DNA of 64,000 nucleotides, from positions 1 to 64,000 of the forward strand of contig CANQXE010000010.1 in the NCBI GenBank assembly GCA_947627725.1, given 5' to 3'. Of the stretch, positions 1-64,000 are shown piece after piece. This DNA comes from an uncultured Clostridia bacterium (GTDB taxonomy: Bacteria; Bacillota; Clostridia; Oscillospirales; Acutalibacteraceae). Below the pieces are notes generated by a model. It was not told the DNA's origin, made no database searches, and saw only the letters and a program-made list of their open reading frames with translations. Made by a program: the position numbers and the translations under genes. How positions within the stretch are numbered: position 1 is the first letter of the stretch; the number at the start of each line of letters is the position of its first letter.

Positions 1-171
1 TCTAAAGCAATTGATTTATCAGCAGAGCTAGTAAAAGAATGGCTGCTACAAGGAGAAATGTTTAAAGAAGAATCAAATCATCATTGCTATATGCATACTT
101 TCTCAAATTCAAATGCAGTTAAAATAATTGAAAGTAATACAGGAGCTACAACAGTTAGAATTGGAAAGTAA
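1..171 (+). CDS. 3' end of an unidentified gene (5' end outside window)
   Basis: An open frame enters from the window edge and stops at TAA 169-171, giving the last 56 residues of a protein that ends in TTVRIGK. I do not recognise the family from this stretch. It contains LSAELVKEWLLQGE and a histidine pair (NHHCYMHTF). Codon use is strongly A-ending (GAA, AAA, TCA, ACA), unlike the GC-richer housekeeping genes to the right, which suggests a gene of different age or origin. It reads towards the possible small RNA and terminators that follow. Confidence 0.55.
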   Translation, partial: SKAIDLSAELVKEWLLQGEMFKEESNHHCYMHTFSNSNAVKIIESNTGATTVRIGK

Positions 172-261
172 ACTAAAAGAACTATAGATTTATTCGTCAT
201 AAAGATTATTTTCAAAAAAATGCACTAATTCAATCAAACTATGAATTTGTCAAAAAAATTG

Positions 262-290
262 TTGACTATTTTTTTGATTTGTGTAATAAT
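262..290 (+). promoter_or_regulatory. Candidate promoter of a short transcript
   Basis: TTGACT at 262-267 is followed 16-17 bp later by TAATAAT (284-290), with TG just upstream of the -10. It points into the two-hairpin segment at about 297-361 and into no protein gene. Confidence 0.45.
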
Positions 291-296
291 ATGTAA

Positions 297-361
297 TGTA
301 GAACAAAACATATTCAGTTATGTTTCCAAGGAGCCGATACTTGTATTGGTTCCCTTTTTTT
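297..361 (+). ncRNA. Candidate small RNA ending in an intrinsic terminator
   Basis: Downstream of the promoter-like pair at 262-290 lie two hairpins. The first pairs AAACATA (306-312) with TATGTTT (319-325). The second pairs GGAGCCGATAC (330-340) with GTATTGGTTCC (343-353), including two G-U pairs, and runs into seven Ts (355-361). No start codon with a ribosome site is present. It could be a roughly 65-nt sRNA, or simply a terminator for the gene ending at 171. Confidence 0.35.
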
Positions 362-448
362 ACACATTTATAGAATAAAGAGTATAAAGAGTTTTTATTT
401 ATTAATTAAACTTGTTGAATTCGACTGGTTTAAAAATACATAAAACAA

Positions 449-492
449 CGCCCTCAGCTCTTACTTGTTTGTAGAGCTGAGGGCGGTTTTTT
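449..492 (+). terminator. Strong intrinsic terminator
   Basis: CGCCCTCAGCTCT (449-461) pairs perfectly with AGAGCTGAGGGCG (473-485), followed by a T-run to 492. No gene lies between this and the possible small RNA at 297-361. The rest of 172-627 is AT-rich and holds only promoter- and terminator-like signals. Confidence 0.8.
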
Positions 493-578
493 GTTTGTAT
501 TAACATAAAAAGGGGTAACCATAAGGGTACCTTATGAGAAGAATTGACAAGAGTTTAAGAGAGTTATAATTAAAAATA

Positions 579-624
579 AAAAAGTCCTGAAACGCTTGTT
601 TTTAAGCGGTTTTCAAGACTTTTT
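579..624 (-). terminator. Terminator for the tRNA-Asp/tRNA-Thr transcript
   Basis: AAAAAGTC (579-586) pairs with GACTTTTT (617-624), and inner helices TGAAA/TTTCA and CGCTT/AAGCG extend the stem. On the - strand it is followed by a T-rich tail and lies 4 nt beyond the CCA end of tRNA-Thr. It could also act on the + strand. Confidence 0.75.
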
Positions 625-627
625 GTT

Positions 628-703
628 TGGAGCTGATAACCGGACTTGAACCGGTGACCTCATCCTTACCAAGGATGTGCTCTACCTCCTGAGCCATATC
701 AGC
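628..703 (-). tRNA. tRNA-Thr (anticodon GGT)
   Basis: On the reverse strand the acceptor stem GCTGATA pairs with TATCAGC, the D arm carries GGCTCAG, the anticodon loop reads CTTGGTAAG, the T arm carries GGTTCAAGTCC, and CCA is encoded. Length is 76 nt. It is 5 nt downstream of tRNA-Asp and shares its promoter. Confidence 0.95.
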
Positions 704-708
704 GAAAA

Positions 709-785
709 TGGCGACCCGGAACGGGCTCGAACCGTCGACCTCCAGCGTGACAGGCTGGCGTTCTAACCAGCTGAACTACCGGGCC
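709..785 (-). tRNA. tRNA-Asp (anticodon GTC)
   Basis: On the reverse strand acceptor GGCCCGG pairs with CCGGGTC (one G-U), the anticodon loop reads CTGTCACG, the T loop is GGTTCGAGCCC, and CCA is encoded. It is 77 nt and the first gene of the two-tRNA unit. Confidence 0.95.
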
Positions 786-800
786 ACATCTGCGAAAAGT

Positions 801-829
801 ATTATATATTAACTTCTTAAACTTGTCAA
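801..829 (-). promoter_or_regulatory. Promoter of the tRNA-Asp/Thr unit
   Basis: On the reverse strand TTGACA (824-829) and TATAAT (801-806) are both perfect consensus and 17 bp apart, about 15 bp upstream of tRNA-Asp. Confidence 0.85.
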
Positions 830-856
830 GAAGTTTATTGAATTTTCGTTTACGTC

Positions 857-885
857 TTGCAAGTTTTACCGTGTTGATATATAAT
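857..885 (+). promoter_or_regulatory. Promoter of the M28 peptidase gene
   Basis: TTGCAA (857-862) and TATAAT (880-885) are separated by 17 bp. The -10 lies 33 bp upstream of the ATG at 918. Confidence 0.75.
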
Positions 886-917
886 AGATAAAAATATTAT
901 ATTTGAGGAGGAATATT

Positions 918-2216
918 ATGAGGCTTACCAAAGGCGCCTCCGAGGGTACCCATAAGTTTATGACAGACGGTATCCGTTATATATGTGAAAATTTTAAAGA
1001 CCGTGCGCCGGGTACTCACAGCGAAAGAAAGGCGCAGAAGTTTTTAAAGGCTCAGCTTGAGGAATGGGCCGACGAGGTTGAGATGGAGGATTTTGAGCTT
1101 CATCCTAATGCATTTATGGGTTGGATTCCTCCTGCCGGTATTATAGGTATTTTATCAGTTTTATTCTACTGGCTTACATACAGGGGAGCGGTTGACAACT
1201 CCGCTCTTGCGATTATTGCGACAGTGCTTACATGGTTTGCTTTATCCTGTCTTGTAATTGAATTTCTGATGTACCGTGAATATGTCGATTTTCTTTTCCC
1301 AAAGAAAACATCGCGTAATGTTATGGCGAGAAGAAAGCCAACCGGCGAGATTAAAAGAAGAATCATTTTCTGCGGTCATACGGACGCTGCTAACGAGTGG
1401 ACATATTCGCTTCACGGCGGTCTCAAGTCACTTGCTCCTGTTATGGGAGGTTCAATCGGCGGACTCATCGGTATTTGTATTTTTAATGTAATCTGGCTGA
1501 TTTATGATATATCAGGCGGAACGTATTTTTCCAAGTTCTGGCTTGTAATGGGTATAATACAGCTTATTCTTGTTCCGTTTTTTATTGCAATTATGTTTTT
1601 CATTAACTGGAAGGTAATTGTTGACGGAGCAAACGACAATCTTACCGCCGACTTTATTTCTATGGGCGTTCTCAAGGAAATGGCAGAGAATGACAAAAGA
1701 TATGAAAATACGGAGGTATGCTGTCTTTTAACAGGCTCTGAGGAAGCGGGACTGCGCGGCGCGGTTGCATACGCAAAGCGTCATCAGGAGGAGCTTAAGG
1801 CAATTGAAACGGTTGTTATTTCAATGGATACAATGCGTGAGATTGAACAGCTTCAGATTTATACACAGGGCTGTACGGGTACGCAGAAAAATTCAAATGC
1901 GGTAGGCGAATTGCTTTACGAGGCAGGCGTTAATTGCGGAATTGAAATGAAGGAGACTGATATTTATCCGGGAGCGGTTGATGCCGAGGGCTTTTCACGC
2001 TACGGTATTGAATCAGTTGGTTTTTGCGGTGTGAATCACGACCCTAAAACATATTATCACACCCGTCTTGACACACCGGATAATATGAGCGAGGAATGTA
2101 TCAATCTTTCACTTGATATATGTCTTGAAGCAGCGGAGCTTTACGACCAAAGAGGCGGTATTGAGACGTTTCGTGAGGAAGGCAGAAAGCGCTTTAAGAA
2201 AGGATATAATAAATAA
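918..2216 (+). CDS. Membrane-anchored M28-family zinc peptidase
   Basis: The 432-residue protein carries the metal-ligand pattern of family M28 di-zinc aminopeptidases: His-x-Asp in CGHTDAAN (about 154-156), the bridging Asp in GANDN (about 240), the Glu-Glu pair in GSEEAG (about 275-276), a later Asp in ISMDTM and a C-terminal His in YYHTRLDTP. Two pairs of hydrophobic segments (about 70-87, 95-116, 172-196, 207-229) interrupt the catalytic fold, so it is an integral membrane protein. I chose ATG 918 because GAGGAGG lies 7 nt upstream; an in-frame TTG at 903 overlaps that ribosome site. Substrate is unknown. The metal set looks complete, so it is probably active. It is transcribed alone, from the promoter at 857-885 to the terminator at 2223. 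Confidence 0.85.
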   Translation: MRLTKGASEGTHKFMTDGIRYICENFKDRAPGTHSERKAQKFLKAQLEEWADEVEMEDFELHPNAFMGWIPPAGIIGILSVLFYWLTYRGAVDNSALAIIATVLTWFALSCLVIEFLMYREYVDFLFPKKTSRNVMARRKPTGEIKRRIIFCGHTDAANEWTYSLHGGLKSLAPVMGGSIGGLIGICIFNVIWLIYDISGGTYFSKFWLVMGIIQLILVPFFIAIMFFINWKVIVDGANDNLTADFISMGVLKEMAENDKRYENTEVCCLLTGSEEAGLRGAVAYAKRHQEELKAIETVVISMDTMREIEQLQIYTQGCTGTQKNSNAVGELLYEAGVNCGIEMKETDIYPGAVDAEGFSRYGIESVGFCGVNHDPKTYYHTRLDTPDNMSEECINLSLDICLEAAELYDQRGGIETFREEGRKRFKKGYNK

Positions 2217-2222
2217 AAATTC

Positions 2223-2248
2223 AACCGAGCGCTTTGCTCGGTTGTTTT
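2223..2248 (+). terminator. Terminator after the M28 peptidase
   Basis: AACCGAGC (2223-2230) and GCTCGGTT (2236-2243) form a perfect 8-bp stem with a 5-nt loop, then GTTTTGA. The next gene starts only 18 bp later. Confidence 0.7.
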
Positions 2249-2265
2249 GAAATAATGGTATTTGT

Positions 2266-3027
2266 ATGAAAGACTTACATATTCACATCGAACGAGGTGC
2301 GTACACAGCCGAATGGGTTGAAAAATTTATTGAAAAGGCTGTTGAGAAGAATCTTGATGAAATCTGTCTGCTTGAGCACAGCATAAGATTCAGGGAATTT
2401 CATCCGACCTTTAAGGAGGCAAGGGAATACAGCCTTTATCAGCGTAAATGGTTTGACTCAAAGGTACCGAGCGCCCACAGTCTTAATGAATTTAAGGCGC
2501 TTGCCGATGAAATCAGGAGCAGGGAATATTCGGTTAAGGTTTCATTCGGTCTTGAAATCTGCTGGTTTGAACAGCATTCGGATATTATACGTGAACTGAC
2601 CTGCGACGGATTTTTTGATTATCTTTTAGGCTCTGTTCACTGGGTAGATAACTGGACCTTTAATCAGCGAAAGTATCAGTGGCTCGGTAAGGATTTTAAT
2701 CATATTTATAAACGCTACTTTGAGCTTGAAAATTCTCTTGTTCAAAGCGGTATATTTGATATTATCGCTCACCCCGACCTGATTACCTGTCATGGGCTTT
2801 ATCCCGATTATGACCTTACGGATACGTACAGAGAGCTGTGCGAAAACGTGAAGAAAAATAATATGCTTCTTGAAATGAATACGTCAAAGGGACTTGGCGT
2901 TAATAAGCAGTTTTTCGACATTGCAAAGAATGTCGGCGTAAATTTTTCAACAGGCTCTGACGCCCATAGGGTAGAGGATGTCGGCAGAAAAATAAAAGAG
3001 GTTACAGAGCTTATAGACCATAAGTAG
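2266..3027 (+). CDS. PHP-domain phosphatase, histidinol-phosphatase-like
   Basis: The 253-residue protein has the features of the PHP metallophosphoesterase family: N-terminal His-x-His (LHIHIE), EHS near residue 37, a GLEICW Glu, GSVHW, IIAHPD and the C-terminal STGSDAH motif. Such proteins act as histidinol phosphatases (HisK/HisJ) or related phosphoesterases using two or three metals. No his genes are nearby, so histidine biosynthesis is not certain. Its ATG has no good Shine-Dalgarno sequence and follows closely behind a terminator, so it may rely on read-through or a weak promoter. Its 3' end overlaps the convergent gene by 17 bp. Confidence 0.8.
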   Translation: MKDLHIHIERGAYTAEWVEKFIEKAVEKNLDEICLLEHSIRFREFHPTFKEAREYSLYQRKWFDSKVPSAHSLNEFKALADEIRSREYSVKVSFGLEICWFEQHSDIIRELTCDGFFDYLLGSVHWVDNWTFNQRKYQWLGKDFNHIYKRYFELENSLVQSGIFDIIAHPDLITCHGLYPDYDLTDTYRELCENVKKNNMLLEMNTSKGLGVNKQFFDIAKNVGVNFSTGSDAHRVEDVGRKIKEVTELIDHK

Positions 3028-3538
3028 AATTTATCGGATCTTTGAAAAGCGGTATCAGCGGCGGCGCATAGGTAAAAATGAAGAACAACGCACCGATTAC
3101 GATAAAAACGGCAATGGCGATTGAATTATAAATATCTTTATTCAGCTTTTTTGATTTGATTAAATTATAGTCAACAAGAAATGATGTGCCGACGCCTATA
3201 AAAAATGAAAGTATATTTAATATGTCTATTGATTTTCCCGTGATTCCCGTGTAGGTGTAAAAGAAAATAACGATTGCAAGCATTCCCGATATCACGCCTA
3301 TGCACTTGCTGATTAATACGCTCTTTTCTTTTTTTAATAAAAAGTATTCAACTACCGACCAAATCAGATAGGGGAAGAAGAGCAGCTTTAAGTGTTCCCA
3401 CGTGCTTTCATTTACGGAAAAGAACGCACCGATAGCAGGATTATAATTGCTCCAGCCAAACACAAAGTGACTTATACTGCCCGTGATACTGACGAGTATA
3501 AAGCCGATAATACTATATTTAAAAAGCTTTTTTTGCAT
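3011..3538 (-). CDS. DUF6512-type five-helix membrane protein
   Basis: A 175-residue protein with about five hydrophobic segments. The motif around FSVNESTWEHLKLLFFPYL in the first third is typical of the small Clostridial membrane family DUF6512, whose function is unknown. The ATG at 3538 is preceded by GGTGAT. It converges on the PHP phosphatase gene and is divergent from the hydrolase gene at 3581, sharing a 42-bp spacer with it. There is no charged catalytic motif that would suggest an enzyme. Confidence 0.7.
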   Translation of the reverse strand: MQKKLFKYSIIGFILVSITGSISHFVFGWSNYNPAIGAFFSVNESTWEHLKLLFFPYLIWSVVEYFLLKKEKSVLISKCIGVISGMLAIVIFFYTYTGITGKSIDILNILSFFIGVGTSFLVDYNLIKSKKLNKDIYNSIAIAVFIVIGALFFIFTYAPPLIPLFKDPINSTYGL

Positions 3539-3580
3539 ACTATCACCAAAACATTATATGATTAAGGGAAGTAATTTATA

Positions 3581-4477
3581 ATGGATATTTTTAAACCTAT
3601 ATTAAAGCTTATTTGGAATTCAACCGAACGCGCGGACAATAAGCGTATCGCGTCACAGAAGTCGCCTGAGGGTGTAGTTAATATAACTGATATTCCTTAT
3701 ATCAATGACCTTAACAAGTATCATCTTCTTGATATTCATTACCCTGAAAATACGAAGGAGCCCTTGCCTCTCATTATTGATATTCACGGCGGAGGATGGT
3801 GGTACGGTACCAAGGAGATAAATAAGTATTATTCTATGGAGCTTGCAAAAAGGGGCTTTGTCGTCGCGAATATTAATTACAGACTTGTTGACAGGGTAAC
3901 AATTATTGACCAGCTTGCGGATATTTTTGACTGCTTAAAATGGATAGACGTCAATTGTGATAAATATCCGATTGACAGGAAAAATGTTTTCCTTACAGGA
4001 GACAGCGCGGGCGGTCAACTCTGCTGCCTTACCGCACAGATTAACGCTGATAATGATTTGCGCAAAAGGCTGTTTTTGACTGAGAATAAGCTTAAATTTA
4101 AAGCGGCGTGCGCAACTTCGCCTGCTATTGATTTGGTATCGCCGAATATAATGATGAATGTAAACCTGACATCTGTCTTAGGTACTTCTCATCATAAATC
4201 ATCGCCGTATTATTTCCTTATGCAGTTTGAAAATCTTGCAACTAACGTTCTGCCCCCGTTTTATATAGTTACATCGTCAGGCGACTTTATAAGGAAGCAA
4301 TCCTATAAACTGCGCGATATTCTTAATAAACTGGGAGTTGAAAACGAATTTCACGATTACACTGAAAAGTATAACGGAAAAATGCTTACTCACGTGTTCA
4401 GCGTTATCGAGCCGCATATTCCTCCGGCACAGAAAAACATTAATGATATTGCAAGGTTTTTTAAATCGCATATGTAA
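3581..4477 (+). CDS. Alpha/beta hydrolase, HSL-like esterase
   Basis: The 298-residue protein has the hormone-sensitive-lipase type fold. DIHGGGWW (about 67-74) supplies the oxyanion hole, GDSAGG holds nucleophile Ser142, the acid is probably Asp in SSGDF and the base is His in LTHVF near residue 272. It has no signal peptide, so it is cytosolic; substrates of this family are short acyl or acetyl esters. AGGGAAG lies upstream of the ATG. A tRNA gene with its own promoter follows, so it is probably monocistronic. Confidence 0.82.
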   Translation: MDIFKPILKLIWNSTERADNKRIASQKSPEGVVNITDIPYINDLNKYHLLDIHYPENTKEPLPLIIDIHGGGWWYGTKEINKYYSMELAKRGFVVANINYRLVDRVTIIDQLADIFDCLKWIDVNCDKYPIDRKNVFLTGDSAGGQLCCLTAQINADNDLRKRLFLTENKLKFKAACATSPAIDLVSPNIMMNVNLTSVLGTSHHKSSPYYFLMQFENLATNVLPPFYIVTSSGDFIRKQSYKLRDILNKLGVENEFHDYTEKYNGKMLTHVFSVIEPHIPPAQKNINDIARFFKSHM

Positions 4478-4485
4478 TATTTCTA

Positions 4486-4514
4486 TTGACAATTTAAAAA
4501 TCTTGTGTTAAAGT
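4486..4514 (+). promoter_or_regulatory. Promoter of tRNA-Ser(GCT)
   Basis: TTGACA (4486-4491), 17-bp spacer, TAAAGT (4509-4514). The leader to the tRNA contains a small inverted repeat around GACAGGTTTAACCCGTC (4550-4566). Confidence 0.6.
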
Positions 4515-4571
4515 ATTACTCGCACAGCAAAGTGCAATATTAAATACTTGACAGGTTTAACCCGTCAGCTT

Positions 4572-4662
4572 GCAGAAGTACTCAAGTTGGTGACGAGGCG
4601 CCCCTGCTAAGGGCGTAGGTCGGGCAACCGGCGCGAGAGTTCGAGTCTCTCCTTCTGCGCCA
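4572..4662 (+). tRNA. tRNA-Ser (anticodon GCT)
   Basis: Acceptor GCAGAAG pairs with CTTCTGC, the anticodon loop reads CTGCTAAG, there is a long variable arm (AGGTCGGGCAACCGGC) as expected for a class II tRNA, the T loop is GTTCGAGTC and CCA is encoded. Length is 91 nt. Confidence 0.95.
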
Positions 4663-4695
4663 AAAAAGGAACAGATTTATCTGTTCCTTTTTTTA
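4663..4695 (+). terminator. Terminator of tRNA-Ser(GCT), first copy
   Basis: GGAACAGA, a 4-nt loop and TCTGTTCC, flanked by A6 and T7. The same hairpin sequence (ACAGATTTATCTGTTCC) recurs at 4861-4877 on the far side of the element at 4707-4860. Confidence 0.85.
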
Positions 4696-4706
4696 TGTTA
4701 TTAAAT

Positions 4707-4879
4707 CGCAGAAGGAGAGACTCGAACAGGATACGCCGCAGGCGAGAAACAGTCCGGCGGACTGTTTCGTTATCCGCGTGCAAGCAGGCGGCAGCCGGCG
4801 CGATAATACTTGTTTGCAGGACAGAAAAGCAGAGCAGAAAGCCCGCGTTTGAAATAAATAAACAGATTTATCTGTTCCC
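4707..4879 (+). repeat. Hairpin-rich intergenic element with inverted tRNA-Ser fragment
   Basis: Positions 4707-4727 are a perfect 21-nt reverse complement of the T-arm/acceptor end of the upstream tRNA-Ser (4639-4659). Next comes a nested palindrome: GAAACAGTCCG and CGGACTGTTTC, enclosed by GGATA and TATCC. A GC-rich stretch with TGCAAGCAGG and TTGTTTGCAG follows, then a second copy of the tRNA terminator hairpin (4861-4877). The element is more GC-rich than the surrounding spacer. It shows no credible protein gene; an open frame across it is arginine-rich only because it reads through tRNA-derived and palindromic DNA. It may be a structured RNA, a mobile repeat or a duplicated terminator region. 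Confidence 0.6.
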
Positions 4880-4922
4880 TTTTTTATTTTCTGAAATAGC
4901 TTATGGGAACAGGCATTAATTA

Positions 4923-5120
4923 TTACTCAAACAAAAATAAATCATTTGGCGTACAGTCCAATATTTCACATAGCTTTTCAATCGTTTCAAGCTGTAAGCC
5001 GCTTAAAGTATTGTCACATATTTTATTGACTGTTTTATATGTTGTCTGCATCTGCTTTACTAACCAGTACCTTGTTTTATCCTTTTCGTTCAATAAATTC
5101 TGAACATTCATTTTTATCAT
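4923..5120 (-). CDS. XRE-family small DNA-binding regulator
   Basis: A 65-residue protein made almost entirely of a Cro/CI-type helix-turn-helix: LVKQMQTTYKTVNKICD, then TIEKLCEILDCTPNDLF, the usual XRE C-terminal helix pattern. I chose ATG 5120 because GGTGAT lies 8 nt upstream; a GTG at 5129 is part of that ribosome site. It diverges from the promoter at 5193 that drives the next membrane-protein gene, and an imperfect inverted repeat (TAACCAAT and ATTAGGTTGA, about 5167-5197) lies between them. Autoregulation and control of the divergent gene are inference. Confidence 0.75.
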   Translation of the reverse strand: MIKMNVQNLLNEKDKTRYWLVKQMQTTYKTVNKICDNTLSGLQLETIEKLCEILDCTPNDLFLFE

Positions 5121-5192
5121 AATAATCACCAGAAAAATTGTATCATTAATCTACCGATAATATAATTAACCAATAGATAGTGTACCATTAGG

Positions 5193-5220
5193 TTGACTAT
5201 TTATGAAAAATCTGTATAAT
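5193..5220 (+). promoter_or_regulatory. Promoter of the 5331 gene
   Basis: TTGACT (5193-5198), 16-bp spacer, TATAAT (5215-5220). It leaves a leader of about 100 nt before the ATG at 5331. The leader is AT-rich and shows no recognised riboswitch. Confidence 0.65.
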
Positions 5221-5330
5221 GTTATTAAGGCAATTTTTATCACAAAAAATTAAAATTTGTAAATTGGTAAAACCAAATTACATATTCAGTTGTCTTAATA
5301 GTATCAAATGATTTAGAAAGGGATAAAATT

Positions 5331-5822
5331 ATGGAAAAATCAGAATTAAATGAATTAAATCAGAACGAAAAAGAAACAAACACATTTACAACCGGAGGCA
5401 CACCAAAGGTGTCAATACCGTTATACACGCAGTCTAACGGTTTTTATCGGTATAATTATGAAAAGGAGCGCCTTGAATTTATCAATAATCAGACAAAGGT
5501 TGTGGCATTTTTCAGAGAGATTCCGCTGGATCAATGGGAGGTTCTGCCGTCACACGAGGCGTATTGCAGAGAAATTACTGAAGCTGCAAACAAGGAACAA
5601 GAGGAAGAAAATAAGTGGCTGCCTAAAGGTATTGCCGGATTTATATCGTGTATTATAGGCTTTTGGGCGGCGTTTTTAAGTGGTATTGATGAAATAATTA
5701 TGGGAATATTTCATTTGCAGGATTGGAGAATGCATTTTATTACATATATTTTCATACCTATTTTTGCAATTATAGCTTATGTAATCATATACCCTATAGT
5801 AAAATTGTTTATGAAAAAGTGA
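5331..5822 (+). CDS. Unknown protein with C-terminal membrane hairpin
   Basis: 163 residues that I do not recognise. The N-terminal ~95 residues are polar and begin with a Glu/Asn-rich stretch. A compact cytosolic region follows (YTQSNGFYRYNYEKERLEF), then two transmembrane helices (about 100-125 and 135-160) ending in a basic tail. GAAAGGGAT precedes the ATG. The next gene, a zinc-ribbon membrane protein, starts 31 bp after the stop and is probably co-transcribed. Together with the sigma fusion at 6750 they may form a sensing cluster, but that rests only on proximity and shared membrane topology. Confidence 0.6.
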   Translation: MEKSELNELNQNEKETNTFTTGGTPKVSIPLYTQSNGFYRYNYEKERLEFINNQTKVVAFFREIPLDQWEVLPSHEAYCREITEAANKEQEEENKWLPKGIAGFISCIIGFWAAFLSGIDEIIMGIFHLQDWRMHFITYIFIPIFAIIAYVIIYPIVKLFMKK

Positions 5823-5853
5823 GTTGAGCAATTTACGGAAAGGCAATAGAAAT

Positions 5854-6630
5854 ATGAAATTTTGTGAAGTATGTGGTAACAAATTAGAGGACGATACTGT
5901 TTTTTGCCCGGAATGCGGTACGAATGTAACTTTATCAGATGATGCGGAAAATCAGTCTGAAAATTTTTTGGCAAATAATGAAACCGGCGGCAATGACAGT
6001 ACAATGGCAGAATCTGATACTAATACAACAGAAAGCTCCGATGAATCAATTGAATTTCAAAAAACGCCCGAAAAATTATCTAAAAAAGGTACAATGGGAA
6101 TATTCATTGTGGTTATTTTAGCATTAATTGGCATTGTTTTATTTGCGATATTTGAATTGGATTCATCAGGCGACAAGAATTCTGCAAATTCAGAAAATAC
6201 ATCCAATGACAGCAGTACCACTGTGGCGCAGGGTGATACAACAGGTATAGCGCATTTCAGCGTTTGCCAAATAGATAGGGGATTGTATTATGATATAAAA
6301 GAGTTAGGCGAGCTGTATCCTGATAAGATTACTGACATCAGTGGGCTTAACTTTATAGATTTAACAGATGTGCCATGGAAAAATACAACCGCAACAGTAT
6401 ATGGATTAAGTAGTTTTGCTGCCTCTCAATTTTTAGCAAAACAGAAGAATCAAACTGTTGGACAATATACTAAAACTATTTGCCTATTTAATGCAATTTC
6501 ATATGGTTCATCAAGTTTTCTGAATTACAGATATGAGCTTGCAGAACTTTTGGTCAATGGTAAACCCGCTTCTATCTATACATATTTGCATGACGGAGAC
6601 GAAGTACAAGCTGTTATTTTATTAGATTAA
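5854..6630 (+). CDS. Zinc-ribbon single-pass membrane protein
   Basis: A 258-residue protein with a short N-terminal zinc ribbon (CEVCG and CPECG; Cys4, 7, 18, 21), an acidic Ser/Asn/Thr-rich linker, one transmembrane helix (about 82-102) and an unrecognised extracellular domain of about 150 residues. This layout is common in Clostridial zinc_ribbon_2 proteins that join a cytosolic zinc site to an external domain. ATG 5854 is preceded by GGAAAGG; an earlier TTG (5824) is less likely. No enzymatic motif is visible in the external part. Confidence 0.7.
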   Translation: MKFCEVCGNKLEDDTVFCPECGTNVTLSDDAENQSENFLANNETGGNDSTMAESDTNTTESSDESIEFQKTPEKLSKKGTMGIFIVVILALIGIVLFAIFELDSSGDKNSANSENTSNDSSTTVAQGDTTGIAHFSVCQIDRGLYYDIKELGELYPDKITDISGLNFIDLTDVPWKNTTATVYGLSSFAASQFLAKQKNQTVGQYTKTICLFNAISYGSSSFLNYRYELAELLVNGKPASIYTYLHDGDEVQAVILLD

Positions 6631-6693
6631 ATAATAATAGATGTATAAATTTATACTAAATAACAAAATTAAAATGTCTTAATTTTATATTTA

Positions 6694-6721
6694 TTGCAAG
6701 TAATGTTATTTGTGTTATAAT
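6694..6721 (+). promoter_or_regulatory. Promoter of the sigma-fusion gene
   Basis: TTGCAA (6694-6699), 16-bp spacer, TATAAT (6716-6721) with TG one base upstream (extended -10). AGAGGAC precedes the ATG at 6750. The promoter looks housekeeping-type and shows no obvious ECF-type autoregulatory sequence. Confidence 0.7.
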
Positions 6722-6749
6722 TATTAAGATACTGTATAAGAGGACAAGT

Positions 6750-8573
6750 ATGGAAAAAACAGAACTAATCGATTTCATTCAGAAAGCTGTAAGCGGTGAC
6801 TCACAAGCCTTTTCTGTTTTATATGAAGAGTATTACAGCAGAATTTACTATCTCTGCTTTAAGCTTCTCAAAAACAGAGAGGATGCAGGTGATATTACGC
6901 AGGAAACATTTGTAGCCGCATTTAAAAGTTTGGATACACTTAATAATGCTTTTGTTTTTGAAAGCTGGCTTAAAAGCATTGCGGCTAACAAATGTAAAAA
7001 TTATCTGAAAAAGTCAAAGCCTGTTCTTTTCTCTCAATATGATAACGCGGATGGTTTTGAATTTGATATTGAAGATAATAAAGCGGAAAACGCGCAGGAG
7101 ATAGTTGATAATTCAGAAATACATAAAATAATAAATGAAATTATTGACCGCCTGCCTGACGAGCAGAGGGTATGTATTATTCTCTATTATTATGATGAAA
7201 AATCGGTTTCGGAGATTGCTGATTTTCTTGAATGCAGTGAAGGGACGGTTAAAAGCCGTCTGAATTATGCACGAAAGAAAATTCGTGATGAAATAGAAGC
7301 AATTGAAAAAAGGGACAATATTCAGCTTCATTCCGCGGCTGCAATTCCTCTTCTTGGCACTATTCTTTCAAAGCCTATTCCAAATACTATGTTGCATCCG
7401 TCTTTTTCAACTATTGTGAACGGTGCTGCCCCAATTACGCACAGTTCTAACGGCCCTGCTGAAATGACTCCCGGTGTCACGGATAATGCTTTATCTAATG
7501 CCAAAATTTCACTTCCAAAAAAGCTGTTCAAAACAACGGCGTCTAAGGTGATTGCCGGAGTTTTGAGCGCAGCAGTTCTTGTGTCGGGCGGTGTGTTTGC
7601 CGGCACACGATTAAACCTTGAACAAAATAATCCTGCGCCCGAAACTACGGTGAATTTAACTGTTACGGAAAGTACAACTGAAACAGAACCGGAAAATACA
7701 GTAGTCAATGTTGTCGGAAACACATCAGGAAATTTTAACAATGGTGGTTATGCGGCTTTACAGGGCGATTATATTTATTATTGCGATATGCTGGGAGAAA
7801 CTTATAATTTATACCGCATAAAGACTGACGGAACCGAAAGGAAAAAGCTGGGCGAAAATTGCAATCTGCTTATGCCTTTTATTAACGTTGTTGGCGATTA
7901 TGTGTATTATAACGGTTATGATGGTATATATGCTGTTATGACAGATGGAGCTAATAAGCATAAGATAAGTGACGATTATTCCATTTATATTAGTGTTGTG
8001 GGTGACAATATTTATTATTCAACAGGGTATTGTGATGAAAATTTTGAATCATTTGTTATGAAAACTGACGGAAGTGATAAGCAAAAGATTTTTGATTATT
8101 ATATTATAACTGTTGTTGATGATTTGATTTATTATAACAATAAAAATGACGATTACAAGATATATGCCATGAAAACAGACGGGAGCAACAGTCACAAGGT
8201 TATTGATTGCGCAACGTATGATATTATCGTTCTCGATAACTGGATTTATTATCTGAACAAAAATGATGACGACAAAATATATGCTGTAAAAACCGATGGA
8301 ACTGATAATCACAAAGTCAATGATGATTCTGTTTTTAATTTAAATGTTGCAGGTGACACGATTTACTATTCAAATGCAGACGATAGCAACAGAATGTACA
8401 GTGTAAAGCTTGACGGAAGCAACAAGAAAAAGCTGACAGATGAAGAAGTAGATTCTATAAACATTGCAGGTGAATGGATTTATTGCAAACTTAATCTCAA
8501 TATTCAGGGAGGTCCTAATTATCGCTTAAGCCTTGACGGAAGTAATAGGGAAAAGCTCAATTATGCAGGTTGA
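6750..8573 (+). CDS. ECF sigma factor fused to a membrane helix and external DUF5050 domain
   Basis: The 607-residue protein starts as a normal ECF sigma factor. Region 2 spans about 15-90 (FSVLYEEYYSRIYYLCFKLL, DITQETFVAAF) and region 4 about 128-182 (RLPDEQRVCIILYYY, SVSEIADFLECSEGTVKSRL). After a linker of about 80 residues comes one transmembrane helix (about 266-287), a Thr/Glu-rich stalk, and about 280 residues of repeating units of the form DxIYYxN...IYAVKTDGSNxHKV. Those are the beta-propeller-like repeats of DUF5050. Topology would place sigma inside and the repeats outside the cell. The chain is continuous, with no frameshift. I infer a sigma factor regulated directly by an external domain or released by proteolysis. 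No separate anti-sigma gene is next to it. Target promoters are unknown. Confidence 0.85.
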   Translation: MEKTELIDFIQKAVSGDSQAFSVLYEEYYSRIYYLCFKLLKNREDAGDITQETFVAAFKSLDTLNNAFVFESWLKSIAANKCKNYLKKSKPVLFSQYDNADGFEFDIEDNKAENAQEIVDNSEIHKIINEIIDRLPDEQRVCIILYYYDEKSVSEIADFLECSEGTVKSRLNYARKKIRDEIEAIEKRDNIQLHSAAAIPLLGTILSKPIPNTMLHPSFSTIVNGAAPITHSSNGPAEMTPGVTDNALSNAKISLPKKLFKTTASKVIAGVLSAAVLVSGGVFAGTRLNLEQNNPAPETTVNLTVTESTTETEPENTVVNVVGNTSGNFNNGGYAALQGDYIYYCDMLGETYNLYRIKTDGTERKKLGENCNLLMPFINVVGDYVYYNGYDGIYAVMTDGANKHKISDDYSIYISVVGDNIYYSTGYCDENFESFVMKTDGSDKQKIFDYYIITVVDDLIYYNNKNDDYKIYAMKTDGSNSHKVIDCATYDIIVLDNWIYYLNKNDDDKIYAVKTDGTDNHKVNDDSVFNLNVAGDTIYYSNADDSNRMYSVKLDGSNKKKLTDEEVDSINIAGEWIYCKLNLNIQGGPNYRLSLDGSNREKLNYAG

Positions 8574-8609
8574 TCATTCGTTTATAGAATACTACGTAAA
8601 ATCGGAATA

Positions 8610-8638
8610 TTGACATATTATCCATTTTAAAATATAAT
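8610..8638 (+). promoter_or_regulatory. Promoter of the acyltransferase gene
   Basis: TTGACA (8610-8615) and TATAAT (8633-8638), both consensus and 17 bp apart, 51 bp upstream of the ATG. Confidence 0.8.
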
Positions 8639-8688
8639 AAGCTCAATATGAATATGAAATCATCAAAAATTTAATTGAGGAAATCAAA

Positions 8689-9834
8689 ATGATAATCAGA
8701 AAAGCAGAGGTTGAAAGAGCAGCCCGGTCAAGCTCATTTTCAAAGTATGATTCTATGCTCGTCAAGGGTGTTGCGATCGTACTCTTAATGTTTCACCATT
8801 CTATTTCCATGACTGAAATTGAAAGGCACACTTTTAATTTTTTCCCTTTTAAATCGTACCATTGGCCTTTAATGGTGTGTGACTCCTTTAAGCTGTGTGT
8901 AGGTATGTTTGTATTTATCACAGCCTACGGTTTTTATAAATCATTCAGTCAAATTAAACTTGACAACAGATCTGTTTTTAATTGGACGGGCGAAAGACTG
9001 CTGAAAGTCTTAAGCGGCTTTTGGTTTGTATATATTCTCGTGTTTATCATAACGTATGCCATAGACCAACGCCCGCTTATCTGCTATGTTACATCGCAGA
9101 CAAAGATTGAGGGAAGTTGGGTATGGGCTGTACTTGATTTTCTCGGAATTTCCCATATTGTCGGAACGCCCTCGCTTGTGGGCACATGGTGGTATATGAG
9201 CGCTGTGGTTATAATGACAATATTTTTCCCTCTCATATGCCGACTCGGTGAACGCTTTAGTTTTTTTGTTGTCGGCGTTGCCTTTATTCTTTTTCCGAGA
9301 ATTATGGGTATGGGCTTTCCGGGAAGTAAAAACATATTTTCTTTTTTCCTCGCATATATTCTGGGTATGGCTTTTGCGAAGTATGACGTTTTCTCAAGGC
9401 TTAATAAATTCTCACTTATTAAAAAGAATAAAATCATTTCGGATATAATATTGTTCTTTGTTTATATGCTTGCGTTTTTTCTTATTGTGGTTATTACGGA
9501 TAAGCTCGGCAGAGGAAAAATATGGGAATTTAATTACTGCATTTCGCCTGTGATTGTCATTCTTTTTGCGAACAGATACCTAAAAAGGATTCCCATTATT
9601 AATAAAGCGCTTATGTTCATCGGCAGTCATTCATTAAATATTTTTCTGGTTCATACCTTTATCAGATATGTTTATCTTAATGATTTGCTTTATTCGGTTG
9701 AGAATGCAATACTTATTCCCGTTATACTTTTAATTGTTTCAACAGCAATTTCAGTTGTTATCGAATTTTTGAAAAGGCTTTTCCATTACAATGATTTAAT
9801 TGTATGGGTTGATAAAAAACTGTTTTCTAAATAA
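8689..9834 (+). CDS. Acyltransferase-3 family membrane protein
   Basis: 381 residues with about ten hydrophobic helices. The N-terminal motif VKGVAIVLLMFHHS is the family signature, with the conserved His after the first helix; LKVLSGFWFVY and HSLNIFLVHTFI are also typical. These enzymes transfer acetyl or other acyl groups to cell-surface sugars or lipids at the membrane. The substrate cannot be told from the sequence and no glycan cluster is adjacent. GAGG lies 9 nt before the ATG. The gene has its own promoter and a bidirectional terminator follows. Confidence 0.8.
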   Translation: MIIRKAEVERAARSSSFSKYDSMLVKGVAIVLLMFHHSISMTEIERHTFNFFPFKSYHWPLMVCDSFKLCVGMFVFITAYGFYKSFSQIKLDNRSVFNWTGERLLKVLSGFWFVYILVFIITYAIDQRPLICYVTSQTKIEGSWVWAVLDFLGISHIVGTPSLVGTWWYMSAVVIMTIFFPLICRLGERFSFFVVGVAFILFPRIMGMGFPGSKNIFSFFLAYILGMAFAKYDVFSRLNKFSLIKKNKIISDIILFFVYMLAFFLIVVITDKLGRGKIWEFNYCISPVIVILFANRYLKRIPIINKALMFIGSHSLNIFLVHTFIRYVYLNDLLYSVENAILIPVILLIVSTAISVVIEFLKRLFHYNDLIVWVDKKLFSK

Positions 9835-9842
9835 TGAAAATA

Positions 9843-9873
9843 AAAAAGAAGCCGTGAAAACGACTTCTTTTTT
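9843..9873. terminator. Bidirectional terminator between acyltransferase and tRNA-Ser(TGA)
   Basis: A6-GAAG and CTTC-T7 enclose CCGTGAAAACGA. The A-run and T-run make it work in both directions, serving the + strand acyltransferase and the - strand tRNA. Confidence 0.75.
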
Positions 9874-9962
9874 TGGCGCAGAGGGTGGGATTCGAACCCA
9901 CGCGCCCTTTCGGACAAACGGTTTTCAAGACCGCCTCGTTATGACCGCTTCGATACCTCTGC
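9874..9962 (-). tRNA. tRNA-Ser (anticodon TGA)
   Basis: On the reverse strand acceptor GCAGAGG pairs with CCTCTGC, the anticodon loop reads CTTGAAAA, there is a long variable arm (GTTTGTCCGAAAGGGCGC), the T loop is GGTTCGAATCC and CCA is encoded. Length is 89 nt. Confidence 0.95.
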
Positions 9963-9977
9963 GTTTGTTGCTCAATA

Positions 9978-10006
9978 ATATTAACACAGCAAAAATAATA
10001 TGTCAA
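9978..10006 (-). promoter_or_regulatory. Promoter of tRNA-Ser(TGA)
   Basis: On the reverse strand TTGACA (10001-10006), 17-bp spacer, TAATAT (9978-9983). Confidence 0.75.
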
Positions 10007-10016
10007 GAAATTTTTC

Positions 10017-10047
10017 AAAAAAAGAAAGACCCTTTAAAGAGTCTTTC
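10017..10047 (-). terminator. Terminator of the zinc-ribbon gene
   Basis: GAAAGAC (10024-10030) pairs with GTCTTTC (10041-10047), with a T-run on the reverse strand at 10017-10023. It overlaps the region just upstream of the tRNA-Ser promoter. Confidence 0.75.
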
Positions 10048-10056
10048 AAAAAGGCT

Positions 10057-10335
10057 TTAACCCTCTTCTTTCATTTTCGCGAAACATTCGCTGCAATAAA
10101 CGGGACGCTCGCCGTTTGGAGCAAACGGAACCTTACATTCTTTTCCGCATGAGGCGCATACTGCGTCGTGGTATTCACGCGGACCTCTGCGAGCGGCTTT
10201 TTTCTTGTCGCGGCATTCCTTGCATCTCTGAGGCTCGTTTACAAAGCCCTTTTCAGCATAGAATTCCTGTTCGCCTGCTGTGAAAACAAATTCGTTTCCG
10301 CAGTCCTTGCAGATTAATGTCTTGTCCTCAAACAT
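10057..10335 (-). CDS. Small zinc-ribbon protein with two CxxC pairs per half
   Basis: 92 residues with two zinc-knuckle halves: CKDCG plus CKECR, then CASCGKEC plus CSEC. This is the probable-zinc-ribbon arrangement found in many Clostridia, with a basic middle stretch (RDKKKAARRGPRE). The function is unknown; nucleic-acid or protein binding is likely. ATG 10335 has GAGAGGTG just upstream, which makes it better than the GTG at 10344 that is part of that ribosome site. It lies downstream of sigH in the same direction with a 39-bp gap and may be co-transcribed. Confidence 0.75.
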   Translation of the reverse strand: MFEDKTLICKDCGNEFVFTAGEQEFYAEKGFVNEPQRCKECRDKKKAARRGPREYHDAVCASCGKECKVPFAPNGERPVYCSECFAKMKEEG

Positions 10336-10374
10336 AATTTTCACCTCTCAAAATTTTATTGTCGGATTTGTGTG

Positions 10375-10947
10375 CTACAAAGAAATACCGATTAATTTCT
10401 TCCTTACACGTTGTAAAGCATTATCAATTGCTTTAGGTGTTTTGCATAATCTTTTGGCAATTTCATTGTAACTGCAGCCGACTATGTGCAGTCTTAAGAC
10501 CTCGTTTTCAAAATCTGAGAGATTTTCCTGAAGAACTTTAGTCAACAGTGAAACGCTTTCTTGAGCAATGACAATATCTTCCGCGCTGTCTGAAACGCTC
10601 CGTACAGGCATTTCATCCTCCTGATATGCGATAACATTCTGAGCGGGGATATCCTTTTGCCTGTTAAATTTTCTGAGCGCTGTCTGGATTGAATTGTCAA
10701 TACAGATTTTTGCGTAGGTTTTAAATGACGCGCCCTTTCTGCTGTCATATGATTTGATAGCAGCCAAAAGACCTATCATACCCTCCTGTATAATATCCTC
10801 ATACTCAAGAGGGGAGTCCTTATACTTTAAAGCAGTAAGCTCTACAAAAGGTCTGTATTTTTCAATTGCAATTTCCATTTGAACATTGTCGCCGGATTGC
10901 GCATTTGAAAGAATTTCGTCATTTGTTTCTGTTTTAAACTCTGACAT
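10375..10947 (-). CDS. sigH: RNA polymerase sigma factor, SigH (Spo0H) type
   Basis: 190 residues with sigma-70 region 2 (LEYEDIIQEGMIGLLAAIKSYD, then FKTYAKICIDNSI) and region 4 (LSDFENEVLRLHIVGCSYNEIAKRL, then CKTPKAIDNALQRVRKKL). The CIDNSIQTALRKFNRQK segment and the short size match the SigH branch, which runs early-sporulation and stationary-phase transcription. It is about 25 residues shorter than Bacillus subtilis SigH. GGTGGGAGAGA precedes the ATG, and a consensus vegetative promoter lies upstream. The assignment rests on the overall pattern; another type of stress sigma factor remains possible. Confidence 0.78.
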   Translation of the reverse strand: MSEFKTETNDEILSNAQSGDNVQMEIAIEKYRPFVELTALKYKDSPLEYEDIIQEGMIGLLAAIKSYDSRKGASFKTYAKICIDNSIQTALRKFNRQKDIPAQNVIAYQEDEMPVRSVSDSAEDIVIAQESVSLLTKVLQENLSDFENEVLRLHIVGCSYNEIAKRLCKTPKAIDNALQRVRKKLIGISL

Positions 10948-10969
10948 AATTCTCTCCCACCTTACTACT

Positions 10970-10998
10970 ATAATACCAAGATTTTACATAAAAGTCAA
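10970..10998 (-). promoter_or_regulatory. Promoter of sigH
   Basis: On the reverse strand TTGACT (10993-10998), 17-bp spacer, TATTAT (10970-10975). Confidence 0.75.
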
Positions 10999-11047
10999 CA
11001 AAAATATTAAACAATATATAAATTTTATTGAACAATTCCACTAAAAC

Positions 11048-11080
11048 AAATCCGATTTCGTTAAAGAAATCGGATTTTTA
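11048..11080 (-). terminator. Terminator of ychF
   Basis: AAATCCGATTTC pairs with GAAATCGGATTT around a 5-6 nt loop. It is immediately downstream of the ychF stop on the reverse strand, ending in a T-rich stretch. Confidence 0.7.
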
Positions 11081-11095
11081 GTATCTTTATTAAAA

Positions 11096-12190
11096 TTAAA
11101 CATTAAAACGGAAAAGAACAATATCTCCGTCCTTCATTACATAATCCTTACCCTCGGAACGGACAAGTCCCTTTTCCTTAGCGGCGTTCATACTGCCGCA
11201 TTCAATCAAATCATCAAAGGAAACAACCTCCGCTCTGATAAATCCTCTTTCAAAATCCGTATGAATTTTACCTGCCGCCTGAGGAGCCTTAGTACCCTTC
11301 TTGATTGTCCACGCCCTTACCTCAGGCTTGCCTGCGGTAAGATAGGAGATAAGACCGAGAAGAGAATAGCTCTTTTTAATAAGCCTGTCCAGTCCGCTTT
11401 TTTCAAGTCCCATATCGGTAAGGAAAAGCTCCTTTTCCCCCTCGTCAAGCTGTGCGATTTCAGCCTCCATTTCGGCGCAGATAGGGAGTGTTTCGGCACC
11501 CTCCGATTTTGATATTTCCTCAACCGTCTTGTAAAATTTATTGTTTTCAATTCCGTTTGAAAAATCGTCCTCTCCCATATTGCAGGCATATATTACGGGC
11601 TTTATCGTCAGGAGCGAAATCTCTTTTAAGTATTCCTGTTCCTCATCTGAAATTTCAACGCTTCTTGCGGTTTTTCCCTGCTCCATTTCGCCTTGCAGTC
11701 TTTCAAGAAAAGCAACCTCTCCCGCAAGTGTTTTGTCGCCTTTCATTGCTTTTTTGCGTGAGTCTATTCTTCTTGAAAGAATATCAAGGTCTGAAAGAAT
11801 AAGCTCAAGATTGATTGTTTCAATGTCCCTTTCAGGGTCAATACTGCCGTCAACGTGAGTTATATCATTATTTTCGAAGCAGCGCACAACGTGAATTATT
11901 GCGTCTACCTCCCTTATATGCGAAAGAAATTTGTTTCCTAAGCCCTCGCCTTTTGAAGCACCCTTAACAAGACCCGCAATGTCAACAAATTCAATTGTAG
12001 CAGGAGTGAACTTATCGGGATGATACATTTCGGCAAGCTTATCAAGACGTTCGTCGGGAACGCTGACCATACCGACATTCGGCTCAATTGTGCAGAAAGG
12101 GTAGTTGGCGCTTTGCGCGCCGGCGTTTGTAATTGCGTTAAAAAGCGTGCTTTTGCCGACATTCGGCAAACCTACAATACCAAGCTTCAT
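11096..12190 (-). CDS. ychF: Ribosome-associated OBG-family ATPase YchF
   Basis: 364 residues, the normal length. GLPNVGKSTLFN is the P-loop, VDIAGLVKGASKGEGLG the switch II region, and CNMGEDD replaces the usual guanine-specific NKxD motif, as expected for a protein that prefers ATP. The C-terminal TGS domain ends in GDIVLFRFNV. YchF binds ribosomes and takes part in translation and stress responses. AAGGAGAC precedes the ATG. It is divergent from ilvB. Confidence 0.95.
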   Translation of the reverse strand: MKLGIVGLPNVGKSTLFNAITNAGAQSANYPFCTIEPNVGMVSVPDERLDKLAEMYHPDKFTPATIEFVDIAGLVKGASKGEGLGNKFLSHIREVDAIIHVVRCFENNDITHVDGSIDPERDIETINLELILSDLDILSRRIDSRKKAMKGDKTLAGEVAFLERLQGEMEQGKTARSVEISDEEQEYLKEISLLTIKPVIYACNMGEDDFSNGIENNKFYKTVEEISKSEGAETLPICAEMEAEIAQLDEGEKELFLTDMGLEKSGLDRLIKKSYSLLGLISYLTAGKPEVRAWTIKKGTKAPQAAGKIHTDFERGFIRAEVVSFDDLIECGSMNAAKEKGLVRSEGKDYVMKDGDIVLFRFNV

Positions 12191-12288
12191 ATATTGTCTC
12201 CTTAAGATTCGACGTTTATAATCTGATTCAGCTTATTATATAACAAAAATTAACTGTTTACAAGTGCAATTTATGCTCAGATTAACTC

Positions 12289-12317
12289 TTGACTTTATAA
12301 GGTAAATAATATATTAT
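12289..12317 (+). promoter_or_regulatory. Promoter of ilvBN-leuCD
   Basis: TTGACT (12289-12294), 17-bp spacer, TATTAT (12312-12317). It gives a leader of only about 33 nt, so a T-box or peptide attenuator has no room. Confidence 0.75.
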
Positions 12318-12356
12318 ATTTCTAATAATTTTATTCTTGTGTAGGAGAGGTTCAAT

Positions 12357-14018
12357 ATGAAACTTAACGGTTCTCAAATTGTTCTTGAGGTTCTGAAAGA
12401 ACAGGGCGTTGATACGATTTTCGGTTATCCGGGCGGAACAATTTTAAATATATTTGACGAGCTTTATAAATACGGCGACACATTCAAACATATCCTAACT
12501 GCTCACGAGCAGGGCGCGTCCCATGCCGCGGACGGTTACAGCAGAGCGACAGGCAAGGTCGGCGTATGCTTTGCAACATCCGGTCCCGGCTCGACAAACC
12601 TTGTAACAGGTATCGCGACAGCTCATATGGATTCAATCCCCATGGTAGCAATCACCTGCAATGTAGGAACAAGCCTTATCGGACGTGATTCCTTCCAGGA
12701 GGTTGATATTAAGGGTATTACCATGCCGATTACCAAGCATAATTTTATGGTCAGTAATGTTGAGGAGCTTGCCGATACAATCCGCCAGGCATTTAAAATT
12801 GCCATTTCAGGCAGAAAGGGTCCCGTTCTCGTTGATATTCCAAAGGATATTACCGCTGCTGAATGTGAGTATACACCACAGCCCAAGCAGGAGCCAGACG
12901 TTTTCATTAAACCTAAGTCAAAATGCTTTGACCGTGCGGTCGAGCTTTTGAAAAATTGTAAGAAGCCTATCATCTATGTCGGCGGCGGCGCAATATCATC
13001 AAATGCGAGCAAGGAGCTTATAACCTTTGCCGAAAAGCTTGACGTTCCGGTTGTATCATCGCTTATGGGACTCGGCGCTTTTCCTAACGGTCACGAGCTT
13101 CATGTAGGCTTTATTGGTATGCACGGAAGGTATGAGGCAAATAAGGCGGCGCACGACTGTGATGTGCTTATTGCGGCAGGCGCACGTTTTTCAGACCGTG
13201 TCGCGGGAAACAGAGCGCGCTTTGCTCCGAATGCGGAGATATTACATATAGACATTGACTCCGCGGAGATGGATAAAAATATAAATTCAAATTACCATCT
13301 CAGAGGAAATCTTAAGGAGGTATTGCCTCAGCTCACTCAGGCAATTGAACAGCTTGACCACACCGACTGGAAGAATGAAATCAATTCCTTCAGACGTCCG
13401 TTTAATCAGCTTCAGATTGATGATTACGTTAATCCGCAGACGCTTATTGAAGCTGTTGACAAGGCGACTGATGATGATACAATCGTTGTTACCGACGTAG
13501 GACAGCACCAGATGTGGGCAGCTCAGTTTTATAAATATAAACAGCCCCGTACCTTTTTGACATCGGGCGGCTTAGGTACGATGGGATATTCAATGGGCGC
13601 TTCAATAGGCGCGTCAATAGGCTGTCCGGGCAGACGGGTTGTTATGTTTGCGGGCGACGGCGGTTTTCATATGAATTTGACGGAGCTTGCGACAATGGCT
13701 TCATACAATGTTCCCGTAATTATGTTCATTATGAATAATACTGTGCTTGGAATGGTACGCCAGTGGCAGAAGATTTTTTACGGCAGACGATTTGCCGATA
13801 CAGACCCTCACCGTGTAACAGATTTTGTTAAGGTTGCGGAGGCATTCGGTATTAAGGGAATGCGTATTAATAATAATAAGGAAATTGACGCGGTACTTAA
13901 AGAGGCGCTTGCTCTTAATGAGCCTGTACTCATCGACTGCAGAATTTCACCTGATTCAAATGTACTTCCGATGATTCCTCCGGGAGGTTCGGCGGCAGAT
14001 ATTATTGAAGAGATGTAA
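12357..14018 (+). CDS. ilvB: Acetolactate synthase, large (catalytic) subunit
   Basis: 553 residues of a thiamine-diphosphate enzyme. The N-terminal TPP-activating Glu lies in TAHEQGASHAADGYSRATG; the FAD/central domain holds the VGGGA region; the C-terminal Mg-TPP motif is AGDGGFHMNLTELAT with the Asn pair in FIMNN. It condenses pyruvate (or pyruvate and 2-oxobutyrate) to make acetolactate for valine, leucine and isoleucine. GTAGGAGAGG precedes the ATG. First gene of ilvBN-leuCD. Confidence 0.95.
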   Translation: MKLNGSQIVLEVLKEQGVDTIFGYPGGTILNIFDELYKYGDTFKHILTAHEQGASHAADGYSRATGKVGVCFATSGPGSTNLVTGIATAHMDSIPMVAITCNVGTSLIGRDSFQEVDIKGITMPITKHNFMVSNVEELADTIRQAFKIAISGRKGPVLVDIPKDITAAECEYTPQPKQEPDVFIKPKSKCFDRAVELLKNCKKPIIYVGGGAISSNASKELITFAEKLDVPVVSSLMGLGAFPNGHELHVGFIGMHGRYEANKAAHDCDVLIAAGARFSDRVAGNRARFAPNAEILHIDIDSAEMDKNINSNYHLRGNLKEVLPQLTQAIEQLDHTDWKNEINSFRRPFNQLQIDDYVNPQTLIEAVDKATDDDTIVVTDVGQHQMWAAQFYKYKQPRTFLTSGGLGTMGYSMGASIGASIGCPGRRVVMFAGDGGFHMNLTELATMASYNVPVIMFIMNNTVLGMVRQWQKIFYGRRFADTDPHRVTDFVKVAEAFGIKGMRINNNKEIDAVLKEALALNEPVLIDCRISPDSNVLPMIPPGGSAADIIEEM

Positions 14019-14031
14019 GGAGGTAGGCTTT

Positions 14032-14544
14032 ATGGCAGAAGAAAAGCTTGTTTTATCCGTTCTTGTTGATAACGCAGCCGGTGTTCTTCAGCGTGTGGCA
14101 AGCCTTTTTTCAAGAAGAGGCTACAACATCAGTTCTCTTACTGTTAGTGAAACTGAAGACCCTGCGTTTTCACGTATGACGATTGAAACGTACACTGAGC
14201 CTGAAAACGTAAGACAGATTAAAACACAACTCTTAAAGCTGGAAATTGTAAAAAAGGTATCAGAGCTTGAGGAGACGAGGTCTGTTTCGTCCGAGCTTTT
14301 GCTCGTTAAGGTTAAAGCAGCAGGCGTTGAGAAGAAAAACGCGCTTCTTGCGTTCAATATGCGTTACGGCGCGCGTGTGCTTGACGTTTCGATGACAACT
14401 ATGACCCTTGAGTTTACAGGCAGGGGAGAAACAATTGATATGTTTGTCAATGATTTGGTTAAGGATTTCGGTATTGTTGAGCTTGCCCGTACAGGCGTGA
14501 CCTCGCTTGAAAGAGGAGAGGGCTCATTTACCGACGATATTTAA
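14032..14544 (+). CDS. ilvN: Acetolactate synthase, small (regulatory) subunit
   Basis: 170 residues with an N-terminal ACT domain (LSVLVDNAAGVLQRVASLFS, then GYNISSLTV), which binds valine for feedback inhibition, and a C-terminal AHAS small-subunit domain. ATG 14032 has AAGGAGG 8 nt upstream; an in-frame TTG at 14005 lies inside ilvB and is rejected. The gap to ilvB is 13 nt. Confidence 0.95.
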   Translation: MAEEKLVLSVLVDNAAGVLQRVASLFSRRGYNISSLTVSETEDPAFSRMTIETYTEPENVRQIKTQLLKLEIVKKVSELEETRSVSSELLLVKVKAAGVEKKNALLAFNMRYGARVLDVSMTTMTLEFTGRGETIDMFVNDLVKDFGIVELARTGVTSLERGEGSFTDDI

Positions 14545-14565
14545 TTAGGAAATTAGGTGATGCTT

Positions 14566-15825
14566 ATGGGTATGACAATGACTCAAAAGATACTTGCTGA
14601 ACACGCAGGTCTTGATAAGGTTGTTGCGGGTCAGCTTATTGAGGCTGATTTGGATATGGTACTCGGAAACGACGTAACGTCTCCTGTGGCAATCAATGAA
14701 ATGAATAAGTTTGGCAGGGATACTGTTTTTGACAAAACAAGAATTTCGCTTGTTATGGATCATTTTACGCCTAATAAGGATATTCAGTCTGCGGAAAACT
14801 GCAAGCAGGTCAGGGAGTTTGCTAAAAAGAATGATATACTCCATTATTATGATGTCGGCAATATGGGTATTGAACATGCGCTTCTTCCCGAGCAGGGAAT
14901 CGTTACCTGCGGTGACTGCGTTATAGGCGCTGATTCACATACGTGTACATACGGCGCTCTCGGCGCATTTTCAACAGGCGTAGGCTCAACCGATATGGCG
15001 GCGGGAATGGTAACGGGCAAGGCATGGTTTAAGGTGCCGTCTGCCATTAAGGTCGTTATTACGGGAAAAAAAGCGCCGTTTATCAGCGGTAAAGACGTTA
15101 TTCTTCATCTTATCGGTGAAATCGGTGTTGACGGCGCGCTTTACAAGTCACTTGAATTTACCGGTGACGGTATCAAAGAGCTTTCAATGGACGACCGCCT
15201 GTGTATTGCGAATATGGCAATTGAGTGCGGAGCTAAAAACGGAATTTTCCCAGTTGATGATATAACTCTTGAATATGTAAAGGGCAGAAGCTTAAGGGAC
15301 TATAAGATTTATGAAGCTGATGATGACGCCGAGTATGACAGTGTTGTAGAAATTGATTTAAGCATTCTTAAGCCGACGGTTGCGTGTCCTCATCTTCCGG
15401 AAAATACCAAAACCGTTGACGAGTTTGACAGGATTGAAATTGACCAGGTCGTTATCGGCTCCTGCACAAACGGACGTATGGAGGATATGCGAATTGCGGC
15501 GTCAATTCTTAAGGGTAAAAAAATTGCTGAGGGTGTGCGGTGTATTGTGATACCTGCAACGCAGTCAATCTATCTCCGGTGCATAAGAGAAGGCTTGGCG
15601 GAGATTTTCGTTGAGGCAGGAGCAGTCATTTCAACTCCAACCTGCGGACCGTGTCTCGGAGGGCATATGGGTATTCTTGCAGCGGGCGAAAGAGCTGTTT
15701 CCACCTCAAACCGCAATTTTGTCGGAAGAATGGGACATACCAAGTCAGAAATTTATCTTGCATCACCTGCGGTAGCCGCAGCATCCGCGCTGAAGGGCTT
15801 TATTGCGGATCCTGCAAAGGTATAA
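14566..15825 (+). CDS. leuC: 3-isopropylmalate dehydratase, large subunit (aconitase type)
   Basis: About 419 residues. [4Fe-4S] cysteines are visible in GSCTNG and in [24 protein letters not shown] is the other aconitase-family landmark. The length and the separate small subunit match the LeuC/homoaconitase branch, which isomerises 2- to 3-isopropylmalate. Several ATGs crowd the start (14560, 14566, 14572, 14578); I chose 14566 because AGGTGA lies 5-6 nt upstream, but 14572 is also plausible. The true substrate could be a related malate. Confidence 0.9.
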
Positions 15826-15838
15826 GGAGGAGCGCGGA

Positions 15839-16318
15839 ATGAAAGCAAAGGGTTTAGTTCATAAATTTGGCGATAATGTTGATACGGACGTTATCATCCC
15901 TGCGCGTTATCTTAATAAGAGTGATGACGCGTGGCTTGCCTCGCATTGTATGGAGGATATTGATGCGGACTTTGTAAATAAGGTTAAGCCGGGTGATATT
16001 ATGGTTGCGCAGTCGAATTTCGGCTGCGGCTCTTCGCGCGAGCATGCTCCGATTGCTATTAAGGCGTCGGGTATATCGTGTGTTATAGCGTCAACCTTTG
16101 CGCGTATTTTTTATCGTAACGCAATCAATATTGGTCTCGCAATTCTTGAATGCGACGAGGCGGCAAGGGATATTAAAGAGGGCGACGAGGTTGAAGTTGA
16201 TTTTGACAGCGGCATAATTACCAACTGTACCACAGGCAAAACATATCAGGCTCAGCCTTTTCCCGAATTCATACAAAATATTATCAGAAACGGCGGTCTG
16301 ATGAATTCTATAAAATGA
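15839..16318 (+). CDS. leuD: 3-isopropylmalate dehydratase, small subunit
   Basis: 159 residues forming the swivel domain. [11 protein letters not shown] and [14 protein letters not shown] are the family motifs; the latter lines the active site with LeuC. AAGGAGGAG precedes ATG 15839, 13 nt after leuC. The following leucine genes (leuA, leuB) are not in this window. Confidence 0.93.
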
Positions 16319-16333
16319 CTAAGAGGCAGAAAA

Positions 16334-16723
16334 ATGCAACTTGTTTTGACTCAGAAGAATCTGCGCTACGCGTGGGGCTCAACTACTGAATATTGGTTTT
16401 CACGTACCGATTATTCAATTTATAAATACAGCGACCTTCCCTGTGAAGATTATTCCAAATTGTTAGAACTCGGATTTATACCGTTTCTAACAATAAGCAA
16501 CGAGGAGGTTATCAGGGCATATATCAAATCTCTTAATAATTCAAAGGTATCGGCTAAGTTTGACAGCCTTTCGTCATATGACTGTGTTGAAACCTTTTGG
16601 AAATATTTTAACGCTTATAAGGATATTTCCGCCGGCTTTGACGAATTTGAAAAAGAATATCTTATGAAAAAGGTCATTGGTTGGTGCAAAGAGAACGCTG
16701 TAAATTATACATTAGACAAATAA
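16334..16723 (+). CDS. Unknown 129-residue protein at the end of the leucine operon
   Basis: A soluble, mildly acidic protein I cannot assign to a family. It starts MQLVLTQKNLRYAWGSTTEYW and ends with KKVIGWCKENAVNY. It has aromatic-rich segments (ETFWKYFNAYKDI) and no signal peptide or membrane helix. It follows leuD by 15 nt with AAGAGGC before the ATG and precedes the operon terminator, so it is co-transcribed with leuCD. No evidence links it to leucine synthesis other than position. Confidence 0.65.
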   Translation: MQLVLTQKNLRYAWGSTTEYWFSRTDYSIYKYSDLPCEDYSKLLELGFIPFLTISNEEVIRAYIKSLNNSKVSAKFDSLSSYDCVETFWKYFNAYKDISAGFDEFEKEYLMKKVIGWCKENAVNYTLDK

Positions 16724-16724
16724 A

Positions 16725-16763
16725 AGGCTGTCTTGGGAAAACCCAAGACAGCCTGATTTTTTA
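16725..16763. terminator. Bidirectional terminator, leu operon / CDF transporter
   Basis: AGGCTGTCTTGGG and CCCAAGACAGCCT form a perfect 13-bp stem with an AAAA loop, then GATTTTTTAT. It overlaps the last 3 bp of the convergent transporter gene. Confidence 0.85.
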
Positions 16764-17927
16764 TACATATAAGTGTTCAACAGTTACAATTGGATTTATT
16801 TTTTCATCAGCCGACTGAAATTTTTTTCTCAGTTCTGACAGCACTTCGGCGCTGTTTATGCTTTTGTCATAGGGTATTGTAAGGTCAAAAATAAGGTTTG
16901 TATGTGTCGGACCTTTTTCTACTTTAAAATCGTGAAAGCTGTATTGCGGATTTAGTTCGCTTATTATTTTCTTTGTAAGCGCCTTGTACTTTTCAACTTC
17001 TTTATCGTTGACAACAACAGGGTCCGTATGAATACATATGACGACTTTAAGCTTCTTTGCTATTTTTCTTTCCGCTCTGTCAATTACATCGTGTATTTCC
17101 ACAATGTCAGATGTGGAAGGCACCTCCGCGTGCGCCGACGCGATAATTCTTCCTGCTCCGTAATCGTGAACAATTAAGTCGTGAATGCCGATAATTTTTT
17201 CCTCGCTCATCATAATGCTTTCAATCTCTTTTACAAGCCTTTCGGATGGCGGCTGACCGAGCAGTTTTCCCGAAATATCTTTTACAATATTAATTCCTGT
17301 TATCAGAATAACGACGGCTACGGCTAAACCTGTTATTCCGTCCGCTTTTTTAAATGATGTCAGGGAGGTAATCAGCAGAGCGGCTATTGACGCGCCTGTT
17401 GCAAGGCAGTCGTTGAGACTGTCCTGCCTAACTGCTTTAAGGCTTATATTATCTGTTTTTTTATATAAAATACTGTTAAACCGTGCCATAAAGAGCTTGA
17501 CGAATATTGTCGCTCCGAGAATTATGACATACCGGATGTTAAATTCGACATTCTGAGGCTCCGCTATTTTTTTAACAGAGCTTTTAGCAAGCTCAAAGCT
17601 CATTATGAAAATGAAAAATGAAACTATCAGCGCGCAGATATATTCAATCCGTCCGTGACCGAAGGGATGCTCCTCGTCTACGGGCTTGTTAGCCAGCTTT
17701 GCTCCCGCTATAGTGACAATCCCGGAACCTGCGTCCGAAAGATTGTTTACGGCGTCTGCGGTAATTGAAACCGAGCCTGTCAGTACACCCAAAATAATTT
17801 TCACCGCACTCAAAGCAAGATTGCATATAATTCCAAGTATTCCGCTGAGTACACCAAGCTTTTCACGTATGACATCGGGCTTTTGATTTTTTTTATTTAT
17901 CATATTGTCTATCATTCTGTTTATCAT
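16761..17927 (-). CDS. Cation diffusion facilitator metal transporter
   Basis: 388 residues with about six membrane helices followed by a cytosolic CDF dimerisation domain (about 225-300) and a further C-terminal extension. TADAVNNLSDAGS in helix 2 holds the metal-site residues, and HPFGHGRIEY is the conserved loop. The metal (Zn, Mn, Fe or Co) cannot be decided. GAGGGTTTT precedes the ATG. It stands alone on the - strand between two + strand units. Confidence 0.88.
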   Translation of the reverse strand: MINRMIDNMINKKNQKPDVIREKLGVLSGILGIICNLALSAVKIILGVLTGSVSITADAVNNLSDAGSGIVTIAGAKLANKPVDEEHPFGHGRIEYICALIVSFFIFIMSFELAKSSVKKIAEPQNVEFNIRYVIILGATIFVKLFMARFNSILYKKTDNISLKAVRQDSLNDCLATGASIAALLITSLTSFKKADGITGLAVAVVILITGINIVKDISGKLLGQPPSERLVKEIESIMMSEEKIIGIHDLIVHDYGAGRIIASAHAEVPSTSDIVEIHDVIDRAERKIAKKLKVVICIHTDPVVVNDKEVEKYKALTKKIISELNPQYSFHDFKVEKGPTHTNLIFDLTIPYDKSINSAEVLSELRKKFQSADEKINPIVTVEHLYV

Positions 17928-17969
17928 ATAAAACCCTCACAATATAATTTATGTACATATTAGCATATT

Positions 17970-17999
17970 TTGCACTTTAAAACCATATAATTTTATGAT
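17970..17999 (+). promoter_or_regulatory. Candidate promoter of the flavodoxin-like gene
   Basis: TTGCAC (17970-17975), 18-bp spacer, TATGAT (17994-17999). It is 21 bp before the chosen ATG, so the leader is very short. Confidence 0.5.
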
Positions 18000-18020
18000 A
18001 TACTTATGGGCGGTGATAAG

Positions 18021-18569
18021 ATGAGAAAATTATTAATTGTTAACGGCTCGCCGAGGGATAACGGCGTTTGCGCCGAAATGATTAATCAGGTTAAAAAGTA
18101 CTTTTACGATTGTGTTATTACAGAATATGATACATTTAAAATGGCGCCTGCGCCCTGCTGTGACTGTAAGTATTGCGAGTATCATAACGGCTGCTCAAAT
18201 AAGGATTTGGATTTATTCTTTGAGGATTTCGAGCAGGCGGATTACATAGCCTTTTTTTCACCCGTTTACAACAACTTTTTCCCCGCTCCTCTCAAGGCGG
18301 TTATTGACCGTTTTCAGCGTTATTACAGCGCTCGTTTTAAGCGCGGCGCAAAGCCTCCTATCGAAAAGCATAAAAGGGTAGGTGCGGTGATTGTAAGCGG
18401 ATCAAACGCAAGACAGTCCGCCGATTATATGATATCAACCTTAAAGCAGGCGTTTACTGTATTAAACGGTGAGGTTTGCGCGCGGTATTATATTCCGAAT
18501 ACAGATGCCGGCAGCTATACCTTTAATGTTACCGAACTTGAAAAATTCGTCCATTTTTTAAAGGGATAA
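18021..18569 (+). CDS. Flavodoxin-like NAD(P)H-dependent FMN reductase/iron-sulfur flavoprotein
   Basis: 182 residues with the flavodoxin-like FMN fold: NGSPRDNGVCAEM binds the phosphate, and FFSPVYNNFFPAPLKAVIDR is the second FMN/dimer motif. A cysteine group (PCCDCKYCEYHNGCSN) sits where iron-sulfur flavoproteins and many Clostridial oxidoreductases of this family carry theirs. The physiological substrate is unknown. ATG 18021 fits the ribosome site GGCGGTGAT; an ATG at 18006 would precede it. Confidence 0.8.
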   Translation: MRKLLIVNGSPRDNGVCAEMINQVKKYFYDCVITEYDTFKMAPAPCCDCKYCEYHNGCSNKDLDLFFEDFEQADYIAFFSPVYNNFFPAPLKAVIDRFQRYYSARFKRGAKPPIEKHKRVGAVIVSGSNARQSADYMISTLKQAFTVLNGEVCARYYIPNTDAGSYTFNVTELEKFVHFLKG

Positions 18570-18584
18570 AAAATATTGATTGTG

Positions 18585-18622
18585 AAAAATCACCGTTACC
18601 GCAGTATCGGTGATTTTTTATA
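18585..18622 (+). terminator. Terminator after the flavodoxin-like gene
   Basis: AAAAATCACCG and CGGTGATTTTTT flank a small TAC/GTA inner stem. The T-run follows directly. Confidence 0.8.
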
Positions 18623-18656
18623 AAGCTCTGTTCATATATAATTTATATATTATTTA

Positions 18657-18685
18657 TTGCATATTATTTCCTGCCGTGTTATAAT
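18657..18685 (+). promoter_or_regulatory. Promoter of the ruvC-pgsA operon
   Basis: TTGCAT (18657-18662), 17-bp spacer, TATAAT (18680-18685) with TG one base upstream (extended -10). No SOS/LexA-type palindrome is evident beside it. Confidence 0.75.
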
Positions 18686-18713
18686 TGACTAAATCTAAAA
18701 TGGAGAAGTATAT

Positions 18714-19214
18714 ATGATTATTCTTGGTATCGATCCGGGATATGCTATCGTGGGTTGGGGTGTATTGGAATATAAAGCTAATAAATTCAGAGTTTTAGGC
18801 TACGGCGCGATAACTACTGACGCCCACACTCCTTTTCCGCTAAGGCTTCAGACCATTTATAACGATATGTGCTATCTGATTGAAAAGTACAAGCCTGAGG
18901 TTATGAGTATGGAAAAGCTGTTTTATAACAGCAACGCCAAAACGGTTATTGATGTTGCGCAGGCAAGGGGAGTTATAACGCTGTCCGCGCAGAATTACGG
19001 TATTGATATTTTTGAGTACACACCTCTTCAGGTCAAGCAGTCGGTTGTCGGCTACGGCAGGGCTGAAAAAAAACAGGTGCAGGAAATGACGAGAATTATG
19101 CTCGGTCTTGAAAAAATCCCTAAGCCTGACGATACTGCCGACGCTCTGGCTATGGCGATATGCCACGGTCATTGCAGCGGCTCACTTATGGGCTCTTTAA
19201 AGGAATCAGGGTGA
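18714..19214 (+). CDS. ruvC: Holliday-junction resolvase RuvC
   Basis: 166 residues. The four acidic active-site residues are visible: Asp7 (GIDPGYAIVGWG), Glu67 (SMEKLFYN), and the pair in KPDDTADALAMA (about 140 and 143). It cuts Holliday junctions after RuvAB branch migration. TGGAGAAG precedes the ATG. First gene of a 12-gene run with gaps of 22 bp or less. Confidence 0.95.
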   Translation: MIILGIDPGYAIVGWGVLEYKANKFRVLGYGAITTDAHTPFPLRLQTIYNDMCYLIEKYKPEVMSMEKLFYNSNAKTVIDVAQARGVITLSAQNYGIDIFEYTPLQVKQSVVGYGRAEKKQVQEMTRIMLGLEKIPKPDDTADALAMAICHGHCSGSLMGSLKESG

Positions 19215-19218
19215 TTTT

Positions 19219-19824
19219 ATGTTGTATAATTTAAAAGGTACGCTTACTGTAAGCGACGTCAATTTTATAGTCGTGGAATGCGGAGGTGTAGGTTTTAAAT
19301 GCTACACCACGCTCAATACTGTTAAAGAGATAGGAAAAGTCGGAGATAAGGTCAATGTATTTACACATCTTGCGGTCCGTGAGGATGCAATGGATTTATA
19401 CGGCTTCGCGAGCCTTTCCGAGCTTGACGCGTTTAAGCTTTTGATTACTGTTTCGGGTATCGGACCTAAGGCGGCTGTTTCTATCCTTTCCGAGCTTTCT
19501 CCGGACAGGCTTGCGCTATGTATTGCGTCAGGCGATTCAAAGGCGATTACGAGAGCGCAGGGAGTAGGTAAAAAAACTGCCGAAAGAGTTGTTCTTGAGC
19601 TTAAGGACAAAATGGGCTCGATTGCGGCAGGCGATGCGTCACAGGCTGTCGCAAGCGCTTCGTCGGTTATGGAAGGCAGCGATTCCGCCGAAGCTGTTGA
19701 AGCGCTTGTTGCACTCGGTTATTCTCAGTCCGACGCGGCAGTTGTTGTCGGAAGTATGGATAAGTCTCTTTCGGTTGACGAAATGATAAGGCAGGGACTT
19801 AAACAGCTTGCTAAGAATTTGTAG
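19219..19824 (+). CDS. ruvA: Holliday-junction branch-migration protein RuvA
   Basis: 201 residues: N-terminal OB fold (LKGTLTVSDVNFIVVECGGVGF), helix-hairpin-helix motifs (LLITVSGIGPKAAVSIL and ITRAQGVGKKTAERVV) and the C-terminal UBA-like domain that contacts RuvB. AGGGTGA precedes the ATG, 4 nt after ruvC. Confidence 0.95.
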   Translation: MLYNLKGTLTVSDVNFIVVECGGVGFKCYTTLNTVKEIGKVGDKVNVFTHLAVREDAMDLYGFASLSELDAFKLLITVSGIGPKAAVSILSELSPDRLALCIASGDSKAITRAQGVGKKTAERVVLELKDKMGSIAAGDASQAVASASSVMEGSDSAEAVEALVALGYSQSDAAVVVGSMDKSLSVDEMIRQGLKQLAKNL

Positions 19825-19834
19825 GAGATAGACT

Positions 19835-20869
19835 ATGCAGGAAACAGAGATGGATTTTGAAAACAGAATAATTACTTCTGATTTCACTCCGGAGGATAAT
19901 GATATTGAAAATTCTCTGAGACCAAAATTCCTTGATGAATACATCGGACAGGATAAGGTAAAAGAAAATTTAAAGATATATATTGAGGCTGCAAGGGGCA
20001 GGGGGGAGGCACTCGACCATGTTCTTCTTTACGGACCCCCCGGTCTCGGCAAAACAACGCTTGCAGGCATTATTGCGAATGAAATGGGTGTAAATATCCG
20101 TATAACAAGCGGACCTGCTATTGAAAAACAGGGTGACCTTGCGGCGCTTCTTACAAATCTTCAGGAGGGGGACGTTCTTTTTATTGACGAGATTCACCGT
20201 CTTAACAGACAGGTTGAGGAGGTGCTTTATCCCGCAATGGAGGACGGCGCGCTTGATATTATTATCGGCAAGGGTCCGTCGGCGCGTTCAATCAGGCTTG
20301 ATTTGCCTCATTTCACATTAATCGGGGCAACAACAAGGGCAGGTCAGCTTTCAGCTCCTCTGCGTGACAGATTCGGCGTGATATTCAGGTTGGAGATGTA
20401 TACAAATGCTCAGCTTGCCACAATTGTAAAGCGGAGCGCAGGTATACTTGATATACCTGTTGACGATGAGGGAGCGGCTGAGATTGCTTCACGTTCACGT
20501 GGAACGCCGCGTATTGCAAACAGGCTTTTAAAACGAAGCCGTGATTTTGCGCAGGTTAAGTATAACGGAGTTATCAGCCGTGAGGCGTCTGTCGACGCGC
20601 TGAACAGAATGGAAATTGACGAGCTTGGTCTTGACAATATTGACAGAGTTCTTCTTGAAACAATGATTAAAAACTATAACGGCGGTCCCGTTGGACTTGA
20701 AACAATTGCCGCCGCGATCGGCGAAGAAGCGGTTACAATTGAGGACGTTTATGAGCCGTATCTTATGCAGATCGGCTTTCTTTCAAGAACACCGCGCGGA
20801 AGATGCGCGACTGCTCTTGCTTACAGGCACTTGGGCATTGAGCAGGACGGACAACAGAGCTTATTATAA
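19835..20869 (+). CDS. ruvB: Holliday-junction branch-migration helicase RuvB
   Basis: 344 residues. AAA+ motor with Walker [12 protein letters not shown], Walker [11 protein letters not shown], sensor I GATTRAG and a C-terminal winged helix ending with [16 protein letters not shown]. SRPxxLDEYIGQ-like N-terminus is present ([12 protein letters not shown]). Works with RuvA and RuvC. AGGAGATAG precedes the ATG. Confidence 0.96.
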
Positions 20870-20890
20870 ATAAAGAGAGGTTATATAAAT

Positions 20891-22243
20891 ATGGGAAGAT
20901 TATTCGGTACAGACGGTGTGAGAGGAATTGCTAATGAAAGCCTTACTCCTGAGCTTGCTTTGCAGATAGGCAGAGCGGCGGCTATGGTTTTGATTAAGGA
21001 AAGCAAGTCAGCTAAGCCGACAGTTCTTATCGGCAAGGATACAAGAGCGTCGGGTGATATGCTTGAAGCCGCGCTCACGGCAGGTTTTACTTCGGTGGGC
21101 TGTAACGTGCTTTCCGTTGGTGTTGTTCCCACTCCCGCGGTTGCTTATCTTGTTTGTAAATACGGCTGTGAGGCAGGCGTTATGATTTCCGCGTCGCACA
21201 ATCCGTGTGAGTATAACGGAATAAAGATTTTTCAGAAAACAGGCTATAAGCTTGATGACGCTATTGAAGAGGAAATAGAATCTATTATTCTTGATAACAC
21301 GCAGGAAATCCCCGTGCTTTTAGGCGGAGAGGTCGGCAACAGGCTTTACTGCAAAACAGCAGTCAGTGATTATGTTAAGCATGTCGTTTCAACCGCTTCG
21401 GTGCGCTTTGACGGTTTGTCAATCGCGCTTGACTGCGCAAACGGCAGCGCGTCTGTATGCGCAAAGGAAATTTTTACGGCGCTCGGCGCAAGGTGCATAA
21501 TGCTTTCGGATACGCCCGACGGAGTTAATATTAACGATAACTGCGGTTCCACTCATCCTGAGGAGCTTATGCGATTTGTAAAGGACGCAGGTCTTGATTT
21601 AGGTCTTGCGTTTGACGGAGACGCTGACAGAATGCTTGCCGTTGACGAAAACGGAGAGCTTGTAGACGGCGACAAGGTAATTGCTATCTGTTCAAAGAGA
21701 ATGAAGGAAGAGGGTACTCTTAAGAAAAATACAGCCGTTGTCACCGTAATGAGCAATATGGGATTTTTCAAATTCTGCAAGGAAAACGGTATTGAATGTG
21801 CAAAGACTGCCGTTGGCGACAGATATGTGCTTGAAAGAATGCTCAAGGACGGTTATAATATCGGCGGCGAGCAGAGCGGTCACGTTATATTTCTTGATTT
21901 TGCAAGCACCGGCGACGGTGAGCTTTCAGGCGTTCAGCTTGTTGAAACTGTTGTTAAATCAGGCAAAAAGCTTTCAGAGCTTGCGGATATAATGCGTGTT
22001 TATCCGCAGGTGCTTATAAATGTCAAGGTTACGGATGAGGGCAAGAAAAAGTACAACAATGATGAATATATTATATCTGCCGTACAACAGGCTGAAATGG
22101 AGCTTTCGGGCGAGGGCAGAGTTCTTGTCCGTGTCAGCGGTACAGAGCCGCTTGTGCGGGTAATGCTTGAGGGCGCGGATATTGAGCAGATTACAAAGCT
22201 CGGCAACAGCATAGCGGACGTTGTGCGAGAAAGATTGGCATAA
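20891..22243 (+). CDS. glmM: Phosphoglucosamine mutase
   Basis: 450 residues, standard length. RLFGTDGVRG at the N-terminus, the phospho-serine loop SASHNPCEYNGIKIF, metal loop DGDADRMLAVDE, sugar loop GGEQSGHV and phosphate-binding VRVSGTEPLVRVM. It converts glucosamine-6-phosphate to glucosamine-1-phosphate for cell-wall UDP-GlcNAc. AGAGAGG precedes the ATG. Confidence 0.95.
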   Translation: MGRLFGTDGVRGIANESLTPELALQIGRAAAMVLIKESKSAKPTVLIGKDTRASGDMLEAALTAGFTSVGCNVLSVGVVPTPAVAYLVCKYGCEAGVMISASHNPCEYNGIKIFQKTGYKLDDAIEEEIESIILDNTQEIPVLLGGEVGNRLYCKTAVSDYVKHVVSTASVRFDGLSIALDCANGSASVCAKEIFTALGARCIMLSDTPDGVNINDNCGSTHPEELMRFVKDAGLDLGLAFDGDADRMLAVDENGELVDGDKVIAICSKRMKEEGTLKKNTAVVTVMSNMGFFKFCKENGIECAKTAVGDRYVLERMLKDGYNIGGEQSGHVIFLDFASTGDGELSGVQLVETVVKSGKKLSELADIMRVYPQVLINVKVTDEGKKKYNNDEYIISAVQQAEMELSGEGRVLVRVSGTEPLVRVMLEGADIEQITKLGNSIADVVRERLA

Positions 22244-22256
22244 AGGTTTACTATAA

Positions 22257-23126
22257 ATGAGATATTCGACAGACTGGAAGGATTACGAATTAATTGACTG
22301 CTCCTGCGGTGAAAAGCTGGAACGCTGGACAAGAGAGATTTTAATTCGTCCCGATCCTCAGGTAATATGGAAAAGTGAAAAGGAGCACAGGCTGTGGTAT
22401 CAGCCGAGCGCTAAATATATACGCTCGCGTACAGGCGGGGGAAAATGGCAGGTATTCAAGCGTATTCCCGATGCGTGGCAGGTCAGGTATAAGGATTTGA
22501 CCTTCAGTATAAAAACTATGGGTTTCAAGCACACGGGACTTTTTCCCGAACAGGCTGTGAACTGGGATTATACAAGACAGCTTATCCGTCAGTCGGGCAG
22601 AGAAGATATTAAGGTACTGAATCTTTTTGCCTATACGGGAGGGGCAACAATCGCCTGTCTCAAGGAGGGCGCCGAGGTCGTCCACGTTGACGCGTCAAAG
22701 GGAATGGTGCAGTGGGCAAAGGAAAACGCAAGGCTATCGGGCGTTGAGGAGGAAAATGTACGCTGGATAGTTGACGACTGTATGAAATTTGTCTCACGCG
22801 AAATCAGGAGGGGCAATAAGTACGATATAATTATCCTTGACCCTCCGAGTTACGGCAGAGGTCCTAAGGGGGAAATATGGCATCTTGAGGACAGCATTTA
22901 TGATTTTGTACGCCTTGTTTCTCAGCTTCTTTCCGACGAGCCTATAATGGTGCTTCTTAATTCCTACACAACAGGTCTTTCTGCGTCTGTTATGAAATAT
23001 ATTATTGATGATGTTATTACAAAAGAAAAGGGCGGTAAGGTCGAGGCAGACGAAATCGGATTACCTGTTTCATCAAAAAATCAGGTTCTCCCATGCGGCT
23101 CGTCTGCAATATGGACTGCTGAATAA
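22257..23126 (+). CDS. Class I SAM-dependent methyltransferase, RlmI/PF10672-like
   Basis: 289 residues. SAM-binding motif LNLFAYTGGATIACLKEGAEVVHVDAS (about 121-147 in outline) and catalytic-type IILDPPSYGRGPKGE place it with the RNA-methyltransferase group that includes RlmI and RlmK; the N-terminal half (WYQPSAKYIRSR) differs from the PUA domain of RlmI. rRNA is the likely substrate but is not proven. AAAGG lies before the ATG, and the gene sits 13 nt after glmM and 2 nt before ecfA1. Confidence 0.8.
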   Translation: MRYSTDWKDYELIDCSCGEKLERWTREILIRPDPQVIWKSEKEHRLWYQPSAKYIRSRTGGGKWQVFKRIPDAWQVRYKDLTFSIKTMGFKHTGLFPEQAVNWDYTRQLIRQSGREDIKVLNLFAYTGGATIACLKEGAEVVHVDASKGMVQWAKENARLSGVEEENVRWIVDDCMKFVSREIRRGNKYDIIILDPPSYGRGPKGEIWHLEDSIYDFVRLVSQLLSDEPIMVLLNSYTTGLSASVMKYIIDDVITKEKGGKVEADEIGLPVSSKNQVLPCGSSAIWTAE

Positions 23127-23128
23127 TA

Positions 23129-24028
23129 ATGAACCTGATTGAATTTAAAAATGTAGATTTTTCCTATATCCTTGAAGACAGTGACGCTGACAACAGTAAA
23201 TCCGAAGCGGATAAGGACATAAAAGGCACAAATACCGAAAGTGAAAAAGAAATCAAGGTGCTGGAAAATCTTAATCTTACAATTGAAAAAGGCTCCTTCG
23301 TTGCCGTGCTCGGTCATAACGGTTCGGGCAAGTCGACGATTGCAAAGCTCACAAACGGCATTCTTTTCGCAAAAAGCGGGGAGGTTATCGTTGACGGACA
23401 GACCGCGAAAGAGGATGACTCAATTTTTGATATAAGAAAAAAGGTCGGTATGGTGTTTCAGAATCCCGACAACCAAATTGTATCCTCAATCGTTGAGGAG
23501 GATGTTGCTTTCGGTGTGGAAAATCTCGGTATTCCATCGGACGAATGCAGGAGAAGAGTTGATGAGGCGCTTAAAACTGTAGGTATGTATGAATACAGAA
23601 CGAAGGCTCCCAATAAGCTGTCGGGCGGACAAAAGCAGAGAGTAGCCGTTGCGGGAATTATCGCGATGAAGCCTGATTGTATCGTTCTTGACGAGCCGAC
23701 CGCAATGCTCGACCCGAGCGGCAGACGGGAGGTTCTTGAAACTGTTAAAAAACTCAACCGTGAGGAAGGCATAACAATTGTTCTCATTACTCACTATATG
23801 GACGAGGCAGTCCAGGCGGACAGGGTTATTGTTATTGATAACGGAAGAATTAAAATGGACGATACTCCGCAGAATGTGTTTTCACGGGTAGACGAGGTAA
23901 AGGCACTCGGTCTGGACGTACCGCAGTCTACGGAGCTGATATACCGTTTGGGTCTTAAAAGCGGAGAAGCAATCCTTAACGCCGATAAATGCGTTGAATT
24001 TTTAATGAGCAAGCTGGAGGAAGGATAA
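23129..24028 (+). CDS. ecfA1: ECF transporter ATPase A1, with acidic N-terminal insert
   Basis: 299 residues. Walker A LGHNGSGKST, Q-loop MVFQNPDNQIVSS, signature LSGGQKQR, Walker B CIVLDEPTAML, and the switch His in LITHYMDEA; this is the EcfA1/CbiO class that powers vitamin and metal uptake with EcfT and an exchangeable S component. Residues about 14-43 form a highly charged Asp/Glu/Lys/Ser insert inside the first beta strands, absent from textbook EcfA1. The ATG has no strong ribosome site and follows the previous stop by 2 nt, suggesting translational coupling. Confidence 0.92.
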   Translation: MNLIEFKNVDFSYILEDSDADNSKSEADKDIKGTNTESEKEIKVLENLNLTIEKGSFVAVLGHNGSGKSTIAKLTNGILFAKSGEVIVDGQTAKEDDSIFDIRKKVGMVFQNPDNQIVSSIVEEDVAFGVENLGIPSDECRRRVDEALKTVGMYEYRTKAPNKLSGGQKQRVAVAGIIAMKPDCIVLDEPTAMLDPSGRREVLETVKKLNREEGITIVLITHYMDEAVQADRVIVIDNGRIKMDDTPQNVFSRVDEVKALGLDVPQSTELIYRLGLKSGEAILNADKCVEFLMSKLEEG

Positions 24029-24897
24029 TGGCGTATCTTGCCTGTGAAAATTTAAAATATCTTTACAGTATCGGTACTCCGTTTGAAACAGCGGCAATTG
24101 ACAATGTGAGCTTTTCCGCCGAGCAAGGAGATTTAATCGGCATTATCGGTCATACAGGCTCGGGTAAGTCAACGCTCATTCAGCATCTTAACGGACTTCT
24201 TCAGCCGCACGGCGGCAAGGTCTTTGTGGACGGCAGGGATATCTGGACAAAGGAAAACAAAAAAAATATCAGGCAGGTGCGTTTTGCTGTCGGACTTTGT
24301 TTTCAGTATCCGGAGTATCAGATATTTGAAGAAACTGTTTACAGGGAAATTGCTTTCGGACCGAAGCAGATGGGACTTGATACTGCTGAAATAGACAAAC
24401 GTGTTCGTGAAAGCGCCGACTTTGTAGGCTTGTCCAAAGAGCTTATTAATAAGTCTCCTTTTGACCTGTCAGGCGGTCAGAAACGCAGGGTCGCGATTGC
24501 CTCAATAATCGCTATGGAGCCGAAGGTGCTTATTCTTGACGAGCCGTGCGCCGGACTTGACCCGAGGGGAAGAAAGGTTATTTTAAGGCTGATACAGGAT
24601 TATCAGCACCAGATGGGCAATACCGTTATTCTTGTATCACATTCTATGGAGGATGTGGCGGCGATTTGTAAAAGAGTGCTTGTTATGAACAAAGGAACTC
24701 TTGCAATGAGCGGTACCGTTGACGAGGTTTATTCACACGGCGAGGAGCTTAAGGCAATGGGGCTGAATGTTCCTGAAATAACCGATATCTTTCTGAAGCT
24801 TAAGGCTCTCGGCGTTGACTGCCGAACTAATATATATACAGTCGAGCAGGGTGTTGCCGAAATGAAAAGACTTTTCAGGGGAGGTGCCGATATTTGA
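24028..24897 (+). CDS. ecfA2: ECF transporter ATPase A2
   Basis: 289 residues with Walker A GHTGSGKSTL, Q-loop LCFQYPEYQIFEETV (the EcfA2-specific form), signature LSGGQKRR, Walker B LILDEPCAGLDP and switch His in LVSHSMED. Start ATG overlaps the ecfA1 stop (TAATG), with GAGGAAGG upstream. Forms the heterodimer with EcfA1. Confidence 0.94.
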   Translation: MAYLACENLKYLYSIGTPFETAAIDNVSFSAEQGDLIGIIGHTGSGKSTLIQHLNGLLQPHGGKVFVDGRDIWTKENKKNIRQVRFAVGLCFQYPEYQIFEETVYREIAFGPKQMGLDTAEIDKRVRESADFVGLSKELINKSPFDLSGGQKRRVAIASIIAMEPKVLILDEPCAGLDPRGRKVILRLIQDYQHQMGNTVILVSHSMEDVAAICKRVLVMNKGTLAMSGTVDEVYSHGEELKAMGLNVPEITDIFLKLKALGVDCRTNIYTVEQGVAEMKRLFRGGADI

Positions 24898-25706
24898 TTT
24901 CTGATATCACAATCGGACAGTATTTTCCCGGAAATTCCGTCATTCATAAAATGGACGCAAGAATGAAGATTATATTGACTCTTCTTTTAATTGTATCTAT
25001 TTTTCTTTGTAAAAATATTGTATCTCTTCTGGCAGTTGTAATATGCACGGTTTTACTTGTTCTTATATCAAAAATATCGTTAAAAACCGTTTTCAAAAGC
25101 ATCAAGCCTTTGGCTTTGATTATTATAATTACTTCTCTGCTTAACCTGTTTTACGGCAGAGGGGAGCCTCTTGTTCAGCTCGGCAGGCTTAAGATAACAC
25201 AAAACGGAATAGAAACCGCAGTATTTATGGCGATACGTATTATAACGCTTGTTATAATCAGCTCGCTTTTGACATATACAACCTCACCGACAGAACTGAC
25301 GGATGCGCTTGAAAGATTGCTTAAGCCGCTTAAGCTTATTAAGGTTGATGTTCACTCAATAGCTATGACAATGACCATTGCGCTCAGATTTATTCCCACT
25401 CTTATTGAGGAAATTGAAAAGATAATGGCGGCGCAGAAATCACGCGGAGCGGAAATGGATTCGGGCGGACTGATTCACAGGGTAAAGGCTCTCATACCCG
25501 TTATTATACCGTTGTTTATATCATCTTTCAGGCGTGCCGGCGAGCTTGCTTACGCAATGGAGTGCAGGTGCTACCGCGGCGGCGAGGGAAGAACAAAAAT
25601 GAAGGTAATGAAATTTTCTGCAAGGGACTTTGCGGCCCTCGCGGTTGTAATAATTTTTATGACGGCAATTGTTGCGTCTAATTATTTATTAAAAAATGTT
25701 ATATGA
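24894..25706 (+). CDS. ecfT: ECF transporter transmembrane coupling protein EcfT
   Basis: 270 residues, about five helices. YFPGNSVIHKMDARMKI is the family N-terminus and two coupling-helix motifs are visible (QKSRGAEMD and MECRCYRG, both of the A-R-G type). It starts with TTG at 24894 that overlaps the ecfA2 stop (TTGA), with GGGGAGGTG 8 nt upstream. No S component is encoded nearby, so the module probably serves several unlinked substrate binders. Confidence 0.93.
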   Translation: MISDITIGQYFPGNSVIHKMDARMKIILTLLLIVSIFLCKNIVSLLAVVICTVLLVLISKISLKTVFKSIKPLALIIIITSLLNLFYGRGEPLVQLGRLKITQNGIETAVFMAIRIITLVIISSLLTYTTSPTELTDALERLLKPLKLIKVDVHSIAMTMTIALRFIPTLIEEIEKIMAAQKSRGAEMDSGGLIHRVKALIPVIIPLFISSFRRAGELAYAMECRCYRGGEGRTKMKVMKFSARDFAALAVVIIFMTAIVASNYLLKNVI

Positions 25707-26437
25707 GAAATTTGCTTTTAACAATTCAATATGACGGAAGTAATTATCACGGCTGGCAGGTACAGCAAAATGCCTTATCAGTTCAGGAGGTTTTTCAAAA
25801 CGCCGTCGAAAGGGTCTTTTCCGAAAGGCTTGATATAATCGGTTGCAGCAGGACAGATACGGGTGTTCACGCAAATATGTACTGCTTGACATTAAAAACC
25901 GATATGAACATAAGCGATGACGGTGTAATCTTTGCGCTTAACACAATGCTTCCGCCCGATATATCGGTTACCGGCTGCCGTGAGGTTTGCGATGATTTTC
26001 ATCCCCGTTATTCCTGCAGGTCGAAAGAATATATTTATAAAATATATAACGGAAAAATAAGAAATCCTTTTTACCATAAATATGCTCTTCATTATAGGTA
26101 TAATATTGACGCCGATTATCTTAACAGAGAATGCAAGGCGTTTATAGGCACATATGATTACCGTGCCTTTTGTTCCTCAAAAAGTGACGTGGAGGATTAT
26201 GTCAGAACTGTTACAGGCTTTGATGTATGGCGTGAAAATGATATGGTATACTTCAGGGTTGAGGCAGACGGCTTTCTCTACAATATGGTAAGGATTATGG
26301 TCGGCACTCTGCTCTTTGTTTCTGAGGGTAAAATTAAAGAGGGAGAGCTTATTAATATAATAAATTCAAAAAACAGGAGAGCGGCAGGTAAAACAGCCCC
26401 GCCTCAAGGGCTTTATCTGAACAAAATCAATTACTGA
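25703..26437 (+). CDS. truA: tRNA pseudouridine(38-40) synthase
   Basis: 244 residues. Catalytic Asp in GCSRTDTGVHA, RNA-binding YDGSNYHGWQVQ near the N-terminus, and FLYNMVRIMVGTL near the C-terminus. The ATG overlaps the ecfT stop (ATGA). The ecfA1-ecfA2-ecfT-truA order is widespread in Bacillota. Confidence 0.94.
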   Translation: MRNLLLTIQYDGSNYHGWQVQQNALSVQEVFQNAVERVFSERLDIIGCSRTDTGVHANMYCLTLKTDMNISDDGVIFALNTMLPPDISVTGCREVCDDFHPRYSCRSKEYIYKIYNGKIRNPFYHKYALHYRYNIDADYLNRECKAFIGTYDYRAFCSSKSDVEDYVRTVTGFDVWRENDMVYFRVEADGFLYNMVRIMVGTLLFVSEGKIKEGELINIINSKNRRAAGKTAPPQGLYLNKINY

Positions 26438-26448
26438 CAGGTGGCGCT

Positions 26449-27642
26449 ATGGCTGGCAATCAACGTGAAATGGAACGCCGTGAAAGGCGTGTCCAAAAGG
26501 AGAGAAAACATAAAAAAATATTATGGATAATCATTGCTGTTATTGTTCTTATCCTTATTATTATGAAAGTCTGTGAAATTAATATTAATTCCGTAAAGGA
26601 GCGTTTTACTGATGAGGATGGGAAATTCACTTTAACACATGGAGTAGCGGAAGATAATTTTCCGTATAGTCTTGACGCGTCTCAAAATGTATCTGTAATC
26701 AATATCAATAATAAGCTGGGTATCATGACGCCGAGCAGTTTTACCGTTCTTAACAGCAATGACGCTGACACCGAGTATGTATTTGAACACGGCTATTCAA
26801 ATCCTGTTCTTGAAACAGCGGGGATTTATTCGCTGATATACGATCAGGGCGCTAAAAATTACAGGCTTGATACTGTAAGCTCTGCCGTATATGAGCAGGA
26901 AACGGAGAATACTATTTTATGTGCGGATGTTTCAAAAAACGGTACAGTTGCCGTTGCCACAACATCAAACGAAAAAATCTGCGATATTACCGTTTATTCA
27001 AAATCGCTTGAAAAGACGCTTCAAATCAGTACCTCTGACGGATATATAGTTGCAATGGCGCTGAGCGATAACGGAAAAAAGGTTGCCGCCGCTGTTATAA
27101 CAGGTGAAAACGCGGACTTAAAAACATCTGTTTACCTATATGATGTATCGAGCGGTTCAGCTGACGCAAAAGCGATTGAGTTGCCGCATGGCTCGGTCAT
27201 TGACATCAGCTATACATCAAAAAATGTTATAGTTGTCGGTGACAGCTACGCGGGAATGATCAAAAGCAGCGGCAAATATGAGGAAATCTATGCAGAGGAC
27301 TCTATAAGCGCACGCTGTATCAGCTATACTCCTGCGGGCGATTTGATTCTGGTTTATAATTCGTACAGCAATTCAACGGATAATGTTGTGTCTTATATAA
27401 AATCAAACGGAAAAATAAAAAATGAAATAAAGGTCAGCGGCAATATTAAATCCGTAACCGCATCATCAAGTCTTGTCAGCGTTCTGACAAACAGCGAAAT
27501 TATCAGCTTCAATCTTTCAAATTCCGAGGAAAAAGGAAGAATATTAACCGATGATTCGTCAAAATCCATTTGCCGTATGGGTTCTGAAATTTTTGTTCAT
27601 AAACAGTCGTTTATTGACAGAAGCGAGGCAGAAACAAATTGA
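26449..27642 (+). CDS. DUF5711 membrane-anchored beta-propeller-like protein
   Basis: 397 residues: a basic cytosolic start (MERRERRVQKERKHKK), one transmembrane helix (about 25-42) and a large external domain whose repeated strands (VAVATTSNEKICDITVYSK, KVAAAVITG, LYDVSSG) look like a WD/propeller fold, as in DUF5711 of Clostridia. No enzymatic motif. AGGTGGCG precedes the ATG; 11 nt after truA, and the stop overlaps cvpA. Function unknown; a cell-envelope role is inferred from topology. Confidence 0.75.
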   Translation: MAGNQREMERRERRVQKERKHKKILWIIIAVIVLILIIMKVCEININSVKERFTDEDGKFTLTHGVAEDNFPYSLDASQNVSVININNKLGIMTPSSFTVLNSNDADTEYVFEHGYSNPVLETAGIYSLIYDQGAKNYRLDTVSSAVYEQETENTILCADVSKNGTVAVATTSNEKICDITVYSKSLEKTLQISTSDGYIVAMALSDNGKKVAAAVITGENADLKTSVYLYDVSSGSADAKAIELPHGSVIDISYTSKNVIVVGDSYAGMIKSSGKYEEIYAEDSISARCISYTPAGDLILVYNSYSNSTDNVVSYIKSNGKIKNEIKVSGNIKSVTASSSLVSVLTNSEIISFNLSNSEEKGRILTDDSSKSICRMGSEIFVHKQSFIDRSEAETN

Positions 27643-28313
27643 ATTACATTGATTTAGCGTTTATAATAATAACTGTTTTAATGGTAATAATAGGCGCGCG
27701 AAAGGGATTCCTCGTATCTCTTTTAAGTATGCTGAGATTTTTTATCGGCGTACCTCTTTCGTTTTTTGTAAGCGGAAGGTATTATCAGCAAGCTTACGAC
27801 AGCTTTATAAAAGAGAATGCCTACAATGAGGTCTTAGAGAAAATCAGTCAGTCACAGTCCGTAAACAGCATCATTAAAGCTGTTGATGAATTTACAGATT
27901 CACTGCCGAGCGTATTTTCTCAGGGTATTGATACGGATTCTTTTAAAAATCTTTCCGTTGAGGAAATAAGCAGAACAGTGACCGATTCGGTTGTTGAGCC
28001 GATTGCGCTGATTATAATTAAAATAATTCTGTTCATAATAACCTTTGTTCTTTTTTATATTGCCGCGGGCATAGTTATTTTCCTTATAAAAAGTCTTCAG
28101 AAAAAGGAGCATATGCCTCTAAAGCACACAAATTCTTTTCTCGGGGGAGTGTTCGGACTGCTCAAGGCAGTTGTCCTGATATTTACCGTTTCAACAATCA
28201 TAGGCTATATGTCTGATATTCTTCCTCAGGATAATTCATTTATAAAGCAGGCTGAAAGCAGTTATGCTTTGGAATTTATAAATACTGATAATCCGCTTTT
28301 GAAACCGTTATAG
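27639..28313 (+). CDS. CvpA-family membrane protein
   Basis: 224 residues. N-terminal IDLAFIIITVLMVIIGARKGFL is the CvpA hallmark, and later helices include IKIILFIITFVLFYIAAGIVIFL and a region with SFLGGVFGLLKAV. In E. coli CvpA is linked to colicin V export; in Clostridia the role is unclear. It uses a TTG start overlapping the preceding stop (TTGA), which points to coupled translation. Confidence 0.8.
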   Translation: MNYIDLAFIIITVLMVIIGARKGFLVSLLSMLRFFIGVPLSFFVSGRYYQQAYDSFIKENAYNEVLEKISQSQSVNSIIKAVDEFTDSLPSVFSQGIDTDSFKNLSVEEISRTVTDSVVEPIALIIIKIILFIITFVLFYIAAGIVIFLIKSLQKKEHMPLKHTNSFLGGVFGLLKAVVLIFTVSTIIGYMSDILPQDNSFIKQAESSYALEFINTDNPLLKPL

Positions 28314-28324
28314 GAGGTATAAAT

Positions 28325-28948
28325 ATGAGTGATTTTAAGAAAAATGTCAGTGAGCTTTTTGAAGGCTGGAACACTATTCCGAACTGGCTTTCATTTATAA
28401 GAATTGCGCTTATTCCCGTATTTGTTGTACTGTTTTTAAAGGGACAGATTTTAACTGCGGTTATTATTATGATTTGCGCGGCGCTTACTGATTTGTTTGA
28501 CGGTAAGATTGCGAGAAAATTCAATCAGGTATCCAATCTCGGAAAAATACTTGACCCTATTGCCGATAAACTTTCTCAGATGGCGATTGTTGTGGTTTTG
28601 ATTGTTACATACTGGGATAATGCGATTAAGTATCTCTTTATGTTTTTTATTGTAAAAGAGCTTATTATGATTATCGGAGGGGCAATCCTGCTTTCACTCG
28701 GTATGCGTCCTACTGCTGCTGAAATTTGGGGCAAGGTTGCGACTAATGTGTTTTATATCGGTATGATTTTCATACTTGCGTTTGGTAAAAACGGTGCGCT
28801 GTGTGACATTACAGGTTTTACGCTTCCGGATGTTGTCACATGGATTTTAGTTACAATTTCCGCGATTTGCACGCTTATTTCACTTCTCGGATATGCTCCC
28901 GGATTTATCCGCCAGCTTAAAGAGAATAAGAAAAAAGAAAATCAATAA
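28325..28948 (+). CDS. pgsA: CDP-diacylglycerol-glycerol-3-phosphate phosphatidyltransferase
   Basis: 207 residues. The CDP-alcohol phosphotransferase motif D-G-x2-A-R-x8-G-x3-D-x3-D is seen as LFDGKIARKFNQ followed by LGKILDPIADKL; N-terminal WNTIPNWLSFIRI is typical of PgsA. Makes phosphatidylglycerol phosphate at the membrane. AGGAGG precedes the ATG. Last gene of the ruvC operon. Confidence 0.92.
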   Translation: MSDFKKNVSELFEGWNTIPNWLSFIRIALIPVFVVLFLKGQILTAVIIMICAALTDLFDGKIARKFNQVSNLGKILDPIADKLSQMAIVVVLIVTYWDNAIKYLFMFFIVKELIMIIGGAILLSLGMRPTAAEIWGKVATNVFYIGMIFILAFGKNGALCDITGFTLPDVVTWILVTISAICTLISLLGYAPGFIRQLKENKKKENQ

Positions 28949-28970
28949 AATATAAAATAATATAGATATT

Positions 28971-29025
28971 CGGGCAAAGTAAAACAAATTTGAACACGGT
29001 TTAATCTTCTGATTTGCTTTGTCCG
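28971..29025 (+). other. Bulged inverted repeat between pgsA and clpE
   Basis: CGGGCAAAG (28971-28979) can pair with CTTTGTCCG (29017-29025), stacking on CAAAT (28985-28989) with ATTTG (29012-29016) around a 22-nt loop. No T-run follows, so it is not a classical terminator. It lies just upstream of clpE and could be a regulatory hairpin or operator; I see no CIRCE or clear CtsR heptad repeat. Confidence 0.4.
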
Positions 29026-29059
29026 GTTGTTACAGACTTGTAATACAGGGAGAGGTTAA

Positions 29060-31369
29060 ATGAAAAGACAGATTTGTTCAAGATGCGGTGAAAGACCTGC
29101 GGTAGTTTTTATACAGAAAATGGAGGGAGAAAAGACTGTCCCGGAGGGCTTTTGCATAAAATGCGCCAGAGAGCTTAATATCGGCTCAATTAATCAGATG
29201 ATTGATAAAATGGGCATTTCGGACGATGAGCTTGAGATGGCGTCCGAGCAGATGGCGACTTTTATGGAAAATATGGGCGACTTCGATTTCGGCAGTCTCG
29301 GTGATATGTTTAATCCTGAAAATATGGACGGAGCCCAGACAATGCCGTTCACCGATTTATTCGGCGGTGAGCTGACAGAGCAAAACGGCAACGCGGATAC
29401 AAAAGGCGGCGGTAAAAGACGTTCAAAAAAGGGAAAAAAGAATTCACAGGACGAGACAAGAAAATTTTTAAATACGTATTGTAATAATCTTACCGACCGC
29501 GCAAAGCAGGGTAAAATTGATAATATCATCGGCAGAGAAAACGAGATTTCACAAGCTATCCAAATCCTTTGCCGACGTACCAAAAATAATCCCTGTCTGA
29601 TAGGCGAGCCGGGCGTAGGTAAAACGGCTATTGCGGAGGGTCTTGCAATTCGTATTGCTAAGGGACAGGTGCCTGCACGCATTGCTGATAAGGAAATATA
29701 TCTGCTTGATTTGACCGCTCTTGTTGCCGGTACTCAGTTCAGAGGTCAGTTTGAGGGCAGAATTAAGGGACTTGTTGATGAGGTTAAACACGAGGGAAAT
29801 ATTATTCTGTTTATTGACGAGGTGCATAATCTTGTCGGCACAGGCGATTCCGAGGGAACAATGAATGCCGCGAATATTCTTAAACCCGCTCTTTCTCGCG
29901 GCGAAATTCAGGTTATAGGCGCAACCACATTTAATGAGTACCGTAAGTATATTGAAAAGGACGCGGCGCTTGAAAGACGTTTTCAGCCGATTAAAATTGA
30001 GGAGCCGTCAATCGACGACGCTTACAAAATGTTACTCGGCATAAAAGGATATTACGAGGATTATCATAAGGTCTGCATCTCGGATTCTCTTGTTTACCGT
30101 GCCGTAACGATGTCCGAGCGTTTTGTTACAGACCGTTATCTTCCCGATAAGGCGATTGATTTGCTTGATGAAAGCTGTACCTGCGCAAACCTCAGAAATC
30201 CAGCAATCAGTAAATATCAGATGGCTCTTGACAGGAAGAAGCTTCTTGAGGGGAATATTGAAAAGCTCTCGGCGCCTGAAGAAAATGAGACAATTGACTA
30301 CGAACTGATAACCAAGTTTAAGAGCGAGGTTATGCAGATTGACGCTACTCTTCCTGAGCTTGAGGAAAAGGCAAAGGATAACCAGGTAATTGAGGCTGAT
30401 CTGGCAAAGGTAATTTCAATGTGGACCGGGATACCCGCCGCAAAAATTGAGCAGAATGATATTAAAAAGCTCGCGTCACTTGAGGATGAGCTTAAATTGC
30501 ATATTATCGGACAGGACGACGCAATTGAAAAAGTAGCTAATGCCGTAAGGCGCGGAAGAGTTCAAATAAGTCCTAAAAAAAGACCGCAGTCCTTTATCTT
30601 TGTAGGTCCTACCGGAGTAGGTAAAACAGAGCTTGTTAAACGTCTGGCAGACGCATTATTTGACAGCCCCGATAATTTAATCAGACTTGATATGTCTGAA
30701 TTTATGGAAAAGTTCAGCGTGTCAAGAATAATAGGTTCTCCTCCGGGATATGTCGGTTATGACGACGCGGGACAGCTTACCGAAAAGGTCAGAAGAAAAC
30801 CATACAGCGTTATTCTTTTTGACGAGATAGAAAAAGCGCATAAGGACGTTTTGAATATTCTTCTTCAGATACTTGACGAGGGAAGAATTACCGACGCACA
30901 GGGCAGGACTGTAAACTTTGAAAATACTGTTATCATTATGACGTCAAATGCAGGCTCGACGGATTCCGCCTCACTCGGATTTAACAAGTCGGCAGGGGAT
31001 ATTAATAAAGAGGTTACAATGAAGGCTCTTGAAAGATTCCTGAGACCTGAATTCCTCGGCAGAGTTGATGAGATAGTTGTATTCAATGCGCTCAGCCATG
31101 ATGATTTTGAAAAAATTGCCCGCCTTATGCTCGACGAGCTTGTTGAAAGCCTCAAGGATAAAGCAATAAATCTCGTTTATGATGACTCTGTACCTGTATT
31201 TCTTGCCAAAGAGGCATACGGCTCAAAGAAAAATGCGCGCGGACTGCGTGATGCCGTTAGACGTGAAGTTGAGGAAAAGCTTGCTAATGCGATTGTTTTC
31301 AATCAGGATGAGCAAATTGATGCCTTTACTTTATCAGCGCAGGATAAAATTGCAATAAAAATAAACTAA
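29060..31369 (+). CDS. clpE: Clp unfoldase ClpE-type (zinc-finger N-terminus, two AAA+ domains)
   Basis: 769 residues. An N-terminal four-cysteine zinc finger (Cys6, 9, 32, 35) replaces the ClpC-type repeat domain, as in ClpE. A Lys-rich linker leads to AAA+ domain 1 (Walker A GEPGVGKTAIAEG, Walker B ILFIDEVHNLVG) and domain 2 (GPTGVGKTELVKR, ILFDEIEKAH, the latter beside the ClpP-loop region). It unfolds damaged proteins for ClpP or by itself. GGGAGAGG precedes the ATG. The middle domain (about 400-450) is short. No clpP, ctsR or mcsAB is adjacent. Confidence 0.88.
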   Translation: MKRQICSRCGERPAVVFIQKMEGEKTVPEGFCIKCARELNIGSINQMIDKMGISDDELEMASEQMATFMENMGDFDFGSLGDMFNPENMDGAQTMPFTDLFGGELTEQNGNADTKGGGKRRSKKGKKNSQDETRKFLNTYCNNLTDRAKQGKIDNIIGRENEISQAIQILCRRTKNNPCLIGEPGVGKTAIAEGLAIRIAKGQVPARIADKEIYLLDLTALVAGTQFRGQFEGRIKGLVDEVKHEGNIILFIDEVHNLVGTGDSEGTMNAANILKPALSRGEIQVIGATTFNEYRKYIEKDAALERRFQPIKIEEPSIDDAYKMLLGIKGYYEDYHKVCISDSLVYRAVTMSERFVTDRYLPDKAIDLLDESCTCANLRNPAISKYQMALDRKKLLEGNIEKLSAPEENETIDYELITKFKSEVMQIDATLPELEEKAKDNQVIEADLAKVISMWTGIPAAKIEQNDIKKLASLEDELKLHIIGQDDAIEKVANAVRRGRVQISPKKRPQSFIFVGPTGVGKTELVKRLADALFDSPDNLIRLDMSEFMEKFSVSRIIGSPPGYVGYDDAGQLTEKVRRKPYSVILFDEIEKAHKDVLNILLQILDEGRITDAQGRTVNFENTVIIMTSNAGSTDSASLGFNKSAGDINKEVTMKALERFLRPEFLGRVDEIVVFNALSHDDFEKIARLMLDELVESLKDKAINLVYDDSVPVFLAKEAYGSKKNARGLRDAVRREVEEKLANAIVFNQDEQIDAFTLSAQDKIAIKIN

Positions 31370-31384
31370 ATTTTAAAAAAATAC

Positions 31385-31413
31385 TTGACACTTCGGCGGT
31401 CATTATGTATAAT
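31385..31413 (+). promoter_or_regulatory. Promoter of the five-tRNA array, inside a palindrome
   Basis: TTGACA (31385-31390), 17-bp spacer, TATAAT (31408-31413), full consensus. CGGTCATTAT (31397-31406) and ATAATGACCG (31412-31421) form a perfect 10-bp inverted repeat around the -10 element. Confidence 0.85.
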
Positions 31414-31427
31414 AATGACCGTTATAT

Positions 31428-31501
31428 GCGGGTGTAGTTCAATGGTAGAATCCCAGCCTTCCAAGCTGGTCGTGTGGGTTCGATTCCCATCACCCGCTCC
31501 A
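31428..31501 (+). tRNA. tRNA-Gly (anticodon TCC)
   Basis: Acceptor GCGGGTG/CACCCGC, anticodon loop CTTCCAAG, T loop GGTTCGATTCC, encoded CCA; 74 nt. First of five tRNAs on one transcript. Confidence 0.95.
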
Positions 31502-31505
31502 TTTT

Positions 31506-31582
31506 GCGCTGATAGCTCAGCTGGATAGAGCAACTGCCTTCTAAGCAGTAGGTCGGGGGTTCGAGTCCCTCTCAGCGCGCCA
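31506..31582 (+). tRNA. tRNA-Arg (anticodon TCT)
   Basis: Acceptor GCGCTGA/TCAGCGC, anticodon loop CTTCTAAG, T loop GGTTCGAGTCC, encoded CCA; 77 nt. Confidence 0.95.
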
Positions 31583-31625
31583 TAAGAGACACAGGATAAC
31601 AGCACTCAGGTGCTTTTATATATAT

Positions 31626-31703
31626 GGTGGGATTAGTTCAGTTGGTTAGAGCGCCAGTTTGTGGCACTGGAGGTCATCGGTTCGAATCCGATATCCCACC
31701 CCA
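31626..31703 (+). tRNA. tRNA-His (anticodon GTG)
   Basis: GTGGGAT/ATCCCAC acceptor with the extra 5' G (-1) opposite C73 that marks tRNA-His, anticodon loop TTGTGGC, T loop GGTTCGAATCC, encoded CCA; 78 nt counting G-1. Confidence 0.95.
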
Positions 31704-31778
31704 CTATTTGTTCATATATATTGAGCGCAGGTTCTGGTTTAATATGATTGAATCAGAGTCTTTTTTATCCCAAAATAT

Positions 31779-31853
31779 TGGGGTGTAGCCAAGCGGTAAG
31801 GCAACGGACTTTGACTCCGTCATGCGTGGGTTCGAATCCCGCCTCCCCAGCCA
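31779..31853 (+). tRNA. tRNA-Gln (anticodon TTG)
   Basis: Acceptor TGGGGTG/CTCCCCA (starts with the T-A pair usual for tRNA-Gln; one mismatch), anticodon loop CTTTGACT, T loop GGTTCGAATCC, encoded CCA; 75 nt. Confidence 0.93.
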
Positions 31854-31879
31854 GCACCTCGATAACAACGGGGTGATAT

Positions 31880-31955
31880 GATCCATTAGCTCAGATGGCA
31901 GAGCACTTGACTTTTAATCAAGGTGTCCGGGGTTCGACTCCCCGATGGGTCACCA
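31880..31955 (+). tRNA. tRNA-Lys (anticodon TTT)
   Basis: Acceptor GATCCAT/ATGGGTC (one G-U), anticodon loop CTTTTAATC, T loop GGTTCGACTCC, encoded CCA; 76 nt. Last of the array. Confidence 0.95.
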
Positions 31956-31958
31956 GTC

Positions 31959-32009
31959 AAAAGCCTTGAAATCCCTTTATTTACACGGATTCCGGGGCTT
32001 TTATTTTTC
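31959..32009 (+). terminator. Terminator of the tRNA array
   Basis: AAAAGCC and GGCTTTT, with inner GAAATCC/GGATTCC, then TTATTTTTCT. Confidence 0.75.
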
Positions 32010-32080
32010 TTTAATAATATTCTATGGATTAACGGTGATTTTATAGTAATTTGTATCATTTTTCCAATTCGTTAAAATCA

Positions 32081-32110
32081 TTGACAAAGTGATTGTATGA
32101 ATGTTAATAT
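32081..32110 (+). promoter_or_regulatory. Promoter of the Fn3/CHAP gene
   Basis: TTGACA (32081-32086), 18-bp spacer, TAATAT (32105-32110). Leader of about 85 nt. Confidence 0.65.
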
Positions 32111-32201
32111 TATTACTATTATAAAACAAATCAGATATATATTGTTGAGATACAATATTCAGATTATTATAACAGGACTTACGGGGGAGAAGTTTTAAAT
32201 T

Positions 32202-34355
32202 ATGAAAAAAAGGTTTATTATTATTTTACTTTCTATAATAATCGCACTGAGTATGATTCCGTCATATACGGTTTTTGCCGCAAATTATACTACTTTGGGC
32301 AAGAGCAATACCTTTTATTTAGCGCCATCAATTTCATCAGTTTATGCAAACAATGAGGGAACAGTGATTAAATGGAAAAAGGTAAAAGGCGCTGAAAAAT
32401 ACAGAGTTTTCTACAAAACAGGAAACGGAAGCTGGAAAAAGATAACTGATACCGCCTCTGCAAGCTACACTTGGAAAAAAGCTAAAATAGGAACGAAATA
32501 TACATTTACCGTAAGGTGTATATCACGTGACGGTAAGAAATACACCAGCAGCTATGATGCCGCCGGAAAGAGCATAACATCACTTGCCGTTCCTAAAATT
32601 TCTTCAATATCTAATGCCGTTTCAGGTGTTAAGCTTAATTGGAGCAAGGTAAACGGCGCTGAAAAATATAAGGTATTTCGCAAAACAGGAAATAATGGCT
32701 GGACTGTTATAGGTACTGCTTCGTCCGCAGGTTTTACGGACAAAACAGCTAAAAGTGGAACAAAATATACCTATACCGTTCGCTGCGTAAGCAAATCAGA
32801 CAGCTATATAAGCGGTTACGATACTTCAGGCAAGAGTATTACATTTCTTTCCGCTCCGTCCATTTCATCAGTTTATGTTAACAACGCCGGAACTGTGATA
32901 AAATGGAATAAGGTGAAAGGCGCGGCAAAATACAGAGTATTCTACAAAACAGGAAACAGCGGCTGGAAAAAGATAACTGATACCGCGTCAACAAGCTATA
33001 CATGGGGAGGAGCTATAACCAAAACTAAATACACCATTACTGTAAGGTGTGTAACCGCAGACGGCAAAGCATACGCCAGCAGCTTTCATCAGGGAAAGAG
33101 TATAACAAGTTTTTCTGCTCCGAAAATTTCTTCAGTCAGCGCGACTAACTCAGGAACAGTGATTAAATGGAGTAAGGTAACTGGCGCTGAAAAATACAGG
33201 GTATTACGTAAAACAGGAAATAAAGGATGGACTGTTATAGGTACAGCCGTTTCCACAAGCTTTACGGATAAGAACGCCGCAAAGGGAACGAATTATACTT
33301 ACACAGTCCGCTGTGTAAGCAAATCAAACGGCTATATTAGCGGTTATGACGTTTCGGGTAAGAGCTTTACCGCTCTTTCTGTTCCCAAAATCTCATCAAT
33401 CTCATCAACGGACGCGGGAGTTGTTATCAAATGGGGCAGAATTTCAAAGGCTGAGAAGTACAGAGTATACCGTAAAACAGCAAGCGGAAACTGGGTTGCT
33501 CTGACAACCACGGCATCAACAGCCTTTACAGACAAAAAAGCTAAAAGCGGAACAAAATATACATATACCGTTCGCTGTGTAACTCCGGACGGAAAGGCAT
33601 ATGCCAGCGGTTACAATACTGCCGGAAAGAGTATAACGTTTCTTGCCGCTCCTAAAATTTCGTCCATTTCGGCTACTTCCGGCGGAATTAAGCTTAAGTG
33701 GGGAAAAGTTAAGGGCGCTGAAAAATACAAAATCCTTCGCAAAACAGAAAATGGAAAATGGACCTCTATAGGCGTTACCGCTTACACCAATTTTACTGAT
33801 ATTCAGGTAAAAAAAGGAAAAAAGTATACTTACACGGTTAGATGCGTAAACAGAAGCGAAAACAGCTATACAAGCAGTTATGACGCTACGGGCAAAAGTG
33901 CTAAATCAGTTTCCTCCCCGTCAACCAAAAATGATATGGTACGGGTAGCCGAAAGTCAGTTAGGTTACACAGGAGGAAGAAAAATCTGGACGTGGGCAGG
34001 TTACAAAAGGCGCGTGCCGTGGTGCAATCTTTTCATTACCTGGTGCGCAAATGAGCTTGGATACTATCAATCCGGCAGAATTCCTCTTTATCAGGCACCG
34101 CGGGATTCGGCAAAATGGTTTAAGTCAAAAGGTCAGTTTAAGAGCGCAGGTTATGCTCCGAAAGCCGGAGATTTGATTTACTTCGTTCTTTACGGAGAGT
34201 CAACGCCTTACCATGTAGGTCTTGTTGAAAAATATGAAAACGGAACGGTTTACACGATAGAGGGTAACTCGGACGACGTTGTTAAGAGAAGAAGCTATTC
34301 GCACAGCAATTCTCGTATTTACGGCTACGCAACACCCGATTACGGTCATAATTAA
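32202..34355 (+). CDS. Secreted protein: six Fn3-like repeats plus CHAP amidase domain
   Basis: 717 residues. Signal peptide 1-26 (basic start, hydrophobic core, VFAA cleavage region). Six tandem fibronectin-III-like repeats of about 88 residues (about 41-570), each ending with a TVRC...GKSIT pattern. A C-terminal CHAP-type (NlpC/P60-like) domain follows (about 577-710): VPWCNLFITWCANELG supplies Cys608, YHVGLVE the His (about 671) and YTIEGNS the third residue. Such domains cut peptidoglycan peptides or amide bonds, so it is probably a secreted cell-wall hydrolase bound through its repeats. No sortase motif or dockerin. GGGGGAG precedes the ATG. It could also act as an effector against other cells; nothing here decides. 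Confidence 0.85.
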   Translation: MKKRFIIILLSIIIALSMIPSYTVFAANYTTLGKSNTFYLAPSISSVYANNEGTVIKWKKVKGAEKYRVFYKTGNGSWKKITDTASASYTWKKAKIGTKYTFTVRCISRDGKKYTSSYDAAGKSITSLAVPKISSISNAVSGVKLNWSKVNGAEKYKVFRKTGNNGWTVIGTASSAGFTDKTAKSGTKYTYTVRCVSKSDSYISGYDTSGKSITFLSAPSISSVYVNNAGTVIKWNKVKGAAKYRVFYKTGNSGWKKITDTASTSYTWGGAITKTKYTITVRCVTADGKAYASSFHQGKSITSFSAPKISSVSATNSGTVIKWSKVTGAEKYRVLRKTGNKGWTVIGTAVSTSFTDKNAAKGTNYTYTVRCVSKSNGYISGYDVSGKSFTALSVPKISSISSTDAGVVIKWGRISKAEKYRVYRKTASGNWVALTTTASTAFTDKKAKSGTKYTYTVRCVTPDGKAYASGYNTAGKSITFLAAPKISSISATSGGIKLKWGKVKGAEKYKILRKTENGKWTSIGVTAYTNFTDIQVKKGKKYTYTVRCVNRSENSYTSSYDATGKSAKSVSSPSTKNDMVRVAESQLGYTGGRKIWTWAGYKRRVPWCNLFITWCANELGYYQSGRIPLYQAPRDSAKWFKSKGQFKSAGYAPKAGDLIYFVLYGESTPYHVGLVEKYENGTVYTIEGNSDDVVKRRSYSHSNSRIYGYATPDYGHN
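32322..33911 (+). repeat. Six tandem Fn3-type repeats within the CHAP protein
   Basis: Repeats of about 264 bp cover residues 41-127, 130-214, 218-302, 307-391, 394-478 and 483-570. Repeats 1 and 3 share YKTGN..WKKITDTAS, and repeats 2 and 4 share RKTGN.GWTVIGTA, so an A-B pair was probably duplicated as a unit before repeats 5 and 6 diverged. Confidence 0.8.
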
Positions 34356-34367
34356 AAAATATAAGGA

Positions 34368-34396
34368 GGGCGGCTTTCAGCCGCCCGATACTTTTT
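34368..34396 (+). terminator. Terminator of the Fn3/CHAP gene
   Basis: GGGCGGCT and AGCCGCCC around a TTC loop, then GATACTTTTTC. Confidence 0.75.
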
Positions 34397-34607
34397 CGCT
34401 ATTTTCTATACATATTAAATAAACAAGGAAATGAATTGCTCGTCTGCTTGAAAAACAGCACCCCTCGACGGAGTTATACATCGGGGGTGTCGTTGATAAA
34501 ATGATTTGCGTCGCAGCACAGAGTATATGTTAATATTATAATAGACCATATGGACTGTTTCACAAAGCCGAATGTAACCTTTTGATATAATTATTTAAGG
34601 TGATATT

Positions 34608-34820
34608 ATGGTTACAAGGTTAAGAGAATTGAGAGAGGATAATGATCTTACGCAAGAGGTTTGTGCCAAAATAGCGTACATTTCTAAAAAATCTTATATA
34701 TGATATGAAAAGGGAGCGCGTATAGTTCCTCTTGACGCAGCAAAACGCTTTGCGAAATATTATAAAACATCAATTGATTATATTTCAATGCTCACAGATA
34801 ATAAAACACCATATAAATAG
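34608..34820 (+). pseudogene. XRE-family regulator broken by an in-frame TGA
   Basis: ATG 34608 is preceded by AAGGTGAT and opens a clear Cro/CI helix-turn-helix frame: VTRLRELREDNDLTQE, then AYISKKSYI, a TGA stop at codon 32, then YEKGARIVPLDAAKRFAKYYKTSIDYI in the same frame to TAG 34818-34820. The stop sits exactly where XRE proteins carry a residue between Tyr and Tyr-Glu (YSxYE). Neighbouring genes use TGA as a normal stop, so recoding is unlikely. It resembles the intact regulator at 56932-57132. The rest of 34397-35434 holds a hairpin near 34459-34490, the remnant at 34962-35168, a terminator and the uvrB promoter. Confidence 0.75.
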
Positions 34821-34961
34821 CCGAAAGTCATTTGCTATTCACCCAAAAAGTCAGATACTTCATAAGGTGCATATCAGTTGCTCTCGGCTTGATTTTTTAC
34901 TATAATCATTTTTGTATATATTATTAATAAATCTAAAAATCAAATAATACTTTTACTGTTC

Positions 34962-35168
34962 TTATTCGTTTAAGTGTTCATTAATAGTGGTGATTTCGGT
35001 ATATTGCTGATGGTATATTTTCAGAAGATTGGTTTCCGTTTCTTTTGAAACATTGCCAAAATCATATCTTCTTTTCCCGTCTTTGCTTATGATACCGTAA
35101 GCTGTGTTTCCATATAATACTACCTTTCCCTCATCATTATTATAATATCCCCTTTTAATTTGTATAAT
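34962..35168 (-). pseudogene. Remnant coding frame without a start codon
   Basis: On the reverse strand a frame of 68 codons with protein-like content (VVLYGNTAYGIISKDGKRRY, then YDFGNVSKETETNLLKIY) ends at TAA 34962-34964. It has no ATG, GTG or TTG at its head, and a TGA stop blocks it at 35169-35171; the neighbouring frame continues upstream, which suggests a frameshift. I do not recognise the family. Most likely the 3' end of a decayed gene. Confidence 0.45.
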
Positions 35169-35286
35169 TCAAAATCGCTGTATTATTATAAAAATATTAA
35201 CGTTGAACACTTTAATTTTTGATTGAAATTATAACTTTTACAATGAAATCGCTAATTCATATATTACGTAAATAATTTTATATAAG

Positions 35287-35319
35287 TTCTCCCAAATGAT
35301 GATTTGGGAGAATTTTTTT
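35287..35319 (+). terminator. Orphan terminator upstream of uvrB
   Basis: TTCTCCCAAAT and ATTTGGGAGAA, perfect 11-bp stem with GATG loop, then seven Ts. No intact + strand gene precedes it, so it probably belonged to the decayed DNA at 34.6-35.2 kb. Confidence 0.8.
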
Positions 35320-35360
35320 GTTATGTATCAACTTTGTTTATTTTCATTTGAATACACATC

Positions 35361-35389
35361 TTTACTTTTATTAATGTTTATAATATAAT
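35361..35389 (+). promoter_or_regulatory. Promoter of uvrB-MATE-uvrA
   Basis: TTTACT (35361-35366), 17-bp spacer, TATAAT (35384-35389). No LexA-type GAAC...GTTC palindrome is obvious here. Confidence 0.6.
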
Positions 35390-35434
35390 AGATTATATGC
35401 GAAAAAATGTTCAAAAAAGAGTCAGGTGCTTAGT

Positions 35435-37387
35435 ATGGATAAGTTTAAGCTTGTTAGTAAATATAAGCCGACAGGTGATCAGCCACAGGCAATCGACGCT
35501 CTCGTCAATGGTATTTTAAACGGCGACAGAGAGCAGACGCTTATGGGCGTTACAGGCTCAGGCAAAACCTTTACAATGGCAAATATTATCGAAAAAATCA
35601 ATAGACCGACTCTCGTTCTTGCTCATAACAAAACTCTCGCCGCGCAGCTTTGCAGTGAATTTAAGGAGTTTTTTCCCGAAAACGCGGTTGAATATTTTGT
35701 TTCTTATTACGATTACTATCAGCCGGAGGCCTATGTTCCGACAACGGATACTTACATTGAAAAGGATTCCGCAATTAATGAGGAGATAGACAAGCTTCGC
35801 CACTCCGCAACTGCCGCGCTTTTTGAACGCAGAGATGTGATTATAGTTGCTTCCGTATCCTGTATCTATTCCATAGGTGACCCCATTGATTATCAGAGCA
35901 TGGTTATTTCTCTGCGAACAGGTATGGAATACGGAAGAGACGCGCTTATAGAAAAGCTCGTTTCAATTCAGTATGAGCGCAATGATATTAATTTTGTCCG
36001 CAATAAATTCAGAGTCAGAGGCGATACGCTTGAGGTATTTCCGGCAGGCTCCTCGGGCAATGCGGTAAGGATTGAATTTTTCGGTGATGAGATTGACAGG
36101 ATTTGTGAAATACAGCCGCTGACAGGTAAGGTTGAGGGTATTCTCTCGCACGTATGTCTTTATCCCGCGTCGCACTATGTTGTCAGCGCTGAAAAAATGA
36201 ATGCAGCCATTAATAAGATATATAATGAAATGGTTGAAAGAGTAGCTTACTTTGAGGAAAAGGGCAAGCTCCTTGAGGCGCAGCGTATCAAGGAACGCAC
36301 AATGAACGATATTGAGATGCTGAGAGAAACAGGGTTTTGCAAGGGTATTGAAAACTATTCAGCCGTTATGAGCGGAAGAAAACCGGGAGAGGCGCCCTTT
36401 ACGCTGATTGATTATTTTCCTGATGATTTTCTCCTTTTCTGTGATGAAAGCCACGTTATGCTGCCACAGGTAAGAGGAATGTATGCAGGCGACAGAGCGC
36501 GTAAGGAAAGCCTTGTTGAGTATGGATTCAGACTTCCGAGCGCGCTTGACAACCGCCCATTGCAGTTTGATGAGTTTTACGGCAAGGTTAATCAGGTGAT
36601 ATTTACATCCGCAACTCCCGGTCCTTTTGAAAGGGAGAGAAGCACGCAAATTGTTGAGCAGGTTATAAGACCTACCGGACTTCTTGACCCTGTAATTACG
36701 GTCAAGCCTACTGAGGACCAGATGGACGATCTACTGTCTGAAATCAATATGCGCGCTCAGCGTAAGGAAAGGGTGCTTGTAACAACTCTGACAAAGGCGA
36801 TGGCGGAGGATTTGACAAAATACCTTGAGGGCTTTGATGTCAGAGTGCGTTATATGCACCACGACATTGATACTATTGAGCGGATGGAAATCATACGGGA
36901 TTTGCGTCTTGGTGAGTTTGACGTTCTTGTAGGCATCAACCTTCTGCGTGAGGGGCTTGATATTCCCGAGGTGTCGCTTGTAGCGATATTAGACGCTGAT
37001 AAGGAGGGCTTTCTCCGCTCGGAGACCTCACTTGTTCAGACAATCGGACGTGCCGCGAGAAATGCAAACGGCGAGGTAATTATGTATGCGGACAGCGTTA
37101 CTCCGTCTATGGAGCGTGCGATTACCGAAACTGTAAGAAGAAGAGAAATTCAGGAAAGATATAATAAAGAAAACGGAATTGTTCCTCAGACCATTAAAAA
37201 GGATGTCCGTCAGATTATTGAGATTACATCTAAGGAAAAGCTTGAGGGCAAGCGTAAGCATCTTAATAAGAGAGAAAAACAGCTTCTTATTAATCAGCTT
37301 ACCAAGGAAATGAAGGAGGCGGCTCGTATGCTTGAATTTGAACACGCCGCTTTCCTGCGTGACCAGATTGCCGAGTTGGAGAAATAA
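35435..37387 (+). CDS. uvrB: Excinuclease ABC subunit B
   Basis: 650 residues. Walker [13 protein letters not shown], the beta-hairpin region [21 protein letters not shown] (outline), [17 protein letters not shown] helicase motif VI, and a C-terminal UVR domain ([20 protein letters not shown]) that contacts UvrC. Loads onto DNA damage found by UvrA. ATG 35435 has CAGGTG 7 nt upstream; the GTG at 35426 is within that site. Confidence 0.96.
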
Positions 37388-37393
37388 AAATTA

Positions 37394-38812
37394 ATGACAA
37401 AATTATTTAAAGATAAAAATTTTTGGAAAACAGCGGTTAAGCTGTCAATACCCGTTGCGCTTCAGAATCTGCTGACAAGCTCTTTCACACTTGCCGATAC
37501 GCTTCTTGTAAGCAGCCTGGGAACGGTTGCGCTTTCGTCCGTCGGTATGATGGGGCAATGGGCATGGCTTATGAATATGATACTTATCGGCTTTTGCTCG
37601 GCAACGACTGTTTTTATTTCGCAGTTCTGGGGTATCAGGGATATAAAGAAAATCAGGCGAATAAGCGGTATCTCAATTTTATTCGCGCTTGGCGCGGCAG
37701 TTTTGTTTACCGCCGTGAGTCTTGCGGTACCGGGCGGGGTTGTACGGATATTTAACTCTGATAAGGATGTTATTGCGTCAGGCGCGCAGTATCTGAGGAT
37801 AGTCGCGTTTTCATTTATTCCCGTTGCGCTGACAAACATACTCGCCGCAATTCTGCGTGCCGTTGAAAACGTTAAGCTGCCGATGTATGTTTCGGCATTT
37901 ACGACCGTGCTTAACATATTCCTTGATTACAGTATGATTTTCGGTAAATTCGGATTTCCTGTGCTTGGTATTAAAGGTGCGGCGCTTGCTACGGTAATTT
38001 CAGCGTGGCTCGGCGTAGCGCTGATTATCGTTGTGTCTTTGATTCAAAAAAATATTTTAATCGGCAGTTTTCGTCAGTTTTTCAGTTTTTCAAGGCAGGA
38101 GCTGACCGCTTATGTTTCAAAGGCATGGCCTGTCGTACTCAATGAGAGTATGTGGGGCGCAGGTACCTTTGTGTATAATATAGTTTTCGGCAATATGGGA
38201 TATGAATATTTTTCCGCCCTCACAATTGTAAGGAGCTTTGAAAATATAGCGTTTGTCATTTTTATAGGCTTGTGCAGTGCGGCATCGGTTATGATAGGAA
38301 AATCAATCGGTCAGGGCAAAATAGAAAGAGGACTGCTTGATGCAAAACGCTTTATGGTGCTTGTACCGACGCTTGCCGTAATGGTTGCTGTTATGATAAT
38401 CATTTTCAGAGGACAGTTAATCAGCATATTCAATATGGGAAATAACATAAGCGCGACAACGCTTGATACCGCAATGACAATAATGGTGATTTACGCGGCT
38501 GCGTTTCCGTTCAGAATGATGCCGTATTTGGAAATTGTTGCAATTTTCCGTTCGGGCGGCGATACTGTTACGGGAGCAAAATATGAGCTTCTTTGCCTTT
38601 GGGCATTGTCGGTTCCTGCGACCATTATTGCGGTTTATCTGCTTAAGGTACCGTTTGCGGTTGCGTTTGCGGTAATGTATATCTTTGAGGATATACCTAA
38701 AAATATCACTTGCATGCGGTATTACTTAACTAAAAAATGGATTAAGCCTGTTACAAGCGAAGGTATCAGGGGGCTTAAAGAGTTTAACAGTAAAAGGGCT
38801 GGTGAAAAGTAG
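37394..38812 (+). CDS. MATE-family efflux transporter
   Basis: 472 residues and about 12 membrane helices. Typical MATE features: [25 protein letters not shown] at the start, the FISQFWG segment, and a second half repeating the pattern (GKSIGQG). It uses Na+ or H+ to export drugs or metabolites; the substrate is unknown. It lies 6 nt after uvrB and its stop overlaps the uvrA start, so it is translated within the DNA-repair operon. No clear ribosome site; coupling with uvrB is likely. Confidence 0.9.
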
Positions 38813-41628
38813 TGGCTAAGAATATAGTTATCAAGGGCGCAAGGGAGCATAATTTAAAAAATATTGATATTGAAATTCCGAGAGATAAGCTCATTGTGTT
38901 TACAGGTCTTTCAGGCTCGGGCAAATCAAGCCTTGCGTTTGACACAATTTATGCTGAGGGACAGCGCAGGTATGTTGAATCGCTTTCCTCTTACGCAAGG
39001 CAGTTTTTGGGGCAGATGGAAAAGCCTGATGTGGATTATATCGACGGTCTTTCTCCTGCAATTTCAATCGACCAGAAAACGACGAGCCGAAATCCGCGTT
39101 CAACAGTAGGCACTGTTACTGAAATTTACGATTACTTAAGGCTTCTTTATGCTCGGATAGGTATTCCGCACTGTACCAAATGCGGAAGGGAGATTACTCA
39201 GCAGACCGTTGACCAGATAGTTGACATCGTTCTTAAGCTTGAGGATAAGACGAAAATACAGATCATGTCGCCGATTGTCCGGGGACGAAAGGGCGAGTAC
39301 GTTAAGGAGCTTGACAATGTACGCAAGTCAGGTTTTGTCCGTGTCCGCGTGGACGGCTCTGTATATGACCTGTCCGAAGAAATTAAAATGGACAAGAATA
39401 AAAAGCATAACATTGAGGTTATTGTCGACAGACTTGTTATCAGCGATTCTATCAAGTCACGTCTTACAGATTCCATTGAAACGGCAACGCAGCTTTCAGA
39501 CGGTGTTGTAATAATAGATATAGTGGGTGACAGGGAGGAGCTTTTTTCACTCAACTATGCCTGCCCTGAGCACGGCGCAGTTATTGAGGAAATGAGTCCG
39601 CGTATGTTTTCCTTTAACAATCCGTTCGGCGCCTGTAAAAAATGTTCGGGTCTCGGCTCATATAAGGAGATTGACCCCGACTTGATTATCCCGAATAAGA
39701 AGCTTTCAATTAATCAGGGCGCAATTAAAGCGTCGGGCTGGAATATCAATGACGGCTCAATCGCGAAGATGTACTATGAGGGACTTGCAAAGGAATACGG
39801 CTTTTCGCTTGACGTGCCGATTGAGATGATACCCAAGGAGGGTCTTAATGCCATTCTCTACGGTACAGGCGATAAAAAACTGACAATGAAACGTGTGACC
39901 TCGTACGGTACGGGAACATATAAAAATACCTTTGAGGGTATTATATCAAATCTGAAACGCAGATATGACGAAACCACATCAGACTGGGCGAGAAGCGATA
40001 TTGAAGCGGTTATGACAACATGTACCTGCCCCGATTGCAAGGGTTCGCGTCTTACTCCTGAAATTATGAGCGTAACCGTCGGCGGAAAAAACATTTATGA
40101 ATTCTGTCAGATGCCGATAGGCGAGGAGCTTGATTTTATCAATAATCTTGAGCTGAACGAAAGGGAAAAGCTAATCGGAACGCTTGTAATTAATGAGATT
40201 AAAGAGAGGCTGGAATTTCTTAATTCAGTAGGACTTGAATACCTTTCGCTTTCACGTGAGGCGGCAACGCTCTCAGGCGGTGAGGCGCAGCGTATCCGCC
40301 TTGCCACTCAAATAGGTTCCTCCCTTATGGGAGTGCTATACATTCTTGACGAGCCGTCAATCGGTCTGCACCAAAGGGATAATAATAAACTGCTTGACAC
40401 GTTAAAACATCTTCGTGATTTAGGAAATACGCTAATTGTTGTTGAGCATGATGAGGATACAATGCGAAATGCCGATTACATTGTTGATATAGGTCCGGGA
40501 GCAGGTGTTCACGGCGGTGAGCTGATAGCGGCAGGAACGGCAGACGATATAATTAATTGTGAAAAATCAATTACAGGTATGTACCTCAGCGGAAAACGCT
40601 CCATTCCTGTGCCAGAGAAGCGCAGACAGGGAAACGGTAAGAAGCTGACGATTTATAAGGCAGCCGAAAATAATCTTAAAAATATTGATGTTGAAATTCC
40701 CTTGGGAAAATTTGTTGCCGTTACCGGCGTTTCAGGCTCTGGCAAATCAAGCCTTGTTAATGAAATACTGAATAAATATTTATCAAATGTTTTGAACGGA
40801 GCAAAAAAGCGTCCGGGAAAATTTGAAAAAATCACAGGCGCGGATAATCTTGACAAGGTTATCAATATCGACCAGTCGCCGATAGGAAGGACTCCCCGCT
40901 CAAACCCCGCAACTTATACGGGTGTTTTCAATGACATACGGGAGCTTTACGCACAGACTTCCGACGCAAAGCAGAGGGGATATAAGGCAAACCGCTTTTC
41001 GTTTAATGTCAAAGGGGGACGGTGCGAAGCGTGTCAGGGCGACGGAATTGTTAAAATAGAAATGCATTTCCTGGCGGACGTCTATGTTCCGTGCGAGGTG
41101 TGCGGAGGCAAGCGTTATAACCGTGAAACGCTCGAGGTTAAATTCAAGGGTAAGTCAATTTATGACGTGCTTGAAATGACGGTTGATGAAGGAATGGAGT
41201 TTTTTGCTCAGCAGAAAAAAATATACAATAAGCTGAAAACCCTTTCAGATGTCGGACTCGGATATATAAAAATCGGACAGAGCGCCACAACGCTTTCAGG
41301 CGGCGAGGCACAGAGGGTAAAGCTCGCAACCGAGCTTTCAAGAAAAAGCACGGGAAAGACTATTTATATCTTAGACGAGCCTACAACGGGACTTCATACC
41401 GCTGATGTTCACAGGCTTGTAAATGTCGTAAATATGCTTGTGGATTCGGGAAATACGGTCGTTGTAATCGAGCATAATCTTGATATTATTAAGACGGCGG
41501 ACCATATAATTGACCTCGGTCCGGAGGGCGGAAACGGCGGAGGAAAAATTGTAGCGGCAGGCACTCCCGAGGAAGTTGCTAAATGCAAAAAATCATATAC
41601 GGGTCAGTATCTTAAAAAGTATCTGTAA
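38812..41628 (+). CDS. uvrA: Excinuclease ABC subunit A
   Basis: 938 residues. Two ABC ATPase modules (Walker [15 protein letters not shown] and [13 protein letters not shown]; signatures [12 protein letters not shown] and [12 protein letters not shown]) and zinc-finger cysteine pairs (CTKCG, CKKCSG, CEACQG, CEVCGG). Scans DNA for damage with UvrB. GTG start overlaps the MATE stop (TAGTG), with GGTGAAAAG upstream. Confidence 0.97.
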
Positions 41629-41635
41629 AATGATG

Positions 41636-41672
41636 CCCCGCATTATTTTTAATGCGGGGTCTTAACGTTTTA
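41636..41672 (+). terminator. Terminator of the uvr operon
   Basis: CCCCGCATT and AATGCGGGG around a 6-nt loop, then TCTTAACGTTTT. Confidence 0.7.
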
Positions 41673-41710
41673 TGAAGTGTTTTATCGGATTACTTTACAG
41701 CTTTTTCGTG

Positions 41711-41739
41711 TTGAAAAACATAAATTAATATGATAAAAT
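41711..41739 (+). promoter_or_regulatory. Promoter of the DUF2804 gene
   Basis: TTGAAA (41711-41716), 17-bp spacer, TAAAAT (41734-41739) with TG one base upstream. Confidence 0.65.
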
Positions 41740-41777
41740 CAAAGTGGAATTCATCTTTTGAGAAACGGAGAATTTGT

Positions 41778-42806
41778 ATGAGAAATCATGAGGTAACACA
41801 GCGTAAGCCGCTTCTTAATCCTGACGGTACTCTGAGAGAGCCCGGATGGAGCAGACAGCTTGTTCAGATTTATAACAGAAAGGATATTAAAAAGAGAAAG
41901 ACGAGAATTAAGGAATGGGATTATTACTGCATAATCTCAAATAAGCATAATATAGGTGTTTGCTTTACGGTCTCCGATTTAGGCTATCTTGAACTTGAAA
42001 GCGTCAGCTTTCTTGATTTTAATAAGCCCTTTGAGCATACTCAGGGCAATATGGCGCCGTTTCCAATGGGTAGGCTCGCTATGCCCTCAACCTCTGAAAA
42101 AGGTGATGTTAAAGTTAAAAACGGAAAATTCGCCGTTGAATTTCTGGTTGAGAATAACAGGCGCATTATACGATGTGACTTTCCCTCATTTGATGACGGA
42201 AAAGGGATAAAGGTAAACATAACTCTTGAAAATCAGCCGGAGGACACAATGGTAATCGCAACCCCGTGGGCTGAGGATAAAAAAGCATTTTATTATAATC
42301 AGAAGATTAACTGTATGCGTGCCTGCGGTAAGGTTGAGTATGACGGCAGAATATATGAGCTTTGTCCTGAAACGGATTTCGGCTGTCTCGACTGGGGCAG
42401 AGGTGTGTGGACATATAACAACTACTGGTACTGGGGTTCGGGTTCGGGACAAATTGACGGTCACCGTTTCGGCTTTAATATAGGGTATGGTTTCGGAGAT
42501 ACGTCAAAAGCAAGCGAAAATGTAATTTTCTATGACGGTACCGCTCATAAGATTGACGACGTTGTTTTCAATATCAGCGATAATTTTACCGACCCGTGGA
42601 CATTCACTTCATCAGACGGCAGATTTAAAATGGACTTTGTGCCGATTATCGACAGGAGTGACTACACGAGCGCCGCGAATCTTATTGTCACCGACCAGCA
42701 TCAGGTGTTCGGCAGAATGACAGGAAAGGCAGTTCTTGACGATGGTACTGTTGTTGAGATAAAGGACTTTCTCTGCTTTGCTGAAAAGGTTCATAATAAA
42801 TATTAG
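41778..42806 (+). CDS. DUF2804 domain protein
   Basis: 342 residues matching the DUF2804 pattern along the whole length: PLLNPDGTLREPGWSR near the N-terminus, WDYYCIISNKHNIGVCFTVSDLGYLE, the acidic/Trp-rich centre DWGRGVWTYNNYWYWGSG, and a C-terminal all-beta half. The fold is probably lipocalin-like, but the function is unknown. No signal peptide. GGAG precedes ATG 41778; an ATG at 41730 without a ribosome site is less likely. Confidence 0.85.
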   Translation: MRNHEVTQRKPLLNPDGTLREPGWSRQLVQIYNRKDIKKRKTRIKEWDYYCIISNKHNIGVCFTVSDLGYLELESVSFLDFNKPFEHTQGNMAPFPMGRLAMPSTSEKGDVKVKNGKFAVEFLVENNRRIIRCDFPSFDDGKGIKVNITLENQPEDTMVIATPWAEDKKAFYYNQKINCMRACGKVEYDGRIYELCPETDFGCLDWGRGVWTYNNYWYWGSGSGQIDGHRFGFNIGYGFGDTSKASENVIFYDGTAHKIDDVVFNISDNFTDPWTFTSSDGRFKMDFVPIIDRSDYTSAANLIVTDQHQVFGRMTGKAVLDDGTVVEIKDFLCFAEKVHNKY

Positions 42807-42818
42807 GATTGCTAAGTT

Positions 42819-43098
42819 GGCAGAGCTTTTGCTCTGCCTCAGACTGTCGATAAAGCGGTCTGAATCACGCCTAAAAAACAGGGATATAAAATATTATATA
42901 TTTAAAAACAGCATACCATTTCATTGTTGAATTTATTTTAATATTGAGAAAGCCGATTGAATATCGAATTCAAGCGGCTTTCGGCGTTTTCACCTTTTGG
43001 CAACTCTACCGTACCCTTGTACGCCTACGAATTGCCAAAAGGTGAATTCAGTTCCATTCCTCGAAGTCTGCCGGCAGAGCTCTTGCTCTGCCTTTTTT
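42819..43098 (+). repeat. Hairpin-rich intergenic element with duplicated terminator stem
   Basis: GGCAGAGC/GCTCTGCC hairpins occur at 42819-42838 (no T-run) and 43073-43092 (followed by six Ts, a functional terminator). Between them are two more strong hairpins: AAAGCCG-TTGAAT with ATTCAA-CGGCTTT (42949-42981) and a perfect 15-bp repeat, TTCACCTTTTGGCAA (42989-43003) with TTGCCAAAAGGTGAA (43032-43046). No credible gene is present. The layout parallels the element at 4663-4879. Confidence 0.6.
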
Positions 43099-43179
43099 GT
43101 TATCGCTTTTTAATAAATGTTTATTTATGTAATTTTTTGTAATTATTTTTAAATTTATATTTATTTTATTTTTTATTTC

Positions 43180-43188
43180 TGTTATAAT
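43180..43188 (+). promoter_or_regulatory. Extended -10 promoter of the lipoprotein gene
   Basis: TG at 43180-43181 and TATAAT at 43183-43188; the -35 region (TTTATT near 43160) is weak. Thirty-two bp before the ATG. Confidence 0.5.
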
Positions 43189-43220
43189 GTTTAATAAGTG
43201 TGCAAAGAAGGAGTGACAAA

Positions 43221-44528
43221 ATGAAAAAAATTAAATTGTTTTCAGTAATTTTGATTTTGTCGCTTTTACTTGCGGGCTGCAATAATTTCAAGCTTGCGAC
43301 CTCTATTGACGATTTGATTTCACCCGTGTCACCAAGCGGTGATAACGCGGGCGTACAGAATGCGGTAAGCGAGCTTTGCAAGTCAGGCTATCTGATTAAA
43401 ATACCGTCAGGCGGAGATTATACAACCTCTTATATTTTCCATAATTTAGATTCAGATGAAAATGATGAGGCGATTGCGTTTTATGAGCCGTCTGATGATC
43501 GCGGTACGGTAAGCCTTGCCGTTTTAAAAAAATCGGATGATAAGTGGAGTGTTATTGATAACATAAAAGGCGAAGGCAGTGATGTTAAGTCAGTCGATTT
43601 TTGTGATGTCAATGATGACGGGGCGGAGGAAATTCTTGTCTGCTGGAGCTTTATTTCAAAGTCAACCACCTTTAAGCTGAGTGTATACAGCCAGGGACAG
43701 ACTGACGGCGAATATAAGCTTAAACCGATTTCCGATTCCATTACGGCAGGCGAATTTGTCTGTGCGGATATAAATGAGGATAAGGTAAACGAAGTAGTTG
43801 TGTTCAATATCGGCTCTTCCGGCGAATCACCCTCTGCACAGCTTTATTCATTTAAAAATAACCGAAAGAGCCTTATAGGTGAAACGAAGCTTGACAGTAC
43901 AATTATTTCCTTTGAAAGCATAACCTGCGGAGTGACAGATGAGGGAATGAGTATTTATGCTGACGCGCTTAAGTCGGACGGAGATTCAATGCTGACTGAA
44001 TTTATCTACTGGTCAAACTATTACGATTCAATCGTTTCTCCGTTTTACAGCTACAGCACGGGAAGAACAGCCGACACTACGAGAAGCAGTCTTATTGACT
44101 GCAAGGATATTGACGGTGATAAGACGATTGAGATTCCTCTTGATTTATCAGTGAAAAATCTCCCGTCACAAATCACGGCTCAGAACTGGGTCGCCTATGG
44201 AAATACGGTATTAAACCATAAGTGCTATTCGTATTCGTGCAAAAGGGATGCGTATTCGCTCGTAATTGACGACAACGATTTTTCAAAGCTCAGCGTTAAA
44301 TACGACAATGATAAAAGAATGTTGTCTGCAGTTTCAAATGACAGTAAAAAAGAGTGCTTTAGCATCGTTACGGTGATTAAGTCGGCTTATAATTCAGACG
44401 ATGAAAGGTTTAAGAATTATACGCAGATATTCAGCAATTCAGGCTTTGTTTATCTTGCAGGAGTGAACAGTCAGGCTGATATAAAATTTTCAGTTGAAGA
44501 TTTGAAAAATATGATTAAACCCTATTGA
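43221..44528 (+). CDS. Lipoprotein with FG-GAP/VCBS-like repeats
   Basis: 435 residues with a lipobox (LLLAGC, Cys20) for membrane anchoring. The body holds several loops of the D-x-[DN]-x-D type followed by a beta strand: DLDSDENDEAIAF, DVNDDGAEEILV, DINEDKVNEVVVF, DIDGDKTIEIPL. These resemble calcium-binding FG-GAP/VCBS propeller repeats. It lies 25 nt before a response regulator and histidine kinase and shares their direction, so it may be a surface sensor for them; that is inference. GAAGGAGTG precedes ATG 43221. Confidence 0.75.
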   Translation: MKKIKLFSVILILSLLLAGCNNFKLATSIDDLISPVSPSGDNAGVQNAVSELCKSGYLIKIPSGGDYTTSYIFHNLDSDENDEAIAFYEPSDDRGTVSLAVLKKSDDKWSVIDNIKGEGSDVKSVDFCDVNDDGAEEILVCWSFISKSTTFKLSVYSQGQTDGEYKLKPISDSITAGEFVCADINEDKVNEVVVFNIGSSGESPSAQLYSFKNNRKSLIGETKLDSTIISFESITCGVTDEGMSIYADALKSDGDSMLTEFIYWSNYYDSIVSPFYSYSTGRTADTTRSSLIDCKDIDGDKTIEIPLDLSVKNLPSQITAQNWVAYGNTVLNHKCYSYSCKRDAYSLVIDDNDFSKLSVKYDNDKRMLSAVSNDSKKECFSIVTVIKSAYNSDDERFKNYTQIFSNSGFVYLAGVNSQADIKFSVEDLKNMIKPY

Positions 44529-44553
44529 TTTTAAATTCAAAGGAGGAATTAAC

Positions 44554-45267
44554 TTGAAAAAGGTATTGGTCGCAGAGGATGAGGAGTCAATCCGCGAGTT
44601 CATTGTAATTAATCTTACAAGGAGCGGCTATGAGGTTGAGCAGGCTGAAAACGGCGCTGTCGCTCTTGAAAAATTTACAAAAGAGGGCAGTAATTTTGAC
44701 GTTGCCATTCTCGATATTATGATGCCTGAAGTTGACGGACTTGCTGTATGCAAGGAGCTTCGCAAGCGTTCATCTGATTTAGGCATAATTATGCTGAGCG
44801 CAAAAACTCAGGAAATGGACAAAGTTACGGGACTTCTGTTCGGTGCAGACGACTATGTGACAAAACCGTTTTCACCGAGTGAGCTTATGGCAAGAGTTGA
44901 CGCTGTTTACCGGCGTGTTGAAATGACAAGGGGCTTCAGAAAAAATGATACAACGGGCGACAGCATTGTGCTTGATGAATTTGAGCTTAATCTCAGAAAC
45001 AGAACGCTTTCTAAAAACGGAGAGCTGATTGAGCTTACTCAGGTTGAATTCCAGATTATTGAATACTTTTTTAAAAATCCGAACGCAGCCCTTTCAAGAA
45101 CAGATATCCTTAAAACCGTATGGGGCGCAAATTATTTCGGTGATGAAAAAATTGTGGATGTAAACATCAGACGTCTCAGAATTAAAATCGAGGATAATCC
45201 GTCAAATCCGACAAGACTTGTTACGATATGGGGTCTCGGATATAAGTGGATAACGTCAAAGCAGTAA
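44554..45267 (+). CDS. OmpR/PhoB-family response regulator
   Basis: 237 residues: receiver domain with phospho-acceptor Asp54 (AILDIMMPEVDG), acidic pocket EDEE, conserved Lys in TKPFSP, then a winged-helix DNA-binding domain (LTQVEFQIIEYFFKN, then VDVNIRRLRIKI). It uses a TTG start with AAAGGAGG upstream. Partner kinase follows 21 nt later. Target genes unknown; the adjacent lipoprotein gene is one candidate. Confidence 0.93.
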   Translation: MKKVLVAEDEESIREFIVINLTRSGYEVEQAENGAVALEKFTKEGSNFDVAILDIMMPEVDGLAVCKELRKRSSDLGIIMLSAKTQEMDKVTGLLFGADDYVTKPFSPSELMARVDAVYRRVEMTRGFRKNDTTGDSIVLDEFELNLRNRTLSKNGELIELTQVEFQIIEYFFKNPNAALSRTDILKTVWGANYFGDEKIVDVNIRRLRIKIEDNPSNPTRLVTIWGLGYKWITSKQ

Positions 45268-45288
45268 TTAATTTCGGCAGGAAGCAAA

Positions 45289-46833
45289 ATGAAAAGCAGA
45301 ATAAGTGAAAAATTTCATATTCCTAAAATCGAGGGTATTACACTGAGATGGCTCATAAACATTCTCGGAGTAATTGCCGTGTTTTTCATTATTGTCTTTA
45401 TTGTTTCCTCATTTGCTATAAAAAACCACTATTATTCAAATGTTGAAAGTATTTTAAGCTCAGGCACGTCAAATACCGCAACCGATTACTTTTCCTATAA
45501 TCTTGAATCGGGTGTAACGCTTGAACAGTCGGCAACCGATTTTATAGACAGCTACAGCTATAAGGATAAAACGACAATCTGGGTAATTGACAGCGAGGGT
45601 CAGGTTATTATGTCCTCAAGCGGCTTTGCGATTGAAAAGCAGGATATGCCCGACTATAATCAGGCGCTTACAAGTCCGGATAACAGCGGAAAGTATATAG
45701 GAAAAATCGACAGCAACGAGAAGGTTATGGCAATCTGCCGCGCGATTAAAAATCCCGACGGTGATATTGCCGGCGCTGTTCGTGTAATGTCATCGCTTGA
45801 ACAGATAGATAATCAGATAAGCTCAATGGTGTTTTTAATTTTTTTGGGTCTGTTAATTGTTTTTGCGATAATTATTTTTTCAAATCTCTTTTTTATCCGT
45901 TCAATCATAATTCCCGTGCAGGAGATTAATGAAACCACCAAAAAAATATCACAGGGCGATTATTCAGTTCGTATTGAGAAAAAATATAACGATGAAATAG
46001 GAAATCTTTGTGATTCAATAAACTCAATGGCAGAGGAAATCTCAACAACCGATAAAATGAAAAATGATTTTATTTCTACCATTTCGCATGAGCTGAGAAC
46101 ACCGCTCACATCAATTAAAGGCTGGGGAGAAACTCTTACTTTCGGTATGGATGACTCTGTTGACGAGGTTACAAAAAAAGGTCTTGAGGTTATTGTCAAG
46201 GAGGCAGGCAGGCTTGAGGGTTTTGTTGAGGAGCTTCTTGATTTCTCAAGGCTTCAAAGCGGAAGAATGAATCTGAAGCTTGCAAAGACGGATGTTTTTG
46301 CGGAGCTTGACGAAACCGTGTTCACCTTCCGCGAGAGAGCGCTGCGCGAGGGCATTGAGGTTAAATACAGTATTCCCGATGTTCCCGCAATAGCAAATGC
46401 CGACGCGAACAGGCTTAAGCAGGTATTTATGAATATACTTGACAATGCGCTGAAATATTCGCGTTCGCCAAGCAAGATTTTTGTTAAGGCGCAGTTTGTT
46501 AAACTGGACGGAGCTGATTTTATAAGTATTGCTATTGCCGACCAAGGCTGCGGTATAAGCAAGGAGGATTTGCCTCACGTTAAGGATAAGTTTTATAAGG
46601 CGAATGTTTCTGTGCGCGGTTCGGGAATAGGACTTGCGGTAACAAACGAAATCATCAATCTGCATAAGGGCAGACTTGAAATAGACAGCGAAGAGGGGAA
46701 GGGAACGCTTGTTACAATTTATCTTCCTGTTGAAAATGCACCGTCTGAAAACGAGCTTCAGGATATTTCACAAAGTCCGGACGACGCAGAAATAAGAAAA
46801 GGTATGGAAATGAAAGGCGAAAGCAATGAGTGA
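45289..46833 (+). CDS. Sensor histidine kinase with single extracytoplasmic domain
   Basis: 514 residues: TM1 (about 21-44), external sensor domain (about 45-178), TM2 (about 180-203), HAMP (about 204-256), dimerisation helix with His267 (FISTISHELRTPL), and the ATPase domain (N box NILDNALKYS, G1 ADQGCGIS, G2 GSGIGLAV). A PhoR/ResE-like architecture. An acidic C-terminal tail of about 30 residues follows the ATPase domain. The external ligand is unknown. AGGAAG precedes the ATG; the stop overlaps the next start by 8 nt. Confidence 0.93.
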   Translation: MKSRISEKFHIPKIEGITLRWLINILGVIAVFFIIVFIVSSFAIKNHYYSNVESILSSGTSNTATDYFSYNLESGVTLEQSATDFIDSYSYKDKTTIWVIDSEGQVIMSSSGFAIEKQDMPDYNQALTSPDNSGKYIGKIDSNEKVMAICRAIKNPDGDIAGAVRVMSSLEQIDNQISSMVFLIFLGLLIVFAIIIFSNLFFIRSIIIPVQEINETTKKISQGDYSVRIEKKYNDEIGNLCDSINSMAEEISTTDKMKNDFISTISHELRTPLTSIKGWGETLTFGMDDSVDEVTKKGLEVIVKEAGRLEGFVEELLDFSRLQSGRMNLKLAKTDVFAELDETVFTFRERALREGIEVKYSIPDVPAIANADANRLKQVFMNILDNALKYSRSPSKIFVKAQFVKLDGADFISIAIADQGCGISKEDLPHVKDKFYKANVSVRGSGIGLAVTNEIINLHKGRLEIDSEEGKGTLVTIYLPVENAPSENELQDISQSPDDAEIRKGMEMKGESNE

Positions 46834-47797
46834 TAAAAAAATACATAAAACCTCCGTCGGCGGTCAGGCGCTTATTGAAGGCGTTATGATGCAGGGACCA
46901 AAGGGAGTTGCGACCGCTGTAAGAAAAAGCGACGGCAGTATCCTTGTGGAGCATCACGAAATTAAACACGCAAGGGATAAAAATAAAATTTGGGGATTTC
47001 CCGTAATCAGGGGAATTGTTGCCTTTGTTGAGTCTATGATTCTCGGCTATAAAATGCTTATGTACTCTGCCGAAGCCTCCGGTATGGAGGATATGGAAGA
47101 CGTTGAAATGAATCAGTTTGAAAAATGGCTTACCGATAAGCTCGGCGATAAGTTTATGAATATCATAATGGGTATTGCTGCTGTTTTAGGCTTTGCACTT
47201 GCATTTGTAATTTTCTTTTATCTTCCTGTTCTTGTGTTTAACAGGCTCAATGTATGGACACAGGGGGCGCTTACTCCCTGGCAGGGTACTATTGAGGGTG
47301 TGTTAAAGATTGCGATATTTGTTATTTATATCGCCCTTGTAAGTCAGATGAAGGACATTAAACGCACCTTTATGTATCACGGCGCGGAGCATAAATCAAT
47401 TGCCTGTTACGAGGCAGGGCTTGAGCTAACTGTTGAAAATGTAAAAAAATGCACTCGTTTTCATCCGCGCTGCGGCACTTCATTTATATTTGTAATGCTG
47501 ATTTTCAGTATTGTTTTAAGTACGGTGCTTTCAAAAATTTTTCCTGCCGTTGCTTCTGTCAGAATACTTTGGATGCTGTTAAAGCTTGCTTTTATTCCGC
47601 TGGTTATGGGACTTGGATATGAGTTTATCAAATATGCCGGCAGGCACGATAATCTTTTTGTTAAAATACTTTCCGCTCCGGGATTATGGATGCAGAGACT
47701 TACAACAAAGGAACCCGACGAAGAAATTATTGAGGTCGGAATAGAGTCACTTAAAGCGGTCATTACCGACAATCCGGAGGATGACGAAATAAAATGA
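46826..47797 (+). CDS. DUF1385 (YqhQ-type) membrane protein
   Basis: 323 residues. VGGQALIEGVMMQGP is the unmistakable N-terminal motif of DUF1385, and HGAEHKSIACYE plus FHPRCGTSF are the later conserved blocks; three or more membrane helices lie between. The His/Cys blocks suggest metal binding but the function is unknown. Start ATG overlaps the kinase 3' end, so it is co-transcribed with the two-component system although it normally travels with prmC, as here. Confidence 0.9.
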   Translation: MSDKKIHKTSVGGQALIEGVMMQGPKGVATAVRKSDGSILVEHHEIKHARDKNKIWGFPVIRGIVAFVESMILGYKMLMYSAEASGMEDMEDVEMNQFEKWLTDKLGDKFMNIIMGIAAVLGFALAFVIFFYLPVLVFNRLNVWTQGALTPWQGTIEGVLKIAIFVIYIALVSQMKDIKRTFMYHGAEHKSIACYEAGLELTVENVKKCTRFHPRCGTSFIFVMLIFSIVLSTVLSKIFPAVASVRILWMLLKLAFIPLVMGLGYEFIKYAGRHDNLFVKILSAPGLWMQRLTTKEPDEEIIEVGIESLKAVITDNPEDDEIK

Positions 47798-48615
47798 CCT
47801 TAAAGGAAGCGTATAATTACGGCGTTTATTTTTTATCCTGCAACGGTATAGATGAGGCTGAGTTCAAATCGCTTTGTATCGTATGCCACCTTGCGGGAAT
47901 AAAAAACAGTGAGTATAGACTGCACACGCAGGACGATATAATTATGAAGCGTCTCGCCGATTTGCTCTGGCGGGTAAAAAGCGGTGAGCCTCTTCAGTAT
48001 GTTATCGGTAAGTGGGATTTTTACGAAAGCGAGTTTTATGTCGGTAAGGGCGTTCTTATTCCGAGACCTGAAACAGAAGAGCTTTGCTCAATTGCAATAA
48101 AGCATATCAAAACTCTTGGTAAATGCATAGTATACGATTTATGCGCGGGCTCCGGCTGTATCGGAGTAAGCATTGCAAAGGCATGCCCCGATGCCGTGGT
48201 TTATATGATTGAAAAAAGCGAGGAAGCTCTGTTTTATTTATTAAAAAATTCAGATGGCATACCCAACGTAAAGATAATTTGCGCAGATATAAAGAACACA
48301 AATGATTTGCCGAAAGGCGATGTTATAATATCAAATCCGCCGTATATTAAAAGCGATGATATTCAGTCGCTTCAGGCAGAGGTTTTATATGAGCCCGTAA
48401 TGGCTCTTGACGGCGGAAAAGACGGACTTGACTTTTACAGAATAATCAACGATAATTGGTTTGATATGTTAAATAAAGACGGACATATTTTTCTTGAAAT
48501 CGGTGAAGGTCAGGGAAAAGAAATTTTAAATGTTCTTACACATTTTAGGAATATAGATATAATAAAGGATATATACGGTAACGACAGAATGGTTACCGCA
48601 TTAAAAAAGGATTGA
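47794..48615 (+). CDS. prmC: Release-factor glutamine N5-methyltransferase
   Basis: 273 residues. N-terminal helical domain, SAM motif YDLCAGSGCIGVSIAKACP, and the catalytic NPPY (ISNPPYIKSDDIQ). Methylates the GGQ glutamine of RF1/RF2. ATG overlaps the previous stop (ATGA). Confidence 0.94.
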   Translation: MTLKEAYNYGVYFLSCNGIDEAEFKSLCIVCHLAGIKNSEYRLHTQDDIIMKRLADLLWRVKSGEPLQYVIGKWDFYESEFYVGKGVLIPRPETEELCSIAIKHIKTLGKCIVYDLCAGSGCIGVSIAKACPDAVVYMIEKSEEALFYLLKNSDGIPNVKIICADIKNTNDLPKGDVIISNPPYIKSDDIQSLQAEVLYEPVMALDGGKDGLDFYRIINDNWFDMLNKDGHIFLEIGEGQGKEILNVLTHFRNIDIIKDIYGNDRMVTALKKD

Positions 48616-48619
48616 TTTT

Positions 48620-49297
48620 ATGAGTAGATTATCCGATATGATTTACTATCTGAGGGAAGGCGACTATTTAAGCTTTTTGATAATGGTTTTATCGACCTGT
48701 TTTGTTGTTTTCTGCTGTCTGCCGATTCACGAGCTTGCCCACGCTCTGATAGCCGATAAATGCGGTGACGACACAGCAAGGCTTAGGGGCAGGCTTACAC
48801 TCAATCCCTTTGCTCATCTTGATATACTCGGTACCATAATGATTTTTCTTTTCGGTATAGGCTACGCGAATCCGGTCCCTGTCAATCCCGCAAGGCTTAA
48901 GCACCCGAGGCGGGATATGGCTCTGATTGCGCTCGCGGGTCCGGTGTCAAATCTGATTATGGGCTTTATATCCGTTTTTATGTTTTATATTTTTGGTTCT
49001 GTCAACTCGGAAAATCCCGCATTTTCGGCTCTTTCATATTTCTTTTATTATGCCGCGGCAGTTAATGTTTCACTAGCTGTATTTAATCTTCTTCCCATTC
49101 CTCCGCTTGACGGTTCAAGAATTCTTTCATCCGTCCTTCCCGATAAAATTTATTTCAAGATTGCCAGATATGAAAAATATATTATGATAGGCTTTATAAT
49201 CATTCTTTTTACAGGAATTTTAAATGGAGTTATTTCATTTATTTCCGGCGCAATGATGGATTTTATTTCAATAATTCCGAGAGCGATATTTAATTAA
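48620..49297 (+). CDS. Site-2-protease family (M50) membrane metalloprotease
   Basis: 225 residues, about six helices. Zinc motif HELAH (His37, Glu38, His41) in the second helix and the C-terminal NLLPIPPLDGSRIL supplying the Asp ligand. The short, minimal form lacking PDZ and CBS domains is common in Bacillota next to scpA. It cuts substrates inside the membrane; the target is unknown. A weak ribosome site lies before the ATG. Confidence 0.9.
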   Translation: MSRLSDMIYYLREGDYLSFLIMVLSTCFVVFCCLPIHELAHALIADKCGDDTARLRGRLTLNPFAHLDILGTIMIFLFGIGYANPVPVNPARLKHPRRDMALIALAGPVSNLIMGFISVFMFYIFGSVNSENPAFSALSYFFYYAAAVNVSLAVFNLLPIPPLDGSRILSSVLPDKIYFKIARYEKYIMIGFIIILFTGILNGVISFISGAMMDFISIIPRAIFN

Positions 49298-49299
49298 CA

Positions 49300-50022
49300 A
49301 TGGAGCAAATAAATTATAAAATAGATGTATTTGAAGGACCTATGGACCTGCTGTTACATCTTATTTCAAAGCATAAACTGAATATTAATGATATTCCGAT
49401 TGTTGAACTTGTCAATCAGTATGTTGATTATGTAAGGCGGATGCAGGAGCAGGATTTTGACATTGCGGGCGAGTTTCTTGAAATGGCGGCAAGGCTTATT
49501 TACATCAAAACCGTGTCACTTCTGCCTAAGCACGAAGAGGCAGAGATACTTAAAAAGGAGCTGACAGGCGAGCTTATAGAATATCGTGACTGCAAGCTGA
49601 TGGCTAAAAAGCTCTCCGAGCAGACAGACGGCTTCAACCGCTTTGTCCGTCCTGCTCAGCAGGGGTATGTCAATTATGATTATGAACGCTTTCACGAGGG
49701 AGAGGAGCTTCTTAACGCATACATAAGCGCGGCAGGCAGGGGCAGACGCAAGCTGCCGCCTCCGCTTGATTCGTTTAAGGTTATAGTTGCAAAAAAGTTT
49801 GTATCTGTTGCGACTAAGGTAAGCACGGTTATGCGCAAGCTGTGGAGCGGTAAGAGGGTTAAATTCTTATCTCTCTTTCAAGACGCGCAGACTAAAAGCG
49901 ATATGGTCGCAACCTTTCTCGCTGTGCTTGAGCTTGCAAAAACAAAGAAGATTACAATTGAGGGTGAAATGAGTAACCCCTCAGTTCAAATAGTAAATGA
50001 GGTAAATGATATTGAGCAGTAA
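49300..50022 (+). CDS. scpA: Segregation and condensation protein A
   Basis: 240 residues. N-terminal FEGPMDLLLHLISKHKLNI is the kleisin SMC-head contact; FLEMAARLIYIKTVSLLP follows; the C-terminal winged helix contacts SMC. Works with ScpB and SMC in chromosome segregation. ATG follows the M50 stop by 2 nt with no good ribosome site, so coupling is likely. Confidence 0.94.
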   Translation: MEQINYKIDVFEGPMDLLLHLISKHKLNINDIPIVELVNQYVDYVRRMQEQDFDIAGEFLEMAARLIYIKTVSLLPKHEEAEILKKELTGELIEYRDCKLMAKKLSEQTDGFNRFVRPAQQGYVNYDYERFHEGEELLNAYISAAGRGRRKLPPPLDSFKVIVAKKFVSVATKVSTVMRKLWSGKRVKFLSLFQDAQTKSDMVATFLAVLELAKTKKITIEGEMSNPSVQIVNEVNDIEQ

Positions 50023-50629
50023 TAATGTTTTAGCGTCTCTGGAGGCTATGCTCTTTGCGGCGGGAGATCCCGTTGAACCCGCAAAGCTTGCGGAGGTACT
50101 GGATATTGATGTTGAAAATGTCATAAAAATGCTCGGTCATCTTGAGGCTGTGTATGATGAAAATGACGGCGGGCTAAGACTGATTCGTGTTGACGGTAAA
50201 TATCAGCTCTGTACACGTGAGGAATACAGCGATGCTGTCAGAGCGCTTCTTGAAATAAAAAAGAATACTCCGCTCAGTCAGGCTGCCTTTGAGGTGCTTG
50301 CAATAGTTGCCTATAATAAAACGGTCACACGTTCTTTTATTGAGCAGATAAGGGGCGTTGATTGCAGCGGTCCTCTGTCAAACCTTATCCAAAAGGGACT
50401 TATTGAGGAAAAGGGCAGGCTTGATTTGCCGGGAAGACCTCTTGTTTACGGCACAACCGACAGATTTTTACGTTGCTTTTCACTTAACAGTCTTGACGAT
50501 TTGCCCGACCTTCCTGAAAATACGGAGGAAAAGGACAATTCTCAGACATCCTTGTTTGAGGAAAACACCTCAAAGGATTCCCTGCTTGGCGAAAAAATGA
50601 ATGAGAAACAGCAGGAGGACGGTGAATAA
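50006..50629 (+). CDS. scpB: Segregation and condensation protein B
   Basis: 207 residues with two winged-helix domains: LASLEAMLFAAGDPVEPAKLAEVL and QAAFEVLAIVAYNKTVTRSFIEQIRGVDC; then GLIEEKGRLDLPGRPLVYGTT. The C-terminal ~35 residues are a Glu/Ser/Lys-rich tail. The ATG at 50006 lies in scpA; a TTG at 50012 would be better spaced from GAGG (49999-50002) and is an equal candidate. Confidence 0.93.
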   Translation: MILSSNNVLASLEAMLFAAGDPVEPAKLAEVLDIDVENVIKMLGHLEAVYDENDGGLRLIRVDGKYQLCTREEYSDAVRALLEIKKNTPLSQAAFEVLAIVAYNKTVTRSFIEQIRGVDCSGPLSNLIQKGLIEEKGRLDLPGRPLVYGTTDRFLRCFSLNSLDDLPDLPENTEEKDNSQTSLFEENTSKDSLLGEKMNEKQQEDGE

Positions 50630-51399
50630 TGAAGGTATTTTTAATTATTGTTGCCGTTCTGGTAATCTTGTTTGCCGTGATTTTTTCTCTTTCCGCAACC
50701 TTTACGATTGTTTATGATAAAGGCTGGAATACGAAAATCAAGGTGCTTTTTATAGAAAAGGAAATTGCTCTTTCAAAGCTTCTTTCTCTCATCCTTTTTC
50801 CGGAGAAAAGAGCGGAGGATATGTCAAAGAATGCTCAGGAAAAAAGGAAAAATAAAAAGAAAAATAAGACTGAGGTGAAAAAAGCGTCTGAATCATCTGA
50901 TGATGTGAAGGATAAAAAAACCGAAAATCTTGATTTCGGCATTGCCCCGCCGCCTGAGAAAAAGGCTGAAAACAAGCCCGAGCAAAAGCCAAAATCAAAT
51001 CCTATTAAGAAAATGTGGGACGAAGACGGCGTTGTCGGCATACTTTCCTTTGTGTCAAATCTTATTGAAACCGCAAATTCTGCCGTGCTTACTCTATTTA
51101 GGGGTTTACATATTTACTCACTTTATGTTATGATACTGGTGGGCGGTCCGGACGCCGATGTTATTGCACGGTCCTACGGAACGCTTTGCAGGTATTACTA
51201 TCCCGTAAAGGGTATTATACTAAACGGTATGAAGGTTGATAACTACGATGATTATATTCAGCCTGATTTTATCGCGGACAGAACTGAAACTGAATTTCAG
51301 TTTATCGGCAGTATCAGTGTCGGACTTCTTCTCAGAGTAGTGCTTAAAGCTGGATTTATATTCTTAAAGAATTTAATTAATAATAAAAAAGGGGACTGA
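50629..51399 (+). CDS. DUF2953 membrane protein
   Basis: 256 residues. N-terminal helix (about 2-24), a Lys-rich cytosolic middle (about 65-125: NAQEKRKNKKKNKTEVKK then a Glu/Pro-rich stretch), a mid helix, and a C-terminal helical segment (FIGSISVGLLLRVVLKAGF). This is the DUF2953 layout, found upstream of ytfJ/gerW in spore formers. Function unknown; spore or cortex-related by association only. ATG overlaps the scpB stop (AATAATG) with GGAGGACGG upstream. Confidence 0.85.
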   Translation: MKVFLIIVAVLVILFAVIFSLSATFTIVYDKGWNTKIKVLFIEKEIALSKLLSLILFPEKRAEDMSKNAQEKRKNKKKNKTEVKKASESSDDVKDKKTENLDFGIAPPPEKKAENKPEQKPKSNPIKKMWDEDGVVGILSFVSNLIETANSAVLTLFRGLHIYSLYVMILVGGPDADVIARSYGTLCRYYYPVKGIILNGMKVDNYDDYIQPDFIADRTETEFQFIGSISVGLLLRVVLKAGFIFLKNLINNKKGD

Positions 51400-51403
51400 A
51401 ATT

Positions 51404-51802
51404 ATGAAAGAAACTCCGGTAAACAAAATAATGGAAAACACACTTGAAAAAATGCGTGAAATGGTTGATGTGTCAACTATTATCGGCGAGCCTATGGTAA
51501 CAGGTGGAACAACCTTAATTCCTGTTTCAAAGGTATCGTACGGCTTCACATCAGGCGGCACTGACCTTCCGTCAAAGTCAAACGCTGAGCTTTTCGGCGG
51601 TGGCGGCGGAGGAGGTATTACCATTACTCCCGTTGCGTTTATTGTTATTGAAAACGGCAAGTGCAGAATGATGCAGATTAATAACTACACATCGTCTGCC
51701 GACCGTGCTATCGCAATGATACCTGAGCTTGTTGATAAGGTTACGGAGTTGCTTAAGGGCGACAAAACAGATGCTCCTGCCGAAGAAACGGCAAGCGAAT
51801 AA
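51404..51802 (+). CDS. gerW: GerW family sporulation protein (YtfJ)
   Basis: 132 residues. VSTIIGEPMVTGGTTLIPVSKVSYGF and the glycine run GGGGGGGITITPVAFIVI are the family blocks. In spore formers YtfJ/GerW is made in the forespore and affects germination, so its presence hints at a sporulating or recently sporulating lineage. Gap to DUF2953 is 4 nt. Confidence 0.9.
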   Translation: MKETPVNKIMENTLEKMREMVDVSTIIGEPMVTGGTTLIPVSKVSYGFTSGGTDLPSKSNAELFGGGGGGGITITPVAFIVIENGKCRMMQINNYTSSADRAIAMIPELVDKVTELLKGDKTDAPAEETASE

Positions 51803-51821
51803 GATTTTTATTATTCCGATT

Positions 51822-51852
51822 AATCACCTGCATATATATTATGTAGGTGATT
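51822..51852 (+). promoter_or_regulatory. Hairpin that encloses the ribosome site of dacF
   Basis: AATCACCTGCATA (51822-51834) pairs with TATGTAGGTGATT (51840-51852), 13 bp with one G-U. The 3' arm contains AGGTGAT, the only ribosome site for the dacF TTG start at 51856. It may also work as a weak terminator for the gerW transcript (TATTTTGTT follows). Confidence 0.6.
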
Positions 51853-51855
51853 ATT

Positions 51856-52920
51856 TTGTTAAAGAGATTTTCTTTTTTGTTAGCGCTTTTGTTTATTTTC
51901 CCTATGACGGTGTACGGTGCCGATAATTCCGCTAAATGCGCAATAGTAATGGACGCCGACACAGGCATTATTCTTTACGAGAAAAATGCTTATGAGGAAA
52001 GACCGATTGCTTCAACCACCAAGATAATGACTGCGCTTTTGGCGATTGAAAGCAAAAGACTTAACGAAACGGTCAGAATAACAAATGAAATGCTGCAAAC
52101 AGAGGGTACGTCTCTCGGATTGCGGGAGGGTGATACCCTCACACTCAAAGATCTTATTACAGGTATGATGCTGACTTCAGGCAATGATTCTGCGAACGCC
52201 GTCGCCTTTTTTTTGTCGGGAGGAATTAAAGAATTTTCCGCTCTTATGAATAAGCGTGCAGGTCAGATAGGTATGAAAAGCACACATTTTGTTACCCCGT
52301 CAGGTCTTGATGAGGGCGGGCATCATTCCACCGCTTATGATATGGCGCTTCTCACCTCTACTGCGGTTCAGAATAAAGACTTTTGCGAAATAGTTTCAAT
52401 GCAAAGTGCAAAAATAATAGTTGGCAAAAAGGAAATAATGGTATATAATCACAACAAGCTGCTTGCAAGGGATGAAAACTTTTTCGGCGTGAAAACAGGC
52501 TATACCAAAAAGGCGGGAAGATGCCTTGTCAGCGCAAAAAACTATAACGGCAATAAGCTTGTCTGCGTTACCCTTTACGCGCCCGACGACTGGAACGACC
52601 ATATCAGGCTGCTTAGCGAATGTGAAAAAATGTATAATAAATATGAAGTTTCGGATAATATGGAAATAAACACAGTCGGTTCTGAAACTCGGACGGTAAC
52701 AGCGTCATATAAAAAAGAATTCTATATTTTATCGGACCTGAGACTTGAAATATACCATATCCCGTTTGCGTATGCTCCCGTAAAAACGGGAGAAAGGCTC
52801 GGATGGGTATATGTGTACTATAATAAAAAATTAATAGAAAGACTGCCGATTTTGGCAGACGAGGATGTTGAATATTATGCCGAACAAGAACGAAGTACGA
52901 TTGCAGAAGTTCATGGCTGA
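51856..52920 (+). CDS. dacF: D-alanyl-D-alanine carboxypeptidase (PBP5/DacF type)
   Basis: About 354 residues. Signal peptide ends near VYGAD (about 20-23). Active-site Ser53 in STTK (SxxK), SGNDSAN as SxN, and KTGYTKKAG as KTG; a C-terminal PBP5-associated beta domain follows. It trims the terminal D-Ala from peptidoglycan stem peptides outside the membrane; DacF is spore-cortex specific in Bacillus, but the subclass cannot be fixed here. I favour the TTG start at 51856 (AGGTGAT 5 nt upstream); GTG 51847 lies inside the ribosome site. Confidence 0.88.
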   Translation: MLKRFSFLLALLFIFPMTVYGADNSAKCAIVMDADTGIILYEKNAYEERPIASTTKIMTALLAIESKRLNETVRITNEMLQTEGTSLGLREGDTLTLKDLITGMMLTSGNDSANAVAFFLSGGIKEFSALMNKRAGQIGMKSTHFVTPSGLDEGGHHSTAYDMALLTSTAVQNKDFCEIVSMQSAKIIVGKKEIMVYNHNKLLARDENFFGVKTGYTKKAGRCLVSAKNYNGNKLVCVTLYAPDDWNDHIRLLSECEKMYNKYEVSDNMEINTVGSETRTVTASYKKEFYILSDLRLEIYHIPFAYAPVKTGERLGWVYVYYNKKLIERLPILADEDVEYYAEQERSTIAEVHG

Positions 52921-53617
52921 ATGCGGTGTCGCGTCGCGGCGTAAGAGCGAAGAGCTTATTGAAATGGGCAAGGTTAAGGTCAACGGTCATACCGCCCACA
53001 TCGGTGACAAGATAAATCCAAAAAGAGATATCGTCACAGTACGAGGTAAAAAAATCAATAAGTCCGATAAAATGTATTACATTATGCTCAATAAGCCGAG
53101 AGGATATGTGACTACGGTTTCCGATGAGCTTGGCAGAAAAACAGTGATGGACCTTATCGACGTCAATGCGAGAGTTTACCCTGTCGGCAGACTTGATAAG
53201 GATTCAGAGGGACTTTTGATTCTTACAAATGACGGTGCCTTTGCCAATGCGCTGACACACCCAAAGCATAATTACACGAAGGTTTATCGTGTTACCGTGC
53301 GCCCTGCCGTTAATGACGATATTCTTGAAAGACTCAGAAACGGAATTGAAATTGACGGCAGAAGGACCGCTCCCTGTGATGTAAATGTTATTACCGAGGA
53401 AAAGGGGAGAGTGGTTCTTGAATTCATTCTCCGTGAGGGCAGAAACAGGCAAATAAGAAAAATGTGCGAGGCAGTTGATTTAGAGGTCGCAAGGCTCAAA
53501 CGGATTTCAATAGGTCCTGTTAAGCTGGGTATGCTCGCTGTCGGAAAATCAAGACAGCTTACCGATAATGAGGTAAGAAAGCTACTCCGTTCCTCAAATC
53601 CTTCCGAAAGCGAATAA
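52877..53617 (+). CDS. rluB: 23S rRNA pseudouridine synthase, RluB type
   Basis: 246 residues from ATG 52877. N-terminal S4 domain (VRLQKFMAECGVASRRKSEELI) and the RsuA/RluB catalytic block GRLDKDSEGLLILTNDG with its Asp. The C-terminal EGRNRQIRKMCEAV is the other family motif. The gene starts inside the end of dacF (44-bp overlap); ATG 52865 is an alternative but lies right on the GAGG. Confidence 0.92.
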   Translation: MPNKNEVRLQKFMAECGVASRRKSEELIEMGKVKVNGHTAHIGDKINPKRDIVTVRGKKINKSDKMYYIMLNKPRGYVTTVSDELGRKTVMDLIDVNARVYPVGRLDKDSEGLLILTNDGAFANALTHPKHNYTKVYRVTVRPAVNDDILERLRNGIEIDGRRTAPCDVNVITEEKGRVVLEFILREGRNRQIRKMCEAVDLEVARLKRISIGPVKLGMLAVGKSRQLTDNEVRKLLRSSNPSESE

Positions 53618-53647
53618 TATTAATATATAAAAATAGATAATTTTATA

Positions 53648-53676
53648 TTGATATTAGTGAAACAAAGTGTTAAAAT
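53648..53676 (+). promoter_or_regulatory. Promoter of the carboxyltransferase operon
   Basis: TTGATA (53648-53653), 17-bp spacer, TAAAAT (53671-53676). About 70 bp before the GTG start. Confidence 0.6.
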
Positions 53677-53745
53677 CTATAATAGGAAAATTTGGAATTA
53701 TTTAGTTTTCCTGCTTGTTTTTACAAATAATAGGAGGATAATAAA

Positions 53746-55062
53746 GTGAGTGAATTAAAGGACTCTAATGCACTTGCAAGGCTTGAGGCGCTTTTTGACG
53801 ACGGCTCTTTCACCCAGATTGACGCATTCGCTAAATCTGCGAGCGGTGAAGTTGAGGTCGTTGCCGGCTTCGGCACAGTAAACGGATGTGCGGTTTACGC
53901 ATTTTCTCAGGACATTACTGTTGACGACGGTGCGGTAAGCGTTGCACAGTGCGCAAAGATAAAAAAGATTTATGACCTTGCGGCAAAGACAGGCTGTCCC
54001 GTTATTTCTGTTTTTGATTCAAACGGCGTGAAGCTGAGTGAGGGCTTTGAGGTTCTCAATTCCTACGGTGAGCTTGTTAAGAAGTCAACCTCTCTCAGCG
54101 GCGTTTGTCCGCAGATTGCTGTCATCGCAGGCGCTTGCGTCGGCACATCGGCTCTTATCGCAAATATGGCAGACGTTGTTGTAGCGGTTAAGGATGCTGA
54201 TTTTTATGTTTCCGCTCCGAGCGGCGTAACTGCTGAGCAGTCATTTGAAGAGGGTACTGTCGATATTCTTTGCGATGATTTCAGCGGTGCGGTTGAGACA
54301 GTCAAAAATTTAGTTTCTCTGCTCCCGTCAAATAATCTTTCGCCTGCGCCTATATTTGATTTTTCCGCTCCGCAGACTGTTTGTCAGGAGGATACGGACG
54401 CCATTTCAATTATAAATGCAATTGCTGACAATTCGTCAGTTGTTGAAATTAAAGGCGGCTATGCGGCGTCTAACTGTAAAACAGCTCTTGCAACTGTTAT
54501 GGGTACTACTGTGGGTTTTGTTGCGTTTGAGGGTAACGCGCTCTGCCCTGCCTGCTCATATAAGGCGGAGGCTATGATAAAGCTTTGCGACGCTTATTCC
54601 GTCCCTGTTGTTACGCTTGTGAACTCAGACGGTATCATAGATGAAAAAGAAAATCAGACCTTGGTTGCTCTTACTAAGCTTACGTCTGCTTATGCGACGG
54701 CAACGTGTCCCAAGATTTCGGTTATAACACAAAAAGCAATAGGCTGTGCGTACATCATTCTTGCCGGCAAGGGCGCAAACGCGGATTTGACTATCGCGTG
54801 GGACAGCGCTGTTGTATCACCGCTCAATGCTGATTCCGCAGTTGCGTTTCTGTTTAACGACAGACTTGCGGCAGGTGAGGACAGAAAAGCGCTTGAGGCT
54901 GAATATATTGATACAATCGCGTCACCGTTTACGGCTGCTGCCTGCGGTGCGATTGATGATATATGTACTCCCGCCGAAACAAGAGAAAGAGTTATTTCCG
55001 CTCTTGATATTCTTTCCGGCAAGAGAGAAACTACATTACCGAGAAAACATTCTGTAAAATAA
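53746..55062 (+). CDS. Divergent carboxyltransferase-domain protein (12S/MmdA-like)
   Basis: 438 residues of the crotonase-like acyl-CoA carboxyltransferase fold (ARLEALFDDGSFTQID, GFGTVNGCAVYAFSQDITVDDGA). It is shorter than MmdA/GcdA/12S (about 510) and the usual glycine motifs are altered: GGAR is NGVK (FDSNGVKLSEG) and the GPCAGGAVYSPA block is GACVGTSALIANM. The oxyanion-hole glycines may therefore be incomplete; catalysis is uncertain and a structural or altered-substrate role is possible. GTG start with AGGAGG upstream. First gene of an operon with a biotin carrier and OadA. Confidence 0.8.
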   Translation: MSELKDSNALARLEALFDDGSFTQIDAFAKSASGEVEVVAGFGTVNGCAVYAFSQDITVDDGAVSVAQCAKIKKIYDLAAKTGCPVISVFDSNGVKLSEGFEVLNSYGELVKKSTSLSGVCPQIAVIAGACVGTSALIANMADVVVAVKDADFYVSAPSGVTAEQSFEEGTVDILCDDFSGAVETVKNLVSLLPSNNLSPAPIFDFSAPQTVCQEDTDAISIINAIADNSSVVEIKGGYAASNCKTALATVMGTTVGFVAFEGNALCPACSYKAEAMIKLCDAYSVPVVTLVNSDGIIDEKENQTLVALTKLTSAYATATCPKISVITQKAIGCAYIILAGKGANADLTIAWDSAVVSPLNADSAVAFLFNDRLAAGEDRKALEAEYIDTIASPFTAAACGAIDDICTPAETRERVISALDILSGKRETTLPRKHSVK

Positions 55063-55077
55063 TGGAGGATTAATAAT

Positions 55078-55482
55078 ATGAAAAACTATACTATTACTGT
55101 AAACGGAACACCATATAATGTAACGGTTGAGGAGGGTGCGTCATCGGCTCCCGTTCAGGCGGCTCCCGCACCTGCTTCAGCGCCGACTCCGGCAGCGCCT
55201 GCCCCCGCGCCTGCGCCACAGGCGGCTCCTGCACCTGCCGCTGCTCCCGCGGCGCCAACGGCACAAGGCAGCGTTAAGATTGAATCTCCTATGCCGGGTA
55301 CAATTCTTGATATCAAGGTTTCAGCCGGTACTTCTGTTACAAGCGGACAGGTTCTCTGTGTTCTTGAGGCAATGAAGATGGAAAATGACATCGTAGCACC
55401 TCAGGACGGCACTGTAGCTTCAATTAATGTTAATAAGGGCGACAGCGTTGAGGCAGGTCAGCTTATTATCACATTGAGCTGA
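55078..55482 (+). CDS. Biotin carrier protein
   Basis: 134 residues: a short N-terminal domain (about 1-20), a long Pro/Ala linker (about 23-63), and a biotinyl domain with the biotinylation motif EAMKM (Lys100) flanked by IESPMPGTILDI and APQDGTVAS. The flexible linker lets biotin swing between the two carboxyltransferases encoded on each side. TGGAGG precedes the ATG. Confidence 0.94.
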   Translation: MKNYTITVNGTPYNVTVEEGASSAPVQAAPAPASAPTPAAPAPAPAPQAAPAPAAAPAAPTAQGSVKIESPMPGTILDIKVSAGTSVTSGQVLCVLEAMKMENDIVAPQDGTVASINVNKGDSVEAGQLIITLS

Positions 55483-55494
55483 GAGGTGGCATAG

Positions 55495-56892
55495 ATGGCT
55501 AAAATCGGTATTACTGAAACAGTCCTGCGAGATGCGCATCAGTCCTTGATTGCGACACGTATGACGACTGATGAATTTTCCGGAATTCTTGAGAAAATGG
55601 ATAAAATCGGCTATCATTCACTTGAGTGCTGGGGCGGCGCAACCTTTGATTCCTGTCTCAGATTTCTGAATGAAGACCCGTGGGAAAGATTAAGGTTAAT
55701 CCGCCAAAAGTGTCCTAATACAAAATTACAGATGCTTTTCCGCGGTCAGAATATGCTCGGCTACCGTCATTATTCTGATGAGGTTGTTGATTATTTTGTA
55801 AAAAAGAGCATTGATAACGGTATTGATATCTTAAGGATTTTTGACGCTCTTAATGATGTCCGTAATCTTCAGACGGCGATCAATGCCGCAAAGAAATACG
55901 GAGGACACGTTCAGGCGGCAATTTCCTACACAACAGGTCCGGTATTTGATATTGAGTATTACTGCAGTTATGCAAAGCAGCTTGAGGAGGCGGGCGCTGA
56001 TTCAATCTGTATTAAGGATATGGCAGGTCTTTTGACGCCTTACGGCACATATGACCTTGTTAAGGCGCTTAAGGAAACGGTTCATGTTCCTATTCAGCTT
56101 CATTCGCATTACACGTCAGGTCTTGCCTCAATGGTACAGCTTAAGGGCGTCGAGGCAGGCGTTGACATTATAGATACTGCTATCAGTCCGCTCGCAATGG
56201 GTACTTCTCATCCCGCGACTGAATCCATGGTCGCGGCTTTTCAGGGTACTCCTTATGACACGGGACTTGATATTAAGGCGCTTAGCGAAATCCGTGATTT
56301 CTTTACACCTCTGCGTGAAAAGTATCTTGAATCGGGGCTTCTTGATCCAAAGATGCTCGGCGTAGACGCAAATACGCTTCTTTATCAGGTGCCGGGCGGT
56401 ATGCTTTCAAACCTTGTTTCTCAGCTTAAGCAGGCAGGTAAGGCTGATAAGCTTGAGGAAGTTCTTAACGAGGTTCCGCGTGTACGTAAGGATTCGGGAT
56501 ACCCTCCGCTTGTTACACCTACATCACAGATTGTCGGTACACAGTCTGTGTTCAATGTCATTCTCGGCGAGAGATACAAGATGGTTACTAAGGAATTCAA
56601 GGATATGGTCGCCGGCAAGTACGGCAAAACGCCTTGTGAAATTGACCCTGAGTTCAGGAAAAAAATCGTTGGTGACGATGAGATTATCGACTGCCGTCCT
56701 GCTGATTTAATTACTGATACAATTGACTCATTTAAGGATGAAATCAAGGAGTTCTATGAGCAGGAGGAGGATATTCTTTCATATGCTCAGTTCGGTCAGG
56801 TTGCCGTTAAATTCTTTGAAAAAAGACGTGACGCAAAATACGGTCTTGACGGCAAGCACGATAATATTGAAACAAAGGTACATCCTGTATAA
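55495..56892 (+). CDS. oadA: OadA-like carboxyltransferase (5S/oxaloacetate-pyruvate type)
   Basis: 465 residues with the TIM-barrel of the pyruvate-carboxyltransferase/HMGL family: TVLRDAHQSLIATRM, ECWGGATFDSCLRFL, the carbamylated-Lys region ICIKDMAGLLTPY, metal-site QLHSHYTSG, then the PYC/OADA conserved domain. It lacks its own biotin domain, which sits in the separate carrier gene. It would move CO2 between biotin and pyruvate/oxaloacetate. GAGAGGTGG precedes the ATG. No OadB/MmdB membrane decarboxylase gene is in the window. Confidence 0.92.
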   Translation: MAKIGITETVLRDAHQSLIATRMTTDEFSGILEKMDKIGYHSLECWGGATFDSCLRFLNEDPWERLRLIRQKCPNTKLQMLFRGQNMLGYRHYSDEVVDYFVKKSIDNGIDILRIFDALNDVRNLQTAINAAKKYGGHVQAAISYTTGPVFDIEYYCSYAKQLEEAGADSICIKDMAGLLTPYGTYDLVKALKETVHVPIQLHSHYTSGLASMVQLKGVEAGVDIIDTAISPLAMGTSHPATESMVAAFQGTPYDTGLDIKALSEIRDFFTPLREKYLESGLLDPKMLGVDANTLLYQVPGGMLSNLVSQLKQAGKADKLEEVLNEVPRVRKDSGYPPLVTPTSQIVGTQSVFNVILGERYKMVTKEFKDMVAGKYGKTPCEIDPEFRKKIVGDDEIIDCRPADLITDTIDSFKDEIKEFYEQEEDILSYAQFGQVAVKFFEKRRDAKYGLDGKHDNIETKVHPV

Positions 56893-56905
56893 TTAAGGTA
56901 TAAAA

Positions 56906-56943
56906 TAAACCTGGCAGTATTTCTGTCAGGTTTATTTTTTGTC
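56906..56943. terminator. Bidirectional terminator, oadA / XRE gene
   Basis: AATAAACCTG-CAG and CTG-CAGGTTTATT, with T6 on the + side and an A-rich 5' side. It overlaps the 3' end of the convergent XRE gene. Confidence 0.75.
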
Positions 56944-57132
56944 GCTCAACTTTAAAATATAGTCGGCGCTTGTTTTATAGAACTTTGCAAGTCTGCAAAT
57001 GATTTCATCAGTCAAGGGCTGTATCTCAGTTTCAATATAGCTGTATTTTCTTTGAGTTATTCCAATTGCCTGAGCAACCTGTGTCTGAGTTAAATCATTG
57101 TCTATGCGTAAATCCTTTAATCTTGTTTTCAA
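56932..57132 (-). CDS. XRE-family repressor-like protein
   Basis: 66 residues: a single helix-turn-helix (RLKDLRIDNDLTQTQVAQAI, then GITQRKYSYIETEIQ) and a final helix FYKTSADYILKLSD. The TTG start at 57132 follows GGGTGAT by 6 nt and gives the usual MKTRLKDLR opening; ATG 57138 and GTG 57139-57141 lie in the ribosome site. It is divergent from the BspA-type gene; the palindrome at 57160-57199 between them is the likely binding site. Confidence 0.82.
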   Translation of the reverse strand: MKTRLKDLRIDNDLTQTQVAQAIGITQRKYSYIETEIQPLTDEIICRLAKFYKTSADYILKLSDKK

Positions 57133-57159
57133 AATCATCACCCGTATTTAGTATAACTT

Positions 57160-57199
57160 AGATAATATTTATCTATTGACAAATAGATAAATATTATCT
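57160..57199. promoter_or_regulatory. Perfect 18-bp palindromic operator, probable XRE site
   Basis: AGATAATATTTATCTATT (57160-57177) and its exact reverse complement AATAGATAAATATTATCT (57182-57199) are separated by GACA. Each arm itself contains a near-palindrome AGATAA..TTATCT, so it may be two operators about 25 bp apart. It covers the -35, spacer and first base of the -10 of the BspA promoter. Confidence 0.8.
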
Positions 57200-57204
57200 A
57201 TAAT
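57176..57204 (+). promoter_or_regulatory. Consensus promoter of the BspA-type gene
   Basis: TTGACA (57176-57181), 17-bp spacer, TATAAT (57199-57204). It is intrinsically strong, and the operator overlaps it completely, as expected for tight repression. Confidence 0.85.
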
Positions 57205-57231
57205 TGTATATATACAAAGGAGGGGTATATT

Positions 57232-59823
57232 ATGAAAAAAATATTAAGTCTTTTTCTGTCAATTTCTATGCTTTTCAGCATAGGCGCAGGTCTTGAACTT
57301 CCGGCATTTGCCGAAATCAGCGGTGAATTTGAATATCAGATTTTAAGTGACGGCACTGCTGAAATATCAAAGTATAAGGGTAATTCATCGGAAGTGATAA
57401 TTCCCGCCGAACTTGACGGATATCAGGTAACAAGTCTCGGAGATCATTCATTTTTTTATAATACAAATTTGCTGAGCGTAACAATTCCTGATGGTGTGAC
57501 TTCTATCGGCGGTTCCGCATTTATGCTGTGCTTAAATTTAACTCATATTCAAATACCTGACAGCGTTACAACTATTGGGTGGTATGCATTTAGTAACTGC
57601 AGAGTACTTACTGAGCTTAAAATTCCGGAAAATATTGCAGAAATTGGCTATAACGCTTTTGATAACAGCGGATTTTACCGAGATGATTCCTTTTGGGAAA
57701 ATGACGTTTTGTACATTGACGGTTGTCTTGTTTCGACTCGCAATACGTTAAGCGGAGTATATGAGGTCGCGGACGGAACAAGGCTTATAGCGGTTTCTGC
57801 TTTTGCCGATTGTAAAGATATGACCGGTATTACTATTCCAAACAGTGTAAAACATATCGGAGTTGATGTATTTAAAGGCTGTTCTTCTTTGACAGGGGTA
57901 AATATCAAAGAAGACAATCAGAATTTTGTATTTCAGGAGGGGATTCTGTTTAACAAGAATAAAACAAAGTTAATACAGTATCTTATTTCAAATGAGGCAG
58001 CTTCATATACTGTTCCTGACAGCGTAGAAATCATTTGTGATTATGCGTTTGAGAGATGTGAAAACCTGACTGAAGTAATAATTACAGATACTGTTACTCA
58101 TATCGGTGAGCATTCTTTTTCTTATTGTAAAAATTTGATAAGTGTAACAATACCGAACAGTGTAACAAGTATTGGCGATTATGCTTTTAATTACTGTACT
58201 GATTTGACAGACGTAGCAATTCCTGATAGTGCAAAAAGTATCGGCGGCTGGGCTTTTACACATTGCGAAAATCTGAAAAGTATAGAAATACCATATGGTA
58301 TTTCTGTTATCGAGGACGGACTTTTTTCATATTGCCGTTCATTGTCAAGTGTATTGTTGCCTGAAAGTGTAACAAGTATAGGTCGCTCAGCGTTTGATTA
58401 TTGTACAGATTTGGCACAGATAGCAATTCTTGATTCTGTAACAAATATCGGAAGCTACGTTTTTTCCTATTGTTCATCTCTTACCGATTTAGAAATACCT
58501 GACAGTGTAAAAAGTATTGGGGAAAGTGCATTTGATCGTTGCATTTTGCTTAATAGCATAAAAATACCTGATGGTGTATCATCTATAGAAAATCGAACTT
58601 TTACTGACTGTTATAATTTAAAAAGTATAATAATACCCAAAAGCATCGCTTCAATAGATTTTGCTGCTTTTGACAGTTGTGATAAATTGACAGATGTGTA
58701 TTATTATGGAACTGAAGATAGCTGGAATAAAATGAATATCAATAATCAGGATAATCGCAATAAGAGTTTATTAAATGCAAACATTCATTTTCTTGGAAAG
58801 ACATATACTGTTACAATTGATAAAAGCAATTTCGGTTATGTAAGCATTAATGGAAATGAAGCGGCTGACGGTATCAGTATGAATTTTGAAGAGGATGAAA
58901 AAATAACACTCAAAGCCGTACCGTATGAGAATGCAAGGTTTGTTGGATGGATTGCTAACGGTGTTACCACGGTTTCTACAGATTCAATCTTTGAAACCAC
59001 AGTTCTTGCAAACGTAACCTATACTCCGGTATTTGCAGTTGAAAACAATACTCAGATAACCGTGACTTTTGTTGACGCATATGGTAATGTTGTTGATTCA
59101 CAGGTCGTTTCTTCAGCAAATGATATTGTCATTCCTGCCGCTCCCAACCGGGCAGGATATAAATTCGCAACGAGTAACGGCTGGTCACTTACTGATGATG
59201 AAATTTCAAAGCTTACTGCATCAGCGGTCATATCAGTTAAATATGTTAAGGAAAGTTCAAAGCTTTTTAAAGTAACAGCAAATAATTGTGACATAAAGGC
59301 AGCGGGCAAAAGCTTTACTAATGAAGCGCTTGATATCGGGTATGATACTCTTGTAACAATAACCAATGATAATGCGAAGGCTTGGAAAATAAACGGTGCA
59401 ACGGTTGCTTATGGCAGCTCATATACTTTCTTTGTCGGCTCGGATATTGAATTAACTCCTGTTTTTGAAGCGGTGAATGCGGCTCCTGTAGCGGCAGGTG
59501 TTTCGATTTCTGAGGTAACGACAGATATAACAAGGGCATCTTTTTTAGCCACACGTTATATGACTGATGATTATGTTTGCGTCAATTCAGGTTATATTTA
59601 CGGTGCAGGCAATCTTGGAGAAATAACGCTGGGTGACGTTGACGGACAAACAGTAAAGGCTGTATATAATAAAACTGATGCTAAACAGTTTAGCTTAACT
59701 TTCGGCTTAAAGGCACAAGCAGGAACAATGACAGCACGTGCATTTCTTGCTTATGTTGGCATGGATAACGGCTCGACAAAAGTAGTTTATGCTGAGCCTC
59801 AGACATATACATATGATAATTAA
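57232..59823 (+). CDS. BspA-type leucine-rich-repeat surface protein
   Basis: 863 residues. Signal peptide ends near PAFAE (about 27). About 14 LRR_5/BspA repeats of roughly 23 residues (about 60-495) of the form LTSVTIPDSVTSIGxxAFxxC. Then come bacterial beta-repeat modules (KTYTVTIDKSNFGYVSING, TVTFVDAYGNVVDSQVV) and a C-terminal beta domain. Such proteins bind surfaces, host cells or partner proteins. There is no sortase or dockerin motif, so retention is unclear. AAAGGAGGGG precedes the ATG. Controlled by the operator at 57160-57199, probably bound by the divergent XRE protein. Confidence 0.88.
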   Translation: MKKILSLFLSISMLFSIGAGLELPAFAEISGEFEYQILSDGTAEISKYKGNSSEVIIPAELDGYQVTSLGDHSFFYNTNLLSVTIPDGVTSIGGSAFMLCLNLTHIQIPDSVTTIGWYAFSNCRVLTELKIPENIAEIGYNAFDNSGFYRDDSFWENDVLYIDGCLVSTRNTLSGVYEVADGTRLIAVSAFADCKDMTGITIPNSVKHIGVDVFKGCSSLTGVNIKEDNQNFVFQEGILFNKNKTKLIQYLISNEAASYTVPDSVEIICDYAFERCENLTEVIITDTVTHIGEHSFSYCKNLISVTIPNSVTSIGDYAFNYCTDLTDVAIPDSAKSIGGWAFTHCENLKSIEIPYGISVIEDGLFSYCRSLSSVLLPESVTSIGRSAFDYCTDLAQIAILDSVTNIGSYVFSYCSSLTDLEIPDSVKSIGESAFDRCILLNSIKIPDGVSSIENRTFTDCYNLKSIIIPKSIASIDFAAFDSCDKLTDVYYYGTEDSWNKMNINNQDNRNKSLLNANIHFLGKTYTVTIDKSNFGYVSINGNEAADGISMNFEEDEKITLKAVPYENARFVGWIANGVTTVSTDSIFETTVLANVTYTPVFAVENNTQITVTFVDAYGNVVDSQVVSSANDIVIPAAPNRAGYKFATSNGWSLTDDEISKLTASAVISVKYVKESSKLFKVTANNCDIKAAGKSFTNEALDIGYDTLVTITNDNAKAWKINGATVAYGSSYTFFVGSDIELTPVFEAVNAAPVAAGVSISEVTTDITRASFLATRYMTDDYVCVNSGYIYGAGNLGEITLGDVDGQTVKAVYNKTDAKQFSLTFGLKAQAGTMTARAFLAYVGMDNGSTKVVYAEPQTYTYDN

Positions 59824-59838
59824 ACGGAGGATTGATTT

Positions 59839-59943
59839 ATGAAGGACAATTACAAAAAGCCGATTACAGTTATTGAGGAGTTTAATACGGTTGACATAGT
59901 GACAACCTCAGGAATAGAAAACAATAACGGTGATGATTTTTAA
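59839..59943 (+). CDS. 34-residue peptide gene after the BspA protein
   Basis: An ORF with a strong ribosome site (CGGAGG, 9 nt before the ATG) encodes MKDNYKKPITVIEEFNTVDI followed by VTTSGIENNNGDDF. A lysine-rich start, a P-x-hydrophobic-E-E-F core, a VTTSG motif and an acidic end resemble small conserved peptides I associate with Clostridial surface-protein loci, sometimes precursor-like. That family link is from memory and not checked. No modification enzyme is nearby. It is co-transcribed with the BspA gene and precedes the terminator. Confidence 0.65.
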   Translation: MKDNYKKPITVIEEFNTVDIVTTSGIENNNGDDF

Positions 59944-59959
59944 AGTTGTAATATTTTAT

Positions 59960-59989
59960 AAAGGACAGGTATTGAGCCTGTCCTTTTTT
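59960..59989 (+). terminator. Terminator after the small peptide gene
   Basis: AAAGGACAGG and CCTGTCCTTT around a 7-nt loop, then a T-run. Confidence 0.85.
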
Positions 59990-60034
59990 GTGATACATTA
60001 TATGTACTGAATTACAGAAATGTTTAAAGCTAAA

Positions 60035-60063
60035 TTGACATAGATATTTTAATAAAGTATAAT
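60035..60063 (+). promoter_or_regulatory. Promoter of uppP
   Basis: TTGACA (60035-60040), 17-bp spacer, TATAAT (60058-60063): full consensus. Confidence 0.85.
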
Positions 60064-60107
60064 ATCGCTGTCGGTTAAATATCTTTATAATGAAAGGGGA
60101 TATATAT

Positions 60108-60941
60108 TTGAATATTATTGAAATTTTAAAGGTTATATTTCTCGGCATAGTTGAGGGTATAACAGAGTGGCTGCCAATCAGCAGTACAGGTCATATGCTT
60201 TTGGTTGATGAATTTATCACTCTCAATATGAGCGAATCCTTTAAAGAAATGTTTTTTGTTGTAATTCAGCTCGGTGCTATTATTGCAGTAGTAGTTATGT
60301 TCTGGAAGAAGATGTGGCCGTTTCAGTTTAAGGACAAATCACAGCCGAAGGTTAATATAGACACAATCAATATGTGGCTAAAGGTTGTTGTTGCGTGTAT
60401 TCCATCAGCGGTCTTAGGTCTTTTCTTTGACGATTTACTTGAAAAGTATTTTGGTAATGCCGTTACAATTGCAATTATGCTTATTGTTTACGGTATCGCG
60501 TTTATCGTTGTTGAAAACTGGAATAAAAAGAGAACGCCTAAGGTTAAGGCGTTAGATGATATTACATATCGTACCGCTTTTGTTATCGGTCTTTTTCAGG
60601 TGCTTTCAATGATTCCGGGCACATCACGCTCGGGCGCAACGATTATCGGCGCTCTTATTATAGGCGTTTCAAGGACTGCCGCCGCTGAATTTACCTTCTT
60701 TCTCGCTGTTCCGACAATGGTCGGCGCAAGCGCGTTAAAGCTTGTTAAATTCGGATTTGATTTTACGGGTGAGGAAATTATAGTTCTTGTTTTAGGTATG
60801 GTTGTTGCTTTCGTAGTTTCACTTCTCTGTATTAAATTCCTTATGACATTTATCAAAAAGCACGATTTCAAGGTATTCGGATGGTACAGAATAGCTCTCG
60901 GTATAATAGTTCTCGCTTACTTTCTGATATTCAGCAGATAA
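60108..60941 (+). CDS. uppP: Undecaprenyl-diphosphate phosphatase
   Basis: 277 residues, about eight helices. Active-site motifs [15 protein letters not shown] and [10 protein letters not shown] are intact. It recycles the lipid carrier for wall polymers at the membrane. TTG start at 60108 fits the AGGGG ribosome site (about 10 nt upstream); ATG 60090 would lie upstream of that site. Confidence 0.94.
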
Positions 60942-60947
60942 TTATTA

Positions 60948-60976
60948 TTGACGAAAAATTGATATAATGGTATACT
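60948..60976 (+). promoter_or_regulatory. Promoter of the epimerase-like gene
   Basis: TTGACG (60948-60953), 17-bp spacer, TATACT (60971-60976) with TG one base upstream. Confidence 0.7.
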
Positions 60977-61012
60977 TTATTTGTAGAATTTAACATAACA
61001 GGGGGTAAAGTT

Positions 61013-62032
61013 ATGAACGTACTTATTTTCGGAGGCACAGGACTTTTAGGCTCAGCCGCCGCACAGATTTTTATTGACCGCGGTCACAAGGTTAAGACAA
61101 TTGCTCTCCCTCCTCTTCCTGAGGGTGCTCCAATTCCGGAGGAAATGGATATTGAGTTCGGCAATTTTCTTGAGCTTACCGACGAGGAGCTTGAAAAGGC
61201 AATGACAGGAATGGACGCTTTTGTATACGCCGCCGGCGTTGATGAAAGAGTTGAATTTCCTCATCCCGTTTATGATGCCTACAAAAAGTATAATATCGAC
61301 CCGACGGACCGTTGCCTTGCTATGGCGAAAAAGTGCGGTGTAAAAAGATGTGTTGTTCTCGGCTCTTATTTTGCCTGGCTTGCTAAAAAAAGACCTGATA
61401 TGAACCTTTGCGAAAAGCATCCGTATATACGTTCCCGTGTTGAGCAGGAGGAAGTCGCTTTTAAGTATGCCGATGAAAATATGGGCGTCGCAGTTCTTGA
61501 GCTGCCTTATATTTTCGGTACACAGCCGGGTCGCCGTCCTGTTTGGGTAATTCTTATTGAACAGCTCCAGAGATTTGAAAAAATGCCTTTTACAATGTAT
61601 CCTAAGGGAGGCACCGCAATGCTGACCGTGCGTCAGGTCGGTGAAGCAATTGTAGGCGCTGCCGAAAAGGTTGAGGGTGCAAGAGCATACGGTATTTCCT
61701 GTTATAATCTTCACTGGAGAGAATTTCTTAAAATCGTATACCGCGCAATGGACGGTATCCCTGACAGAAAGATTGTTGACTGCCCTAAGGCTGCTTTTCA
61801 GGCATTCGGTCTTGTTATGCGCAAGGACTACGCAAAGCGTAATGTTGAGTCCGGTATTGACCCTGTAGGTCTTGCGGAAATAATGGGAATGGATCTCTTC
61901 ATTCCAACGGACGATACAAAGGAGCTTGGCTGTACGCCTGATGATATTGAATCAGCAATATTTGATTCAATCAAGCTTTCCAAAATCGCCTTTGAAGGCA
62001 AAGCAAAGCTTCTTGAAATGAAGGGCGAATAA
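61013..62032 (+). CDS. NAD(P)-binding epimerase/dehydratase-family protein
   Basis: 339 residues of the extended SDR fold: NAD-binding GGTGLLGSAAAQIF, VYAAGVDE, and YIFGTQPGRRP later. The canonical Tyr-x3-Lys of SDRs is not clearly placed (SYFAWLAKK has Tyr and Lys 5-6 apart), so the chemistry is uncertain. Substrate unknown, probably a sugar nucleotide or small alcohol. AGGGGG precedes the ATG. It may be co-transcribed with the methyltransferase 5 nt downstream. Confidence 0.78.
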   Translation: MNVLIFGGTGLLGSAAAQIFIDRGHKVKTIALPPLPEGAPIPEEMDIEFGNFLELTDEELEKAMTGMDAFVYAAGVDERVEFPHPVYDAYKKYNIDPTDRCLAMAKKCGVKRCVVLGSYFAWLAKKRPDMNLCEKHPYIRSRVEQEEVAFKYADENMGVAVLELPYIFGTQPGRRPVWVILIEQLQRFEKMPFTMYPKGGTAMLTVRQVGEAIVGAAEKVEGARAYGISCYNLHWREFLKIVYRAMDGIPDRKIVDCPKAAFQAFGLVMRKDYAKRNVESGIDPVGLAEIMGMDLFIPTDDTKELGCTPDDIESAIFDSIKLSKIAFEGKAKLLEMKGE

Positions 62033-62037
62033 TCTTA

Positions 62038-62709
62038 ATGTTTAATAAGCTGTGTAAAAAACTGTCTAATATTTTTTATAAAATTGATCAAAAAATTTTT
62101 TCCTTACATGACAGAATTTTGGACAAAAAAATATGCCATAGAAGTATAAGCGAGTATGTTCCGAGTGTCTTTCGCGATGACAAAAATGGGATAGGCTCAA
62201 CAGGCTCGGAATCAACGCATTATCTTATTCTTAATGAAATTTTTTCACACGTTAAGCTGACTGAAAATGATAATTTTATTGATATAGGCTGTGGTATGGG
62301 CAGAGTTCTTGCGTATCTTATCAATATGAAAGCGCCCTGTAAAATCACCGGTGTGGAAATTAATGAAAAGCCCGCGAATATAGCTTTTGAATGGACAAAG
62401 AATTATGATAATGTAAATGTTATTTTCGGCGATGCGTTTAATATTGATTTTGACAATTATAATGTATATTTTTTAGGCAGACCTTTTTTGCCGAAAACCT
62501 TTAAAGAATTTATTGAACAGTTTGAGCAAAAAATAACGCACCCGGTAACCTTTATATACTGGGTTGATCAGCAAAGCGGCTTTCTTCTCAAGGACCGCAA
62601 GGGTTGGGATATGCTATACCGTAAAAAATTTTTAAAGGTAAAAGGACTTCGCATTGCGTTTGTTGAGCAGGGTTTTTCTGTCTGGACCTATAATCCTGAT
62701 AACAAATAA
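62038..62709 (+). CDS. SAM-dependent methyltransferase of unknown target
   Basis: 223 residues. An N-terminal basic stretch precedes the SAM motif DIGCGMGRVLAYLINMKAP and the acidic strand end ITGVEINEKP; the C-terminal part ends in beta strands (FVEQGFSVWTYN). No DPPY-type motif. The ribosome site (AAGGGCG) is weak. The closest neighbours offer no clue to the substrate. Confidence 0.72.
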   Translation: MFNKLCKKLSNIFYKIDQKIFSLHDRILDKKICHRSISEYVPSVFRDDKNGIGSTGSESTHYLILNEIFSHVKLTENDNFIDIGCGMGRVLAYLINMKAPCKITGVEINEKPANIAFEWTKNYDNVNVIFGDAFNIDFDNYNVYFLGRPFLPKTFKEFIEQFEQKITHPVTFIYWVDQQSGFLLKDRKGWDMLYRKKFLKVKGLRIAFVEQGFSVWTYNPDNK

Positions 62710-62745
62710 AAAGTGTTGCAGTAAAAACTGCAACACTTTTTTTAT
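62708..62745. terminator. Bidirectional terminator, methyltransferase / 6S RNA
   Basis: AAAGTGTTGCAGT and ACTGCAACACTTT around AAAA, with A-run and T-run on either side. Confidence 0.85.
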
Positions 62746-62747
62746 AA

Positions 62748-62930
62748 ATCCACCCAGCCGCCTTGAACCGAGAATAACCTGCATCTAAAGCAGGTGGGTT
62801 TTACTCCGTTCACTTTGTGCTCCCAGCGTCCTGATTAACAGGGAGGTCTGCATTCCCGTTTCACGGAAGATAAATCCCTTAAAAAACGTGTTCGGGTTAT
62901 TAAGGCTCAAGGTTGTCGAGAAGGGCAGAC
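62748..62930 (-). ncRNA. ssrS: 6S RNA (RNA polymerase regulator)
   Basis: On the reverse strand a rod-like RNA of about 180 nt is closed by CCTTGAGCC (62904-62912) with GGTTCAAGG (62761-62769). The 5' side of the central bubble reads AACCCGAACACG; the 3' side carries GCACAAAGTGAACG, AACCCACCTG and the small hairpin CCTGCTTTAGATGCAGG, all typical of Firmicutes 6S-1. Further stems (CTCCC/GGGAG, TTCCGT/ACGGAG) make up the terminal arm. It mimics an open promoter and sequesters sigma-A holoenzyme. Ends are approximate. I see no good promoter between it and the upstream gene, so it may be processed from a DUF1292 transcript. Confidence 0.8.
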
Positions 62931-62956
62931 TTAATATTTATATTTGACTATATTAT

Positions 62957-63283
62957 TTACTGCTCCGGCTCGAAGTATTCGACGTCATATTTTTCCTCAA
63001 CCTTTGCCATAAGGATATCGGAAACCTGTTCAAATTCCATATCATCATCAATCTCTGTGAGATATTCCTCGTCGCCGTCACTTTCTACCTTTAAGATGAT
63101 TACTTCGTAGTCGCCCTCGACGATTTCCTCGTCTGTTTCATAATAGCGGGTGATGGCTACATAAACGTCATCATCTGTTTCGTATCTTTCAAGCAGTTCA
63201 AATAAAATCTCATTACCGTTATCGTCAGTTACACTGATAATATCCGGTTCATAAAATTTTTCATCGTTTTCCATATTGCTCAC
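62957..63283 (-). CDS. DUF1292 acidic protein
   Basis: 108 residues, strongly acidic (Asp/Glu about one third). ISVTDDNGNEILFELLERYE and ERYETDDDVYVAITRYYE are the family pattern. Conserved in Bacillota, function unknown. GTG 63283 is preceded by AAGGA (7 nt); ATG 63274 is an alternative. 6S RNA follows in the same direction. Confidence 0.85.
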   Translation of the reverse strand: MSNMENDEKFYEPDIISVTDDNGNEILFELLERYETDDDVYVAITRYYETDEEIVEGDYEVIILKVESDGDEEYLTEIDDDMEFEQVSDILMAKVEEKYDVEYFEPEQ

Positions 63284-63305
63284 TTGCCTTTCCTTTATGA
63301 ATTAT

Positions 63306-63334
63306 ATTATATCTTTTTGCGTTCCTTTCGTCAA
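63306..63334 (-). promoter_or_regulatory. Promoter of the DUF1292 gene (and perhaps 6S RNA)
   Basis: On the reverse strand TTGACG (63329-63334), 17-bp spacer, TATAAT (63306-63311). Confidence 0.75.
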
Positions 63335-63402
63335 TAGTAATTAATTGTAAATAGGTTTATATAAATTTTATACAAAAAAATTTTAAAATGTTAAAAAAAC
63401 TA

Positions 63403-63431
63403 TTGACAATCCATAAACGATGTGCTATTAT
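63403..63431 (+). promoter_or_regulatory. Promoter of the large structured RNA
   Basis: TTGACA (63403-63408), 17-bp spacer, TATTAT (63426-63431). The predicted start is near 63438, at the first helix of the RNA. Confidence 0.8.
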
Positions 63432-63520
63432 TTAGTTGAACAAAGGAGATAACCTTTAGGAAGTAGTTAAAGGTATATAGATAGAAACGCTTGTTCAATA
63501 AAATAAAGGAGGCTTGTCCA

Positions 63521-63568
63521 ATGGATTTAGAACCAGGTCAGACAAGCACTCGTAATGTAATCCAATAG
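63521..63568 (+). CDS. Possible 15-codon ORF inside the structured RNA
   Basis: AAAGGAGG lies 8 nt before ATG 63521, which opens a 15-residue frame (DLEPGQTSTRNVIQ after Met) to TAG 63566-63568. The ribosome site is near-ideal, but the same nucleotides take part in helices P3 and A, so translation may be prevented or regulated. It could equally be a structural motif. Confidence 0.25.
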   Translation: MDLEPGQTSTRNVIQ

Positions 63569-63899
63569 AATAACGGAAAACAGTATCGACAGAAGTAAAA
63601 ACGGAATTTACTGGCGGATACAAACTTTAAAAAGTAATTAAAAAGTTATTTAGCAGGGTTGGCAATTACATCGAGTGCAATGACAATTAAATAACTTTTA
63701 TATATAGATTTTTTTGATTATTTTCCTGCTGATAATTTGTAGCGTTAGCTATAATAAATTTAAATAATTTTAGGAATAAATTAATTTAAAGATAAAATTA
63801 ATTTAAGGTGAATTCCAATGGGCTAGTTAGTAACTTTACAGAGAATAAAATCTGAGGTTAGACCAATGTACTAGTTAATAAAATTTAATAAGGTAATTT

Positions 63900-63930
63900 C
63901 TCCCGATACTGAAAAGTGTCGGGAGTTTTT
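63900..63930 (+). terminator. Terminator of the structured RNA
   Basis: CTCCCGATACT and AGTGTCGGGAG (one G-U) around GAAA, then five Ts. Confidence 0.85.
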
Positions 63931-64000
63931 GTTGCAATTAAATTTACAATGCTATATAATTATTATTAATTATTATTCTATTTTTATTTTATTTTTTAAA

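Follow-up and report, generated by a model that had tools for sequence, protein, structure and literature searches.

In tmRNA a short ORF is set among pseudoknots, 6S RNA engages RNA polymerase, and the two-codon minigenes of lambda bar act through peptidyl-tRNA drop-off. According to the available part of PMC8708949, endonuclease cleavage of the txe mRNA may be countered by a mini-ORF of two codons, and one of six codons guards the AU-rich LEE4 leader against RNase E. GOLLD, ROOL and OLE appear in the accessible portion of PMC12286853 as large ornate bacterial RNAs, and raiA/ModT, in the excerpted text of PMC11706538, as a pseudoknotted RNA that acts in trans in Bacillota and whose 3´ extension is poorly conserved. 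Here we describe an RNA from the window (the whole stretch of 64,000 nucleotides of DNA that was analysed) that carries a short ORF and a string of two-codon ORFs, and thus looks built to engage ribosomes, not to encode a protein.

The interval 63403-63930 is a predicted free-standing transcription unit giving an RNA of ~500 nt, whose 5´ end probably lies near 63438 (Table 1). The consensus promoter and the strong terminator recorded in the initial annotation are both in place, and a regular-expression match to the promoter was found in 61 of the 62 homologues (TTGACA in 60, a 17-nt spacer in 57, TG before the -10 in 58). The same annotation spoke of an ornate large RNA with no protein gene and of ~490 nt without a real ORF. 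Its picture of a large, structured, stand-alone and pseudoknotted RNA stands, given synteny, covariation over 62 homologues and negative Rfam searches, but it overlooked the ORF inside the fold and the minigene array, and the claim of no real ORF falls, as AGGAGG with a 15-codon ORF (sORF1) and two minigenes are present and conserved in kind. The RNA is not a decayed coding region.

Table 1. Features of the transcription unit, with positions in the window and the basis of each assignment or its support among homologues.
Feature	Positions	Strand	Sequence or detail	Basis or support
Promoter	63403..63431	+	TTGACA - 17 nt - extended -10 TGCTATTAT	Sequence; same form in 61/62 homologues
P1 hairpin	63438..63496	+	GAACAA 63438-63443 / TTGTTC 63491-63496, variable inner stem	Partner search in homologues
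Shine-Dalgarno of sORF1	63507..63512	+	AGGAGG	AGGAGG 59/62, AGGGGG 3/62
P2	63512..63547	+	GCTTGTC 63512-63518 / GACAAGC 63541-63547; sORF1 start codon in loop	5/7 pairs two-sided
sORF1	63521..63568	+	MDLEPGQTSTRNVIQ-stop, ATG...TAG, 15 codons	ORF kept in 62/62
Long-range helix	63548..63676	+	63548-63566 with 63658-63676; sORF1 codon 10 to stop is one strand	16/17 pairs two-sided
P3/P3b	63583..63621	+	GTATC/GATAC and AGTAAA/TTTACT	96.5% and 87.1% paired
P4 hairpin	63624..63635	+	ACTTT/AAAGT	82.6% and 78.6% paired
P5	63642..63698	+	AAAGTTATTTA 63642-63652 / TAAATAACTTT 63688-63698	66.7% paired
Pseudoknot	63653..63729	+	GCAGG 63653-63657 with CCTGC 63725-63729 in P6 loop	85.5% paired
P6 hairpin	63716..63737	+	GATTAT/ATAATT	100% of cells with letters paired, 6/6 pairs two-sided
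P7 hairpin	63740..63751	+	TAGC/GCTA	73.0% paired, 4/4 pairs two-sided
Minigene 1	63805..63826	+	AAGG-TGAATT-CC-A-ATG-GGC-TAG; ORF 63818-63826	Sequence, conserved in kind
Minigene 2	63854..63874	+	GAGG-TTAGA-CC-A-ATG-TAC-TAG; ORF 63866-63874	Sequence, conserved in kind
Intrinsic terminator	63900..63930	+		Confirmed in sequence

The RNA is conserved in the genus and in two sibling genera. By blastn (E <= 0.01), 72 of 198 relatives were matched, many of them weakly. Within the genus, a covariance model, R1, built from 28 sequences, recovered the RNA from 61 of 80 genomes (44 of the 51 of high quality), with a single place in each; for G067, which is counted in the 61, the match is weak and partial (E 0.005). 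When the seven high-quality genomes missed by R1 were searched with laxer filters, G043 yielded a clear divergent copy by eye, and of the other candidates, L158-L163, the five tested (L158-L162) were not real copies. Neither G067 nor G043 belongs to the set of 62 homologues. Among 300 genomes from the family, the eight matches to R1 comprised five in the genus, two real ones in other genera (G112 and G227) and one false (G370), and among 394 genomes of the order the four true matches were all in the genus, with three weak matches being false. The false matches (G370, E 0.003; G158, G161 and G555, E 0.004-0.007) lie over open frames of at least 214 codons, without a Shine-Dalgarno (SD)-ATG or a nearby minigene. 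A mobile or viral element was also rejected: there was no match in plasmids or phages, the minigene pattern had 0 matches in viral contigs, and two matches to a looser tandem pattern are simple repeats by eye.

Rfam 15, in which OLE, GOLLD and ROOL are included, returned no family at gathering level in the window and none that was convincing at E up to 5, so none of the large classes that the initial annotation had left open (OLE, GOLLD, ROOL and raiA) was matched. A match to SpF22_sRNA over the 3´ end of the RNA, on the same strand, had 20.5 bits (E 0.32) against a gathering score of 55. Across 18 homologue loci, only T-box, 6S and tRNA matches were obtained. The two other genera were represented by one homologue each, and their matches, listed at E up to 10, all stayed far below gathering. 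The raiA/ModT model (RF03072) found nothing in the window and matched 0 of 118 relatives, in a search whose control genomes were likewise without a match. Genes for tmRNA (ssrA, RF00023) and RNase P RNA (rnpB, RF00010) lie elsewhere in the genome, at G000:C8:94846-95197 and G000:C4:78429-78771, respectively. To the extent that the models can tell, the locus is none of raiA, tmRNA, RNase P or 6S, nor any other Rfam 15 family.

Upstream of the RNA, a divergent DUF1292 gene (Pfam PF06949 in the window) was recognised by motif in at least 47 of the 62 homologues; of the others, 12 had no match, including one (G050) that has the gene by synteny, and three had <500 nt of upstream sequence. Beyond the DUF1292 gene is a 6S RNA candidate (RF00013) at 62743-62934 (-), whose 33.5 bits are below the gathering score of 46.4; 6S matches above gathering were seen in 5 of 18 homologue loci. 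The window also carries a Class I methyltransferase-like gene at 62038-62709 (+) (Pfam DOT1, Methyltransf), for which the other 11 loci of the comparison had no equivalent. Downstream, the next gene is of the window's family in 7 of 12 loci (mannitol dehydrogenase-family, then altronate-dehydratase-family; uxaB/uxaA-like) and different in five, for example valyl-tRNA synthetase, a GntR/ABC-transporter pair or a Na+/H+ antiporter-family gene. A short ORF, structure and a terminator upstream of a gene, with the same gene family next in those seven loci, are what a leader or attenuator of the downstream gene would present, but the RNA is kept in the five loci where the next gene differs. Because the downstream gene varies in this way, the RNA is not the leader of one gene, and we consider this reading, largely refuted by synteny, very improbable. 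T-box leaders (RF00230), separate from the RNA, occur downstream of it in 6 of 18 loci (L022, L029, L034, L035, L037 and L045), and valyl-tRNA synthetase is the next long gene in both mapped T-box loci (G038 and G050).

The minimum free energy of 63403-63930 is -105.8 kcal/mol (z = -4.24), and none of 100 shuffles was equally stable. Covariation, which had been proposed as a check together with the initial annotation, was examined over the 62 homologues and revealed strong two-sided change overall. In the model-aligned set of 62 (A2), 84.3% of 3749 cells are in standard pairs, 55 of 63 pairs have two-sided changes, and double changes fill 677 cells, compared with 88-138 after sliding partners by one to three columns; because A2 was fitted to the nested helices, only its counts for P5 and the pseudoknot are free of fitting bias. 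The unfitted alignment of 28 sequences (A1, made with MAFFT, with the structure drawn from its first row and L024, L030 and L034 left out) has 83.8% of cells paired, two-sided changes in 47 of 65 pairs, and 191 double-change cells versus 28-51 when slid.

The long-range helix had been drawn initially as an 18-bp bulged helix between 63546-63565 and 63659-63678, and it was confirmed with the limits given in Table 1. Among the 62 homologues all 11 outer pairs and five of the six inner pairs change on both sides, with 87.3% and 83.9% of cells paired, this helix being part of the model used to align them; on the unfitted 28-sequence alignment the counts are 9 of 11 and 5 of 6 (14 of 17 together). 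Of the 60 homologues listed for P1, 56 have a partner of at least 5 bp for the GAAC strand, in AA/TT, TT/AA and AC/GT versions, although this partner was sought freely, so that the support is weaker than that from alignment counts, and in two of the 56 (L082 and L106) it is distant and doubtful. The stretch from promoter to sORF1 is expanded to ~300 nt in L082 (1201-1500, G033).

A perfect 12-bp helix (63641-63652 with 63688-63699) was also part of the initial annotation. It is present in the sequence of the window, but is doubtful among homologues, where the corresponding P5 is paired in 66.7% of cells for the 62 and 69.1% for the 28, with two-sided changes only towards its ends and none in the TTAT core. 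The pseudoknot claimed at the same time is supported, but through GCAGG/CCTGC, which crosses the long-range helix; since GCAGG is inside that helix and CCTGC outside, the pseudoknot holds even without the 12-bp helix. These five pairs, which lay outside the model, are paired in 85.5% of cells and all have two-sided changes, but in few cells, from a few clades; the variants GTCGG/CCGAC and ACAGG/CCTGT were noted by eye.

A strong SD and, embedded in this fold, an ORF of 10-19 codons are found in all 62 homologues, and the ORF has exactly 15 codons in 37 of them. The other two frames often close early, +1 within 3 codons in 26 of the 62 and +2 within 5 codons in 38. Variation by codon position in 19 homologues amounts to 0.32/0.30/0.47 bits for codons 2-7 and 0.61/0.69/0.68 for codons 8-15, and, given this small third-position excess, the sORF1 peptide is probably not the product of the RNA. 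With codon 10 to the stop forming a strand of the long-range helix, and the ATG lying in the P2 loop, the geometry suggests that ribosome passage and the fold would be mutually exclusive in the window.

Between P7 and the terminator, the 62 homologues have 142 CCRATG sites, one to four in each, usually of the form GG-N5/6-CC-R-ATG-NNN-stop. In a tally without any rule on the stop (another ORF count admitted only ORFs ending within 10 codons), 129 of the 142 reach a stop after one or two further codons, compared with 25 of the 129 remaining ATGs of these stretches, not counting 7 with an immediate stop (Fisher p ~2e-35), and with 51 of 142 in frame +1 (~5e-23), values that overstate significance because the homologues are related. 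Exactly 101 sites are ATG-NNN-stop, having the SD, AUG, single sense codon and stop of a two-codon minigene; 28 are one codon longer, and 140 have at most 7 codons including the ATG. The smaller peak in frame +1 is taken to reflect sequences like ACTAAGTAA; at that codon, frame +2 has 15 stops. All three stop codons are used (TAA 111, TAG 20, TGA 11), and GG stands 5-6 nt ahead of CC-R-ATG in 134 of the sites (a gap of 6 nt in 88, 5 nt in 46, 8 nt in three, 7 nt in two and 4 nt in one; GG absent in two).

In the window, the ATG of minigene 2 is 48 nt downstream of that of minigene 1, and among 80 intervals between sites none is <45 nt (54 at 45-69, 22 at 98-117 and four elsewhere), which may reflect the room needed by neighbouring ribosomes. 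At a further site, 18 homologues have an extra ORF, starting with ATG in 12 and TTG in six, which varies most at third codon positions (0.58/0.68/0.95 bits); these 18 were selected for exactly 10 codons, and a count with a 10-codon ceiling gave 12, all exactly 10. Of the two ORFs examined for the selected peptide that would mark a dual-function small RNA, the extra one has such a third-position excess and sORF1 has little. Folded separately, three minigene stretches had no local structure. Judged from its sequence, this ORF architecture looks more like a mark of translation than like a hairpin bound by a protein.

In a mechanism of the lambda bar type, rapid peptidyl-tRNA drop-off would sequester tRNAs (Tyr, Gly, His, Phe) and slow translation, in keeping with SD-led ORFs whose second codons are mostly TAC (65 of 142) and GGC (26 of 142). 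Second codons vary among homologues, 14 different ones being used in all, and inhibiting translation chronically from a near-consensus promoter would carry a high cost, making this explanation improbable in our view. The linkers between minigenes are AU-rich and unconserved by eye, which fits the leading rival explanation, that the 5´ pseudoknotted domain is the working trans-acting part and that the minigenes load ribosomes to shield the AU-rich 3´ arm from ribonucleases. The txe and LEE4 cases, as related in part of PMC8708949, are precedents for such shielding, but it leaves unexplained why a weakly conserved 3´ arm is retained at all and why sORF1 sits within the fold, and we give it only a minor chance of being correct.

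Minigene arrays are not confined to this RNA. An exact search for one minigene form in contigs of GTDB species found 20 loci, a number from which the prevalence of the kind is not readable because the pattern demanded ATG-TAC-stop. Six of the 20 are this RNA, two are apparently coding by eye (L115 and L126), one (L129) is ambiguous, and 11 are intergenic-looking and without an R1 match. Five loci from other Clostridia (L116, L118, L124, L127 and L134) have SD-CC-ATG minigenes, in arrays or in sORF-then-minigene layouts, with no Rfam match over them; a longer sORF is upstream in the four viewed by eye (L116, L118, L127 and L134). L119, L120, L122, L125, L128 and L132 are Lachnospiraceae-type loci of ~300 nt, Hespellia stercorisuis among them, that by eye have a promoter, SD-CC units and an ATG-TAC-stop minigene and, except for L128, where the locus sequence is incomplete, a 5-6-codon ORF near the 3´ end. 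When the Hespellia RNA was used to query 116 relatives by blastn, four matched, one of them being the genome it came from. A strict tandem-minigene pattern gave 0 matches in 391 genomes of the class, but misses the window's own genome and so is uninformative on absence.

All six Lachnospiraceae-type loci have one SD-CC unit with CCA or CCG at the position of the ATG, with the in-frame stop still following, and since this replacement recurs in six (related) loci the SD-CC motif may also have a non-coding role. CsrB acts as a decoy for CsrA, and the repeats could be decoy sites for an SD-pairing C-rich small RNA or for an RNA-binding protein. Such sites would account for the units without an ATG and for a short repeat with a constant GG-N5/6-CC core along unconserved linkers. 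A binding site needs no in-frame stop, yet the stop is kept with all three stop codons in use, and it needs neither of the start codons, ATG and TTG, that alternate at the extra 10-codon ORF; decoy sites thus seem to us quite unlikely, if slightly less so than the lambda bar type.

We favor, with about even confidence, a translation-engaging RNA that senses or soaks up initiating ribosomes. We counted in its favor the SD and sORF1 in 62 of 62 homologues, the stops, the spacing, the extra ORF, the unfolded minigenes, the variable downstream genes, the helix covariation and the nearby 6S candidate; against it we counted the CCA/CCG units, the third positions of sORF1 and the frame +1 peak. Ribosomes would initiate both on sORF1 and on the minigenes. 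In module 1 (63438-63751), the pseudoknotted fold, the 3´ part of sORF1 would serve as a strand of the long-range helix with the start codon held in P2, and a translating ribosome would have to open the fold. Module 2, the weakly conserved and mostly AU-rich 3´ arm, would offer one to four minimal ORFs, at least 45 nt apart, for repeated initiation and near-immediate termination. The RNA may in this way sense or sequester initiating ribosomes, or initiator tRNA and initiation factors, and its folded or loaded state would report or buffer translation capacity, by analogy to 6S RNA with RNA polymerase. A bolder form of this model, which we put forward tentatively and consider rather unlikely, if a little less so than ribonuclease shielding, is a "6S RNA for ribosomes". 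In this form, a regulatory RNA of the core genome would hold several initiating ribosomes at start-stop sites set at ruler-like intervals and would refold its pseudoknotted domain according to ribosome supply, with the same trick being used by otherwise dissimilar RNAs of Clostridia (Oscillospiraceae-type and Lachnospiraceae-type arrays). If ribosomes do load on the RNA, it would be a means by which bacteria gauge or buffer their translation capacity, and RNAs classed as "noncoding" that have ribosome footprints would merit re-examination.

The RNA resembles 6S RNA (RF00013) in its proposed logic, an RNA engaging a core machine, and in being encoded near a 6S candidate, but it differs in sequence and fold, and that candidate is separate. 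Like tmRNA it has a short ORF among pseudoknots, but the tmRNA of this genome is elsewhere. With raiA/ModT it shares a pseudoknotted fold, an origin in Bacillota and poor conservation of its 3´ part; it differs in having no match to the raiA/ModT model and in having an embedded ORF and minigenes, which do not figure in the ModT descriptions within the available part of PMC11706538. From GOLLD, ROOL and OLE it is set apart by the lack of any Rfam match at E up to 5 and by its array of translation starts, a feature not described for them in the accessible portion of PMC12286853. A stand-alone RNA that joins a pseudoknotted sORF domain to an array of two-codon ORFs was found neither in Rfam nor in the open-access, partly excerpted literature on mini-ORFs, ribosome sponges and large RNAs; subscription papers or supplements may hold a candidate. 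With the two-codon minigenes of axe-txe, LEE1 and lambda bar it shares the sequence of SD, AUG, one codon and stop. The described minigenes, as far as the available part of PMC8708949 extends, occur singly or in pairs within mRNA leaders, on which they act in cis, whereas here several are carried by a stand-alone structured RNA.
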